A stretch of DNA of 48,918 bases. Origin: a virus. Both the position numbers and the translations under genes were made by a program. Positions 1 to 48,918 of this stretch are shown here, piece after piece; positions within the stretch are counted from its first letter, which is position 1, and each line of letters begins with the position of its first letter. The stretch lies in the IMG/VR virus record IMGVR_UViG_3300032087_000854, positions 1 to 48,918 of that record. One strand, given 5' to 3'. The notes beneath the pieces are model-generated. The model worked only from the letters and a program-made list of their open reading frames with translations, had not been told where the DNA came from and did no database searches.

Positions 1-794
1 TTGGTTTGGGCACAGCTAGGTTTATAACAGGTAATTTAAACCGTATAGACAAACAAAACATACAACTAAAAACACCTACAGCAAACATAGCTATAAGAGG
101 CACAGACTTTACAGCTACAGTAGATGAATTAGGTCGTAGCCTTATAATATTGTTACCAGATGCTTTTGGTTTATCTAGTGGTGAAATAGAAGTTGTTACA
201 GCTACAGGCAGTGTTTTGCTCAACAAACCCTACCAAGCTACAACAGTTGATGTTTTTGAAAACGCTCCAAGCAAACCTGTAATACTAGATCTATCTCTAG
301 ATATTATTGACAATATGTTAATTGTTTCTCCACCTAAAGAAGATAGTCTAGCTCAAGAAGAAACATCAAGCACTAAAACAGTCAATTTATTAGATTTTAA
401 TGATTTAGATATTGACTACTTAAACGAAGATTTTTTAGAAAATGAAGACTTAGAATTTACAGAGCTTGATATAAATTATCTTGACGTTAATTTCTTAGAA
501 GATTTACTAGATGTATTAGACACTTTAGATGTAGAAGAAGAAGAAGATCAGCTTGGATTAGCTACACGTGTCAATATTACAGGTACTCTGATAGGGCAGG
601 ACACTGAAACACAGATAACTACAATAGTTACAGGACAAACCATAAGTTTACGCAGACAAGTAAGTGAATCTGCACAAATAGATCTGAATGCAGGTGACGG
701 TTATACAGTTATTTTAATACAAGATGGTGTTTCTAATATAATAAAAATTAATGGGGGTGGTGATAGCGTTATTACTATCACTCAAAGTGATTAA
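1..794 (+). CDS. FecR-domain protein, 5' end outside window
   Basis: The reading frame is open to the left edge, so the true start and any signal peptide lie upstream; the first in-window start codon is a TTG at 6, which I do not trust. The early residues TPTANIAIRGTDF match the core of the FecR domain, an extracytoplasmic domain known from sigma/anti-sigma signalling. The middle (about residues 125-180 of the visible part) is extremely acidic and holds two copies of a pattern like LDIDYLNEDFLE / LDINYLDVNFLE. The C-terminal part looks beta-rich. The stop codon overlaps the ATG of the adenylate cyclase by one base, implying translational coupling, so the two products probably act together at the membrane. 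The exact role in a phage is unknown. Confidence 0.8.
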   Translation, partial: GLGTARFITGNLNRIDKQNIQLKTPTANIAIRGTDFTATVDELGRSLIILLPDAFGLSSGEIEVVTATGSVLLNKPYQATTVDVFENAPSKPVILDLSLDIIDNMLIVSPPKEDSLAQEETSSTKTVNLLDFNDLDIDYLNEDFLENEDLEFTELDINYLDVNFLEDLLDVLDTLDVEEEEDQLGLATRVNITGTLIGQDTETQITTIVTGQTISLRRQVSESAQIDLNAGDGYTVILIQDGVSNIIKINGGGDSVITITQSD

Positions 795-2545
795 TGAAGC
801 GAATATTATTACCAATACTTATAATACTGTCTTTACCCTTAGTATTCCAAAGCACACCCACAGAGATACTTAAATTAAAAGTATTTGATGCTTTTGTTAC
901 TACACCAGAACCATCAGGTAATTTTGTTATCTTAAATATCACGGAAGAAGACGTACAAGACCAAGGTGGTTGGCCGTTTCCTAGAAGATCACTTGCACAA
1001 ATACAAGTAGATTTGATTAGTGCAGGTGCTATGGGTATTGGTTGGGTGATAGCTTTTCCACAAGCTGATCGTATGGGTGGGGATGAGGTTTTTTCACATA
1101 CTCTAAAATATGCACCTTCAGTCTTAGCAATGTTTGAAAATCCTAATGGAACTTATCCTAAAACTACAGGAACTGTTATCAAGGGTGATGATATTGGCGG
1201 TATGCCTACACCTGGTGTTATACAAAACATAGATGTATTACAAGAAAATGCTAATCAAGGTATTGCTAGTGCACCAGTAGACATAGATAACTTAGTAAGA
1301 AGAATACCATTATTACTAAAAACTCCAGATGGTTATGTTAGTTCTTTTGGTACAGAAGTTTTAAAAACACTTACAGGTACTAGAACTTACATTATTACTA
1401 CCAATGAAGTCGGTATACAAGAAATAGCTGTAAGAGGAATACCACCAGTCAAGACAGATAGCCTTGGACGTAAATGGATCAGTTGGGTTGATACACCACA
1501 AACAACACTAAAGGAAATGAATGTAAATGGTAAATTTGTTTTTGTTGGTGTTACTGCTCCAGGAATCATGCCACAAGTTGCAACACCTGTTGGTTTATTA
1601 GAACCACATAAAATTCAAGCAGCATTATCTGAGTCAATATTGATAGAAAATTCTCCATTTGTGCCAGATTTTGCTTTAGCGTTGGAAATATTAATTTTTG
1701 GAATTTTTGTGTCGTTGACGTGGCTCGTAATCAATTATCTTGGTGTAACTAAGGGCATAAGCCTTGCTGTAGTTTTACTCTTCACTACGGGCTTTACAGG
1801 AGCTTTTAGTATTCAAAAGGGGTATTTGATAGATTTTTCATGGACTTTTGTATCTCAATTCATTACTGGAGCTATCGCTTTCTATCTAAACTTTAGAAAA
1901 CAGTACAAATTACGTCAACAAATTAAAAAACAGTTTGAGCATTATCTTGATCCAAGACAAGTTAAAAAGTTACAAGACAATCCAGAGTCATTAGTTTTAG
2001 GTGGTGAACGTAGATATTGTACTTTCTTGTTTACAGATGTTCGTGGATTTACTGCTATGTCAGAGCAACTAGAACCAGAAGAAGTAACTGTAATCATGAA
2101 CAAAGCTTTAACTATTCAAGCAAACGCAGTTAAAGAATACGGAGGAATGGTAGATAAATACATTGGTGATGCCATGATGGCTATATTCAATGCTCCAATA
2201 GATTTACCAAATCATGAAACATTAGCCGTGCTTTGTGCCAAAGAAATACAAGAAAATATTAAGAAAGCTGATATTGGTGTAGAAATAGGTGTAGGTGTAA
2301 ACACAGGATATGCTGTTGTTGGTAATATGGGTAGTGATACCAGGTTTGATTATACGGCTATTGGTGATGCTGTAAATCTAGCAGCTAGATTAGAAAGCTC
2401 AACTAAAGAAGTTGGCGAAGATTTGGTGATAGGTTATGATACTATAACAGCGAAAACATTTAGTGATCAAATAATACTAAAAGAACTGGATAGTATTTTT
2501 GTGAAAGGTAAAAAGAAAAAGATAAAAATATTTACTATTGCATAA
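794..2545 (+). CDS. Membrane adenylate cyclase: CHASE2 sensor + class III cyclase
   Basis: Predicted to make cAMP from ATP. Order of parts in 583 residues: N-terminal membrane segment (about 4-20), CHASE2 extracytoplasmic sensor (about 25-285), three membrane helices (about 293-317, 321-340, 347-368), a short helical linker, and a class III nucleotide cyclase domain (about 405-583). All key catalytic residues are visible: metal-binding D415 (FTDVRGF) and D459 (YIGDAMM), purine-recognising K455 and T521 (DYTAIGD), and transition-state N528 and R532 (NLAAR). Lys plus Thr is the ATP-specific class IIIb combination. It lies between a FecR gene and the lysis genes with no room for a separate promoter. 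Such enzymes are common in bacteria but unexpected in a phage late operon. Family assignment is firm; activity is inferred. Confidence 0.93.
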   Translation: MKRILLPILIILSLPLVFQSTPTEILKLKVFDAFVTTPEPSGNFVILNITEEDVQDQGGWPFPRRSLAQIQVDLISAGAMGIGWVIAFPQADRMGGDEVFSHTLKYAPSVLAMFENPNGTYPKTTGTVIKGDDIGGMPTPGVIQNIDVLQENANQGIASAPVDIDNLVRRIPLLLKTPDGYVSSFGTEVLKTLTGTRTYIITTNEVGIQEIAVRGIPPVKTDSLGRKWISWVDTPQTTLKEMNVNGKFVFVGVTAPGIMPQVATPVGLLEPHKIQAALSESILIENSPFVPDFALALEILIFGIFVSLTWLVINYLGVTKGISLAVVLLFTTGFTGAFSIQKGYLIDFSWTFVSQFITGAIAFYLNFRKQYKLRQQIKKQFEHYLDPRQVKKLQDNPESLVLGGERRYCTFLFTDVRGFTAMSEQLEPEEVTVIMNKALTIQANAVKEYGGMVDKYIGDAMMAIFNAPIDLPNHETLAVLCAKEIQENIKKADIGVEIGVGVNTGYAVVGNMGSDTRFDYTAIGDAVNLAARLESSTKEVGEDLVIGYDTITAKTFSDQIILKELDSIFVKGKKKKIKIFTIA

Positions 2546-2546
2546 T

Positions 2547-2762
2547 ATGAAACAAGAAATAACAACAAACGATTTAGTAGCAAGACTTACAAAACTAGAA
2601 ACAATTTCACATGAGCGTTGGAAAACCGCATTTAATGAATTTTCTGATATTAAAGAAGAAATAACTCATATAAATTCAACCATCAAAGCTACTACCTTTG
2701 GTGTCTTTGGTTTTCTAGGTGCTTTATTTATAGCAGTAGTAGTTAATATGGTAATGATATGA
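2547..2762 (+). CDS. Small coiled-coil plus one-TM protein, holin-accessory-like
   Basis: 71 residues if started at the ATG one base after the cyclase stop codon; a TTG nine bases earlier is possible but less likely. The N-terminal two thirds is charged and helical (residues about 5-40), followed by one hydrophobic segment near the C-terminus (about 45-68, GVFGFLGALFIAVVV). This architecture matches the XhlA/hemolysin-type holin accessory proteins that sit beside holins. The gene overlaps the next (holin-like) gene by four bases (ATGA). The role in lysis is inferred from architecture and position, not from a diagnostic motif. Confidence 0.65.
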   Translation: MKQEITTNDLVARLTKLETISHERWKTAFNEFSDIKEEITHINSTIKATTFGVFGFLGALFIAVVVNMVMI

Positions 2763-3238
2763 AAGGATTACTAAAGAACATAGTAGGTGCTGTTGCTCCT
2801 ACACTAGGTACAGCAATAGGTGGACCTATGGGAGGCATGGCTGCAAACATGATTGCAGATGTATTAGGTGTGCCTAATGATCAAAAATCAATAGAAAAAG
2901 CTATACAAAACGCTACACCAGAACAAATGCTAGAACTTAAGAAAGCTGAACAACAGTTTGAAGTTCAAATGAAAGAACTTGATGTAGATGTATTTAAGCT
3001 TGAAACAGCAGATAAACAACACGCAAGAGGTATGTTCAGCAAAGACTGGACAGCTAGAATCATAGGCATAGCAACTATAGGTGGCTTCCTTGGTTATATA
3101 TTCTTAGTAACATTACAACCACCAGAGCAAAACTCTGAAGCTTTAATTAATCTTGTTTTAGGCTATCTTGGAGGGTTAGCTAGTGCGATTATTTCGTTCT
3201 ATTTTGGAGCATCTCACTCAAACGACAAAGGAGAGTAA
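2759..3238 (+). CDS. Holin-like membrane protein (GTA 3TM holin type)
   Basis: 159 residues. A glycine-rich hydrophobic N-terminus (about 8-38), a charged helical middle (about 50-95), then two clear membrane segments (about 100-120, ARIIGIATIGGFLGYIFLV, and about 130-150, LINLVLGYLGGLASAIISF). The charged middle followed by KDWTARIIG resembles the three-TM holin family first named from gene transfer agents. It overlaps the preceding one-TM gene by four bases and ends two bases before the lysozyme start, giving a compact lysis cassette. It would open the inner membrane so that the lysozyme reaches the cell wall. Family recall is moderate, context is strong. Confidence 0.72.
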   Translation: MKGLLKNIVGAVAPTLGTAIGGPMGGMAANMIADVLGVPNDQKSIEKAIQNATPEQMLELKKAEQQFEVQMKELDVDVFKLETADKQHARGMFSKDWTARIIGIATIGGFLGYIFLVTLQPPEQNSEALINLVLGYLGGLASAIISFYFGASHSNDKGE

Positions 3239-3239
3239 A

Positions 3240-3683
3240 ATGCAGATTTCTAAGGAAGGTCTTGCACTGATCAAAAAATTTGAAGGGTGTGAGCTAGAAG
3301 CATACAAGTGTGCAGCTGGAGTTTGGACTATAGGATATGGTTCTACTAAAGATGTAAAAGAGGGAGATAGCATAACTCAAGAAGAAGCTGACGATCTTTT
3401 ACTGCATGAAATGAAAGAATACGAAGGTTATATACATGATCTTGTTTCAGTAGATTTAGATCAAAATCAGTTTGATGCATTGGTTTCTTGGGTATTCAAC
3501 TTAGGACCTACGAATTTAAAAGCTTCTACTTTACTAAAAGTCTTAAACGCTAAAGACTATGAGGGTGTGCCAGCACAAATAAAACGGTGGAATAAAGCTG
3601 GTGGCAAGGTTCTACAGGGACTTATAAGAAGAAGAGAAGCAGAATCTTTGCTGTTTGAAGGCAAAGAATGGCATGAGGTATAA
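3240..3683 (+). CDS. Endolysin, GH24 lysozyme
   Basis: 147-residue muramidase that would cut peptidoglycan at the end of infection. The start is the ATG two bases after the holin stop, preceded by AAAGGAGAG; longer upstream frames would run inside the holin gene. The GH24 catalytic triad fits the E-8-C-5-T spacing: E15 (KKFEG), C24 (YKCAAG, where many relatives have Asp) and T30 (WTIGYGST). The remaining conserved parts, VSWVFNLGP and RRREAE, are present and the length is normal for phage lambdoid-type lysozymes. No signal peptide or SAR helix is visible, so export should depend on the holin encoded upstream. Confidence 0.93.
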   Translation: MQISKEGLALIKKFEGCELEAYKCAAGVWTIGYGSTKDVKEGDSITQEEADDLLLHEMKEYEGYIHDLVSVDLDQNQFDALVSWVFNLGPTNLKASTLLKVLNAKDYEGVPAQIKRWNKAGGKVLQGLIRRREAESLLFEGKEWHEV

Positions 3684-3685
3684 CG

Positions 3686-5554
3686 ATGCCATTGCAGAAG
3701 CTTACATTTAGACCGGGCATAAACAGAGAAGGGACAGCTTACGATAACGAAGGCGGTTGGTTTGATTGTAATTTAGTACGTTTTCGTAAAGGTAGACCAG
3801 AAAAGTTTGGGGGGTGGCAAAAACTTACTACTAACACGTATTTAGGAACAGCTAGAGCTTTACATTCATGGATTTCATTAGCTGGAACAAAATATTTAGG
3901 TTTAGGTACAACGTGGAAGTATTACATTGAATCAGGTAATGTATTTAATGACATTACACCTATTAGATCTACCACAGCAGCTGGTGATGTTACGTTCTCT
4001 GCTTCTAATGGTGATGCAACGATTACAGTCGCAGACACAGCTCATGGTGCTGTAAAGAATGATTTTGTAACATTTTCAGGTGCAGCAACATTGGGTGGCA
4101 ATATTACAGCAGCAGTGCTAAATCAAGAATATCAAATAGCAAACATAGTAAATGCAAACAGTTATACCATAGAAGCTAAAGACACTTCTGGTACAACTGT
4201 AACAGCTAACGCATCTGATACAGGAAATGGTGGCTCATCAGTAGTTGGAACTTACCAATTAAATGTAGGTTTGGATGTTTACGTTCCAGGAACAGGTTGG
4301 GGTATAAACGGTTGGGGTTCTGGTGCTTTTGGTAGCACATCAGCTTTAAGTGATACAAACCAATTACGTTTATGGTCGCATGATCATTTTGGTGAGGATT
4401 TAATTATAGGGCAAAGAAATGCTGGTATATATAAATGGACTGAAAACAATGGAGTTGGTACAAGAGCAGTAGAGCTATCAGGTATATCAGGTGCTAACTT
4501 AGTGCCAACTAAAGGTCTACAAGTAATTACCTCAGAAAAAGATAGGCATCTCATAGTGCTTGGATCTGATCCTATATCAGGATCAGCAAGAACAGGAACT
4601 ATTGATCCAATGCTTATTTCATTTAGTGACCAAGAAAATGATTTAGATTTTGAACCATTATCTACTAATACAGCAGGTTCACTCAGACTATCTTCAGGAT
4701 CATCAATCATTGGTGGTGTTAAAGCTAGACAAGAAATATTAGTTTGGACTGATACAGCTTTATACAGTATGCAATTTATAGGTCCACCATTTACTTTTGG
4801 TATAAATTTAATAAACGAAGGCACAGGACTAGTAGGTCCAAAAGCAGCAATAACAACACCTAGCGGTGTTTACTGGATGAGTTATAACAACTTCTACACA
4901 TACAATGGTAGCGTACAAACATTACCTTGTTCTGTTCATAATTACGTTTTTGGCGATATAAACCTAACTCAGTCATTCAAGATTAACGCATTTACTATTA
5001 AAGATAAAAGTGAAGTGGGTTGGTTCTATTGTTCATCAAGCTCTGATGAAATAGATAGATATGTAATTTACAATTATGTAGAAAAAGTATGGTTTTATGG
5101 TCAACTTACAAGAACTGCATGGCTTGACTCTGGTATTGTGAATTACCCAAGAGCTGTAAACGGTGGCTATTTATACCAACAAGAAATAGGTTTTGATGAT
5201 GATGGCTCACCTATGACCAATGTATTTATAGAAAGCTCTGATATGGATATAGGTGATGGTGAACAGTTTAGCTTTATCAAACGAATTATACCTGATTACA
5301 AGTTTATTCAAGACGATAACAACTGTAATGTAAACATAGTTCTTAAAACTAGAAACTTTCCAGGTGACTCTCTTACAACCAATTCAACCAGTGCGATAAG
5401 TGCAAGCACTCAACAAGCTTATGTTCGAAGCAGATCAAGACAGATAGCATTAAGATTTGAATCAGACGATGATGCAACAAATGATGGCAATCTTGGTATT
5501 GGCTGGAGATTGGGAGCAACACGTATAGATATAAAGCCTGATGGTAGAAGATGA
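3686..5554 (+). CDS. Virion protein, P22 gp10-like tail/DNA-stabilisation candidate
   Basis: 622 residues, starting MPLQKLTFRPGINREGT, an N-terminus that recurs in marine podovirus structural proteins. The body is beta-rich with many aromatic and glycine residues (for example TGWGINGWGSGAFG) and no enzymatic motif. It resembles the tail-hub proteins that plug the portal after packaging, of which P22 gp10 is the model. The gp4-like and portal genes elsewhere in the window make this job plausible. It starts two bases after the lysozyme stop and overlaps the next gene by four bases. The functional name is inferred from family resemblance only. Confidence 0.62.
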   Translation: MPLQKLTFRPGINREGTAYDNEGGWFDCNLVRFRKGRPEKFGGWQKLTTNTYLGTARALHSWISLAGTKYLGLGTTWKYYIESGNVFNDITPIRSTTAAGDVTFSASNGDATITVADTAHGAVKNDFVTFSGAATLGGNITAAVLNQEYQIANIVNANSYTIEAKDTSGTTVTANASDTGNGGSSVVGTYQLNVGLDVYVPGTGWGINGWGSGAFGSTSALSDTNQLRLWSHDHFGEDLIIGQRNAGIYKWTENNGVGTRAVELSGISGANLVPTKGLQVITSEKDRHLIVLGSDPISGSARTGTIDPMLISFSDQENDLDFEPLSTNTAGSLRLSSGSSIIGGVKARQEILVWTDTALYSMQFIGPPFTFGINLINEGTGLVGPKAAITTPSGVYWMSYNNFYTYNGSVQTLPCSVHNYVFGDINLTQSFKINAFTIKDKSEVGWFYCSSSSDEIDRYVIYNYVEKVWFYGQLTRTAWLDSGIVNYPRAVNGGYLYQQEIGFDDDGSPMTNVFIESSDMDIGDGEQFSFIKRIIPDYKFIQDDNNCNVNIVLKTRNFPGDSLTTNSTSAISASTQQAYVRSRSRQIALRFESDDDATNDGNLGIGWRLGATRIDIKPDGRR

Positions 5555-5877
5555 GCAAACTATTACAAACTCAACTACCCCTAGCTTCTGAACAAGTCAC
5601 ATCTGATATTTTTAACAGATTAGTAAGAATACTAGAAATCAATCTAGGTGCAGTTGATTTAGATAACGTAAGACAAATCACTGACGCAGAAAAAAACACC
5701 CTAAAATTTAACGATGGTAGTATTATTTGGAATACCACTGTAGGCGTTTTACAGGTATATACAGGTAATCAATGGTTAGATATTGGCGATAGAACACTAC
5801 CACAAGGCTTTGAAATGACTTCTAGTGTTGGTAAAGTTACTATAAACATAGCAGGTAGCACTTCGATTAACGTATGA
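5551..5877 (+). CDS. Small virion-associated protein, function unknown
   Basis: 108 residues, ATGA overlap with the genes on both sides, so it is translated together with the putative tail hub and the oxygenase. The N-terminal half is helical (about 10-40). The C-terminal half contains a short beta pattern (NDGSIIWNTTVGVLQVYTGN) typical of domains in tail-fibre and tail-tip proteins that display strands around a trimer. It has no membrane segment and no catalytic motif. A minor tail component is the best guess from context. Confidence 0.6.
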   Translation: MSKLLQTQLPLASEQVTSDIFNRLVRILEINLGAVDLDNVRQITDAEKNTLKFNDGSIIWNTTVGVLQVYTGNQWLDIGDRTLPQGFEMTSSVGKVTINIAGSTSINV

Positions 5878-6581
5878 GTAACACAGCAGAGGATTTAGGA
5901 TATAAAACTAAAAACATACTTTTAGAACATCCTGCTGACTGGTACATACACAAAGATACGTTTGATGCTGTATCACAATCAATAGAACCTATAATGGAGT
6001 TCTACAAACAAAAGGGTGACACAGAGCGAAAAGACACTCAATTAGATCAGATAATACAAGAACCTCTCAAAGATGTTTACACAGTGCCTTTCTTCTCAGA
6101 AAAGTTTTGTGAGATATTGCTTGATGAAATGAAGAATTTAGAGGCACATTTTGGTTTTAAACCTAACGATGAAGAGGATACTTTGCGACAAATACCCGAA
6201 ATAACTTTTCAAGATAATTGCCCAGAAATCTTCCATTCCTTGTTCCATACGATATATACTATAGGTAATCCTATATTTTTGAATATTTGGAATCGACACG
6301 TAAACGGTGGTGGAATACAAATAGCCAACTATAATTTAAAGGATAAAAAACAAGGTGCTTGGCATCATGATGCAAGTGCTGATATAAGTATGGTAGTTCC
6401 TTTGAACACTGGAAAGTACAAAGGTGGCGGAACTGAGTTTTTGAAACGTGGTACAGTCGAGCCTCTGCCTACAGGCCACGCTCTAATTTTTCCGAGTTTT
6501 ACTCATATGCACAGGGGACTTGCAGTAGAATCAGGAGATAGATACTTACTGGTATTTTGGTTAAAATGTATTGAGGAATGA
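5874..6581 (+). CDS. 2OG-Fe(II) oxygenase, procollagen-lysyl-hydroxylase-like
   Basis: 235 residues. The C-terminal half is a double-stranded beta-helix dioxygenase. Iron ligands are visible as H164-x-D166 (WHHDAS) and H213 (THMHRGL), and the 2-oxoglutarate-binding arginine as R223 (GDRYLLVFW). WHHDAS, a GGGTEFL segment and THxHxGL occur in the same order in the catalytic domain of animal procollagen-lysine hydroxylases, so lysine hydroxylation is a reasonable prediction. The N-terminal part (1-90) is not recognised. The gene overlaps its neighbours by four and a few bases within the virion operon, so the substrate may be a structural protein. Related oxygenases occur in cyanophages and giant viruses; the target here is unknown. 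Confidence 0.85.
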   Translation: MSNTAEDLGYKTKNILLEHPADWYIHKDTFDAVSQSIEPIMEFYKQKGDTERKDTQLDQIIQEPLKDVYTVPFFSEKFCEILLDEMKNLEAHFGFKPNDEEDTLRQIPEITFQDNCPEIFHSLFHTIYTIGNPIFLNIWNRHVNGGGIQIANYNLKDKKQGAWHHDASADISMVVPLNTGKYKGGGTEFLKRGTVEPLPTGHALIFPSFTHMHRGLAVESGDRYLLVFWLKCIEE

Positions 6582-6588
6582 TTTGAGC

Positions 6589-8154
6589 ATGAATAGAATA
6601 GACAACTCAGGAACTGGCATAGCAGGATTAGGAAGAGGAGAAGATTCTATGCTTGCCCACGTAGCACCAGGAGAAATGGTAGTACCACCAGTTATCTCTC
6701 CAGCAACCCAAGAAATTATTAGAAAAGAAATGATGGCAGTAGGACTAGATCCTAACGAATATACCGTTGGTCAAGGTATGTCTATCAACCCTATTACAGG
6801 TATGGCAGAGTTTGGCTTCCTCAAGAAGCTAGCAAAATCAGTAAAAAAAGTAGTCAAAAAGATTGCACCAGTTGCAGCAGTCATACCAGGACCATGGCAG
6901 GCACCAGCTATTCTATATAACAAAGGTAAAGCAGTTGTAAATATTGCTAAAGGTGAAGGTGGCTTAGGCGACATAATGACTGTTATGGCTGGCGGCAGTC
7001 AAAAAGTATTTGGTAAAGATGGTGCTTTACAAGCAGTTAAATCAGGTGATTTCTTAAAAGCAGGCGGAGGTTTCAAAGACGCATTCAAAGCCATAGGTAG
7101 TGTTGACGGTAAATTCCAACCATTACAATATGCAAAAAACATAGGACAAACATACAGAGATGACCAAAAGAAAGGGTACTTCGGTCTATTTAGTGGTGGC
7201 GAACAACCCATGACAGAAGAAGTAATGTATGAAGATGCCAACAATCCAGGCACATACTACACACAATCACAAATAGATGAAATGATGGCATCTGGTCAAT
7301 ATGGTGATTTTAACCAAGTTTCACAAACATCTCCTGGTGGCTTTATGAACGCTGTGAATACACAAACATCTAGTCCTTTTAACATAGGTCGAATGATATT
7401 AGGACAAGGTAATACGCCTGACTTTATTAAAGGAATAGAAGATAAAGCAAAAGGTGTCATGAGTGGAGATGATAGTTTTATGGGATTTGGTCAAGGCGGT
7501 ATAAATCCAGGCGTTGCAGCCCTTGCAGCTTTATACGGAAAAGCTGTTAAAGAATCTTACAAAGATAGAGAAGGTGGCATGAAAGACATTAGACAATCTA
7601 TTAGACCAGATCTTATGCCAGCTCCTACCTTTACTGGATTTGATTTAGGTATTAGAAAAACAGCAGCAGGAGGTGGTCCTCAAAATTCTGTTGACGCTTT
7701 TTTATCTGACAGTGACAAAGAAATGTTTAAAAATGCTTTCGATAGACTTGGCACAGATGCAATACCAACTATCTTACAATTAATTGACAAGAAATATCCA
7801 AATGTAAGTAATGAACAAATTACTTCATATATAAATTTTGCACAAGAACCATCCTATAGACCAAATTTTGCTATGGGTAGATCAGTTATGGCTAATGAAC
7901 TAGATATGCGTATGGGTGGTCCAAGCATAGGTCCTGGCACGGGTACAAGTGATGATATACCTGCTATGTTAAGTGATGGTGAGTTTGTGATGACCTCTGC
8001 TGCAAACAATGGTTTGGGTGGATTTAAAATCACAAAAACAGAGACTGGAATTGAGCTGACACCAAACGGTAAACCTAATAGACAAAAAGGTGCAAAAAAC
8101 ATGGATAAGCTTATGAAAACTTTTGAACAATTCAATAAATTAGGAATGGCATAA
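6589..8154 (+). CDS. Large virion protein with DGEFVMT repeat motifs
   Basis: 521 residues from the ATG at 6589, which has GAGGA eleven bases upstream; TTG starts at 6571 and 6583 are alternatives. The N-terminus contains SMLAHVAPGEMVVPPVIS and the C-terminus a related element, DDIPAMLSDGEFVMTSAAN. This motif recurs in structural proteins of marine phages. A strongly basic helix (about 75-95, KKLAKSVKKVVKKIAP) is followed by hydrophobic residues, suggesting DNA or membrane contact during ejection. No enzyme motif is seen. Position between the tail hub and the large internal proteins suggests an injected virion protein. Confidence 0.6.
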   Translation: MNRIDNSGTGIAGLGRGEDSMLAHVAPGEMVVPPVISPATQEIIRKEMMAVGLDPNEYTVGQGMSINPITGMAEFGFLKKLAKSVKKVVKKIAPVAAVIPGPWQAPAILYNKGKAVVNIAKGEGGLGDIMTVMAGGSQKVFGKDGALQAVKSGDFLKAGGGFKDAFKAIGSVDGKFQPLQYAKNIGQTYRDDQKKGYFGLFSGGEQPMTEEVMYEDANNPGTYYTQSQIDEMMASGQYGDFNQVSQTSPGGFMNAVNTQTSSPFNIGRMILGQGNTPDFIKGIEDKAKGVMSGDDSFMGFGQGGINPGVAALAALYGKAVKESYKDREGGMKDIRQSIRPDLMPAPTFTGFDLGIRKTAAGGGPQNSVDAFLSDSDKEMFKNAFDRLGTDAIPTILQLIDKKYPNVSNEQITSYINFAQEPSYRPNFAMGRSVMANELDMRMGGPSIGPGTGTSDDIPAMLSDGEFVMTSAANNGLGGFKITKTETGIELTPNGKPNRQKGAKNMDKLMKTFEQFNKLGMA

Positions 8155-10985
8155 TGGGTCTATTATCAAAAATAATGAAGCCGATTGTAAGAAAAGTGGG
8201 AGGTCTTGAGCCAAGAACCCCTATGCCACCAAGAAGAAAAGGTGGATTAGCTGGATTAATTCAAAGAGTAAAAGATAAAAGACTACAAAGACCTATATCT
8301 ATTGGAGGCGTTGGCGGTGGCAAAATACAACCAATTAATGTAGGTAGACCAGTAGCACCTCCAGGTGGTATACGGCCTTTACCAATAAGACCACCAAGTA
8401 TAGGAGGCCCAGGTGGTGGTATGGTTAGACCTTTACCAGTTGGCCCAGGGATACCATTTACACCACCAGAACAAAGACCTATTGCTAGACCAATATTACG
8501 AAGAGAAGATATTGTTCCTATAAGACCAAGAGAAGAATTAATTGATATGGGTGTAGTAGCACCTCTACCCGGTCAAGAAGGAAGACAAGCAATAAATCCA
8601 GCGACAGGTCAACCTTATACTCCTACACAAGAACCTGAAGTTGGTTCTGATTTATTGCGACCATTACCAGGATCTCTTCGTCCACCGCAACAAATTAGAC
8701 CAGACTTATTACCACCTAAACGTGACCCTATCATGTCAATCGGTGGTCCTGGTGGCGGTATAACAGATGACAGAGCAATTAGTCCCTTAGAAAGACCTAA
8801 TTTTATTGGTAGGTCAAGAGAACAAATAGATGAGATGATTGAAAGAGGAGCAGGTGCATTACCACAACCAGGACTTGAATTGCCGCCACTTATTCCACAA
8901 GCTGAAAAAGATTTTCAAAATACAAGCATAGAAGATAGATTACAATTTTTAAAAGATAAAGGAATAGAAACTCCACCAAATTTTTTAACAACACTCCCAC
9001 CACCTAGAGACCCTGGACGTTATGATTCTATTGGTATGCCATTGATTGATCCTAATATGCCAATAGGTGATGACAGTAGAAGAAGACCGCAACCAGGTGA
9101 GCCAGGAGCAACGCCTATTGATGTTGGAATACCAGATCCAAGAACTAACATGAACATAGAAACAAGAGATACAGAGTTTGGTCCAGTAACCATTTCTTCA
9201 CCTGCTTTTAATATAGGTAAAGGACAAACGATGTTACCACCTATGGGTAATAATCCACCACCGACACCAGATGTAGGTTTAGCACAACCAGCTCCAGTTA
9301 CCGATCCCGTTACACCAACAGTTGACCCAGTTACCACTGCTCCTACTCCGTCTGCAACAACAGAGCAAGGCACAGATCCCATACAGTCTATGCCTGCACC
9401 TGTAGGAGCATTGGATCCTGTTCTTCTAGGTCAAACGGCACAAGAAAATCTTAACGATCCATTAGTAAGAGCATTATATTTTGGTACACAAGACCAACCT
9501 GGTTTCTATCAACAACTACAACAAGCTGGTGCTAACCTTATTGGTCAAGACGTACCGTTACAACAAACAGCAGGATTAACACCATTAGAACTATTAGCAA
9601 GACAACAAGCAGTAGCTGGTCTTGGTGGTTTTGAGCCATTCTTTCAACAAAACAAAGATTTAATTGATCAGGCTATTGGTCAATCAAGACGTGCAGAAGC
9701 TTTAAGAGATCCATATTTTAATAGAGCTGAAAGACAGATGCAGATTGGTTTAGGCGATGAACTGAGAGGTATAAGAGAGGCAAGAGGCATAACCACAGGA
9801 GCTACAGATAGATTTGGAAGATCTTTGGGTAGACTTGGTAGACAGCAAATTGGAGCAACAGATGAGTTTGGTAGAAGACTAAGTGATGTAGAAGCAAGAG
9901 GTGAAGGTGCTGCGGGTAGATTTGGTGAATCTTTAGGTGGTATTGAAACTGGAGCCATTGGTGTTACTGATGCTTTTGGAAGAAGTCTTGGTGAATCAGA
10001 AGATTTAATAAGAGGTACTCTTGGTGGTTATGATCAAGGCATGACACAACAATTCTACAATCCTTTTGAAGACAGAGTTGTTCAACAAACCATTGATGAT
10101 GTTTTAGAAGCAGGTGAAAAGCAAGATATAGCCTCTAGAGCCCGTGAGATTAGTGCTGGTGCTTTTGGTGGTAGTAGAGCTAGGTTAGGTGCTATGGAAC
10201 GTCAGGAAGCTCTTGGAGAAGGTTTAGCACAAGCATTAGGCAGAATCAGACAACAAGGATTTAGTGAAGCACAAAGAACAGGTCTTGGTGAGTTTGCGAG
10301 ACAAAGAGAAGCAGAGAGAGCTGCATCTAGAGGATTATCTGGTCTTGCAAGTACCAGACTGGGTGCAGAAAGCAGTTTATTTGACAGATTAACCTCTGGA
10401 GCACAGCAAAGATTAGCAGCAGAACAAGGAGTCGTAGATCTTCTTGGTAGAACAGGTCAACAACAATTAGGTGCTCAACAACAACTTGGTAGTACCTTAA
10501 GAGGTCTTACAGGCGATCAGTTTGGTGCACAACAACAACTTGCTGCTAACCTTATGGGTTATGGTGCCGCAGGTGCAGGAGCTAGACAAAACTTGGCTAC
10601 TGGATTGCTTGGTATAGGTCAACAAAGAGGTTCTGGTGCTTCAGCATTAGGACAACAGTTAGCTGGATATGGCTCACAGATTGGTGATGTTGGTTCAGTA
10701 TTAGATACTTTAAGAAGAGGTCAAAGAAGCGAACTTACAGGATACGGTGCAACCGGTAGAGGTATTGCTGAGACTGGTTTATCAAGAATCTACCAGCAAC
10801 AACTAGGACAACAACAAAGACCACTAGGAGTCTTAGGACAAATAGGTTCAATGTTACCTGGTTATCAGCAGACATCTACACAGATTGGTTCACAATACGG
10901 ATTACCAACAGATCCATCAGCCGCAGGACTTGGTGCTGCATTTAGTGCTTACGGATCATTGGCTCCAAGACAGGAACAAGGTTAA
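8154..10985 (+). CDS. Gly/Gln/Pro-rich repetitive internal virion protein
   Basis: 943 residues, ATG overlapping the preceding stop (TAATG). Residues 1-420 are proline-rich and disordered-looking (PPRRKGG, IRPLPIRPP). Residues about 540-625 carry several imperfect repeats of about 22 residues around GRFGRSLG / DEFGRRLSD / DAFGRSLGE, and 650-930 are rich in QQ, LG and R (QQLGAQQQLG, RQREAERAASR), predicting long helices. This composition is found in uncharacterised large proteins of uncultured marine phages and suits a tape-measure-like or ejected internal protein. It stops one base into the next start codon. No enzymatic domain is seen. Confidence 0.6.
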   Translation: MGLLSKIMKPIVRKVGGLEPRTPMPPRRKGGLAGLIQRVKDKRLQRPISIGGVGGGKIQPINVGRPVAPPGGIRPLPIRPPSIGGPGGGMVRPLPVGPGIPFTPPEQRPIARPILRREDIVPIRPREELIDMGVVAPLPGQEGRQAINPATGQPYTPTQEPEVGSDLLRPLPGSLRPPQQIRPDLLPPKRDPIMSIGGPGGGITDDRAISPLERPNFIGRSREQIDEMIERGAGALPQPGLELPPLIPQAEKDFQNTSIEDRLQFLKDKGIETPPNFLTTLPPPRDPGRYDSIGMPLIDPNMPIGDDSRRRPQPGEPGATPIDVGIPDPRTNMNIETRDTEFGPVTISSPAFNIGKGQTMLPPMGNNPPPTPDVGLAQPAPVTDPVTPTVDPVTTAPTPSATTEQGTDPIQSMPAPVGALDPVLLGQTAQENLNDPLVRALYFGTQDQPGFYQQLQQAGANLIGQDVPLQQTAGLTPLELLARQQAVAGLGGFEPFFQQNKDLIDQAIGQSRRAEALRDPYFNRAERQMQIGLGDELRGIREARGITTGATDRFGRSLGRLGRQQIGATDEFGRRLSDVEARGEGAAGRFGESLGGIETGAIGVTDAFGRSLGESEDLIRGTLGGYDQGMTQQFYNPFEDRVVQQTIDDVLEAGEKQDIASRAREISAGAFGGSRARLGAMERQEALGEGLAQALGRIRQQGFSEAQRTGLGEFARQREAERAASRGLSGLASTRLGAESSLFDRLTSGAQQRLAAEQGVVDLLGRTGQQQLGAQQQLGSTLRGLTGDQFGAQQQLAANLMGYGAAGAGARQNLATGLLGIGQQRGSGASALGQQLAGYGSQIGDVGSVLDTLRRGQRSELTGYGATGRGIAETGLSRIYQQQLGQQQRPLGVLGQIGSMLPGYQQTSTQIGSQYGLPTDPSAAGLGAAFSAYGSLAPRQEQG

Positions 10986-12886
10986 TGAACTTTTTAAATC
11001 GTAAAATGTTTCAAGCCGGTGGTGGTGCTGTCGCATTAGGTGATTTTGATATTAGAGATAAAAGAACAGGCCAGGTAACTACTGTTAGGTCTGATTTTAT
11101 AAATACACCTGGTTTTAATCCGTACAAAATTTTATACGATGACACCCTGGAAAAGGGTCCTGCTGTTATGGCTATATTGCAACAGTTTCAAGAAAGAGAT
11201 GCACCTCAAATAGGTCCATTTCAAGCTAAAGAAGATGTTGGTACAAACATTGCAGATTTAGGATTTGGTGTTGCAAGAGCCACAGAACCATTTGTTCGTG
11301 GAGCTTCTAGGCTCGTAGGTGAAGTTACTGGTATACAACCACTTAAAGAGTTTGGTGGTAAACAAAAGTTTGACCCATCTTTATCTATGTTTGGTGGTAT
11401 AGATCTTTTTAAACCCACTTACGAAAGCTATGTCCCAACCGATGAGGATAGAGCTAGAGCTATGCTTGGTTTAGTAAAACAAAAAGATATACCCACAACA
11501 GAACCAAAATTAGCTGGTGAAGAGGTTCCTGATTTTACTCGTTCTACTTTTGATTTTCGCGATGAAGATATGAGAAGTAAAGTCAGTCAATCTGAATATG
11601 ACGCAATGCAAACAATATCACCTAGTTTTGACCCATTTACTGACCCTATTACACCAATGTTAGACGAGTTACAACAAGAAAGACTAGACCTTGAGGCAAG
11701 GTTAGAAGCAGAAGACATACAAAGACCTGATGATGTAGCGGTAGATGAGATAACAAGTTTGCTTAATGATATACAACCACCTACTTTTGATATAGATAAA
11801 ACAGAAGCTGATAGTCTACTTGAAACCACACAAAAGTTTGAAGGTCTATCACCAGATGAACTCAAGTTTGAAATAGATAAAACCAAGCTCCCAGGTATGG
11901 ACGCTATGGATGAACAAAAAGAAGCTGTTAAAAAACAAGTTAAAGTTATAAAACAATTAGAAGGTTTAGGCATAGATCCTGACGAATACTTTAATACAGC
12001 TCAAAATAGAAATTCTGTAGCTAAAAAAGCTGCCGAGCCTGGATTCTTTGGTACAGATAGATTCTTAGATTTTATAAGAAACGTAGGTGCAGGTTTGGTT
12101 AAGTCTGGTCAAATGGGCGAAGGTTTAGCAATAGGTGCCGCTTCAGCAGCAGAGGAAAGAGCTGCAAGAGATTTAGCAAAAGCTGAAAGAGAATATGAGA
12201 TGGAAAAACTCATAGCAATAGAACAAAAGAAAGCTGAATTAAAACGATTAGAGCCTTTAAAAGGTGCTGATATTGAAAAAGGTGTTAAGTTTGAAGACGA
12301 AATTGCTAATGCTATTAGAGAATTTGATGAAGACGAAAGAATAATCAGTGATATAAATCAAATAATCAACGAAGATTTAAAAGACCCTACAGCTTTTGGT
12401 GTCAGAGGTTTCATTACAAAAATAAGTAATGATTTTGCTTCAGCCGCAGGTATGGGTGCAAAAGAATGGGAAGATTTAGATTCTGCTAAAAGAACACAGA
12501 TAATCCTAGATGTTACAGCACAAAGATCAGTTCGTGACATTTTAGGTGAATCAGGTAAAACCATTTCAAACCTTGATAGGGATATAGTTGCTAAAATATT
12601 TGGTAGTGTAAATGTATTTACATCGCCAGCAGAAATACAGAAAAAATTAGAAAATAGTAGGGCTAATATCATAGAAGGTATGCGAGGTCATCAAAACTCT
12701 ATTATTACTAGAGTAAAAGGGTTAAATGAACTTAAATATGATTCTGGTCTTCTAGGATTAAATGAATCAATAATCGACAGAATTTTAGACTTTGATTTTG
12801 AAAACATAGAAACATACAAGCGTCCTGAAGGAGCTTCTGGCTTTGCAGCACCAATTAAAATAGGTCTCTCTGATGCCAAGATATGA
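10985..12886 (+). CDS. Internal virion protein with RDILGESGKTISN motif
   Basis: 633 residues. N-terminus MNFLNRKMFQAGGGAV is of a type seen in marine phage virion proteins. The middle (about 200-340) is acidic and helical, with a charged coiled coil around residues 395-425 (AAEERAARDLAKAEREYEMEK). Near residue 517 is RDILGESGKTISNLDRDIV, a motif also found twice in the small protein encoded at 30680, 18 kb away. The gene overlaps the next one by 14 bases. Probably a capsid-internal or ejected protein; no catalytic motif is visible. Confidence 0.58.
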   Translation: MNFLNRKMFQAGGGAVALGDFDIRDKRTGQVTTVRSDFINTPGFNPYKILYDDTLEKGPAVMAILQQFQERDAPQIGPFQAKEDVGTNIADLGFGVARATEPFVRGASRLVGEVTGIQPLKEFGGKQKFDPSLSMFGGIDLFKPTYESYVPTDEDRARAMLGLVKQKDIPTTEPKLAGEEVPDFTRSTFDFRDEDMRSKVSQSEYDAMQTISPSFDPFTDPITPMLDELQQERLDLEARLEAEDIQRPDDVAVDEITSLLNDIQPPTFDIDKTEADSLLETTQKFEGLSPDELKFEIDKTKLPGMDAMDEQKEAVKKQVKVIKQLEGLGIDPDEYFNTAQNRNSVAKKAAEPGFFGTDRFLDFIRNVGAGLVKSGQMGEGLAIGAASAAEERAARDLAKAEREYEMEKLIAIEQKKAELKRLEPLKGADIEKGVKFEDEIANAIREFDEDERIISDINQIINEDLKDPTAFGVRGFITKISNDFASAAGMGAKEWEDLDSAKRTQIILDVTAQRSVRDILGESGKTISNLDRDIVAKIFGSVNVFTSPAEIQKKLENSRANIIEGMRGHQNSIITRVKGLNELKYDSGLLGLNESIIDRILDFDFENIETYKRPEGASGFAAPIKIGLSDAKI

Positions 12887-15800
12887 GGTTAGTATTGCTG
12901 AGGGTGTTTCTGAAATAGTTGATGCAGAAAACCAAGACGAAGCAAGAAAAAAAGTAAAAGCTCTACTAGCACAAGGTGCTATGTCTCCTTTTTATGATGA
13001 ACTTTTCTTCGATTATGAAACTGGTGTTGATAACAAAAAGTTGAGAAGAACACTAGCACTTGCAGAAACCACAGAAGAACAAAATGCTGCAATTTTAAAA
13101 GTACTTAGAGAAACACAAGATACTGAATTACCATTAGAACAAGAAAATGTTTTAGTCAATGAAGTAGGTGAACAAGGATTTACCAGAAATACCAAAGGGC
13201 AAATAGCTCTAACACCCTACGGTATGCAACAGTTAGGGTTAGAAAAATTAATTAAAACCAGAACATTGAGTGATGGCACAAAAATAAATCTAAACACTGT
13301 TATTGATGAAAAAGATTTTAATTTAAAAACAGGAGACTTATCTGACCTAGCCGGTGTAGCTGGACCTATTATAGGTATGCTTGCAGCTTTCACACCACCT
13401 GTAATTAAGGGATTGATTGCAGTAACAAAAAGACCAGTATTTTCTCGTTTGCTTGCTGCAGGTGTTGGTAGTGTTGCAGGTAAGGCTGTTGAAGAAGAAG
13501 TAATTGAAACACAACAAGGGTTTCAGTTACAAGATAGAGATGATCTCAATAAATTATATACCCAAGAGTTTATTTTAGGTTCAGCCGGTCAAGGCTTAGG
13601 TGAAGGTGTTTACAAAATTTATCAAACATTTTTAGGTGCTAGAGCACCATTAGCAGACAAAAGAATAATGTTCCAACAACACAAAAATAGATCTGTATCT
13701 GATGTTATGAAGCTTGACGCACAATTAGGTAAACCAGCGTCAGAAAGACAAATTAAAAAAGCCATAAGAGATGGTAAGGTAAAACAATTTGATTGGAAGA
13801 TGAATAAAACTACTGGTGCAAGACCATCACAAACATCGCTTGAAAGAATGTTACCAGGCAGATCACAAAGTATTGCTGAACAACTTATTGGTAACAACAG
13901 AGATAAAGCTAACGCTTCATATTTGTTTGCAGAACTTAATTATATTATGCGTGGTATTAAAAATGAAAAAGCAGCTCTTGATTCATATATATCAGCATCG
14001 CAAAAAGGTAGGTTAGATGAATCTATCAAACAAAAATTAGTAGATTTAAAAAATGCAGAAACAAACGTAACAGCTAGATTAGAAAAATTACTTGGAGAAG
14101 TTACAGAAGATGCTTTACAAGTAGGTAATTACGGTAATGTTCCTAGCCGTAGAGAGTTTGGTGAAAGCATCAAACAAACTGTATCAACTGCTAGAGCTTT
14201 TGTTACAAGAGAGATGGGCAAAGACTACAAAAAAATAGATAACATGATGAAAGATATGCGTAGTATCTACAAAATGGAATTAGATGACTTTGGAGAATTA
14301 CAGTTAGTCGGTAGAGCTAGACCAGGATCAAATCAAGCAGATCAGTTTGTACCCAAGGGAGGACAAGAACAAGCCATTGCTAACACAATAAATGCAACTA
14401 TAAATGACACAGCCAATGCCTATTTTGAAAGATCCCTGATGAGGATTAAGTCATTTAAAGATGATTTTCCAGGTTACGATTTAAGTATTCAAGATCCTAA
14501 TGTTAAGGGTGGAACCATAAATCAAATAGAAGCCAAGTATAAACAGCTATTTAATCAGACAACAAAAGAAGCTACTGAGCAGGGACAAGGCATTAGTTTG
14601 TTTCAGTTAAGAAATCTTGTAAAAGATTTGGATCTGTACATCAAAGAAAGTCCTTTGCCTACGCCACAAAGAGAGCTTTTATACGACCTCAAACGATATA
14701 TTGATGCTTATGGTATGGACAACCCACAAAGCATCATGACAGATCTTACTAAAGAGTCACTAGCAAGTATTAACACAAGACTTAAAAGACAAGGTATTAC
14801 TTTAGGTGCAAAACAAAGAAATGAAATTAAAAAGTCCATTGACTTATTAAGAGATACTAATCTTAAAAATGCACAACGAATGCAACCTTTCGACAATTTA
14901 TCTATACAAAAAGTTATTTCTAATGCAAAAATTGGAGCACACCCACCAGATGAAATTTATCAAAGAGTTTTCCTAGGTGGTTCTGCTAAAGATTTACAAG
15001 ATCTATTTAAAGCTACACGTAACTATGATGAATATTTAAGTTCTATCGGAAAAGAAGCTAATACTGAAGAAAGATTGAAAGGTCAACTTAAGAAAAAGTT
15101 TTTTGACGATGCTTTATTCAAAGCAACAGACGGTGAAACACAAAGCGTAAACTACACAACTTTTGCAAGAGAGTTTTTTAACTTTGATAAAGACTTAATG
15201 AACAATGGTAAAATTGATGTTCTGTTTACAAACAAGTCTGGCAACACTTCTGGTAGATTGGTTAGAGAAACCATAAGAAATTTAAACAGAGTACAACCAA
15301 GATTAAAACCAAACGACTTAAGATTACTTGTAAATGACTTCACAGGGACAAATAGAGGTCTAGATGCTAATGCACAGGGAAAAGCTTTTATAAAAGGACT
15401 AACTGATTTAGCTGATGAATCTGAAAAGCTGATGAAATTTAGAGCAAATAGAGCTATATCTGACTTACCTGAAAAAGGAATAGAAGCAACTGTTGATACT
15501 ATATTTAGACCTGGTAACGCTAGTGTCATAAATACACTTAAAAATACAGTAGATGATGATGTATTCCAAAGTATGCAACAAGCTAGCATGATGAAACTTT
15601 TACAAAGATCTGTTGATTTTAATGGTAAAGGTAAAATTAACGACATATTTAAACCAGGAAATTTAGAAACAGCTTTAAATAGTTATGGTGATGAAACCCT
15701 CGATGCTATGTTTGGTAAAGAAATAACCAGAGGTCTTAGAGCTTTTCAAAGAGAGGTTGATGTATTAACAAAAGGTGAAATAGGCAGAGGTGGTTCAGCA

Positions 15801-16283
15801 GGGGGTCTAGTTGCTGCTGGTTTGGGTGCAGCTATTGTTTTTGCACCATTACAAACACTACCTACATTAGTAGGTTTATCAATAGTTCGTTCTGTTTTAA
15901 GTAATAAAATGATGGTTGGACTGCTAAGTAAAACCGATCCTGGAAGTATTGCACAACTTATACAAGCAGTTGAAAGAGCTGCAAGACAAATGGGTGTAAG
16001 AATGGTTGATGGCACTTACGTTGAAGGTGCTGTAGATATGCTTGGCAAAGGCGTAGATACAGCTAAAACAGCAGTGGGTATAACCGATGATGATATATCT
16101 GGCGTTGCTGATCAAGGACTATCGTCATTTCAAGAATTAAGAGATAGTGTTTTAGCACCTTTAAAAACACAACCAACGCTACCACAGATAGCACCAGTGC
16201 AAACACCTCAAGCACCGACAGATCCTTTATCTCCTGAGAGATTAGATTTTGCAGAGCAAGTAGCCGGTAGACCTGTACTTTAA
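12873..16283 (+). CDS. Very large internal virion protein (1136 aa)
   Basis: The ATG lies 14 bases inside the previous gene. N-terminal residues 1-35 (RYEVSIAEGVSEIVDAENQ) look like a small domain found at the start of other phage structural proteins. There is a hydrophobic segment at about 160-205 (GVAGPIIGMLAAFTPPVIKGL) and another at about 1000-1035 (GGLVAAGLGAAIVFAPLQTLP), with long charged helices between. Helix-rich architecture, membrane-like segments and size are reminiscent of T7 and P22 ejection proteins that make a channel through the cell envelope. No lytic transglycosylase motif was found. Its stop codon interlocks with the stop of the convergent primase-helicase gene. This is the last gene of the late arm. 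Confidence 0.58.
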   Translation: MPRYEVSIAEGVSEIVDAENQDEARKKVKALLAQGAMSPFYDELFFDYETGVDNKKLRRTLALAETTEEQNAAILKVLRETQDTELPLEQENVLVNEVGEQGFTRNTKGQIALTPYGMQQLGLEKLIKTRTLSDGTKINLNTVIDEKDFNLKTGDLSDLAGVAGPIIGMLAAFTPPVIKGLIAVTKRPVFSRLLAAGVGSVAGKAVEEEVIETQQGFQLQDRDDLNKLYTQEFILGSAGQGLGEGVYKIYQTFLGARAPLADKRIMFQQHKNRSVSDVMKLDAQLGKPASERQIKKAIRDGKVKQFDWKMNKTTGARPSQTSLERMLPGRSQSIAEQLIGNNRDKANASYLFAELNYIMRGIKNEKAALDSYISASQKGRLDESIKQKLVDLKNAETNVTARLEKLLGEVTEDALQVGNYGNVPSRREFGESIKQTVSTARAFVTREMGKDYKKIDNMMKDMRSIYKMELDDFGELQLVGRARPGSNQADQFVPKGGQEQAIANTINATINDTANAYFERSLMRIKSFKDDFPGYDLSIQDPNVKGGTINQIEAKYKQLFNQTTKEATEQGQGISLFQLRNLVKDLDLYIKESPLPTPQRELLYDLKRYIDAYGMDNPQSIMTDLTKESLASINTRLKRQGITLGAKQRNEIKKSIDLLRDTNLKNAQRMQPFDNLSIQKVISNAKIGAHPPDEIYQRVFLGGSAKDLQDLFKATRNYDEYLSSIGKEANTEERLKGQLKKKFFDDALFKATDGETQSVNYTTFAREFFNFDKDLMNNGKIDVLFTNKSGNTSGRLVRETIRNLNRVQPRLKPNDLRLLVNDFTGTNRGLDANAQGKAFIKGLTDLADESEKLMKFRANRAISDLPEKGIEATVDTIFRPGNASVINTLKNTVDDDVFQSMQQASMMKLLQRSVDFNGKGKINDIFKPGNLETALNSYGDETLDAMFGKEITRGLRAFQREVDVLTKGEIGRGGSAGGLVAAGLGAAIVFAPLQTLPTLVGLSIVRSVLSNKMMVGLLSKTDPGSIAQLIQAVERAARQMGVRMVDGTYVEGAVDMLGKGVDTAKTAVGITDDDISGVADQGLSSFQELRDSVLAPLKTQPTLPQIAPVQTPQAPTDPLSPERLDFAEQVAGRPVL

Positions 16284-18400
16284 TCAGCAAAGAAGTTTGG
16301 ATCTACAGCTACAAAGCGTTTAGCAGGTCGTCCTTTACCACCTATCTTTATCTCAACCTCTTGTATCTCTCCCGCATTCTTAAGCCTTTCAATGATTTCT
16401 TTTACTTCATAGGACTTCATGCTACGGAATAGTTCGTGTCTATCTACTTCACGTTTAGATATACCCTCTCCATTTCTGGATCTAATGAAAGATAATACTT
16501 GCTTGATTTTAGATTCAGTTGCACTACTAGCTACCTTATCTCTACAAGCTTCTATGAATAACAGGTCATAATATCTAATAAAATCTACAGCCCACCTTGT
16601 AACGTCTCCTGTAATCGTCTTAGCGTCAGCATTAGAGGCAAGAGTACATAACAACGACAAACGCATAGCTTTCTCCTTAGAACGGCTTAGAAGAGGCTCC
16701 AGGTTATCTTTTTCTAGTATATCTTGTCGTTTTATTATTTCTCTTGCGAAATCTTGCAAGATCTCTTCAGATTCTCTATCAAACTCTAATACAATCTGAT
16801 CTAGGTCAAGTTCAGCATTATCTCTTGATAAATCACTCATGCTACCTCTTTGTCTTCTGATGTAGTTTACCCAGTTGACAATGGACGTTGGTGGCGATTT
16901 GAATCGTTTGAGTTCACCCACTCTCCTTGGCTCTGTTGATTCAACGACTACAAATCGGTTTAGGAACCCGTCTGCAATCCTGCCACCATTTAACGCACCA
17001 TAAAAGTTTTTAGGAACTGATAGACCAACCAATGTGATAGCTGGTTTATGAGTAACACGGCTCATCATCATTTCCTTGTATTGTTCTTGTACATTCATAA
17101 GCGAGTAGTTGTCTGGTCTTAATGTGCCATGACAACGACCCCAGGCTTCCATAAGCGTTTGTATACCATCTTCTTTATTGGTATTACCTGAATTGCTTAT
17201 AGCCTCTAATCTTTTACCAAATTCGTCCATAATGGTTATCTGTGTAGGACGCATCTTTAATACCGAGTGAACAGCACCACTTGAGGTATAACCATCACCT
17301 ACAACAAGCTTTTCATGATCTGATGCGTTTAATACTGACTCTACAAATGTTTTTATATTCTCTTTACCTTGACCTGACTTAGCGATACCCATGAAATACA
17401 TAGAAGAAAAGTTATTCATATTGGTTCTATAAATACGTCCACAAGTAACACTAGCTAGTGCTAATGCACCTACAAGTGATAGTTCTGGCTGTGGTACTTG
17501 TGCTATCTCTTCACAAAACTTAAACATATCTTTAAGCAGGCCTGGAGGGTTAAATAGATCTTTTGGTTTTTGTATGGTTTCTGTAACTTGGGTAAATAAT
17601 GGTGCTAACTGATTCTTTCTATCGTGTGTATTTTTGACGCTCTCTACTACGCCATCTATCTCTGCTTGTGGTAAGGGTGGGTTATTGTTGGTATTCCAGT
17701 TCTGCAAGAAGATTCTTACGAACTCTAAGTTGACATTCTTTGATATAAGATAGCCTGCAATACGTGCAGCCTGGTCGTTCCTAGAGCCCTCTAATACACC
17801 ATCTAATGAAAATGGTGCAGTTTGAACGCCAGTATCAGTCTTTGGTACACCTGTTATCTTTTGAAACTCAACTTCAGTAAAATCTGGTAAATCGTTATGA
17901 TCATAGATCTTCCAATCTGCAAAGGTAACTGGCTTGTATACTTGTCCGTTAGCGTGTCTGTTCCATGGTGCTATGATTAGACCACCTACACCTCTAATGT
18001 CTATTAAGCGTTCTATAGGTGTTTCAGCAGTCCTTCTTGTGGCAAAGGTAGTATAGTTTTCTGGGTTGTTGTAATAGTAATGCATACCCTTACCAGTAAT
18101 AACTTTAAAAGGACATGGAGGCATATTCTTTTCTACCCAATCCATAGCCTCTGGTGAATCAGCATCAACGACCACAAACTTACCGCAAACAAGTGCTACC
18201 TGTAGATTATCTCTATCTTTAAACCAGGACTCTACAAGATCCCTAGACGGTCTAGTTTCTTTGTATTGCTCCCAGCTACCTAGAAATGATGGTGGTTTCT
18301 TGTTGGATCTTTGCAGAGGGACAACATTATAGCCTTCATCATAGTAGGCAAGTGCTTGCTCCAAGGATGTGTCGTCCTCGGTTATATTAAGCTGAAACAC
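16280..18400 (-). CDS. Bifunctional primase-polymerase/helicase-like replication protein
   Basis: 706 residues. The N-terminus is a Prim-Pol domain: KPPSFLGSWEQY at 35-46, metal-binding D79-x-D81 (VVVDAD), H107 (GKGMH) and D134 (IDIRGVGG). GSRNDQAARIAGYLI (205-219) resembles a primase C-terminal domain. A P-loop ATPase of the DUF3987/helicase type follows, with Walker A GIAKSGQGKEN (K346) and Walker B ITIMDEFGK (D392, E393). The protein would lay primers and unwind the fork, and could act as a translesion-type polymerase; no separate DNA polymerase is visible in the window. It follows the HTH gene by one base in a leftward operon and ends against the late genes. Confidence 0.85.
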   Translation of the reverse strand: MFQLNITEDDTSLEQALAYYDEGYNVVPLQRSNKKPPSFLGSWEQYKETRPSRDLVESWFKDRDNLQVALVCGKFVVVDADSPEAMDWVEKNMPPCPFKVITGKGMHYYYNNPENYTTFATRRTAETPIERLIDIRGVGGLIIAPWNRHANGQVYKPVTFADWKIYDHNDLPDFTEVEFQKITGVPKTDTGVQTAPFSLDGVLEGSRNDQAARIAGYLISKNVNLEFVRIFLQNWNTNNNPPLPQAEIDGVVESVKNTHDRKNQLAPLFTQVTETIQKPKDLFNPPGLLKDMFKFCEEIAQVPQPELSLVGALALASVTCGRIYRTNMNNFSSMYFMGIAKSGQGKENIKTFVESVLNASDHEKLVVGDGYTSSGAVHSVLKMRPTQITIMDEFGKRLEAISNSGNTNKEDGIQTLMEAWGRCHGTLRPDNYSLMNVQEQYKEMMMSRVTHKPAITLVGLSVPKNFYGALNGGRIADGFLNRFVVVESTEPRRVGELKRFKSPPTSIVNWVNYIRRQRGSMSDLSRDNAELDLDQIVLEFDRESEEILQDFAREIIKRQDILEKDNLEPLLSRSKEKAMRLSLLCTLASNADAKTITGDVTRWAVDFIRYYDLLFIEACRDKVASSATESKIKQVLSFIRSRNGEGISKREVDRHELFRSMKSYEVKEIIERLKNAGEIQEVEIKIGGKGRPAKRFVAVDPNFFAD

Positions 18401-18401
18401 T

Positions 18402-18749
18402 TTAAGCTTCTGTTTCTAGTATTTCAGATATAGGTCCATAAATAGACTCATAATCTAATCTACCATCAGTTGCTCTTATAATTTGCTTTGCTTGGTTAAT
18501 TGTAGGTTGTCGATAGCCATACCTCCAAGACTTGCATGAAGCCTCCGAACAGCCAAATTGCTTTGCAGCTTCTTTCTGTCCTAAGAACTCAATGTAGTCT
18601 CTAAGGGTGTACTTCTTAACCTTTCTATCAGTGTGATTAGGTTTTATTCCCATGGTTTCAAATTCCTTTAGTTTTCTTGTTGCTAATGTTTTTGTTCTAA
18701 AATAATAATTGGCTTGCCAGGTGTGGTTTTGTTTATCAGTTTGTTCCAT
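18402..18749 (-). CDS. HTH DNA-binding protein, Cro-like regulator candidate
   Basis: 115 residues from the ATG preceded by AAAGGAGAAGTA, a strong ribosome site that decides the start over a TTG 18 bases earlier. The C-terminal half (TLRDYIEFLGQKEAAKQFG, then CSEASCKSWRYGYRQP) is a helix-turn-helix of the Cro/YdaS type in which the second helix follows a small-residue turn. The N-terminal 45 residues are polar and basic. It is the first gene of the leftward primase operon and faces the divergent Sak4-like gene across 97 bases carrying two palindromes, the usual arrangement for an autoregulated phage repressor. Target and polarity of regulation are inferred. Confidence 0.7.
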   Translation of the reverse strand: MEQTDKQNHTWQANYYFRTKTLATRKLKEFETMGIKPNHTDRKVKKYTLRDYIEFLGQKEAAKQFGCSEASCKSWRYGYRQPTINQAKQIIRATDGRLDYESIYGPISEILETEA

Positions 18750-18783
18750 TACTTCTCCTTTCGACAAATTGTTAAAAATAAAT

Positions 18784-18813
18784 TTTACATATAGTAACTA
18801 TTATGGTTATAAT
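18784..18813 (+). promoter_or_regulatory. Sigma70-type promoter for the recombination genes
   Basis: TTTACA at 18784-18789, an 18-base spacer, and a perfect TATAAT at 18808-18813, 33 bases upstream of the Sak4-like start with AAAGGAG between. The match to the bacterial consensus is high (5/6 and 6/6). A weaker leftward promoter for the HTH gene may lie on the other strand in the same gap. Confidence 0.72.
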
Positions 18814-18814
18814 A
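18791..18814. promoter_or_regulatory. Candidate operator: two adjacent palindromes over the promoter
   Basis: ATAGTAACTAT (18791-18801) is a perfect inverted repeat around one base, and TATTATGGTTATAATA (18799-18814) is a perfect 6-bp inverted repeat around GGTT. They share three bases and cover the spacer and the whole -10 box of the rightward promoter. The neighbouring HTH protein is the obvious candidate ligand, but binding is inferred. Confidence 0.5.
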
Positions 18815-18846
18815 TGCAAGTTAATTTTAATTAAAGGAGATTGAGA

Positions 18847-19569
18847 ATGGAATTATCAAATAGAATTGTGTCTCCGCAGAAGCTTGTGCAAAACCAAGGT
18901 GCTAAAATTTTGGTGTATGGAATGGCTGGTGCGGGTAAGACAACACTGGCTAAAACAGCTCCAGGTAAAGTTCTTGTTATAAGTGCTGAAGCTGGATTGT
19001 TATCTATTAAAGATGCAAGCAATGTTGAAGCTATAGAAGTAAAAGAAGCTAGTGAAGTCATGGAACTTCATAATGCTCTTAAGTCTGGTACATTACAATA
19101 CGATACAGTTGTCTTGGATTCAGTATCCGAGATCAGTGAGATCTTATTAGTATGGGAGAAGTCTCGTAGTAAAGATCCACGTATGGCATATGGTAATGTT
19201 CAGGAGTCGGTAACAAATTTAATGCGAGCATTTAGAGATCTAAATATGCACGTATTATTTCTTTGCAAAGAAGATGTGGTCAATGATGACGGTGTTCTTA
19301 GACACGCACCTAAAATGGTCGGGACTAAGTTAGGCGAATCAATTACATATTTCTTTGATGAAGTTCTTGCATTACGCATCATTGAAGATCAAGATGAAGA
19401 CGGTAAGAATGTGCAAACAAGATGGCTGCAAACAGCATACGGACAAGGCTATAAAGCTAAAGACCGTAGTGGTAAACTTGATAATTTCGAGAAGCCTAAC
19501 ATAAGTGCCTTGATTGAGAAGTTAGGGTTTTCATTAACAACAGATAATATAGGAGAAGCTAATGTCTGA
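18847..19569 (+). CDS. Sak4-like RecA-fold ATPase (AAA_24), recombination protein
   Basis: 240 residues from the ATG, with GGAG seven bases upstream; a TTG six bases earlier is less likely. Walker A is GMAGAGKTT (25-33, K31) and Walker B is YDTVVLDS with D91. The fold and length match the phage nucleotide-binding proteins of the AAA_24/Sak4 group, single-strand annealing ATPases related to a RecA core without extra domains. It overlaps the SSB-like gene by eight bases and, with the RecE-like nuclease of the opposite operon, forms a recombination module. A strong promoter and palindromes precede it. Family confident; role in replication by annealing inferred. Confidence 0.85.
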   Translation: MELSNRIVSPQKLVQNQGAKILVYGMAGAGKTTLAKTAPGKVLVISAEAGLLSIKDASNVEAIEVKEASEVMELHNALKSGTLQYDTVVLDSVSEISEILLVWEKSRSKDPRMAYGNVQESVTNLMRAFRDLNMHVLFLCKEDVVNDDGVLRHAPKMVGTKLGESITYFFDEVLALRIIEDQDEDGKNVQTRWLQTAYGQGYKAKDRSGKLDNFEKPNISALIEKLGFSLTTDNIGEANV

Positions 19570-20026
19570 TTTCGGTGATGTAGAATTTTTTGATAACCTG
19601 GAGGAACTGTCATCTAGTGGTGGCACTCCTCTGGCTCCAGACGGAGAACATAATGCTAAGATTATTGCTACTGATAAGTATAAATCTAAAGCAGGCAACC
19701 ACACGTTGAAAGTAACCTTTCAGCTTGATGGTGGAAAGTATAAAGACCATAACGAATGGTATAACCTATGGGCTACTAACGAAGACAACAAAAGAATAAG
19801 CACGGAGATATTCACTAGGCTTACGAAAGCTGTTGGCTTTAAGAAGTATCCAGAGAGTCATAGTGACTTTGTTGGTAAGAAACTCATACTCAAGACTGAA
19901 CAGATTGAAGATCAGTTTGAGGGTGATAATGGTGTGGTCAATACTAAGAAGACTAAGATCAGATTATATTTGCCAGAAGCAGATGCTGACATGAGTCCAC
20001 CAAGAGAAGCTGTCCCACCTTTCTAA
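19562..20026 (+). CDS. DUF669-type single-stranded DNA-binding protein candidate
   Basis: 154 residues. The core (about 27-130) has the DUF669 pattern: an N-terminal PDGEHNAKI strand, HTLKVTFQLDGG, NEWYNLWATNED and FVGKKLILKTEQIE, an OB-like beta arrangement. The tail is acidic and ends EAVPPF, like the hydrophobic tip with which bacterial SSB proteins contact partners. The gene is coupled to the Sak4-like ATPase by an eight-base overlap, and such pairs are common in phages. It ends eight bases before a strong terminator. SSB activity is inferred from tail, context and family. Confidence 0.72.
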   Translation: MSDFGDVEFFDNLEELSSSGGTPLAPDGEHNAKIIATDKYKSKAGNHTLKVTFQLDGGKYKDHNEWYNLWATNEDNKRISTEIFTRLTKAVGFKKYPESHSDFVGKKLILKTEQIEDQFEGDNGVVNTKKTKIRLYLPEADADMSPPREAVPPF

Positions 20027-20033
20027 ACGTGGG

Positions 20034-20065
20034 TAAAAAAAGAGGGGCATTTAGCCCCTTTTTTT
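20034..20065. terminator. Bidirectional intrinsic terminator
   Basis: GGGGC-ATTTA-GCCCC (20044-20058) is flanked by an A run on the left and seven Ts on the right, so it can stop rightward transcripts from the SSB-like gene and leftward transcripts of the RecE operon. Confidence 0.88.
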
Positions 20066-20138
20066 ATGGTTCTTGTTTTGTGAAAGCGTAAACTATGAGG
20101 AGACATAGTGTAAGCCCAACTAGGAAATTAAGATCCAT
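20064..20138 (-). CDS. 24-residue single-TM micro-protein
   Basis: ATG overlaps the stop codon of the DUF3310 gene (TAATG) and has GGAGGAG upstream, so translation is plausible. The product, MDLNFLVGLTLCLLIVYAF plus a five-residue polar tail, is essentially one membrane helix with a charged C-terminal tail. Its stop codon lies in the T tract of the bidirectional terminator. Size and shape resemble the two homologous micro-proteins at 26143 and 29381, though sequence similarity is weak. Function unknown. Confidence 0.5.
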   Translation of the reverse strand: MDLNFLVGLTLCLLIVYAFTKQEP

Positions 20139-20359
20139 TACATCTCCTCCAGTTCTTTGATGAGTCGGTTTAAATACCAAACTGCTTTTTGAAGATCCTC
20201 TATGTTTTTACCTTTGTGATCTTCTCTCCAAATGTATTTTATAGCCGCAGCTTTTAAATACCCTTTGAACTCTTCCCTGGTCAATGCAGACTTAATTGCT
20301 TCAATACACTCAACCGATCCTTTCCTGTAATGTGGAGGCCTGTTCACGTTATCTGTCAT
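20138..20359 (-). CDS. DUF3310 family protein
   Basis: 73 residues with the family hallmarks in order: RPPHYRKGSVECIEAI (7-22), FKGYLKAAAIKYIWR (31-45), KGKNIEDLQKAVWYLNRLI (49-67). DUF3310 proteins are widespread small phage proteins with no settled function. It overlaps the 52-residue gene upstream by 11 bases and the micro-protein downstream by one, within a leftward operon of small genes behind the RecE-like nuclease. Confidence 0.85.
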   Translation of the reverse strand: MTDNVNRPPHYRKGSVECIEAIKSALTREEFKGYLKAAAIKYIWREDHKGKNIEDLQKAVWYLNRLIKELEEM

Positions 20360-20507
20360 TCTTCTTATCCTCCATAATATTGTTATGCATATTTAACCAA
20401 TCTATATCTACTTCGTCTTTACGGCTATCAAAGTAATACATAATAGAAGCGTAGGTGTGTCGCCAGGCTCTATCTATTATGTTATGTACTTTTCTCCAAA
20501 ATCTCAT
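20349..20507 (-). CDS. Small basic protein (52 aa), unknown
   Basis: The start codon overlaps the upstream stop by four bases (ATGA) and the stop lies inside the DUF3310 start region, the same tight packing as all other genes here. Product begins MRFWRKVHNIIDRAWRHTY, basic and aromatic at the N-terminus, acidic at the C-terminus. No family recognised. Coupling is the main evidence that it is real. Confidence 0.55.
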   Translation of the reverse strand: MRFWRKVHNIIDRAWRHTYASIMYYFDSRKDEVDIDWLNMHNNIMEDKKNDR

Positions 20508-20686
20508 AGTATTTCTCCATGATGTAAAGCTATAAGCTGTTTAACAATTTCACCAGTAGTAACCCTTCTTTTAGCTTCTTTGCTGTAGAAATTACGTATC
20601 GCAGTAAGTTTTTTGCTGGTAATTGGATCTACTTTGAAACTAATTAATTGTGTGTTTCTACCACCATCAAATTTTAATTTAGCCAT
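20504..20686 (-). CDS. Small ribbon-helix-helix-like protein
   Basis: 60 residues. A short strand (TQLISFKVDP, 12-21) is followed by two predicted helices (TSKKLTAIRNFYSKEAKRR and TTGEIVKQLIALHH), the order found in Arc/MetJ-type DNA-binding proteins. It starts one base after the RecE-like stop codon region and overlaps the next gene by four bases. A regulatory role is inferred. Confidence 0.58.
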   Translation of the reverse strand: MAKLKFDGGRNTQLISFKVDPITSKKLTAIRNFYSKEAKRRVTTGEIVKQLIALHHGEIL

Positions 20687-20687
20687 T

Positions 20688-21572
20688 TTATTCCTCTCTA
20701 TAAAAATTACCAGTATCTAGATCAACAATGTTAGGACTATTGTAAATCGTTGCTGGTTTACCGTTTAATACTCTGTTGTATTCTTCTAAGTGATCACTCA
20801 AGAAGTTCCAACCTATTTCCATGTCTCCATGATTCATTTTAAATACTTTGTTAGCAAAAGGTGTTTTCTTTTCTTGTGCTACAAATACAAAGTCATGCAC
20901 CTGGAAACCTGCTTGTTCAAAGCCACGTTTATACCATGCTGCTTGTAAATCATAAGAATATCGTCTAACAGAATTAGTAAAACCTCTGACAGAACAATCG
21001 CTAGTAGTCTTATAATCTACAAGCACGATGGAGTTTTCTCCCTGTGGCATATCAAAAGGATTTAATACAACGTCTGCTCTGGTTTTACAAAGCAAACCTT
21101 GTTCATACCAATACAATGATACTTCGTAGGGTGAATCTAAAACCTGGGGATAGTCTTTATCTGGATTTAGATAAGCACTTGCCTCCTGTACTAAGCTACC
21201 TTTCATGCTATATATGGTATCTCTGTCTTTTTCAGTAATAACAGTAAGCCCTTTATCAAGACTTTCTTGCTTCAAAGCTTTATTACTATTGGTATACGGA
21301 GATCCTGTAATAGTAACAACATCAGTAAAGAAAGCACCTTCACCCTCTACAATAAGAGAATGAGCAGCAGATCCAAAGTTCATAGCAGGTGTCGGCTCTA
21401 TAACTTCTTCAAAAGCATGAAGCTGACTCTGACTGAATCTTCGTATGTTAGACGAGGATATTCCTGGACCGTTATGATAAGCCTGGTTATCTAGGTGGGG
21501 AAAGTAGAAAGCATTTCCAATCTTTTTATGTGGAAAGTCCTCCAGCATATCTGGTAGTTTTACATCACTCAT
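20688..21572 (-). CDS. RecE-like PD-(D/E)XK exonuclease (DUF3799 type)
   Basis: 294 residues. The N-terminal YHNGPGISSSNIRRF (32-46) and G67SAAH71 match exonuclease VIII/DUF3799 proteins. Catalytic positions follow in order: E150 (YEVSLYW), D167 (TRADVVLN), D186-Y-K188 (VDYKTT) and Y207DLQ210, which is the metal-binding nuclease core. It would chew one DNA strand to give single-stranded tails for the Sak4-like annealing ATPase and SSB-like protein encoded next door. The start overlaps the upstream stop by four bases. Identification strong. Confidence 0.85.
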   Translation of the reverse strand: MSDVKLPDMLEDFPHKKIGNAFYFPHLDNQAYHNGPGISSSNIRRFSQSQLHAFEEVIEPTPAMNFGSAAHSLIVEGEGAFFTDVVTITGSPYTNSNKALKQESLDKGLTVITEKDRDTIYSMKGSLVQEASAYLNPDKDYPQVLDSPYEVSLYWYEQGLLCKTRADVVLNPFDMPQGENSIVLVDYKTTSDCSVRGFTNSVRRYSYDLQAAWYKRGFEQAGFQVHDFVFVAQEKKTPFANKVFKMNHGDMEIGWNFLSDHLEEYNRVLNGKPATIYNSPNIVDLDTGNFYREE

Positions 21573-21775
21573 AATGCCTCCTTACTTGATTTAGCCAACT
21601 CATCTACTGCTTCTTGCAGTTCTTTGATAGCAACACCACATTGCCAGACGGCATAATTGATTCGGTCTTGCTCTATTTGTTTCTCTAAGTCTTCCTTAGA
21701 TGGGTTTATAATACTGATAACCTCGTCCATAACCTCCGATACATTATCAGATATATCTTTGTTTAATTTAGCCAT
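21569..21775 (-). CDS. Small helical protein (68 aa), operon leader
   Basis: First gene of the leftward RecE operon, with AAGGAGAAGTAT before the ATG. The product is acidic and almost entirely helical (SEVMDEVISIINPSKEDLEK, then WQCGVAIKELQEAVDELA), probably a short coiled coil. No family is recognised. It overlaps the nuclease gene by four bases, hinting at a nuclease partner or regulator. Confidence 0.6.
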   Translation of the reverse strand: MAKLNKDISDNVSEVMDEVISIINPSKEDLEKQIEQDRINYAVWQCGVAIKELQEAVDELAKSSKEAL

Positions 21776-21798
21776 ATACTTCTCCTTAATATGTATGT

Positions 21799-21826
21799 TT
21801 GTATCTTAAATGATTTTATGTATAAT
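21799..21826 (+). promoter_or_regulatory. Rightward promoter candidate for the methyltransferase unit
   Basis: A perfect TATAAT (21821-21826) with a weak TTGTAT 16 bases upstream, 54 bases before the first rightward gene. The -10 box overlaps the -35 of the leftward promoter by one base, so both directions cannot be used freely at once. Confidence 0.5.
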
Positions 21827-21831
21827 GTCTA
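21803..21831 (-). promoter_or_regulatory. Leftward promoter for the RecE operon
   Basis: On the minus strand: TAGACA, 17-base spacer, TAAGAT. TAGACA is also the -35 at 28341 and 29698, suggesting a shared early-promoter type. Confidence 0.5.
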
Positions 21832-21880
21832 CTATGCGTAACAAAGTAAATTACATAAAGAAACAAAGAGAGGTAATATA

Positions 21881-22084
21881 ATGAGTAAATCAAACAATCT
21901 TTATATGATGATGCGACTATCTTATGAACAAGCTGTAGATGATTACAACAATAAAAAGGTAGATTCAGTTCTAAATGCTTACAAGAAATACCATAGATTA
22001 AATGTTGGTATGGAGTCACATGATCCCCAGGGTGATCTTATAAACTTCTATGATGAAGATAACAGTAGAGAGTCTGCTTTATGA
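21881..22084 (+). CDS. Small protein (67 aa), first gene of rightward unit
   Basis: ATG preceded by AGAGAGGTAATATA. The product is helical (MMMRLSYEQAVDDYNNKKVD) with an acidic C-terminus (DLINFYDEDNS). No family recognised. It overlaps the following 51-residue gene by four bases. The unit continues into the DNA methyltransferase. Confidence 0.58.
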   Translation: MSKSNNLYMMMRLSYEQAVDDYNNKKVDSVLNAYKKYHRLNVGMESHDPQGDLINFYDEDNSRESAL

Positions 22085-22236
22085 TTAAACTATTTATATT
22101 TAAAAAAGCAGGATCAACAGGAGATTATATTTCTCTTAAACGATACAAAAAAATTTTTAGGAGTCATGTTAGAAAAGGTGATTTTGATATGAATTTTATT
22201 ACAAGTGGTAAATTAAATTTAAGTAAGGGTAAATAA
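22081..22236 (+). CDS. Small basic protein (51 aa), unknown
   Basis: ATGA overlap with the preceding gene; the stop codon precedes the methyltransferase start by one base. The product is strongly basic (FKKAGSTGDYISLKRYKKIF, then HVRKG), compatible with nucleic-acid binding. No family recognised; evidence is packing and composition. Confidence 0.52.
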   Translation: MIKLFIFKKAGSTGDYISLKRYKKIFRSHVRKGDFDMNFITSGKLNLSKGK

Positions 22237-22237
22237 G

Positions 22238-23728
22238 ATGATGAACGTATTAAGTCTATTTGATGGTATGTCTTGTGGTCGTATTGCATTAGATCAACTT
22301 GGCATACCTGTAGACAAATACTATGCAAGTGAGATAGATAAGTATGCTATCCAGGTGGCACAAGCAAACTATCCTGATACCATTCATGTTGGCGATATAT
22401 GTAATTTAGATCCAGAAGATTATAAAGATATAGATTTAATACTTGCCGGTTCACCATGCCAGGGTTTTAGTTTTGCTGGTAAACAGCTTGCCTTTGATGA
22501 TCCAAGATCTGCATTGTTCTTTGAGTTTATACGATTACTCAAAGCAATTAAGCCAAAGTATTTTCTATTAGAGAATGTAAGAATGAAAAAAGAGTTCTTG
22601 CAAGTTATATCTGAACAAGTATCAGAGTGTTATCCAGAGATACCGTTTGGTATTGAGCCAATATTTATCAATAGTTCTCTTGTATCTGCACAATCTAGGC
22701 AAAGATATTACTGGACTAACATTCCAGGAATACAACAACCAGAAGATAAAGGCATAGTTTTGAGGGATATTCTTGAAGATAATTACGATAGCGAGAGAGA
22801 TAAAAGCTATTGTATTGATGCTAATTACTCTAAAACAGGTGCAAAACCCCACCATTACAAGGATAAATACCGTAGGCAGTTAGTAAACAAACCTATCAAA
22901 GTAGGTATGAATGTAGAAGAAGTAAAGGTAAGAAAGCATGAAGTCAACATATCTGGGCTACAACACTTACTTAGAGAAATGAAGAAAGAGTCTGGTAAAA
23001 CAAACAAACAAATAGCAAATGAAACTAATATGCCAGTCACTAAAGTAGAGCATTGGTTTAGAACTGACAGCAGTTTTGCCATACCTGGTGATGATATATG
23101 GCATAAACTCAAAGAAGTATTAGGCATTAAAACAGATGTATTTGATAGAGAAATCATGGAGTTTATCTATCGTAACGGTGTATATGAAACAAAACAAAGG
23201 GTTTATAGCGATCAAGGTAAATCACCAACACTTACTGCATCTAATAAGGATCAGATGATAGAGACATCTCCTGTTCAAGTTGGTGTAGCTGTTGATGTAA
23301 ACGGACATGACATACTAAAACGCGTCTATAGTCCTGACGGTAAATCACCGACAGTAAACACTTGCCAAGGTGGTAATCGTGAGCCTAAAGTTGTTACCGG
23401 TGGTGCTTTTAGAGGTAGAGCCTACGACAACGAGGGTAAAAGAAAAGATAGAGATGGTAGTTCAGTTGCAAATCAAACAACTCAGATGCTTGAACTACGT
23501 AAAGATAACAAGTCAAACGCTATAACTACGGTGTCTAAGGATAGTATTGTGGTAGAAAACGAACTACATTGGCGTAAACTAACGCCTTTAGAGTGCGAAA
23601 GACTGCAAACAGTCCCAGATAACTACACGGATCACGTATCAAACACACAAAGATATAAGATGTTGGGTAATGGTTGGACTGTAGAGGTTATCAAACACAT
23701 ATTTAAAAACATGGATTATGAAAAATAA
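22238..23728 (+). CDS. C5 cytosine DNA methyltransferase with internal HTH
   Basis: 496 residues. Motif I is LSLFDGMSCGRIAL (5-18), motif IV GSPCQGFS with nucleophile C74, motif VI ENV (112-114), motif VIII QSRQR (152-156), motif IX/X LTPLECERLQTVP and LGNGW (476-480). Between VIII and IX sits an unusual insert: a helix-turn-helix-like block (about 237-298, TNKQIANETNMPVTKVEHWF) and two copies of a YSxxGKSPT element (323-331, 364-372) that probably form the target-recognition part. It would methylate cytosine, likely to protect phage DNA or regulate genes. It overlaps the PP-loop gene by 11 bases. Sequence specificity is unknown. Confidence 0.92.
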   Translation: MMNVLSLFDGMSCGRIALDQLGIPVDKYYASEIDKYAIQVAQANYPDTIHVGDICNLDPEDYKDIDLILAGSPCQGFSFAGKQLAFDDPRSALFFEFIRLLKAIKPKYFLLENVRMKKEFLQVISEQVSECYPEIPFGIEPIFINSSLVSAQSRQRYYWTNIPGIQQPEDKGIVLRDILEDNYDSERDKSYCIDANYSKTGAKPHHYKDKYRRQLVNKPIKVGMNVEEVKVRKHEVNISGLQHLLREMKKESGKTNKQIANETNMPVTKVEHWFRTDSSFAIPGDDIWHKLKEVLGIKTDVFDREIMEFIYRNGVYETKQRVYSDQGKSPTLTASNKDQMIETSPVQVGVAVDVNGHDILKRVYSPDGKSPTVNTCQGGNREPKVVTGGAFRGRAYDNEGKRKDRDGSSVANQTTQMLELRKDNKSNAITTVSKDSIVVENELHWRKLTPLECERLQTVPDNYTDHVSNTQRYKMLGNGWTVEVIKHIFKNMDYEK

Positions 23729-24476
23729 AGACATTACAGTATGGTTTAGTTGTGGAGCTGCAAGTGCTGTTGCATCAAAAAAAACTATAGAAAAATATGG
23801 TGCAGATAATAATATACGTGTGGTTAATAATCCGATAAAAGAAGAACACAAAGACAATAAAAGGTTTTTAAAAGATATAGAAAAATGGTTGGGTGTTGAA
23901 ATCGAATATGCAATAAATCCTAAGTTCCCTGATCATTCATGCGAAACAGTATGGCGAGAAAGATCTTATATGGCAGGTAATTTCGGTGCACCGTGTACAA
24001 CACATTTAAAAAAACACGCAAGACAAATATGGGAGATAAACAATCCCACAGATTACATAGTTTTAGGTTTTACTGCTGATGAGCAAAAAAGAGCAACCAG
24101 GTTTAAAGAAAACCAAAAAGATAACTTGTTGCCTGTGTTGATTGATGAGGGCATAACCAAACAAGGGTGTTTTGATATTTTATTACAAGCTGGGATAAAA
24201 CTGCCAGAAATATACTCTTTTGGCTATCCAAACGCTAATTGTATTGGTTGTGTAAAAGCAAGTTCACCTACTTATTGGAACTTAGTTAGAAAAACATTTC
24301 CTGATGTTTTTGAACAACGTATGAAGTTATCAGATGAATTAGGTGCTAACTTGGTTAGATATAAAGGCAAAAGAATACCATTGAGAGAACTACCAGAAGA
24401 TGCAAAGGGTAGAGACTTAAAATCTTATAACTTTGAGTGTGGTATTTTTTGCATTAAAGATGAAGAAAGTTACTAA
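23718..24476 (+). CDS. PAPS-reductase-like PP-loop ATPase
   Basis: 252 residues. The PP-loop that binds ATP pyrophosphate is S11CGAASA17. CTTHLKKH (93-100) matches the CTxxLK element seen in PAPS-reductase-fold enzymes including DndC, and VLGFTADEQKR follows. Two cysteine pairs, C175-x2-C178 and C241-x3-C245, could hold zinc or an iron-sulfur cluster. Members activate a substrate by adenylation, often for sulfur transfer or base modification. Overlap with the cytosine methyltransferase suggests a DNA-modification role, but sulfur metabolism or nucleotide activation remain possible. Confidence 0.78.
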   Translation: MKNKDITVWFSCGAASAVASKKTIEKYGADNNIRVVNNPIKEEHKDNKRFLKDIEKWLGVEIEYAINPKFPDHSCETVWRERSYMAGNFGAPCTTHLKKHARQIWEINNPTDYIVLGFTADEQKRATRFKENQKDNLLPVLIDEGITKQGCFDILLQAGIKLPEIYSFGYPNANCIGCVKASSPTYWNLVRKTFPDVFEQRMKLSDELGANLVRYKGKRIPLRELPEDAKGRDLKSYNFECGIFCIKDEESY

Positions 24477-24645
24477 AATAGATAAAGTAAGGTGCTGTAT
24501 CTGTAACGGATACATAAAACCTATGAAAGATAGTAAAGGCAAGATAGTCTGGGATCAGGGATACAATGCATATCCAATCAAAAAAGGACGGTGTTGTTCT
24601 GCTTGTGATAAAAACCTGGTGATGCCAGCAAGACTCAAACAATAG
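24460..24645 (+). CDS. Small zinc-ribbon protein (61 aa)
   Basis: Starts at an ATG inside the end of the PP-loop gene (17-base overlap). Cysteines C12, C13, C15 and C45, C46, C49 form two clusters (RCCIC, RCCSAC), as in small zinc ribbons of phages. The intervening segment KGKIVWDQGYNAYPI is typical of such ribbons. Probably nucleic-acid or protein binding; function unknown. Confidence 0.68.
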   Translation: MKKVTKIDKVRCCICNGYIKPMKDSKGKIVWDQGYNAYPIKKGRCCSACDKNLVMPARLKQ

Positions 24646-24677
24646 ATTTTTAGAAAAATATCGTGTTATGATGCGAT

Positions 24678-24917
24678 ATGCCCAAAATAGTAGAAATCAA
24701 AGACAAAATGGGGAAACCTACCCTACAAGAAGTTGTCAAACGATTAGATGCTATGTTTGATAATATGGTTTACAGAGGTGAAGATAGGTTAAATATTGCC
24801 TTAGCTACCATAAGTTTTTGCCTGGCACAGCTTAGTTTAGAGTTCCAGGACAAGGAAGTTGCTAAGTTAGTTGATGAGGTTTTAGCACAATATATTGACA
24901 AAACAGTCCCAAAATAG
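24678..24917 (+). CDS. Small hypothetical protein (79 aa)
   Basis: Acidic, helical protein (LQEVVKRLDAMFDNMVYRGE; LAQLSLEFQDKEVAKLV). A TATGAT box only five bases before the ATG suggests a leaderless transcript, or the gene is read through from the methyltransferase unit. No family recognised. Ends exactly where a TGTCA repeat cluster begins. Confidence 0.62.
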   Translation: MPKIVEIKDKMGKPTLQEVVKRLDAMFDNMVYRGEDRLNIALATISFCLAQLSLEFQDKEVAKLVDEVLAQYIDKTVPK

Positions 24918-24950
24918 ATTATTGTCAATTATTGTCATAATGTCATGACA
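24918..24950. repeat. TGTCA repeat cluster (iteron/operator-like)
   Basis: ATTATTGTCA occurs twice in perfect tandem (24918-24937), followed by TAATGTCA and the perfect palindrome TGTCATGACA (24941-24950). Spacing of the TGTCA cores is 10 then 8 bases, about one helical turn, as for a dimeric DNA-binding protein. Another TTGTCA lies about 55 bases on. Confidence 0.6.
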
Positions 24951-25046
24951 GCTAAAAACGTGATAAGAATGGGCTTTTGACGATTATTGTATTTTTTTCA
25001 TTTTTGTCATTAGAGAGTGAAGAAAACTTACTAAATAATTTATAAA

Positions 25047-25080
25047 ATACTTGACTAGATCTACACTTCTCAAGTATCCT
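25047..25080 (+). promoter_or_regulatory. Promoter candidate with 8-bp inverted repeat before terS
   Basis: TTGACT (25051-25056), an 18-base spacer and TATCCT (25075-25080). ATACTTGA (25047-25054) and TCAAGTAT (25070-25077) are perfect inverted copies covering both promoter boxes, so a bound regulator would block them. The remaining gap 24918-25153 holds no gene. Confidence 0.45.
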
Positions 25081-25153
25081 CTCAATACACTTTAGGGTAA
25101 AGTGGGGGTAAGTATTATTAAGCTTACGCCAAACTCTAATATGCGATACATAC

Positions 25154-25744
25154 ATGGGAAATAGAAAAAATAAACTAGAGTATGAACCTATCATATCTGC
25201 GGAAGAAGAAGCTCCCATTGAATATTGCAACCTCGACAACTCCCTTAACAGACGACAACGAAACTTTATTTGGATAGCAGTCAATAATCCCAGGCTATCG
25301 TTAGTAGAGTGTGCCTACAAGGCCGGATACACATCTCCCAGGCAAGCAGCAAATAAACTTATGAACAAACCCCTTATTCGTAAAGAGTATAACTATTTGA
25401 TGAATGAGGCTAAGAAGAAGTATGAACTCAACTATGATCGGGCTGTTCAGGATCTTTATGATATTCGTGACAAGGCTATGGAAGCTGGATCATTTAATGC
25501 TGCAATATCTGCCCAGAACTCGTTGCTCAAAGTCGGGGGGCTAATAGTAGATCGTAAAGAGGTAATGTTCGGGAAGGTAGATCAAATGAGTCGGGAGGAA
25601 GTTGAAGCCAGGTTATCGCAGCTTATGGGTAATGTAGTGCTAGAGGATAATAGTGATCCGGATCCAGATCCCAGGCTGGAAGATCAGCAGGAAGAAGAAG
25701 TCGAAGAAGTAATTGAGGCAAAAGAAGATGACAAACACGATTAA
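25154..25744 (+). CDS. terS: Terminase small subunit
   Basis: 196 residues. NRRQRNFIWIAVNNPRLSLVECAYKAGY (about 33-60) is the DNA-binding helix-turn-helix of the Terminase_2 family, followed by the family pattern SPRQAANKLMNKP and a helical oligomerisation part (YDIRDKAMEAGSFNAAISA). The C-terminus is very acidic (EDQQEEEVEEVIEAKEDD), suited to contact the large subunit. It recognises the packaging site and loads TerL. Unusually, TerL is 8 kb downstream, beyond the small-gene region. The 3' half is more GC-rich than its neighbours and contains three TCGGG motifs. Confidence 0.85.
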   Translation: MGNRKNKLEYEPIISAEEEAPIEYCNLDNSLNRRQRNFIWIAVNNPRLSLVECAYKAGYTSPRQAANKLMNKPLIRKEYNYLMNEAKKKYELNYDRAVQDLYDIRDKAMEAGSFNAAISAQNSLLKVGGLIVDRKEVMFGKVDQMSREEVEARLSQLMGNVVLEDNSDPDPDPRLEDQQEEEVEEVIEAKEDDKHD

Positions 25745-25883
25745 GTGTGTCATTTATACCGATAAGGAAGTCATAGATAAGACTTATCCAGAACTACGTA
25801 AGCTGTTTAAAGAAGCCTATGATAAGGGTGATGTTAATCACTATGAGATAGTGTCTGCTGGTAAGAAAGATAAAAAGGCATAA
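25728..25883 (+). CDS. Small hypothetical protein (51 aa)
   Basis: ATG lies 17 bases inside the end of terS. The product starts MTNTIKCVIYTDKEVIDKTY, a beta-alpha pattern with a basic C-terminal tail (GKKDKKA). No family recognised. Ends before a 69-base convergent gap with no clear terminator. Confidence 0.5.
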   Translation: MTNTIKCVIYTDKEVIDKTYPELRKLFKEAYDKGDVNHYEIVSAGKKDKKA

Positions 25884-25952
25884 AAAGATTAGTGGAGAGG
25901 GATTGAGAAGTAATACCTAAATCAGACTATGCCTTAGCCCGAATATATCAAA

Positions 25953-26159
25953 TTAGGTTGTAATGTTCAAGAACTTATCTAGGGATTTGAATAGCTGTCG
26001 TTGGGTTTTAAACCAAGCTGTATGAGTAAGTTTGTTGTCTGAATAGACTAGATACCCCACTTTGAAGCCAACTTGCTCGATATTTGGGTATCGTAGCAAG
26101 TCATACTTCTCAGGGTCGAATGATACTATTTTGATGTCGTATTTATTGGTCTTCGTCAT
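25953..26159 (-). CDS. Small hypothetical protein (68 aa), last of leftward operon
   Basis: Alternating strand pattern (YDIKIVSFDPEKYDLLRYP, then GFKVGYLVYSD) and a basic C-terminal helix (TQRQLFKSLDKF). Overlaps the membrane micro-protein gene upstream by 17 bases. No family recognised. Confidence 0.6.
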   Translation of the reverse strand: MTKTNKYDIKIVSFDPEKYDLLRYPNIEQVGFKVGYLVYSDNKLTHTAWFKTQRQLFKSLDKFLNITT

Positions 26160-26232
26160 GCACTTTTTCTGAAAACATAAAAACTAAGACGTATAAAACT
26201 ATGGTTATGATGAACATGGTATCAACTGTCAT
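26143..26232 (-). CDS. 29-residue membrane micro-protein, paralogue of 29381 product
   Basis: ATG within the end of the 111-residue gene (GATGACAG) and stop inside the next gene, so coupled translation is likely. The core DTMFIITIVLYVLVFMFSEK is a single membrane helix and aligns without gaps to DTLFLITIGVYVLVFLLSGR of the plus-strand micro-protein at 29381. An internal ATG five codons later is an alternative start. The conservation between two copies on opposite strands argues for real translation. Function unknown. Confidence 0.6.
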   Translation of the reverse strand: MTVDTMFIITIVLYVLVFMFSEKVHDEDQ

Positions 26233-26557
26233 CAACTAAGTCTCCTACACGGATTTGAATGACTCCTGTATCTTCATCAGCAAAGTCGTCATATTCCTCG
26301 TCATATTCGGAAACAAAGTCTACTCCGAACTCGGTTTGCAAAGGATCTAAAATATCGTCTGCGTTGTTGCCACCGTATCTGAATAGGTCAATGACGTTCT
26401 TTTGCTTGTCTAAATCGTAATGAATACAACTACCGTCACAGCAAAAGTATTGCATTTTTCTGTCGTTATGGACGGTAAATCCAATCTCTTCAAGATATTT
26501 ACTATCTTTGATTTTCTGTAATGGTATCGGCTCGGTTGGTCGGTAATATGTTGACAT
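26222..26557 (-). CDS. Hypothetical acidic protein (111 aa)
   Basis: Starts MSTYYRPTEPIPL with GGGAGTTTATAACC upstream. The middle contains YFCCDGSCIHYDL (a possible metal site with four Cys/His residues) and DLFRYGGNNADDIL; the C-terminus is very acidic (DEEYDDFADEDTG). Acidic DNA-mimic-like tails occur in host-takeover proteins, but no family is recognised. Confidence 0.6.
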   Translation of the reverse strand: MSTYYRPTEPIPLQKIKDSKYLEEIGFTVHNDRKMQYFCCDGSCIHYDLDKQKNVIDLFRYGGNNADDILDPLQTEFGVDFVSEYDEEYDDFADEDTGVIQIRVGDLVDDS

Positions 26558-26559
26558 GG

Positions 26560-26658
26560 TTATAAACTCCCTCTAAATAAATAAAATAATGCTTTTAGTC
26601 TCCACTCGGATAAGTGGCGTAAATGCTTTGGTATTTTAGTTCTATCAATCTTACTCAT
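26560..26658 (-). CDS. 32-residue basic peptide gene
   Basis: ATGA overlap with the upstream gene, stop two bases before the next start, same packing as neighbours. Product MSKIDRTKIPKHLRHLSEWR plus a short hydrophobic tail (LKALFYLFRGSL). Too short for family assignment. Confidence 0.45.
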   Translation of the reverse strand: MSKIDRTKIPKHLRHLSEWRLKALFYLFRGSL

Positions 26659-26831
26659 GATAAATACTCCTCTAATATTTCACGATTAATGGTAAAGCCT
26701 AACATGACCTCAAAAAGGGTTGTTAGTGCTGTTAGTTCCCTTAACTCAACATCAATAATAACTGTGTTAATAAGTTCTTTTATAAGCTGTTTATCAGTCA
26801 AGTCTTTTGGTAATTTATTTGGTTGGCTCAT
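26655..26831 (-). CDS. Small helical protein (58 aa)
   Basis: The ATG overlapping the upstream stop (ATGA) is chosen over an ATG 18 bases earlier. Product MSQPNKLPKDLTDKQLIKEL then VELRELTALTTLFEVM is helical and acidic. Its first 16 bases around the start are identical to those of the next gene upstream (27039-27054). Confidence 0.58.
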   Translation of the reverse strand: MSQPNKLPKDLTDKQLIKELINTVIIDVELRELTALTTLFEVMLGFTINREILEEYLS

Positions 26832-27052
26832 GCTTCTATCATCTCCCAATCTTTATCAAAGATACTAATGACATTTTCACTATGACTAGAGCAATTTGTA
26901 AAACTTTCTTTAGTATCATCTTTGTAATAAATAGTTAAAACGCCATTTTTGATTGAAAAATCTTTTACTTTATCCCAATCAATCCCTATTTCCTCTAAGT
27001 TAAATTCTATAGTTTGGCTATAATTTGCTTGTATATATTTTGGTTGGCTCAT
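26828..27052 (-). CDS. KTSC-like small protein (74 aa)
   Basis: Starts at the ATG that overlaps the upstream stop. Residues about 28-60 (KDFSIKNGVLTIYYKDDTKE, then SFTNCSSHSENVISIF) show the beta-hairpin layout of small phage domains related to KTSC. This resemblance is weak. The operon is tightly overlapped on both sides. Confidence 0.55.
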   Translation of the reverse strand: MSQPKYIQANYSQTIEFNLEEIGIDWDKVKDFSIKNGVLTIYYKDDTKESFTNCSSHSENVISIFDKDWEMIEA

Positions 27053-27429
27053 GCACACACCTCGTATGTTTTAGGGGTTAAGGTAATCTCAACATCTCCA
27101 CCACCAGCAACTCGTTCTAATTGGTCATCAGTCATGTAGATATTATCTGCAAAGTCATCAGCACTTACTTGATAAGAGTCTTCCCATACGTCCTCGTTAT
27201 ACTTGGGGTTGTATCCACTTGCATAGACTACAGTCCCATTTGCAAGACCTCTAGTTTTAGAGTCGTATGCTTCCATAAGATATATGCCGTCATCTTTGAC
27301 AAGGTAAAAACATTTATCTGTTGTGTATTTATCACGATAAGCAATCTTGAAGTTGCTGTTTGTGATAGTCTCCCTAGCCAATTTGACTAGGGATTTATTA
27401 GATCTAAATTTTAATTTATGGTTGTTCAC
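27049..27429 (-). CDS. DUF3085-like protein (126 aa)
   Basis: The start is most likely GTG at 27429: AAAAGGAG lies eight bases upstream and the GTG shares a base with the preceding TAG stop; an ATG 39 bases earlier has no such site. DDGIYLMEAYD, VVYASGYNPKYNED and YQVSADDFAD follow the pattern of DUF3085 proteins found in phages and plasmids. Function unknown. Confidence 0.62.
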   Translation of the reverse strand: MNNHKLKFRSNKSLVKLARETITNSNFKIAYRDKYTTDKCFYLVKDDGIYLMEAYDSKTRGLANGTVVYASGYNPKYNEDVWEDSYQVSADDFADNIYMTDDQLERVAGGGDVEITLTPKTYEVCA

Positions 27430-27863
27430 TATGCTGACTCCTTTTGGTGTCTCACAAGCACTGACCATAATGGCTCAAAGAACTTTGCTTTTACTTTCTT
27501 GTTCTTATCAATCTCGTAAGTTTGTGGGTCTATGTTGATAAGATTATGGTCGTTGCAATACCATTGATTATTAGAATAGATGTAAGCATATTCTATGTCC
27601 CAACTTAAATCATTTAGATAAGCATTTAAAGAGTTATACAACATAGGTGCGTCATGATTAGCCCTATCCTCTATTGACTCTTTTACTGTTGGTTTAAGCG
27701 AACTGATATAACCTTGATTGGCTATTTCTTCTGCTTTCTTGGGGTTATTATAATGGTCATTTAATACTTGACCGTTGTAGGTTGGATAGCCGTCCCAATG
27801 ACAATAAGTTACTATGACGTTTCCGTTTGGTTGCTCGTAAGCGATATTACTTCTCGTTCCCAT
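27429..27863 (-). CDS. MGTRSNI/CHWDGYP family hypothetical protein
   Basis: 144 residues. The N-terminus MGTRSNIAYEQPNG and YCHWDGYPTYNGQVLNDHY mark a family of phage and bacterial proteins of unknown function in which those histidine, aspartate and tryptophan residues are conserved. First gene of the leftward operon, with AGGAGAG upstream of ATG and a promoter about 140 bases before. Function unknown; early host interaction is a guess from position. Confidence 0.7.
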   Translation of the reverse strand: MGTRSNIAYEQPNGNVIVTYCHWDGYPTYNGQVLNDHYNNPKKAEEIANQGYISSLKPTVKESIEDRANHDAPMLYNSLNAYLNDLSWDIEYAYIYSNNQWYCNDHNLINIDPQTYEIDKNKKVKAKFFEPLWSVLVRHQKESA

Positions 27864-28002
27864 ATTTACTCTCCTATAAGTTTAAGGGTTAATAAAAGTG
27901 TGAGTAAAATTTATGGTCACTTCCTGTTGGTAAATCCTAAACGGTCAGGCTGTTTCAAGAACTGATTAATTACTACCACTCTGAAATTTTACGCACTATC
28001 TA

Positions 28003-28030
28003 ATGATACTATTTGTATCCAATATGTCAA
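28003..28030 (-). promoter_or_regulatory. Leftward early promoter
   Basis: On the minus strand a perfect TTGACA, 16-base spacer and TATCAT. GATAC-TATTT-GTATC, an inverted repeat, covers the -10 box and adjoining spacer, and GATACAAAT is repeated just upstream of the -35, so it may be regulated. Confidence 0.65.
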
Positions 28031-28165
28031 GCATAATAGTAAACAATTTGTATCTTATTTATATAATAGAATGGATATATATGCAGGGATTTTGAGGATT
28101 AATCGCATCAGTCCCCTCTCTCGTCCACTCTCTCCATAAAAAAGCTAGGCACAAACAGGCTACAG

Positions 28166-28214
28166 TCGGGCTATCTGTCGGGTTGTCGGGATAATCGGGT
28201 CGGGTCGGGTCGGG
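28166..28214 (+). repeat. TCGGG array with canonical G-quadruplex motif
   Basis: Seven TCGGG units in 49 bases. The last four are contiguous, giving GGG runs separated by TC loops (28197-28214), a textbook four-tract quadruplex sequence on the plus strand. Confidence 0.8.
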
Positions 28215-28218
28215 AAAG

Positions 28219-28227
28219 TTATACACA
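28219..28227 (+). promoter_or_regulatory. DnaA-box-like site
   Basis: TTATACACA, identical to the R2 box of the E. coli origin, five bases after the quadruplex array. A single nonamer in 49 kb of AT-rich DNA can occur by chance. Confidence 0.35.
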
Positions 28228-28340
28228 CAATATAACACAGATCCACACCAGGTAACACATACCAGGCTGGAGGCTGCCTGGGAACTTTTGCTGGTCGTCT
28301 GGCACACCAAAACCTAATTTAAAATAAGTGATACATTTTG

Positions 28341-28369
28341 TAGACAGTAGATGTTTTATGTGGTTTAAT
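28341..28369 (+). promoter_or_regulatory. Promoter, unit A
   Basis: TAGACA, 17-base spacer, TTTAAT, 33 bases before the ATG at 28403 with AGGAGAAGTAAT in between. Confidence 0.6.
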
Positions 28370-28402
28370 AGAACTTCAAATTAACTTTATAGGAGAAGTA
28401 AT

Positions 28403-28822
28403 ATGATTAGAAAATTTGAACAAGATGCCATAGTCAATCAGATTATGGAGGGTGTTAGCGAGAAAGCTGACAAGCAAATCGAAAAAGCGAAGAAGTCTGC
28501 TGACTACAAAGCATTACTTAAAATGACTGACAAGCTACAGAAACTAAAAGAACAACGAGATGCTATGTCAAAGACACTTGCTAAAGAAGAACTAGAAGTA
28601 AACCAAGCCATACATGATTACAATGTCATGAGTGAGAATGGTGTTTATTGTCTGCGAGGATTAGAGACTTACCACACTAACTATGAACTAGGTTGGACTA
28701 AGTTTGAGTGGAAGGTCAAAGATAAGATACGCGACAAGTTAGCGATAGCATTGTTAGAGCCAAACGCACAAACAAGAGTCAAAGAGATTATTATGGCTAT
28801 TGTTAATGAGGTAGCTAAGTAA
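28403..28822 (+). CDS. Coiled-coil early protein (139 aa)
   Basis: ATG preceded by AGGAGAAGTAAT, a very strong ribosome site also found at 29222. The first 75 residues are a long charged helix (EKADKQIEKAKKSADYKALL; LQKLKEQRDAMSKTLAKEEL), then a mixed C-terminal part (WTKFEWKVKDKIRDKLAIAL). No family recognised. Coupled to the following zinc-finger gene by a one-base overlap. Position after a strong promoter suggests early expression. Confidence 0.68.
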   Translation: MIRKFEQDAIVNQIMEGVSEKADKQIEKAKKSADYKALLKMTDKLQKLKEQRDAMSKTLAKEELEVNQAIHDYNVMSENGVYCLRGLETYHTNYELGWTKFEWKVKDKIRDKLAIALLEPNAQTRVKEIIMAIVNEVAK

Positions 28823-28992
28823 TGTGTTTGCAAAAATGTCCCAAGTGCAACCAAGACTTTATTCATTATCTTGGAGATAACTGCACAGGCGAAATAGAAG
28901 ATTGGCATTGCCCAACTTGTGATGCACACTACGAAGTAGATGTGGTAATTAATAGACACTTTGAAACTATGAGGGAGGTGGTGTTTGAATAA
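28822..28992 (+). CDS. Small zinc-finger protein (56 aa)
   Basis: ATG shares a base with the preceding stop. Cysteine pairs C6-x2-C9 and C30-x2-C33 (KCPKC, HCPTC) define a zinc ribbon with an acidic linker (LGDNCTGEIEDWH). It ends 21 bases before a strong terminator. Small zinc ribbons of this size are frequent in phages; function unknown. Confidence 0.62.
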   Translation: MCLQKCPKCNQDFIHYLGDNCTGEIEDWHCPTCDAHYEVDVVINRHFETMREVVFE

Positions 28993-29012
28993 CAAATAAG
29001 AGGAGAAAGAAG

Positions 29013-29037
29013 CCCGACCATAGTGTCGGGTTTTTTT
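29013..29037 (+). terminator. Intrinsic terminator of unit A
   Basis: CCCGAC-CATAGT-GTCGGG stem followed by seven Ts. Its right arm is itself a GTCGGG motif of the surrounding repeat island. Confidence 0.88.
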
Positions 29038-29138
29038 ATGTCGGGAGTCGGGGTGTCGGGTTTTCGGTCTAGCATAGCTAGAGACACAGATATTACAGAC
29101 ACAAAGATCCAATACCAGGTGATCTGGATCTGACCAGG
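29026..29138 (+). repeat. GC island B (TCGGG and CCAGG repeats)
   Basis: Four TCGGG units (29026-29060), the palindrome TCTAGC-ATA-GCTAGA (29068-29082), the shared element AGATCCAATACCAGGT (29105-29120) and a second CCAGG. Immediately precedes promoter B. No gene in 28993-29221. Confidence 0.65.
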
Positions 29139-29166
29139 CAGTGATCTGTGCAAGATGAAAGAAGTG

Positions 29167-29195
29167 TTGACAATCTGGTTACAAAATGAAACAAT
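29167..29195 (+). promoter_or_regulatory. Promoter, unit B
   Basis: Perfect TTGACA, 17-base spacer, AACAAT, 26 bases before the ATG at 29222 with AGGAGAAGTAAT. Confidence 0.55.
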
Positions 29196-29221
29196 AAGTT
29201 TTTAATTACAGGAGAAGTAAT

Positions 29222-29380
29222 ATGTATAAGATAATAAGATTTTATAAGGAAGACGGGTTTCCAGGACCTGCTCGCGAAACAATTAAAACTGGATTAACTT
29301 TGGAAGAAGCACAGGAGCATTGTCAAAGAGACGATACCCGGGAAGAGGGCGTGTGGTTTGACGGTTACACAGAAGAATGA
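29222..29380 (+). CDS. Small phage protein with LTLEEAQEHC motif (52 aa)
   Basis: Strong ribosome site AGGAGAAGTAAT. Product begins MYKIIRFYKEDG, then TIKTGLTLEEAQEHC and EEGVWFDGYTEE. This strand-helix-strand layout with LTLEEAQEHC and a C-terminal WFDGY is a recurring very small protein of marine and actinobacterial phages, function unknown. The following membrane micro-gene starts directly after its stop. Confidence 0.72.
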   Translation: MYKIIRFYKEDGFPGPARETIKTGLTLEEAQEHCQRDDTREEGVWFDGYTEE

Positions 29381-29449
29381 ATGGATACATTATTTCTAAT
29401 AACTATTGGTGTATATGTGCTGGTGTTCCTATTGTCGGGTCGGGTCTAG
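29381..29449 (+). CDS. 22-residue membrane micro-protein, paralogue of 26143 product
   Basis: ATG follows the preceding TGA without a gap. Product MDTLFLITIGVYVLVFLLSG plus two residues is one membrane helix and aligns gap-free with the minus-strand micro-protein at 26143 (about 13 of 21 positions identical by eye). Its last codons are formed by two TCGGG units of island C. Translation is likely by reinitiation; function unknown. Confidence 0.58.
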   Translation: MDTLFLITIGVYVLVFLLSGRV

Positions 29450-29568
29450 TGATTAGTCCAGGCCTGGTGCGACAGCCAGCACATCTGCCATACACACACA
29501 ACCCCGTCTGGAGATCTACCAGGTGAGGCTGGGGTATGTCGGGTACTGCCATCTCGGGACAGCTCGGG
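29435..29568 (+). repeat. GC island C (TCGGG and CCWGG repeats)
   Basis: Five TCGGG units (29435-29444, 29539-29568), the palindrome CCAGGCCTGG (29458-29467) and the shared element AGATCTACCAGGT (29512-29524). Two more CCAGG sites follow at 29628 and 29641. GC-rich against an AT-rich background. Confidence 0.6.
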
Positions 29569-29711
29569 TTTGGGGTTCTACTTTGAAAGAGTGCGAAACA
29601 CAAGCCCAAGACTTTATTCAAAGAATGCCAGGCTACCTGACCAGGAAAGGGTTGTTCATCTATGAATTAGGCAGCAAAAGAAAGTTTCATAAAAGAGTAG
29701 ACAAAATGTAA
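29523..29711 (+). CDS. Possible small protein (62 aa), GTG start
   Basis: Open frame from GTG at 29523 through island C. The first 17 residues are encoded by repeats and look unconvincing, but the remainder (STLKECETQAQDFIQRMPGY, LTRKGLFIYELGSKRKF) looks like a real helix-strand protein; a TTG at about 29583 could be the start. No clear ribosome site. Its end overlaps the -35 box of promoter C. Confidence 0.4.
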   Translation: MRLGYVGYCHLGTARVWGSTLKECETQAQDFIQRMPGYLTRKGLFIYELGSKRKFHKRVDKM

Positions 29712-29726
29712 CCAATAGCTTAAAAT
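29698..29726 (+). promoter_or_regulatory. Promoter, unit C
   Basis: TAGACA, 17-base spacer, TAAAAT, 36 bases before the ATG at 29763 with TAGGAGG. Confidence 0.68.
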
Positions 29727-29762
29727 GAATTATCTTTTAAACAAAACCAATAGGAGGTTATT

Positions 29763-29951
29763 ATGAAGATAGAAATAAACTTATATGATGAGACTGGCAC
29801 ACAGGTTGTTGGCAAAGCCATAGAGACTGACTGCCAAAGTCTAATCATCAATGGTATGCACATCATACAAGCAGGTGGTGTTCATTCTGAACTGAGACAA
29901 CTACAACAAGAGCAACAAGCTGACAATGTTGTTCCTTTGGAGTTGAACTAA
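29763..29951 (+). CDS. Small hypothetical protein (62 aa)
   Basis: Strong TAGGAGGTTATT ribosome site. Strand-rich N-terminus (MKIEINLYDETGTQVVGKAI) and a Gln-rich helical C-terminus (ELRQLQQEQQ). No family recognised. Stop shares a base with the next ATG. Confidence 0.62.
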   Translation: MKIEINLYDETGTQVVGKAIETDCQSLIINGMHIIQAGGVHSELRQLQQEQQADNVVPLELN

Positions 29952-30151
29952 TGAGTTCATATAACATCACAATTAAATGTGATAGTGAAGAAGACAGAGA
30001 TTTAATCTTAAATACTTTAGAAACATTAGTTGATAAAGGTGTAGTTCGTTTTCGTAAAGATGCATTGGGTAATCCCAATGTATTCTTTTCGGAAGAAGAC
30101 TTAGAATTAGAATGGAATCATTGGAGAAATCCATATAGAACAGTAACATAG
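29951..30151 (+). CDS. Small hypothetical protein (66 aa)
   Basis: TAATG coupling with the gene before. Predicted beta-alpha layout (YNITIKCDSEEDRDLILNTL), basic middle (VRFRKDALGNP) and acidic C-terminal helix (SEEDLELEWNHW). No family recognised. Followed by a strong terminator. Confidence 0.62.
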   Translation: MSSYNITIKCDSEEDRDLILNTLETLVDKGVVRFRKDALGNPNVFFSEEDLELEWNHWRNPYRTVT

Positions 30152-30171
30152 ACAACTAATCGGAGAAAAGA

Positions 30172-30195
30172 AGGGACTTAATCGTCCCTTTTTTT
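30172..30195 (+). terminator. Intrinsic terminator of unit C
   Basis: AGGGAC-TTAATC-GTCCCT stem with following T run. Marks the end of the early small-gene region; the next 197 bases (30196-30392) hold no gene and no convincing promoter, only G-rich (AGGGGGTGGGGGA) and TATATACACACAC stretches. Confidence 0.86.
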
Positions 30196-30392
30196 ATGCC
30201 TAGGATTCTTTTAGTGGACACAAATATCGGAGTCGGATCATGTTTTTAGGGGGTGGGGGAACAAATTGGTACCTACGGTATATATACACACACAAGGTTA
30301 ATAACTCACACAAACAAAATAGATTTGTAGCACAATGCTAGTCATCTACTATTTTTTTATGTTAATATCAGATTTTATCTACGAGGTACCAG

Positions 30393-30683
30393 ATGGAAGA
30401 AGATATGATGGATATGCAGGTACAACCTGTAATGCAACCAGAACAACAAATGATGCAAGGGACTCCTGCCCCCCAAGGTTTACCCATGGAATTGCAACAA
30501 GAGATGGATCAGATAGCAGAACCTGACCAAGAAGAGGCTAAACAAGCCCTCATGCAAATTATACAAATTTTACAAGAAATGGTATCCCAAGGTGCCTCAG
30601 AGCAAGAAATTGCGTCTTTTCTAGAACAAGTTGGTATTACTATGGAAGAACTAGAGATGGCTAGGGAGATGTTTGGTATATGA
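30393..30683 (+). CDS. Small Met/Gln-rich protein (96 aa), first late gene
   Basis: ATG with GAGGT eight bases upstream. Met/Gln-rich N-terminus (MQVQPVMQPEQQMMQGTPAP) and a helical C-terminus (ALMQIIQILQEMVSQGASEQ, EIASFLEQVGITMEELE). Such Met/Gln-rich proteins precede portal or TerL genes in marine phages; probably virion-associated. Overlaps the next gene by four bases. Confidence 0.6.
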   Translation: MEEDMMDMQVQPVMQPEQQMMQGTPAPQGLPMELQQEMDQIAEPDQEEAKQALMQIIQILQEMVSQGASEQEIASFLEQVGITMEELEMAREMFGI

Positions 30684-31060
30684 TGAATATGCGAGATATG
30701 TTAGGTGAGTCTGGTAGAACTATGTCTAACAAAGATATGTTAGAAATGCTATCTAACAGAAATATACGAGACATTCTTGGAGAAAGTGGCAAAACTATAT
30801 CCAATATGGACAGATCTATGATGGGTATGTCCGACAACGAACCTAGGATGGAAGACAGGGATCAAGTTTTTAGTATTGAAGCAGACATACAAAATCTTAT
30901 CAAGTCTTACAATATGCTTGTAGAGGCACAAGAATTTGATAGAGCTCAACAAGTTGCAGACCAGATAAATATGCTAGACGTTCAAAAAAGACAAGCACAA
31001 GCCCAAAACGTACCACAACAAGACGAAATATCTAGAATACTAGACTCTATATCCATATAG
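30680..31060 (+). CDS. RDILGESGKTISN-motif protein (126 aa)
   Basis: The N-terminus carries two copies of one motif: RDMLGESGRTMSNKDM (about 5-20) and RDILGESGKTISNMDR (about 30-45). The same motif occurs once in the 633-residue virion protein at 10985. The C-terminal half is a helix (IQNLIKSYNMLVEAQEFDRA). Sharing suggests both proteins bind the same partner or are assembled into the particle. Function unknown. Confidence 0.6.
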   Translation: MMNMRDMLGESGRTMSNKDMLEMLSNRNIRDILGESGKTISNMDRSMMGMSDNEPRMEDRDQVFSIEADIQNLIKSYNMLVEAQEFDRAQQVADQINMLDVQKRQAQAQNVPQQDEISRILDSISI

Positions 31061-31066
31061 CCTGTC

Positions 31067-33550
31067 ATGGCTGAAAGAAAAGAGATACTTTCAGACCTAA
31101 GCAGCAAGATAGCTGAGGGCAACATTCGTGAAGCCTACCGTACCTTTGAAGAATTACCTGTCGTAGATCAGATAGCCGTTAGCATATCACCAGGCGTTGG
31201 TGATGCTCTTGCAGCCTATGAGGTAGGAGAGTTTGGTGCTAGGGCTAAAACTAACATAGAAGAAAAAGATTACCTTGGTGCAGCAGGAAACACAGGTCTA
31301 GCTGCTTTAGCTGGCATAAGTTTAATACCATTATTTAGATTTCTTAGAGGTGCTAGAGGTGTAACGAAGTCTGCGTCAAAAACTGTAGACGCTCCCAAAA
31401 CCCCTGACAAACCCCTTACTGAGGAGCCGTTGCAGCTCTCACCACCTAAGAAAGTAGAACCTGAGCTTCCTGAAGTGCAACCCTTCCAACCAAAAGGCAT
31501 AGAGGAGATTTCTTACAGCACAACCCAGCCTGCAATAAAGCTTGGGTCTAAGGCTAGAAAGTGGGTAAACGGCTTACATCCACAATCTCCAGGAAAAAAA
31601 GTCCAAGAATTAGCCCCTGAAGAATGGGTCAAGCGTTTGATTGACTCTGGTATACCCAAAGGAGAGCTTAGATTATTAAGAATCCTAGACGAGGCTAATG
31701 AAATCAATCCTAAGTTCTTGAATGAGGCTGCAGGGTCTAAAACTGTGTCCCGTCAGTTTCTTGATGATTACATGGATAGATCTCAAAGAGATGCTATTCA
31801 AATGCGTGGAGTTCCAAAAGATAACCTTGAAGCACCTAATACTAGATTTGCTAACGAAGATTTACAACAAACACAGAATCAAGCTGTTTATCACGTTAGA
31901 GGATCAGGAGAATACAGAGGTAAAGCTGATCATTACAGAGGACTTAAGTACCCTGATGGCACAACAGGAGACAAAGCCTATGTATTTGATGGTGTCGGTA
32001 CTACCGACCCAAGAGGTAGATACACACTTGCTTACGGTTTTGATGATTCTTCAGAATACATAGATAAAGGCAAAAAGATACAAAAAGCCTTTGATGAGCT
32101 AGATATTAAAGACGGTGATTACTTTGACAGTATCTTCAGAGTTCAATCAGACTTCCAAGGAGAAGTCGCTGATACCTATCTGCCTAAAATGCAAAGAGAT
32201 TTTACAGCTACTATTGCTACCATTGAAAACACAGACAGATTACCTTTTATAAACATTAATAACGCAACACGTAGTTATCAACAAAACCTTACAGATCAAC
32301 TAAAAGGTTTAAATTCTCAATCACGTATGTTATCAAGAAATTTGAAAGCTAATTTTGTAAATGCTGTTGCAAATAATGATATTCCCGCTTTGAAAAAAAT
32401 ATTAGGCGAAGATTTATATAAAGCATTTACCGATAACAAATTAGCAGAAAAGATACCAGGTAAGTTTTTTGCACCCAATGATGCGTTTGATGTTGGTGCT
32501 ACAGGCAGAGCAGTTAGTTTTACAGAGTTTGTAGATGGATTTATAGCACGAAATCCAAAAATGACAAAAAAAGAGGTTATAGACAATATATATAACAAAC
32601 TTGGTGTAAATCGAGATATAAAGAATTTAGCACCCGAATCAGAAACTCTCGCTGTTATAGACACTATTTTTAAACAAAGAAGATCTATTGATGCAATAAA
32701 TAAAAAAATTATAGGCAAGTCTGCTAACGCTAGAGGTGGTTTCGTAGATCCAGCACAACAAAAAGTAATTCTTAAAAAGCTTAAAGACTACAATAGACAG
32801 ATTGATGAAATAAATGCATCTATTGCATCTGGTGCAGATGTTGATGTTGATAGGATTATAGGTCAACTAAATAGAGGTGTGTTAGATCTAGATATAGATA
32901 AAATGTCTATTTCTCCTAGAGATGTAGAAAGAGTTACAGGCAGACCTTTCACAGAGTCTTTAGATAAAACTCCAGAAGAAATTTATAACATGACGGTTGG
33001 ACCCTTGGGAGGAAGACAAAAATATTTCGATGCAGGTCCAAGAGTAGAGGACAGAGTAAAAGCTTATTTTGATGACATTGCCGATGACGGCAAAACTTTT
33101 TTAGAATTAGCAAACGGTGTTAAAGTTTTGAAAAAAGCTGTAGGAATTAACGCTAAAGACTTTGGTATGAAGATAGATCCATACTTTGATGGCGGTAATT
33201 CTAAGTATATGAAGCTACCTGTAAGAGCCAGAGTTCTTGATGCTTACCGAAAAGGCAGACAAGGTGTGCATATTGGTAATAAACAAGCACAAACTGAGGG
33301 TAGTCCAGAAAGAATCGTACAACAATACACTAGCGGCGAGAAAGAAATACAAAAGATACTAGATGAACTCATACCAAACAGAGCTAATCAAAAGGGTATG
33401 ATTTCTAAAGTAGAGGGCACAGATACCGAATACGATGGAACTTACCTCAAATTTACTGATGAATTGAAAGAAGCTATCAAAGATAAAGGTATAGATGCCT
33501 TTAAACTAGGTGGACCCGTAGAAATAGACAAAATGTTAGTTGAGTTATGA
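31067..33550 (+). CDS. Large virion-associated protein (827 aa)
   Basis: Starts at ATG 6 bases after the preceding stop; ends in a four-base overlap with terL. Residues 55-100 are hydrophobic (LGAAGNTGLAALAGISLIPL), then a Pro-rich linker (100-145). The middle (about 285-390: ADHYRGLKYPDG, RYTLAYGFDD, FRVQSDFQGE) resembles domains found in large polyvalent phage proteins injected with DNA. The C-terminal 400 residues are helical and basic. A catalytic centre is not recognisable. Probably packaged and ejected, but assignment is weak. Confidence 0.55.
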   Translation: MAERKEILSDLSSKIAEGNIREAYRTFEELPVVDQIAVSISPGVGDALAAYEVGEFGARAKTNIEEKDYLGAAGNTGLAALAGISLIPLFRFLRGARGVTKSASKTVDAPKTPDKPLTEEPLQLSPPKKVEPELPEVQPFQPKGIEEISYSTTQPAIKLGSKARKWVNGLHPQSPGKKVQELAPEEWVKRLIDSGIPKGELRLLRILDEANEINPKFLNEAAGSKTVSRQFLDDYMDRSQRDAIQMRGVPKDNLEAPNTRFANEDLQQTQNQAVYHVRGSGEYRGKADHYRGLKYPDGTTGDKAYVFDGVGTTDPRGRYTLAYGFDDSSEYIDKGKKIQKAFDELDIKDGDYFDSIFRVQSDFQGEVADTYLPKMQRDFTATIATIENTDRLPFININNATRSYQQNLTDQLKGLNSQSRMLSRNLKANFVNAVANNDIPALKKILGEDLYKAFTDNKLAEKIPGKFFAPNDAFDVGATGRAVSFTEFVDGFIARNPKMTKKEVIDNIYNKLGVNRDIKNLAPESETLAVIDTIFKQRRSIDAINKKIIGKSANARGGFVDPAQQKVILKKLKDYNRQIDEINASIASGADVDVDRIIGQLNRGVLDLDIDKMSISPRDVERVTGRPFTESLDKTPEEIYNMTVGPLGGRQKYFDAGPRVEDRVKAYFDDIADDGKTFLELANGVKVLKKAVGINAKDFGMKIDPYFDGGNSKYMKLPVRARVLDAYRKGRQGVHIGNKQAQTEGSPERIVQQYTSGEKEIQKILDELIPNRANQKGMISKVEGTDTEYDGTYLKFTDELKEAIKDKGIDAFKLGGPVEIDKMLVEL

Positions 33551-35007
33551 ACCTAGCACACCTATCGGATCAGGAAATAAAAGAGACTCTGGTTCTCAAA
33601 GAACGCCTCCAAACCCTTGAAAAACAGGCAAAATGCCAAGAAAGTTTCCTAGAATACATCAATTATATGTGGCCAGAGTTCATTTGTGGTCGACATCACA
33701 AGATATTTGCAAAGAAGCTTGAAGACGTAGCAAACGGCAAAATCAACCGTTTAATCGTTAATATGCCCCCTAGACACACCAAATCTGAGTTCTGTTCTAC
33801 CTATTTCCCTGCTTGGATCATGGGTAAACAGCCAAATCGTAAGATTATGCAGACTACCCACACAGGCGAACTAGCTGTAAGGTTTGGTCGTAAGGTCAGA
33901 AACATGATGGATACCGACAGATATAAGCGTATCTTTACCGAAGTAGAACTCCAAGCTGATTCTAAATCTGCTGGTCGTTGGGAAACCAACAAAGGAGGCG
34001 AATATTTCGCTGCTGGTGTCGGCGGTGCTATTACAGGTCGTGGTGCGGATCTACTAATTATTGATGACCCGCATTCAGAACAAGACGCTCTGAGTCCCAG
34101 TGCGTTAGAATCTTGTTGGGAATGGTACACTTCTGGACCTAGACAGCGTTTGCAACCTGGTGGAGCCATCATTCTAGTGATGACACGTTGGTCTTCTATT
34201 GATCTAACGGCAAAACTGCTTGATGCACAAAAAGAAGATAACGCTGATCAATGGGAAGTGGTAGAGTTTCCTGCTATCTTTCCTGAAACCAACAATGCCT
34301 TATGGCCTGAGTTCTGGGAACTATCTGAGTTAGAGAAAGTTAAAGCTTCACTTCCTGTACAGAAATGGAACGCACAGTGGATGCAGACTCCTACTTCTGA
34401 AGAAGGTTCTATTATCAAACGTGAGTGGTGGAACATCTGGGACAGTGAATCTATGCCGCCAGTAAGCTATATCATACAAAGCTACGATACGGCTTTTTCT
34501 AAAAAAGAAAACGCTGACTACTCGGCTATATCCACATGGGGTATTTTTAGACCAACTCCTGATTCACCCGATTGTATTATTCTGCTCGATGCACAAAAAG
34601 GCAGATGGGACTTTCCTGAGCTTAAACGTATAGCTTATAACGAATATAAATATTGGGAACCAGACATGACATTGATTGAAGCAAAAGCCTCTGGTACACC
34701 TTTGACTCACGAACTTAGAAGACTAGGCATACCTGTTGTAAATTATTCACCGACTAGAGGACACGATAAATCAACCAGGATGCACTCAGTTGCACCTATA
34801 TTTGAATCAAACCTAGTTTATGCACCAGAACGTAAGTTTGCAGAAGAAATGATTGAAGAGTGTGCGTCTTTTCCTTTTGGTAAAAATGATGATTTATGTG
34901 ATACTATGACTCAAGCCCTCATGAGATTTAGAGAGGGTGGCTTAGTTTCTCTGGATGATGATTATATGGACGAGGAAAAAGCACCGATTAGAAGGGTATA
35001 TTACTAA
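33547..35007 (+). CDS. terL: Terminase large subunit
   Basis: 486 residues, packaging motor ATPase and nuclease. Adenine-side Q motif region at 44-55 (EFICGRHHKIFA), atypical Walker A MPPRHTKSE (73-81), Walker B LLIIDDPH (169-176), and coupling motif VMTRWSS (211-217). The RNase-H-like nuclease has D314 (QSYDTAF), D324 (NADYSA), E378 (LIEAKASG) and a late Asp in FGKNDDLCDTM. Translationally coupled to the portal gene by one shared base. Complete at normal length. Confidence 0.95.
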   Translation: MNLAHLSDQEIKETLVLKERLQTLEKQAKCQESFLEYINYMWPEFICGRHHKIFAKKLEDVANGKINRLIVNMPPRHTKSEFCSTYFPAWIMGKQPNRKIMQTTHTGELAVRFGRKVRNMMDTDRYKRIFTEVELQADSKSAGRWETNKGGEYFAAGVGGAITGRGADLLIIDDPHSEQDALSPSALESCWEWYTSGPRQRLQPGGAIILVMTRWSSIDLTAKLLDAQKEDNADQWEVVEFPAIFPETNNALWPEFWELSELEKVKASLPVQKWNAQWMQTPTSEEGSIIKREWWNIWDSESMPPVSYIIQSYDTAFSKKENADYSAISTWGIFRPTPDSPDCIILLDAQKGRWDFPELKRIAYNEYKYWEPDMTLIEAKASGTPLTHELRRLGIPVVNYSPTRGHDKSTRMHSVAPIFESNLVYAPERKFAEEMIEECASFPFGKNDDLCDTMTQALMRFREGGLVSLDDDYMDEEKAPIRRVYY

Positions 35008-37481
35008 TGGCGATAGATAAAGAAATTAATCCAACAGTTCTCAACGAAGAAAACCAAGTGCCTTTAGGTGATGAGGGAATGGAAGTAGCATTAGCTGCGA
35101 TTGAAGAAGCTGGTATGGAAGACTTTGTATTGCAAGATGACGGCAGTGCAATATTAGAAGCTGATATGCAAGAATCTATGGAAACAGGGTTCAACGAAAA
35201 CTTAGCTGAGATGTTAAGTGAATCTGATCTCGGCAGAATAGCTAACGAGCTAGTAGACGGCATTGATAGAGACAAGTCATCACGTGAAGACTGGGAAAAG
35301 ACTTACACCGATGGTTTGAAATACTTAGGCATGAAGTTTGACGATGAAAGGTCTGAGCCTTTTGAAGGTGCTTCTGGTGTTATTCATCCGTTATTAGGTG
35401 AAGCAGTCACAACCTTCCAAGCACAAGCATACAAAGAATTATTACCCTCTGGTGGACCTGTAAAAACACAAGTTATTGGTGCATACGATACTGCGGTAGA
35501 GGAACAAGCACAAAGAGTCAAAGACTTTATGAATTATCAAATTATTCATGTTATGGAAGAGTTTGATGAAGAGTTAGATCAGATGCTCTTTTACTTACCC
35601 CTTGCAGGTTCTGCATTTAAGAAAGTTTACTACGATGAAACTCTAGGCAGAGCTGTATCTAAGTTTGTTGCACCTGAAGATTTAATTGTGCCTTACTACA
35701 CTACCGATTTAGAGTCTTGTCCAAGAATTACTAACGTGGTCAAAATGCCAGAAAATGAAGTAAGAAAACTCCAAGCGATTGGTTTTTACCGAAAAGTAGA
35801 CATAGATACAGGTGAAGAACCTGATATGTATTCTGAAGCTAAAGAAGAAATCAACAAGTTATCAGGCATGGAGCCTTCTTATGATGATGGCGAAGTATCC
35901 ATACTTTACGAAGTACACTGTAATTTAGATATTGATGGTTTTGAGGACACTGATGAAACTGGTGAGCTAACAGGTGTAAAACTGCCATATATCGTAACGA
36001 TTGATTCAGGATCTAACGAAATACTATCTATCCGTAGAAACTTCCAAGAAGAAGATCCTATGAAGAACAAGATTGAATACTTTGTTCACTTCAAGTTTTT
36101 ACCAGGACTAGGATTTTATGGTTTTGGTTTAACGCACATGATAGGTGGTTTATCTAAAGCTTCTACATCAATACTAAGACAGCTTATTGACGCTGGTACC
36201 CTTGCTAACTTACCTGCTGGTTTTAAAACTAGAGGTATAAGAATTAGAGATGAAGATACACCGATTCAACCAGGTGAGTTCAGAGATGTTGATGCTCCTG
36301 GTGGATCACTTAGAGAATCTATCCAACCACTACCATTCAAAGAGCCTAGTGGCACTTTGTTAAACCTACTAGGTATATTGGTAGACGGTGGTAAAAAGTT
36401 TGCTTCTATTGCTGAAATTAATACAGGTCAGGGTAATCCTAATGCACCTGTAGGCACAACATTAGCTTTACTAGAAAGATCTACTAAAGTTTTAAGTGCT
36501 ATTCACAAAAGATTACACAATTCACAGAAAAAAGAGTTTAAGTTACTTGCACAAGTATTTAAGGAGTACCTACCCCCAGAGTACCCTTATGCCGTAGCTG
36601 GTGGCAATGCCGCGATAAAATTATCTGATTTTGATGATAATATAGATATATTCCCTATCTCTAACCCCGATATATTTAGCCAATCTCAACGCATTGCCAT
36701 GGCACAAGAAATGATGCAGTTAGTTCAATCTAATCCTGAAGTGCATGGTCCTAATGGTATTTATGAGTCTTACAAAAGAATGTACTCAGCTATAGGTGTG
36801 GATAATATTGAAAAAATATTGACTCCACCACCACCGACAGAACCAAGTCCACTAGAAGCAGGTTTTGAAAACAACAAGCTATTACTAGGTCAACAGGCTC
36901 AAGCCTTTGGTCAACAGAACCATGATGCACATATATCAACGCATATTGCTCTGTTGCAAACACCACCGGTGCAAATGAACGCACAGGTACAAGCTTTGAT
37001 ACATTCACATATCATGCAACATTTACAAATGAAAGCTGATGCTATGGCTGAACAACAAATGCCACCTGAAGCTATGCAACAGTTTCAGCAACTACAACAA
37101 CAGTCTCAACAGGCAAATCCTGCTGAGGCACAACAATTGGTGCAACAAGCAGGTGATATATTGGCACAGTTCTCTGCACCGATTATGGCAGAACTTATTA
37201 CTCAATACAGTCAGCAAGTAGCTGATCCTAGTGACGAAGATCCATTAGTTGCCATAAGAAAACAAGAACTTGCCCTCAAAGGTCAAGAGTTATCTATGGA
37301 ACAACAACAGTTCTTACAAGAAGAAAAACGTAAAGCTATGGACGCACAAAGACGTATTGATGTTGATAGAGAAAGAATAGAAGCTATGGAAGATATTGCA
37401 GATTTACGTGATGATACTGCTAGAGCTAGGTTAGAACAGCAAGCACGTTTTAAAATGTTAGATATGCAAAATAAAAATTAA
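35007..37481 (+). CDS. Portal protein, P22-like
   Basis: 824 residues, the dodecameric ring through which DNA enters and leaves the capsid. DKSSREDWEKTYTDGLKYLG (about 89-108) and SGVIHPLLGEAVTTFQAQAY are typical of P22-type portals, and the length is close to theirs. A Gln-rich helix (about 675-725, QQFQQLQQQSQQ) and a charged C-terminal helix fit the barrel that P22 portals extend into the capsid. Follows terL by one shared base. Family call firm. Confidence 0.85.
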   Translation: MAIDKEINPTVLNEENQVPLGDEGMEVALAAIEEAGMEDFVLQDDGSAILEADMQESMETGFNENLAEMLSESDLGRIANELVDGIDRDKSSREDWEKTYTDGLKYLGMKFDDERSEPFEGASGVIHPLLGEAVTTFQAQAYKELLPSGGPVKTQVIGAYDTAVEEQAQRVKDFMNYQIIHVMEEFDEELDQMLFYLPLAGSAFKKVYYDETLGRAVSKFVAPEDLIVPYYTTDLESCPRITNVVKMPENEVRKLQAIGFYRKVDIDTGEEPDMYSEAKEEINKLSGMEPSYDDGEVSILYEVHCNLDIDGFEDTDETGELTGVKLPYIVTIDSGSNEILSIRRNFQEEDPMKNKIEYFVHFKFLPGLGFYGFGLTHMIGGLSKASTSILRQLIDAGTLANLPAGFKTRGIRIRDEDTPIQPGEFRDVDAPGGSLRESIQPLPFKEPSGTLLNLLGILVDGGKKFASIAEINTGQGNPNAPVGTTLALLERSTKVLSAIHKRLHNSQKKEFKLLAQVFKEYLPPEYPYAVAGGNAAIKLSDFDDNIDIFPISNPDIFSQSQRIAMAQEMMQLVQSNPEVHGPNGIYESYKRMYSAIGVDNIEKILTPPPPTEPSPLEAGFENNKLLLGQQAQAFGQQNHDAHISTHIALLQTPPVQMNAQVQALIHSHIMQHLQMKADAMAEQQMPPEAMQQFQQLQQQSQQANPAEAQQLVQQAGDILAQFSAPIMAELITQYSQQVADPSDEDPLVAIRKQELALKGQELSMEQQQFLQEEKRKAMDAQRRIDVDRERIEAMEDIADLRDDTARARLEQQARFKMLDMQNKN

Positions 37482-37520
37482 AACTTGCAAATTAAAAAAT
37501 AAATACACATAATAAAACCC

Positions 37521-37727
37521 ATGATTAAAAGAACAGAGATAAGTCAACAGAAAACACCCAAGGTTTTGAAAAACAAAAACAGCTACAGCAACAAAGGTAA
37601 TGGATCTTTGAAAACTAAAGCTGGTACTTTTTCAGCTAATACTAAACCTCAGCCTGGTATGGGCAAAGGTAAAGCTAGAGGCATGGGTGCTGCCGAGTTC
37701 GGTGGCAAGTTTTCTGGAATCTATTAA
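37521..37727 (+). CDS. Small basic protein (68 aa)
   Basis: Lys/Gly-rich (KVLKNKNSYSNKGNGSLKTK, GMGKGKARGMGAAEFGG), no hydrophobic core, so probably disordered. No ribosome site visible. Stop overlaps the next ATG by one base. Packing beside the portal suggests a minor head component. Confidence 0.55.
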   Translation: MIKRTEISQQKTPKVLKNKNSYSNKGNGSLKTKAGTFSANTKPQPGMGKGKARGMGAAEFGGKFSGIY

Positions 37728-37933
37728 TGGATCCAGTTTGGCTGGCTAACAAGTTCCTAAAAGAACTTGAAGCCAGGAGAGAGGACACCAAAGATGCTAT
37801 GTTAGCAGGGTGTAAAGACTTTTCTCAGTATGAATATTTGCGTGGGCGTTACAGTTCTCTAGCCGATGCAGAAAATATATTTAGAGAACTGCTAGGAAAA
37901 ATACAACAAGATGAGCAAGATACAAGTCCCTGA
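37727..37933 (+). CDS. Small helical protein (68 aa)
   Basis: MDPVWLANKFLKELEARRED and YLRGRYSSLADAENIFREL form two helices. Overlaps the GroES-like gene by 23 bases. Recurrent next to head genes in marine phages; function unknown. Confidence 0.6.
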   Translation: MDPVWLANKFLKELEARREDTKDAMLAGCKDFSQYEYLRGRYSSLADAENIFRELLGKIQQDEQDTSP

Positions 37934-38405
37934 TCATGTTGCAAAGTCGATAGAGGCAGAGCAAAAAGCACAACAACAAGAAGAAACTAAAACCGAAGAA
38001 ACAACAGATAATGTTGCCTACGTCAAAGAAGAGGCACGGGTTTTAGATCCAACACTTTTAGAAAAATCATTTTTAGAACGTATGCCCCAGCCTACAGGTT
38101 GGCGGATACTTATATTACCTTACAAAGGTAAAGCAGTTACTGAAGGAGGAATCCACTTAGTTCAATCAACCGTAGATAGAGAATCTCTAGCTACAGTTGT
38201 TGGCTATGTAGTAAAAATGGGTCCTGATTGCTACAAGGATACAAGCAAGTTTGATCATCCTTGGTGCCAGGAAAAACAATGGGTATTGATAGGCAGATAT
38301 GCTGGTGCTCGTTTCAAACTCGGTGATGAGTCTGAATGCAGAATCATTAACGATGATGAGGTGATAGCTACCATCCTAGATCCTGACGATATTCTTGCAG
38401 TATAA
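37911..38405 (+). CDS. GroES-like co-chaperonin
   Basis: 164 residues: a polar N-terminal extension (1-55) followed by a Cpn10 barrel (PTGWRILILPYKGKAVTEGG, with a mobile-loop-like segment IHLVQSTVDRESLATV, then GRYAGARFKLGDE and the C-terminal EVIATILDPDDIL). It would cap host GroEL to fold the capsid protein, as T4 gp31 does. No GroEL gene is seen. It sits directly before the scaffold and capsid genes, which supports this role. Confidence 0.85.
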   Translation: MSKIQVPDHVAKSIEAEQKAQQQEETKTEETTDNVAYVKEEARVLDPTLLEKSFLERMPQPTGWRILILPYKGKAVTEGGIHLVQSTVDRESLATVVGYVVKMGPDCYKDTSKFDHPWCQEKQWVLIGRYAGARFKLGDESECRIINDDEVIATILDPDDILAV

Positions 38406-38414
38406 GGAGAAAAA

Positions 38415-39353
38415 ATGGCTGAAGAAAATGCAAAGGTTGTAGAAGAGACAGAAGTAGAAGAAGGAGAGATTGTTGAAATAGAACCTGTTGAAGAAGCGAA
38501 AGCACAAACGAAGATACCTATGGAGTCTGACGACAAAGAAGCAGACGAACAAATAGAAGATGTATCTGATACACCAGAAGCAAAGAAAGAAGAAGAATTA
38601 GAAGATTATTCTAAAAGCGTACAAAAAAGAATTAATACGCTAACTAGAAAATTAAGAGAAGCTGAAAGAGGCCAGGAGTCTGCATACGAATATGCAAAAA
38701 GAACTGCTGCCGAAAACGAACATCTTAGACAAAGAAGCTCTAATCTTGATAGATCTTACTTGATGGAAGCTGAAAATAGGCTTAAATCACAAAAACAACA
38801 AGCTATGACTGCTTTAAAATCTGCTCATGAAAACCAAGATTATGAGAAGGTTGCAAAAGCACAAGATGTTTTAGCTAAGATTGCTGTAGAGGAAAATAAA
38901 ATTGTTTCTTCAAAAACAGCAATAGAACAACAACCCGTTCAACAACCAACAAATGTACAGCAAAACTATCAACAACCTGCACCACAATACCAGGCTCCAC
39001 CACAGCTTGATGAAAAACAAGAAGCATGGGTAGAGAAAAATAAATGGTTTGGTGAGGATGAAATCATGACGTTGGCTGCTTTTACCATAGATCAAAAACT
39101 TGTTGCAGAAGGATACGATCCTAAATCAGATGAGTATTACTCTGAAGTAGATAAAAGATTGCGACAAGAGTTTCCACACAAGTTTGAAGAGTCTTCTGCT
39201 AAATCGAAGCCTCAACAAAAGGTGGCTTCGGCAGGCAGAGTAGCAGGTAATACCGGCTCAAAAAGACAAGTTAAGTTGTCGCCAGCAGAAGTTCAAATGG
39301 CAAAAAGATTAAACGTACCCTTAACAGAGTACGCAAAATATGTTAAAAGGTAA
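38415..39353 (+). CDS. Capsid scaffolding protein
   Basis: 312 residues with AAGGAG upstream. The first 75 residues are very acidic, then a coiled coil (about 80-170, KRINTLTRKLREAERGQESA), a Gln/Pro-rich linker (QQPVQQPTNVQQNYQQPAP) and a basic C-terminal helix (KRQVKLSPAEVQMAKRLNVP) that probably grips the capsid shell. Acidic coiled-coil composition and position before the capsid gene are typical of scaffolds. Confidence 0.8.
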   Translation: MAEENAKVVEETEVEEGEIVEIEPVEEAKAQTKIPMESDDKEADEQIEDVSDTPEAKKEEELEDYSKSVQKRINTLTRKLREAERGQESAYEYAKRTAAENEHLRQRSSNLDRSYLMEAENRLKSQKQQAMTALKSAHENQDYEKVAKAQDVLAKIAVEENKIVSSKTAIEQQPVQQPTNVQQNYQQPAPQYQAPPQLDEKQEAWVEKNKWFGEDEIMTLAAFTIDQKLVAEGYDPKSDEYYSEVDKRLRQEFPHKFEESSAKSKPQQKVASAGRVAGNTGSKRQVKLSPAEVQMAKRLNVPLTEYAKYVKR

Positions 39354-39358
39354 TAGTT

Positions 39359-39844
39359 ATGACTGAAAAAGATAACAACGAAATAAACAGAACACCACGT
39401 TCTGCCGACACTCGAGCTACTAAAGAAGCTCGCAAACCATGGAGCCCGCCATCAATGTTGGACGCTCCTCCTGCCCCTGAAGGTTATACCTACAGGTGGA
39501 TTAGAGCCGAAAATGTAGGTCAAGAAGACAGGAAAAATGTAACTGCAAGATTAAGCGAAGGTTTCGACCTAGTGAGATTGGAAGAGTTACCTGATAATTT
39601 CCAAGTCAAATTTGACTCTATACAAGAAGGCAAACATTCAGGAGTAGTAGCCCGTGGTGGTTTGCTTTTGGCAAAGATTCCTAATGAAACGCGTGAAGAA
39701 AGAAACTCCTACTATGCTGCACGTGCTCAAACTCAGCAAGATGCTGTAGATAATGATCTTCTTAGAGAGTCTGACCCTAACTCACCGATTTTAAAACCGG
39801 AGAGGTCAAGCAAAGTAACTTTTGGAGGTGGTCAACGTAGTTGA
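39359..39844 (+). CDS. Head-associated protein (161 aa)
   Basis: N-terminus basic and disordered (TPRSADTRATKEARKPWSPP), then a compact domain (GYTYRWIRAE, VGQEDRKNVTARLSEGFDLV, LLLAKIPNETREERNSYYAA). This protein type is found next to scaffold and capsid genes of marine podoviruses. Precise role unknown; minor capsid or assembly factor. Confidence 0.62.
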   Translation: MTEKDNNEINRTPRSADTRATKEARKPWSPPSMLDAPPAPEGYTYRWIRAENVGQEDRKNVTARLSEGFDLVRLEELPDNFQVKFDSIQEGKHSGVVARGGLLLAKIPNETREERNSYYAARAQTQQDAVDNDLLRESDPNSPILKPERSSKVTFGGGQRS

Positions 39845-39882
39845 TCATCAAAATTTTAATAACAAATATAAGGTGACTTATT

Positions 39883-40443
39883 ATGGCTAACAAAAATGCC
39901 CCATTTGGAGCAAGAGTAGTAGGTAAATTAGGTTCTGGTGTCGCTAATGGCGGTACAACAGAATACGAAATTGCCTCTGGTGCTTCAGGGAATATTTTTT
40001 CTGGCGATTTAGTAAAAATGACCAACACAGGTACTATTTTAGTAGCTGCTGCTGGTGATGAAGCTTTAGGTGTGTTTAGAGGTTGTTCTTTTACAAACTC
40101 TGCGGGTGAGACTGTTTTCAGTTCTTACTATCCTGATGGCACTGTATCGTCTGATATTAAGGCATTCGTAATAGATGATCCTGATGCTGTATTTGAAATT
40201 CAAAGTGCAGGTTCTCCAGCTCAAACTGATGTCGGTTTGAACGCTGATATTTCTTATACTTCTGGCTCTACCAAAACTGGTATGTCAGCAGTTGAATTAT
40301 CAGGAACAACAGCAGCTACAACTGCTACGTTTAGAATCATGGGCTTTTCGAGTGACCCAGATAACAGTACAACAGGTTCAGCTAACGTGAATGTAATTGT
40401 TAAATTTAATGAGCATTTTTATGTCGATCCAACAGGAGTATAA
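39883..40443 (+). CDS. Capsid-associated structural protein (186 aa)
   Basis: AAGGTGA upstream of ATG. Begins MANKNAPFGARVVGKLGSG, a start seen in marine phage capsid-cluster proteins. Beta-rich with Gly/Ser/Thr repeats (TAATTATFRIMGFSSDPDNS), lacking enzymatic motifs. Three bases separate it from the capsid gene, so it is probably a decoration or minor capsid protein. Confidence 0.62.
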   Translation: MANKNAPFGARVVGKLGSGVANGGTTEYEIASGASGNIFSGDLVKMTNTGTILVAAAGDEALGVFRGCSFTNSAGETVFSSYYPDGTVSSDIKAFVIDDPDAVFEIQSAGSPAQTDVGLNADISYTSGSTKTGMSAVELSGTTAATTATFRIMGFSSDPDNSTTGSANVNVIVKFNEHFYVDPTGV

Positions 40444-40446
40444 ATA

Positions 40447-41349
40447 ATGGCAATTAATAGAGCGCAATTAGCGAAAGAATTAGAGCCAGGTTTGAATGCT
40501 TTGTTCGGCATGGAATATGCTAGATACGAAGCTCAACATACAGAAATTTATGAAACAGAAACTTCTGATAGAGCGTTTGAAGAAGAAACTCTAATCGTAG
40601 GGTTTGGTAATGCGGAAGTAAAAGCTGAAGGTAGCGGTGTCAGATTTGATACAGCTAACGAAGGTTATACATCTCGTTACACCCACGAAACAGTGGCTTT
40701 AGCATTCGCTTTAACTGAAGAAGCAGTTGAGGATAATTTGTATGATAGGCTAGGAGCAAGATACACTAAAGCATTAGCAAGATCTATGGCTAACACCAAA
40801 CAGATCAAAGCAGCATCTGTTCTAAACAACGCGTTTAGTACAGCAGGTGGCGATGGCGTATCTTTAATTAACACTGCTCACCCTCTAGGGGGAGGCGGTA
40901 CTTTAGCAAACAGAGCTACCACTATGGCGGATCTTAATGAAACTTCACTTGAAGACGCATTAATTAATATCTCTACATTAACAGATGATAGAGGTCTTAA
41001 TATTGCTCTTAAAGGTGCAAAGCTCATTATTCCACCACAATTAGTGTTTGTTGCTGACAGATTACTTAACTCTCCAGGTAGAGTTGGCACATCTGACAAT
41101 GACATCAATGCTATAAACAATACTGGTATGCTACCTGAAGGATATGTTGTAAATAACTATCTAACAGATACTGATGCGTATTTCATAAAAACTGACTGTC
41201 CAGATGGATTTAAGTATTTTGAAAGATCCCCAATGTCAACATCATTAGAGGGTGACTTCGATACAGGTAATATGAGATATAAAGCTAGAGAGCGTTATAG
41301 CTTCGGTTATTCAAACTTCAGAGCCGTTTACGGTTCTCAAGGGGCTTAA
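40447..41349 (+). CDS. Major capsid protein, HK97 fold (Mu gpT-like)
   Basis: 300 residues with AGGAG upstream. N-terminus MAINRAQLAKELEPGLNALF, spine helix region (about 95-130, YTKALARSMANTKQIKAASV), P-domain hinge (INTAHPLGGGGTLANR) and A-domain (LIIPPQLVFVADRLLNSPGR), consistent with Mu gpT-type HK97 capsid proteins. Followed by a strong terminator, which would give high relative expression. Probably the most abundant product of the window. Confidence 0.88.
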   Translation: MAINRAQLAKELEPGLNALFGMEYARYEAQHTEIYETETSDRAFEEETLIVGFGNAEVKAEGSGVRFDTANEGYTSRYTHETVALAFALTEEAVEDNLYDRLGARYTKALARSMANTKQIKAASVLNNAFSTAGGDGVSLINTAHPLGGGGTLANRATTMADLNETSLEDALINISTLTDDRGLNIALKGAKLIIPPQLVFVADRLLNSPGRVGTSDNDINAINNTGMLPEGYVVNNYLTDTDAYFIKTDCPDGFKYFERSPMSTSLEGDFDTGNMRYKARERYSFGYSNFRAVYGSQGA

Positions 41350-41391
41350 GGAACGATTTATTGTAGCGTTTCTAACTCAACTACAATTCTT

Positions 41392-41419
41392 AAGGGAGCT
41401 TCGGCTCCCTTTCTTTTTT
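41392..41419 (+). terminator. Intrinsic terminator after the capsid gene
   Basis: AAGGGAGC-TTCG-GCTCCCTT, an 8-bp stem with a very stable UUCG loop and a following T run. Confidence 0.9.
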
Positions 41420-41461
41420 CTAAAATAAGGTATATGATTTAGTTCTAGGATTTATTAACTT

Positions 41462-41503
41462 GTTCTACAGACTGACCTAGCAGACAAGCCAAGACGGTAG
41501 AAC
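41462..41503 (+). promoter_or_regulatory. Leader with 7-bp inverted repeat
   Basis: GTTCTAC (41462-41468) and GTAGAAC (41497-41503) flank a 28-base loop between the capsid terminator and the next ribosome site (TAGGAGGAA). Could be an mRNA leader structure. A TATGAT at 41433 may be a promoter -10, with no clear -35. Confidence 0.4.
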
Positions 41504-41524
41504 TTATTTCCTTAGGAGGAAATT

Positions 41525-42031
41525 ATGGCAAAATCGACATTCTCAGGTCCAGTTAGATCATTAGCTGGATTTATTTCAGCAGGTAATGCAAATGTAGTTA
41601 GCTTAACTGCTGACACAACACTTACAGTAGATGCACACGCAGGTAAAGTTCTTACTTGTAATGATGCTGATGGTAAGTTTACATTACCTAGTATTGTAGC
41701 TACCGCACCAGGTTCAGATGATGATCCAAATCAAACTAACAACTTAGGTGCTACATTTACTTTTGTAGTTGAAACAGCAGCTACAGACCTAGATATTAAA
41801 ACTGACGGAACAGATAAATTCGTTGGTGGACTATATATGGGTAAAAGTGATGCAGCAGGTAAAACATTCTTTTCAGGTGCTAGTAATGACGTTATTACTT
41901 TAAACGGCACTACAAAAGGTGGTATAGCTGGTACTATTATCAAAGTAACGGCTATTGGTTCAGCTAAGTACGCAGTAGAAGGTATTAACCTTGCTTCTGG
42001 TACTGTGGTAACACCATTCGCTGACGCGTAA
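41525..42031 (+). CDS. Virion protein, head-fibre/decoration-like (168 aa)
   Basis: Very strong AGGAGG site. Product rich in Thr/Gly/Ala with repeated beta strands (MAKSTFSGPVRSLAGFISAG; FTFVVETAATDLDIKTDGTD; GTTKGGIAGTIIKVTAIGSA). The KSTFSGPVRSLAGF start is found in structural proteins of marine phages. No active-site motif. Strong expression signals after the capsid gene fit a decoration protein. Confidence 0.62.
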   Translation: MAKSTFSGPVRSLAGFISAGNANVVSLTADTTLTVDAHAGKVLTCNDADGKFTLPSIVATAPGSDDDPNQTNNLGATFTFVVETAATDLDIKTDGTDKFVGGLYMGKSDAAGKTFFSGASNDVITLNGTTKGGIAGTIIKVTAIGSAKYAVEGINLASGTVVTPFADA

Positions 42032-42041
42032 GGAGTAGATT

Positions 42042-42443
42042 ATGGCAGATGCAGTAACATCACAAACAATTCAAGACGGTGAAAAAACTGCTGTTCTAAA
42101 GTTCACTAATGTATCAGATGGATCAGGTGAATCGGCTGTCAAAAAGGTAGACGTTTCTGCACTAACACCAAATAGTGCAGGAGAGTCTTGTACTTCTGTT
42201 GGAGTCGCAAGAATATACTGGGCTACAAGAGGTATGGGTGTAAACATTGAATTTGACGCTACATCTAACGTGTTATTAACTGGTTTACCAGCAGATAGCA
42301 CAGGTGATGAGTATTATGATTTATTTACAGCTATACCAAATAATGCTGGTTCCGGTGTTACTGGTGATATTGACTTTACAACTGTAGGACATTCAAGCGG
42401 AGACACATACTCTATTATTTTAGTTTTGACTAAAAACTATTAA
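42042..42443 (+). CDS. Structural protein (133 aa)
   Basis: AAGGAGTAG upstream. Beta-rich: TSQTIQDGEKTAVLKFTNVS, then RIYWATRGMGVNIEFDATSN and a C-terminal TYSIILVLTKNY strand. Similar proteins lie beside capsid genes in other marine phages. Probably a minor head component; function unknown. Confidence 0.6.
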   Translation: MADAVTSQTIQDGEKTAVLKFTNVSDGSGESAVKKVDVSALTPNSAGESCTSVGVARIYWATRGMGVNIEFDATSNVLLTGLPADSTGDEYYDLFTAIPNNAGSGVTGDIDFTTVGHSSGDTYSIILVLTKNY

Positions 42444-42446
42444 TGA

Positions 42447-42752
42447 ATGACTACTACAAGACGCAGAAGACAAAAACCTATAGCCAGAACAACAGGTAAA
42501 GGTGGTAATTACCGCCCCACTAAAAAAGGGGCGGGAATGACCCGTAAGGGCATCAAAGAACACAGAAGAAAAAATCCTGGATCTAAGCTTCAAGGAGCTG
42601 TCACAGGTAAAGTTAAAAAAGGATCTAAAGCAGCAAAAAGACGTAAATCTTATTGTGCTAGATCACTAGGGCAATTAAAACGTAGCTCTGCAAAAACAAG
42701 AAACGATCCTAATTCAAGAATTAGACAAGCAAGAAGAAGATGGAAGTGTTAG
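42447..42752 (+). CDS. Highly basic protein, DUF6321-like (101 aa)
   Basis: About one third Lys/Arg: RRRRQKPIARTTGKGGNYRP, GAGMTRKGIKEHRRKNPGSK, KKGSKAAKRRKSYCARSLGQ, ending RQARRRWKC. The KRRKSYCARS and NPGSKLQGAVTGKV blocks recur in marine phage proteins. Such composition suits DNA condensation inside the head. First of three consecutive basic genes. Confidence 0.68.
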   Translation: MTTTRRRRQKPIARTTGKGGNYRPTKKGAGMTRKGIKEHRRKNPGSKLQGAVTGKVKKGSKAAKRRKSYCARSLGQLKRSSAKTRNDPNSRIRQARRRWKC

Positions 42753-42974
42753 ATGGCAAAAGCTAAAAGCGGTGGCAAAATATGTCCAGCAGGCAAAGCC
42801 TGGGCAAAAAGAACCTTTGATACATATCCAAGTGCATACGCCAATATGGCTGCATCTAAGTATTGTAAAGATCCAAACTACGCAAAAGGAAGTAAAAAAA
42901 GAAAGAAAAAAGCAAAAGGTGGTTTTGTCTCTATAAGAGGTCAAGGCATTGTTATGGCTAACAGGAGAAGATAG
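42753..42974 (+). CDS. Small basic Cys-containing protein (73 aa)
   Basis: Starts directly after the preceding stop. ICPAGKAWAKRTFDTYPSAY and MAASKYCKDPNYAKGSKKRK, then GGFVSIRGQGIVMANRRR, a C-terminal element similar to the end of the next gene product. Possibly a capsid-internal DNA-binding protein. Confidence 0.63.
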   Translation: MAKAKSGGKICPAGKAWAKRTFDTYPSAYANMAASKYCKDPNYAKGSKKRKKKAKGGFVSIRGQGIVMANRRR

Positions 42975-43411
42975 TGGGTCAACTAGCTGAATGGAGAAGA
43001 CAAAACTGGGTGCGTATAGGCACTGATGGTAAAATTAAAGGACCCTGTGGCACCAGTAAAAACAAAAAAAACCCAGATCGTTGCCTGCCAAAATCAAAAG
43101 CACAAAGTTTAAGTAAATCAGAAAGAGCGAAGACAGCTAGAAAAAAGAAAGCTGCTGGAAAAAAAGGCAAAACAGTAGTAGCAAACACAAAAAAAGCAAG
43201 AGTTTCATTAAGTGTAGGAGGACCTATGAATAAAAATAAAGCAGACTTAAATAAAGATGGTAAGTTATCCTCATACGAGGAAGCTAGAGGCAGAGCTATA
43301 GAGAAAGCTATAGCAAAACAAAATAGAGTAAAAAAACAAAGAGGTGGTTTCATAGCTAAAGGTTGTGGTAAAGTTATGAATAACCGTAGAAAAGTAACTA
43401 CAATTAGCTAG
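42974..43411 (+). CDS. Basic DUF5872-like protein with EF-hand-like loop (145 aa)
   Basis: GTG start sharing a base with the preceding TAG stop, with AGGAG upstream. WRRQNWVRIGTDGKIKGPCG and SKNKKNPDRCLPKSKAQSLS are DUF5872 hallmarks. DLNKDGKLSSYEEA (about 92-105) matches a calcium-binding EF-hand loop, an unusual addition. C-terminus GGFIAKGCGKVMNNRRK resembles the previous gene product. Probably packaged with DNA; function unknown. Confidence 0.68.
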   Translation: MGQLAEWRRQNWVRIGTDGKIKGPCGTSKNKKNPDRCLPKSKAQSLSKSERAKTARKKKAAGKKGKTVVANTKKARVSLSVGGPMNKNKADLNKDGKLSSYEEARGRAIEKAIAKQNRVKKQRGGFIAKGCGKVMNNRRKVTTIS

Positions 43412-43420
43412 GAGAATTAA

Positions 43421-43609
43421 ATGTTTAAAAGAACAAAAGGTTATGCAATGGGTGGTGCTGTTAAAGGACGTAAGTACGCTGCAAAAGGCGGTGCTATGAA
43501 AGGTTCTAAATATATGGCAAAAGGTGGAGCTATGAAAGGCTCTAAATACATGGCTAAAGGTGGACCCATGAAAAAATCTAAATATATGGCAAAAGGCGGA
43601 AAAGTATAA
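43421..43609 (+). CDS. Tandem-repeat basic protein (62 aa)
   Basis: TAGGAG upstream of ATG. After MFKRTKGYAMGG the protein is four imperfect repeats of about 12 residues, KGGAMKGSKYMA, with Met, Lys and Gly in fixed positions. Repeat length and charge suggest wrapping around DNA or anchoring inside the capsid. Fourth basic gene in a row. Confidence 0.65.
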   Translation: MFKRTKGYAMGGAVKGRKYAAKGGAMKGSKYMAKGGAMKGSKYMAKGGPMKKSKYMAKGGKV

Positions 43610-43621
43610 TTAGGCTTTCTC

Positions 43622-44308
43622 TTGTCATATCTAATATCAAACATACCGCAGTTTAAATGCTGGGTTAGAAAAGAATTTACCGCTAATCACCAAAACTATC
43701 ACGGTGAGTATTTGCATGCATTAGTTATGGCTGTAAATACCATTCCTGACAGATCATTATCATTTCAAGTAGTTTTTACAGGCTGTGAGACTGATTTTGA
43801 AGGCTATCCTGATGAAAACGTACATGGTGGTGCTATGTGGGCAAGAATGCCAATACAAGCTCTTGTAGCAGATATACCACTAGATGAATGGCCAAAGCCC
43901 ATGGAAGATCATTTAGCACAACCCTGGGACTGTCTCAGTCATCATCACAGCGTAGTTAGTTTAGATCGTGTAAGTTCTTCACCTTGGATATGTAAAATTA
44001 ATGGTGAGTTTTACACAGGAACTTATATGTTTACTGTAGATTACACAGACCATTCAATAGCAGATGATCCTGCACAACACAAACAAAGTCATGTGCTATA
44101 CTTGACGGATGCTGGTGAATATACTGGTAATTTTGTTGCTTTACCAAATAACAGAGTAAGAGCTACAAATCCTGCTCTTTGGAGAGTAGGACAAGGTGCT
44201 CCTGATTTTTCACCTAGTCAGTGGGTTCACTCAGCAGAAAAACATGATAGTTATTTAGATCCAAACATTACGTTTGATAATCTTTACAATCAAGAGGATA
44301 ATAAATAA
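43622..44308 (+). CDS. Conserved marine-phage protein (228 aa), unknown
   Basis: TTG start is likely since the first residues (SYLISNIPQFKCWVRKEFT) already fit the family, and no ATG is available upstream. Conserved-looking blocks: HGEYLHALVMAV, FTGCETDFEGYPDENVHGGA, MWARMPIQALV, DHLAQPWDCLSHHHSV, DDPAQHKQSHVLYLTDAGEY. Many His, Trp and Cys residues suggest a metal or ligand site. Seen in marine phage genomes beside tail-adaptor genes; function unknown. Confidence 0.65.
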   Translation: MSYLISNIPQFKCWVRKEFTANHQNYHGEYLHALVMAVNTIPDRSLSFQVVFTGCETDFEGYPDENVHGGAMWARMPIQALVADIPLDEWPKPMEDHLAQPWDCLSHHHSVVSLDRVSSSPWICKINGEFYTGTYMFTVDYTDHSIADDPAQHKQSHVLYLTDAGEYTGNFVALPNNRVRATNPALWRVGQGAPDFSPSQWVHSAEKHDSYLDPNITFDNLYNQEDNK

Positions 44309-44980
44309 ATGGCATTATCAGGTAGCACAGATTTTGAACCAAACGTAGCTGAGTTTGTAGAAGAAGCATTTGAAAGATGTGGACTAGAACTTAGAACTGG
44401 TTACGATTTAAAAACAGCTCGCAGATCTATCAATCTAATGTTGGCTGAATGGGCTAATCGTGGTTTAAACCAGTGGACAATAGAACAAGCAACGCAAACT
44501 GTTACTGAAGGTACTTCTAGTTATTCTTTAAACTCCAATGTTATTGATGTTTTAGATGTAGTCTTACGCAGAACTGTAAACCAAACACAAACTGATATAA
44601 GCATGAATCGTATTAGTAGATCTGAATATATCAACATACCAAACAAAGAAACAAAGGCTAGACCATCACAATTCTTCTTTGATAAATTAACAACACCAGC
44701 ACTGAAAGTTTGGCCTGCACCTGAAAACAGCACTGATATATTAGTTTTCAATAAACTTGTAAGAATGGATGATGCAGATAAGGCAACAAATACTATGGAT
44801 ATGCCATTTAGGTTTTATCCTTGTTTTGTGGCTGGTTTAGCTTATTACTTGTCACTAAAGAAAAACCCACAACTTACACCACAACTTAAGGCTATATACG
44901 AAGAAGAGTTCCGTAGAGCTGCTGATCAGGATGAAGACAGAGCTTCATTTAGAATCAGACCAGATATTAGGATGAGATAA
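44309..44980 (+). CDS. Tail accessory/head-completion protein, P22 gp4-like
   Basis: 223 residues. FVEEAFERCGLELRTGYDLK and ARRSINLMLAEWANRGLNQW form the helical N-terminus common to gp4-like tail accessory factors, followed by beta segments (YSLNSNVIDVLDVVLR) and a helical end. It would bind under the portal to extend the tail connector. Position next to another adaptor supports this. Confidence 0.7.
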   Translation: MALSGSTDFEPNVAEFVEEAFERCGLELRTGYDLKTARRSINLMLAEWANRGLNQWTIEQATQTVTEGTSSYSLNSNVIDVLDVVLRRTVNQTQTDISMNRISRSEYINIPNKETKARPSQFFFDKLTTPALKVWPAPENSTDILVFNKLVRMDDADKATNTMDMPFRFYPCFVAGLAYYLSLKKNPQLTPQLKAIYEEEFRRAADQDEDRASFRIRPDIRMR

Positions 44981-44981
44981 T

Positions 44982-45320
44982 ATGGCATACGCTCTTGGTA
45001 AATTTGCACGAGCTTTATGCGATAGATGTGGTTTTGAATACAAATTAAGCGAACTAAGAGAAGAATGGACTGGTTCTAAGGTTTGTTCACAGTGCTACGA
45101 ACCTAAACATCCACAACTAGAACCACTGACTGCTACAGCAGATCCTGAAGCATTATATAAACCAAGACCTAATAACGACCATGAAGAAGGTGAGGGTTTT
45201 GTAGTAGTGGTAAATTCAAATATATTTAAACCTGATTTTATGAATCCAGCGACATTACCTGCTAACTTTACAGTAGCTAAGATGACAGGTGAATTAGGTG
45301 AGGTTACAATAGTTACATGA
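44982..45320 (+). CDS. Small zinc-ribbon protein (112 aa)
   Basis: C13-x2-C16 and C35-x2-C38 (LCDRCGFEYKLSELREEW, KVCSQCYEPKHP) form a zinc ribbon; the C-terminal half (FVVVVNSNIFKPDF, ANFTVAKMTGELGE) is beta-rich. Common between the two tail-adaptor genes of marine podoviruses. Overlaps the next gene by four bases; probably a structural or assembly factor. Confidence 0.68.
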   Translation: MAYALGKFARALCDRCGFEYKLSELREEWTGSKVCSQCYEPKHPQLEPLTATADPEALYKPRPNNDHEEGEGFVVVVNSNIFKPDFMNPATLPANFTVAKMTGELGEVTIVT

Positions 45321-45991
45321 CACTTGCAGAGTTAAAAACACTAATACAGAATTACGTAGAAAACTCAGAAACTACATTTGTAAATACGCTTGATGATTTT
45401 ATCAAAAATGCTGAAGACAGAATCTTTGAACTGATACAGCTTGATTACTTTCGTAAAAATGTATCTGGTAATCTAACTGCTGGTAATACTTATCTAACAG
45501 CACCAACAGACTTTCAGATGTCCTTTTCACTAGCTGTTATTGATAGCAACGGTGATTATCATTATTTAGACAAGAAACATACTACTTTTATGCGTGAATA
45601 CGCTGTAGATCCTACAGACGCTACTGAAAGAGGTAGACCACTATATTACGCAGATTTTGATAAAGAACTCTCTACAGCGTCTGACAATGGCTCTACGCTT
45701 ATTGTAAGCCCAGTACCAGACCAAGCTTATAATGTAGAATTACACTATCTTTACAAACCAAATTCATTAGTTACAGACACTACAGGAACCTGGCTTTCAC
45801 AAAATGCTAGAAATGCTTTATTATATGGTTCATTAGTGGAAGCTAATTTGTTTTTAAAAGGTGAAAGCGATATGCAACAGCAATACGAGCAACGCTTTCT
45901 ACAGGAAATAACTAGATTGAAAAATCTTGCAGAAGCTCGCGGAAGGAGGGATGAATATCGGTACGATTCTTTGAGGTCACCGGTATCGTAA
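45317..45991 (+). CDS. Tail adaptor protein, SU10-adaptor type
   Basis: 224 residues. MTLAELKTLIQNYVENSETT, FIKNAEDRIFELIQLDYFRK and a C-terminal helix (QQQYEQRFLQEITRLKNLAE) match the phage adaptor proteins found beneath portals of podovirus-like tails. The DYHYLDKKHTTFMREYAVDP stretch is also typical. It would join the tail to the head connector. Confidence 0.7.
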   Translation: MTLAELKTLIQNYVENSETTFVNTLDDFIKNAEDRIFELIQLDYFRKNVSGNLTAGNTYLTAPTDFQMSFSLAVIDSNGDYHYLDKKHTTFMREYAVDPTDATERGRPLYYADFDKELSTASDNGSTLIVSPVPDQAYNVELHYLYKPNSLVTDTTGTWLSQNARNALLYGSLVEANLFLKGESDMQQQYEQRFLQEITRLKNLAEARGRRDEYRYDSLRSPVS

Positions 45992-45998
45992 AAAATAC

Positions 45999-46730
45999 AT
46001 GGAAAAAATTGAAAGTCTGAAAGGTAAATCAGTTGCCATCGTTGGCATGGGTAAAAGCTGGTTTGATTATAATCTTGCAAAATCACACGGAGTTCACTTT
46101 GATGAAGTCTGGGTAATTAATGGTGTTGGTTCTGTAATCTATCACGATAGGGTGTTTATGATGGATCCTGCATCTAGGTTCTTAGATACTGATGATGCTG
46201 GTGGTCAAACAGAGAGCATGAAACAAATGCTTTTAGAACACGAGGGTCCTATCTATACCTGTGAACTAGATGATAGATGTCCAGGATTAGTCGAATATCC
46301 ACTGGAAGAAGTAGTTAATTACTCAAACTGTCACTATCTAAATAACACTGTAGCTTATGCAGTTGCTTTTGCCTATTGGAATGAAGTAGCAAATCTAAAA
46401 ATGTTTGGTGTTGATTTTTCTTACAAAGGCAACTTACATTTTGCTGAAGCAGGTAGAGGTTGTGTAGAGTTTTGGCTATCTAAATGTATATCAGCAGGTA
46501 TGCAGGTAGAAGTAGCACATACCTCTGGTTTATTAGATACAGATGTTCCAGCAGAACAAAAACTATACGGTTATCACAGGCTTAAAAACCCATACATCAT
46601 CTTAGTAGATGAAGAAGGCATAAAACTAGAACGAATAGATAACCTAGAAATAGTTAAAAAAACACAAGAACCTGTGCTTATCGATAGGCACGATTCACAC
46701 TTAAAACCAGTAGAACCTAAAAAATGGTAG
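45999..46730 (+). CDS. Rossmann-like protein (243 aa), unknown enzyme candidate
   Basis: KGKSVAIVGMGKSWFDYNLA (10-28) is a glycine-rich nucleotide-binding-like loop, followed by DEVWVINGVGSVIYHDRVFM and later LKMFGVDFSYKGNLHFAEAG. The order resembles DUF115/MptE-like Rossmann proteins that occur in phage tail regions. A sugar or nucleotide substrate is possible; no catalytic residue can be fixed. Six bases overlap with the next gene. Confidence 0.55.
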   Translation: MEKIESLKGKSVAIVGMGKSWFDYNLAKSHGVHFDEVWVINGVGSVIYHDRVFMMDPASRFLDTDDAGGQTESMKQMLLEHEGPIYTCELDDRCPGLVEYPLEEVVNYSNCHYLNNTVAYAVAFAYWNEVANLKMFGVDFSYKGNLHFAEAGRGCVEFWLSKCISAGMQVEVAHTSGLLDTDVPAEQKLYGYHRLKNPYIILVDEEGIKLERIDNLEIVKKTQEPVLIDRHDSHLKPVEPKKW

Positions 46731-47023
46731 ATGAAATAACCCCAGCAGGTATGCCTGGGTTAGGTCTTATAGAGGCTAAAACTACTAATTTTGGCGGACA
46801 TCCGCCTGAGTTTTGGGCAGAAAGATTGACTGAAAAAATAGTTAGTTCTTCTGATTCTAGTGATCCACACATACAAGAGCAGGCTAGAGCCTACAAAGAA
46901 CTTATTTATAAGGTTTGTTTGATTTATATAAAAAATGCGTTAAAATCCTATAAAGCTACTCTTATTCAAGAATTAGTTAAGTCTGGTGATACTGAGTTAG
47001 CTGATATAATTAAAAGGATATAA
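46724..47023 (+). CDS. Conserved small tail-region protein (99 aa)
   Basis: ATPAGMPGLGL-like start (residues 5-15, ITPAGMPGLGL), then HPPEFWAERLTEKIVSSSDS and helices EQARAYKELIYKVCLIYIKN and TLIQELVKSGDTELADIIKR. A recurrent marine phage protein between adaptor and fibre genes. Function unknown. Confidence 0.63.
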   Translation: MVDEITPAGMPGLGLIEAKTTNFGGHPPEFWAERLTEKIVSSSDSSDPHIQEQARAYKELIYKVCLIYIKNALKSYKATLIQELVKSGDTELADIIKRI

Positions 47024-47024
47024 T

Positions 47025-47453
47025 ATGGCTATAACATCAACTTTAACGACTAGCTTTAAAAAACAGCTTTTAGAGGGAGTTCACAACTTCAAAAACTCTG
47101 GAGGCGGTACTTTTAAATTAGCTTTATACACAAGTTCAGCAACTCTAGGTGCTACTACAACAGCATTTACTACTACAGGACAAGCAAGTGGTACAAACTA
47201 TACTTCGGGTGGATCTAACTTAACAAGAGTAGATCCTACATCAAGTGGTACTACTGGTTTTACAGATTTTGCTGATTTAACTTTTGGTACAGCCACTATA
47301 ACAGCTAGAGGTTGTATGATTTATAATTCATCTGCAACTAATGCTTCTGTTGCAACAATAGACTTTGGAGGAGATAAAACCTCTACAGCAGGTGACTTTA
47401 CTATAGTTTTCCCAGCAGCAGCAGCTAGTACAGCTATTATAAGAATAGCTTAA
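47025..47453 (+). CDS. Tail structural protein (142 aa)
   Basis: AGGATATAAT upstream of ATG. SFKKQLLEGVHNFKNSGGGT, FKLALYTSSATLGATTTAFT, ARGCMIYNSSATNASVATID: a beta-rich family repeatedly found just before fibre genes of marine phages. Probably a tail or baseplate-type component; precise role unknown. Confidence 0.63.
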   Translation: MAITSTLTTSFKKQLLEGVHNFKNSGGGTFKLALYTSSATLGATTTAFTTTGQASGTNYTSGGSNLTRVDPTSSGTTGFTDFADLTFGTATITARGCMIYNSSATNASVATIDFGGDKTSTAGDFTIVFPAAAASTAIIRIA

Positions 47454-47465
47454 GGTTAGCCTACC

Positions 47466-48227
47466 ATGGCTAATATAACTGGTTGGGGTAGAGGAGCCTG
47501 GGGCTCTGATACTTGGGGCGAACCAAATCCAGTTACTCTTACAGGTTTAGCAGCTACCAGTGCTTTAGGCACTCTGTCTGTAGTTGCAAAAGCTAATGTT
47601 ACTCCTGGATCCCAGGTAGGAACAACTGGTGCACCTGTTGCGGGTGTAAACGCTCAAGCTGTAGCTTCAATACAAGGTGCAACAGGTACTGTTGGAACTG
47701 TATCAGTTGATGTAGACGGTGAAGCTAATGTTCCTGTAGCAGGCTTAAGTGCTACAAGTGCTTTAGGAACTATTACAGTTCATGAAAATGAAGTTGTTAA
47801 TGTTACTGGTCTTTCTGCCACAAGTGCTGTAGGAAGTGTTACAACTATAGCGAAAGCCAATGTAATACCAACAGGTCAGGAGGCTACTGGATCTGTTGGA
47901 ACACCTAGCACAACAGCAAAAGCTAATGTAAGCGTCACAGGTCAATCTGGAACAAGTGCTTTAGGATCTATAAGCATTGCTTTAGGCATGACAGTGCAAA
48001 TAACAGGTCAATCAGCAACAGGATCTGTTGGCGAGCCATCAACAATATCTAAAGCAAACGTATCTCCAACTGGCGTAGAAGGTACAGGATCAGTAGGTAG
48101 TGTATTGATTTGGTCACTTATTGATGATACACAAACTAAAAATTATGCTAATATAAATACTGACCAAAGTTCATCCTTTGCTGAAAACAATGAAACACAA
48201 ACCCCAAACTGGGAAGAGGTAGCATAA
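47466..48227 (+). CDS. Tandem-repeat tail protein (253 aa)
   Basis: Start MANITGWGRGAWGSDTWGEP is typical of marine phage tail proteins. Residues about 25-215 hold about eight repeats of 20-25 residues, each with a TG(L/Q)xATxxxG core followed by a KANV strand. Such repeats usually form a beta-solenoid shaft; the copy number can change by recombination. Four bases separate it from the fibre-like gene. Confidence 0.65.
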   Translation: MANITGWGRGAWGSDTWGEPNPVTLTGLAATSALGTLSVVAKANVTPGSQVGTTGAPVAGVNAQAVASIQGATGTVGTVSVDVDGEANVPVAGLSATSALGTITVHENEVVNVTGLSATSAVGSVTTIAKANVIPTGQEATGSVGTPSTTAKANVSVTGQSGTSALGSISIALGMTVQITGQSATGSVGEPSTISKANVSPTGVEGTGSVGSVLIWSLIDDTQTKNYANINTDQSSSFAENNETQTPNWEEVA

Positions 48228-48230
48228 ATT

Positions 48231-48918
48231 ATGGCAACATATGTAAATGATTTAAGGTTAAAAGAAATAGCCACTGGTGATGAATCAGGTACTTGGGGAA
48301 CAAGTACAAACACAAATTTAGAGTTAATAGCAGAAGCATTTAGTTACGGTACTGAGGCCTCATTTGGTTCAGATGCAGACGCAACAACAACTATAGCAGA
48401 CGGAGCAACGGATCCAGCTAGAAGTCTGTATTTAAAAGTAACTTCTGGAGCTAGTTTAACAGCAACTAGGACTCTTACTATTGCACCTAATACCGTATCA
48501 AAAGTCTGGATTATAGAAAACGCAACATCTGGATCTCAATCAATCAATATATCCCAGGGCAGTGGTGCTAACGTAACTATACCTAACGGGGACGTAAAAG
48601 TAGTTTATTCAGACGGAGCAGGATCTGGAGCAGCAGTAGTTGACGCTTTTACCGATTTGAATCTAGGCGGAACTACAACAATATCTGCTTTAAGTGTTAG
48701 CGGCACAACAACATTTAGTGATGATGTAACTTTTACTGGAGCATCAAATAATCTTGTTTGGGATAAATCAGATAACGCATTAGAGTTTGCAGATAGTGCG
48801 AAAGCTATCTTTGGAGCAGGTTCAGATCTACAGATTTATCATGATGGTTCTAATAGTTATTTAGACGAACAAGGTACAGGTGTTTTATATATCAGAGGTA
48901 GTGCTGGTGTATATATCA
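48231..48918 (+). CDS. Tail fibre-like protein, 3' end outside window
   Basis: Open from ATG at 48231 to the right edge, 229 complete codons visible. MATYVNDLRLKEIATGDESG and TWGTSTNTNLELIAEAFSYG form an N-terminal domain widespread in marine phage tail proteins, followed by beta repeats (TTTISALSVSGTTTFSDDVT) and the LQIYHDGSNSYLDEQGTGVL pattern typical of fibre shafts and chaperone-cleaved fibres. Probably contacts the host surface. Confidence 0.78.
   Translation, partial: MATYVNDLRLKEIATGDESGTWGTSTNTNLELIAEAFSYGTEASFGSDADATTTIADGATDPARSLYLKVTSGASLTATRTLTIAPNTVSKVWIIENATSGSQSINISQGSGANVTIPNGDVKVVYSDGAGSGAAVVDAFTDLNLGGTTTISALSVSGTTTFSDDVTFTGASNNLVWDKSDNALEFADSAKAIFGAGSDLQIYHDGSNSYLDEQGTGVLYIRGSAGVYI

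Follow-up and report, generated by a model that had tools for sequence, protein, structure and literature searches.

A CHASE2-type adenylate cyclase in a phage genome and its link to the phage curli module

The cyclase gene and its neighbors

The stretch of DNA analyzed here (the window, 48,918 nucleotides) is an IMG/VR virus record, IMGVR_UViG_3300032087_000854, classed as linear, and its first base already falls within a FecR reading frame. The following features lie at its left end.

3..794, plus strand: FecR-domain protein, of which the 3' part (263 aa) falls inside the window and the 5' end beyond it; phrog_37870, 5.3e-52
794..2545, plus strand: CHASE2/membrane helices/class IIIb adenylate cyclase (AC); 583 aa, ATG start
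827..1708, plus strand: CHASE2 sensor domain of the AC, residues 12-305; PF05226, E=2.8e-27; expected to be periplasmic
1673..1936, plus strand: three helices of the AC, residues 294-316, 318-341 and 348-381, from DSSP of a low-confidence AlphaFold2 model
2018..2539, plus strand: class III cyclase catalytic domain of the AC (PF00211), with D415, K455, D459, T521, N528 and R532
2547..2762, plus strand: small one-helix membrane protein, 71 aa (ATG) or 74 aa (TTG at 2538), conserved after the AC in close relatives
2759..3238, plus strand: holin-like membrane protein of 159 aa, outside the curli module; PHROG 1544, function unknown
3240..3683, plus strand: phage lysozyme (endolysin), outside the curli module; PF00959, E=1.1e-50; phrog_7, endolysin
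3686..5554, plus strand: virion stabilization-like structural protein; phrog_3287, 1.1e-67; 41% identity to the "stabilization protein" of phage DSL-LC04

The AC reading frame (794-2545) is free of internal stops, and the first base of its start codon is at the same time the last base of the FecR frame. The architecture is that of a CHASE2 receptor cyclase, with CHASE2 followed by three helices predicted from the low-confidence model and then by the cyclase domain; by that model, the helices between the two domains are a putative 3TM block along with the start of the signaling helix. The match to Guanylate_cyc (PF00211) covers residues 409-582 (E=2e-17), and the residue set of class IIIb is complete: two metal Asp, the Lys and Thr/Ser purine pair, and the transition-state Asn and Arg. 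The spacings among these residues (+40 from D to K, +44 from D to D, +7 from T to N, +4 from N to R) are presumably the same as in CyaC. A Foldseek search with the model (mean pLDDT 51) placed the cyclase domain with the class IIIb enzymes CyaB (3r5g) and CyaC (1wc0/1wc1), at 6e-14, in agreement with a profile search, in which CyaB was nearest (7.4e-45). CyaB (3r5g) and CyaC (1wc0) share the catalytic fold and residues with the AC, but their sensory domains differ. The AC is thus predicted, from its sequence, to be an ATP-type class IIIb adenylate cyclase, making cAMP. The original prediction of a CHASE2-3TM-class III cyclase of the ATP type holds in this respect, with all six of the residues that it named in place, and the comparison with CyaC-type cyclases that it proposed led, even with a low-confidence model, to CyaB and CyaC.

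As to the genes downstream, family searches with the 71-74 aa protein returned no match, and the 159 aa protein is graded as holin-like only, because Pfam gave no holin match for it. The stabilization-like protein (3686..5554) is a marker of the virion block, located after the lysis genes. Two genes past it, at 5874-6581, a 2OG-Fe(II) oxygenase gene is present.

Conservation was assessed with 241 phage relatives of the AC, representing three phage lineages. Residues D415, K455, D459, N528 and R532 are conserved in practically every one of these, and position 521 is either Thr or Ser, the latter in about half of the window-type relatives and in nearly all of the others. The Thr-to-Ser exchange at the adenine site of class IIIb enzymes is a conservative one. 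The dN/dS values, of about 0.03-0.17 for the pairs with measurable dS, point to strong purifying selection on the AC coding sequence, and, as they are alike in the sensor and the catalytic domain, to selection on both halves of the protein, favoring a regulated, working enzyme. Two deviations are worth recording. The AC of Melnitz, a Methylophilales phage (L083, 5917-7968), carries Asp in place of T521 and Ser in place of N528, and this cyclase may be altered or inactive, while the other phage ACs are intact. In one contig (L087:4843-6666), the gene is broken, by a frameshift or an assembly error, into ORFs of 251 and 338 aa.

The curli module and the FecR partner

When viral contigs were searched for the AC, at least 588 confirmed relatives were obtained, of which 80 were kept and annotated with the proteins of HTVC008M, Melnitz and the window. 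Wherever one of these contigs reaches far enough, the same order is found, on one strand: csgF, csgG, a curlin-repeat protein, FecR and AC. If only the loci with enough upstream room are counted among the 80, curlin is present upstream of the AC in 42 of 42, CsgG in 36 of 36 and CsgF in 33 of 33, and the tie of csgF/csgG/curlin to the AC is repeated over 241 loci in the three phage lineages. Pfam recognizes CsgG (3.7e-46) and CsgF (3.9e-18) in a relative 92% identical (L003); its Curlin_rpt model scores only 0.23 for the phage curlin tested, too weak for detection.

The window itself shows the AC and part of FecR. The nearest contig (L002), 95.5% identical in nucleotide sequence over 4530 b, carries a complete FecR and the C-terminus of a curlin upstream. 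At its right end, the window matches sequence that immediately precedes csgF in two other contigs (L069 and L093), and therefore the missing piece falls where the module should be. A further record (G006), whose left end is also within FecR, has at its far right end csgF, csgG and curlin, together with the first part of FecR. Judged by gene order, the AC of the window is the last gene of the published phage curli module, the head of which is missing from the assembly. The original prediction regarded the AC as an unexpected lone gene, the module being missed because the contig begins inside FecR; it is instead the last gene of a csgF-csgG-curlin-FecR-AC cassette that is carried by many marine phages. 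A chimera at this locus, a concern raised along with that prediction, is ruled out, since the order of FecR, AC, the 74 aa and 159 aa proteins, lysozyme and stabilization protein is common to many independent contigs.

The gene just before csgF encodes a small membrane/coiled-coil protein of 98-116 aa (L003:6611-6961, L063:6384-6985), and the L003 protein gave no histidine kinase match, though the literature places a histidine kinase before csgF in phages. A bacterial chromosomal home for the AC subfamily was also considered. The five matches from genome collections, found in MAGs (L085-L089), are read as phage contigs, because L085, L086 and L088 possess phage-like genes and L087 and L089 possess curli-FecR-AC. 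Two matches labeled as Acinetobacter "phage" (H7 and H8) look like bacterial DNA, H7 lying among mfd, hscA and iscU.

Modules of this kind (T8SS), with FecR and an adenylate cyclase, have been described from HTVC023P-type and myovirus pelagiphages by Wittmers et al. (2022, PMC9599517), who also considered what roles they may have. Lysis, in connection with the curli pores of phages, has been taken up by Buchholz et al. (2022, PMC9004378). The genomes of the HTVC023P type, which are also podovirus-type and possess a structural block homologous to that of the window, have the order csgF, csgG, csgA/B, FecR, (second curlin), AC, according to the sections of that study considered here (PMC9599517), in which the placement of the AC before a lysis cassette is not stressed. 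Unlike in these, there is no second curlin in the window, where FecR and AC overlap. Another example is presented by HTVC008M, a Pelagibacter myophage, and Melnitz, in which the module (csgF-csgG-curlin-FecR-curlin-AC) likewise ends in an AC, to which the window AC is 35 and 32% identical, respectively; HTVC008M differs in having baseplate/tail genes downstream. Overall, the AC gene is real and intact, and it belongs to an already published phage module. Phage curli and the accompanying cyclase are widespread in the ocean.

FecR is a constant neighbor of the cyclase, located upstream in all 76 phage loci with room, and no more than 8 bases away in 71 of them. In L002, the complete FecR has 370 aa, with an N-terminus that by eye is signal-peptide-like. 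Of 12 complete relatives, all are recognized by PF04773 (best 2.6e-10), with no other domain matched convincingly; the structure prediction reached a pLDDT of only 33. Classical FecR anti-sigma regulators combine a cytoplasmic anti-sigma domain with a membrane helix, and are partnered by an ECF sigma factor and a TonB receptor. The phage FecR does not appear to be of this type, as no sigma or TonB receptor gene was seen adjoining it. The last 30 or so residues of FecR (in L002, L003 and others) read by eye like a curlin repeat, Q-D-G-x-S-N ... S-x-I-T-I-x-Q, and a Q-x-G-x-x-N motif is present in 51 of 63 sequences, with ITxxQ at the end. Compared with the curlin repeat, this C-terminus gives a profile score of 17.4 versus 15.6 for the best column shuffle, a small margin, and alignment-score medians of 3.4 and 2.6, barely over shuffles. 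In one contig, binned as Marinimicrobia (L086:1694-2857), a 387 aa ORF reading like a C5 DNA methyltransferase is located between FecR and AC.

A similar partnership is apparent in Bacteria. Among alphaproteobacterial proteins, the closest are CHASE2 cyclases, for the most part about 750 residues long, and a FecR-domain gene adjoins the nearest of these in five of eight enlarged loci, often encoding a very large protein; in the loci that show the cyclase frame, the two genes are divergent. The pairing of the FecR and AC genes that was noted originally is supported both by the phage loci and by these bacterial neighborhoods. Three contigs (L133:4224-8318, L136:2589-6854, L137:2483-5517) place cyclase relatives beside very large FecR-domain proteins or secretion-like genes; in L137, genes reading by eye as type I secretion-like (HlyD/HlyB) stand in place of FecR. 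Such arrangements suggest a wider link of CHASE2 cyclases with surface-protein export. No csg genes were found in the nearest bacterial neighborhoods with profiles built from the phage proteins.

A known case is the CHASE2 receptor cyclase CyaD1 of Sinorhizobium meliloti, whose gene lies, by locus tag, near clr and the FecR-domain gene SMc02177, and which produces cAMP constitutively if CHASE2 is removed, according to the portions of the study considered here (PMC5498481), and these do not mention curli genes. The CyaD1 system differs in that it possesses a CRP-family receptor of its own, Clr, as well as an input from the outer membrane, the CHASE2 cyclases of S. meliloti responding via the barrel protein NsrA (PMC13001267). 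A biofilm operon of Burkholderia pairs a CHASE2 histidine kinase with a FecR-domain protein (PMC5192318). By analogy with these two cases, FecR and CHASE2 look like a pair of general use in sensing the envelope, whose outputs can be exchanged, and which phages would have joined to a curli exporter.

Lysis genes downstream of the cyclase

The location of the AC immediately before a holin and a lysozyme was central to the original prediction. The lysozyme is indeed there (PF00959), while the 159 aa neighbor can be called holin-like only. If the loci with at least 2 kb downstream are considered, an endolysin or holin-like gene follows the AC in 55 of 57 loci of the window's lineage (lineage A), represented by a PF00959 lysozyme in 45, by an M15 peptidase, accompanied by a GTA_holin_3TM holin, in 7, and by a holin-like gene only in 3. 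With the same limited probe set, no lysis gene was found after the AC in the 140 loci of lineages B and C. With these probes, the proposed search for FecR-CHASE2 pairs beside lysis genes succeeds in lineage A and fails in the other two, and the constant linkage expected of a phage lysis regulator is not observed. The AC as a general lysis partner is rejected on this count, as its tie to lysis genes is bound to one lineage and its tie to csgF, csgG and curlin is seen in three. In one contig (L063), a PF00959 lysozyme is placed upstream of csgF instead.

One alternative to be weighed here is that the AC tunes lysis, with late cAMP, or the membrane protein itself, setting the timing of holin and lysozyme action. 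The near-constant presence of lysis genes in close relatives, whichever the endolysin type, speaks for it, as do the overlaps of a few bases between the genes, suggesting coupled translation, and the lysis role proposed for phage curli pores (PMC9004378). Against it stand the two other lineages with AC and curli, as well as HTVC008M, in which the genes after the AC are annotated as tail and baseplate. Further counterevidence comes from the curli-less phage DSL-LC04, in which no match to the AC was found: tail and lectin genes are followed by a holin, an M15 endolysin and the stabilization protein, the lysis genes occupying the same place, so that no functional link is needed to account for the site. 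We consider a role in lysis unlikely. Most simply, the curli module fills a cargo site between tail-fiber genes and the lysis cassette, and the position of the AC most likely reflects this cassette site in the window's phage lineage and not a lysis function, a caution against reading the role of the AC from its lysis neighbors.

A predicted sensor of curli export and the fate of cAMP

The reading that we favor, with a probability of roughly 0.6, is that the AC is the inner-membrane output of the phage curli module, FecR and the CHASE2-AC together acting as a trans-envelope sensor of curli export. CsgG and CsgF would form an outer-membrane pore, exporting curlin-repeat fibers out of the infected cell, and FecR in the periplasm, probably touching CHASE2, would join with that domain, also periplasmic, in sensing the condition of curli export or of the cell surface, the pore or the fiber being the likely stimulus. 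The signal would then cross the membrane helices to reach a dimeric class IIIb cyclase, which would make cAMP in the cytoplasm. Gene order, domain content, catalytic residues, selection and constant partnership all support such a sensor. Speaking against it are the position of the csg genes themselves, outside the window, and the scarcity of CRP-type cAMP receptors. Phage curli regions without AC or FecR are also reported (PMC9599517), and therefore the AC is not essential to the module.

As to the host, the structural block common to the window virus, the HTVC023P-type phages and DSL-LC04 (terminase 56-61%, capsid protein 66-69%) makes a SAR11-like host plausible. A cNMP-binding domain is found in 5 of 118 SAR11-family genomes, in most cases within very long reading frames, and none is recognizable in the other 113, some of the genomes being incomplete, which limits the count; nor was one found in the ten phage records searched (nine and the window). 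A class III cyclase is encoded in just 3 of the 118 genomes, and two of these instances are phage-type contigs (L085/L090 and L132). It follows that cAMP would be without a known reader in the likely host. The combination of constant curli pairing, a selected active site and few CRP-type receptors turns the label of a "regulatory AMG" into a testable question, of the stimulus and of the cAMP reader.

One version of events that takes this scarcity at face value, and that we regard as quite unlikely, is that the module provides a mostly receptor-less host lineage with a complete new trans-envelope path, made up of the outer-membrane pore, FecR and the CHASE2 cyclase, with cAMP acting via an unrecognized receptor, or else exiting via the CsgG pore and signaling between infected cells. 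A flooding of the host with cAMP, redirecting carbon metabolism through CRP, as was originally suggested, would be served by the intact ATP-type active site, but it finds no support if the host is SAR11-like, given the receptor counts above, and even with the host not proven, the regulated architecture (CHASE2, FecR) makes simple flooding very improbable. Least is to be said for the two remaining alternatives. The AC might be a formerly bacterial gene that travels with the curli cassette and itself does little. This would fit its location at the cassette end, its absence from some phage curli regions (PMC9599517) and the changes at two catalytic positions in Melnitz, but such a passenger is largely excluded by the strong purifying selection and the near-complete conservation of the catalytic residues in three lineages. 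Pycsar systems pair a PycC cyclase with a cyclic-nucleotide-gated effector. A Pycsar-like role of the AC in defense or counter-defense is the least credible of all: PADLOC PycC models do match the cyclase domain (best 2.1e-27), and superinfection exclusion is one published guess for the curli module, but we take the match to reflect the similarity of class III cyclases in general, no PADLOC family is matched by FecR or by the 159 aa neighbor, and both CHASE2 and the constant curli linkage are foreign to Pycsar.

In the searched stretches of 023Pt_psg01, HTVC023P and DSL-LC04, no match was found to the replication proteins of the window. The replication block differs in this from the shared structural block, and encodes (16280-21572) a primase/helicase-like ORF, a Sak4-like annealing protein and an exonuclease VIII-like PDDEXK protein. 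Further along, at 22238-23728, lies a gene for a C5 cytosine methyltransferase (PF00145), whose 496 aa against the 324 positions of the model indicate a long insertion, followed at 23718-24476 by a PAPS-reductase-like gene.
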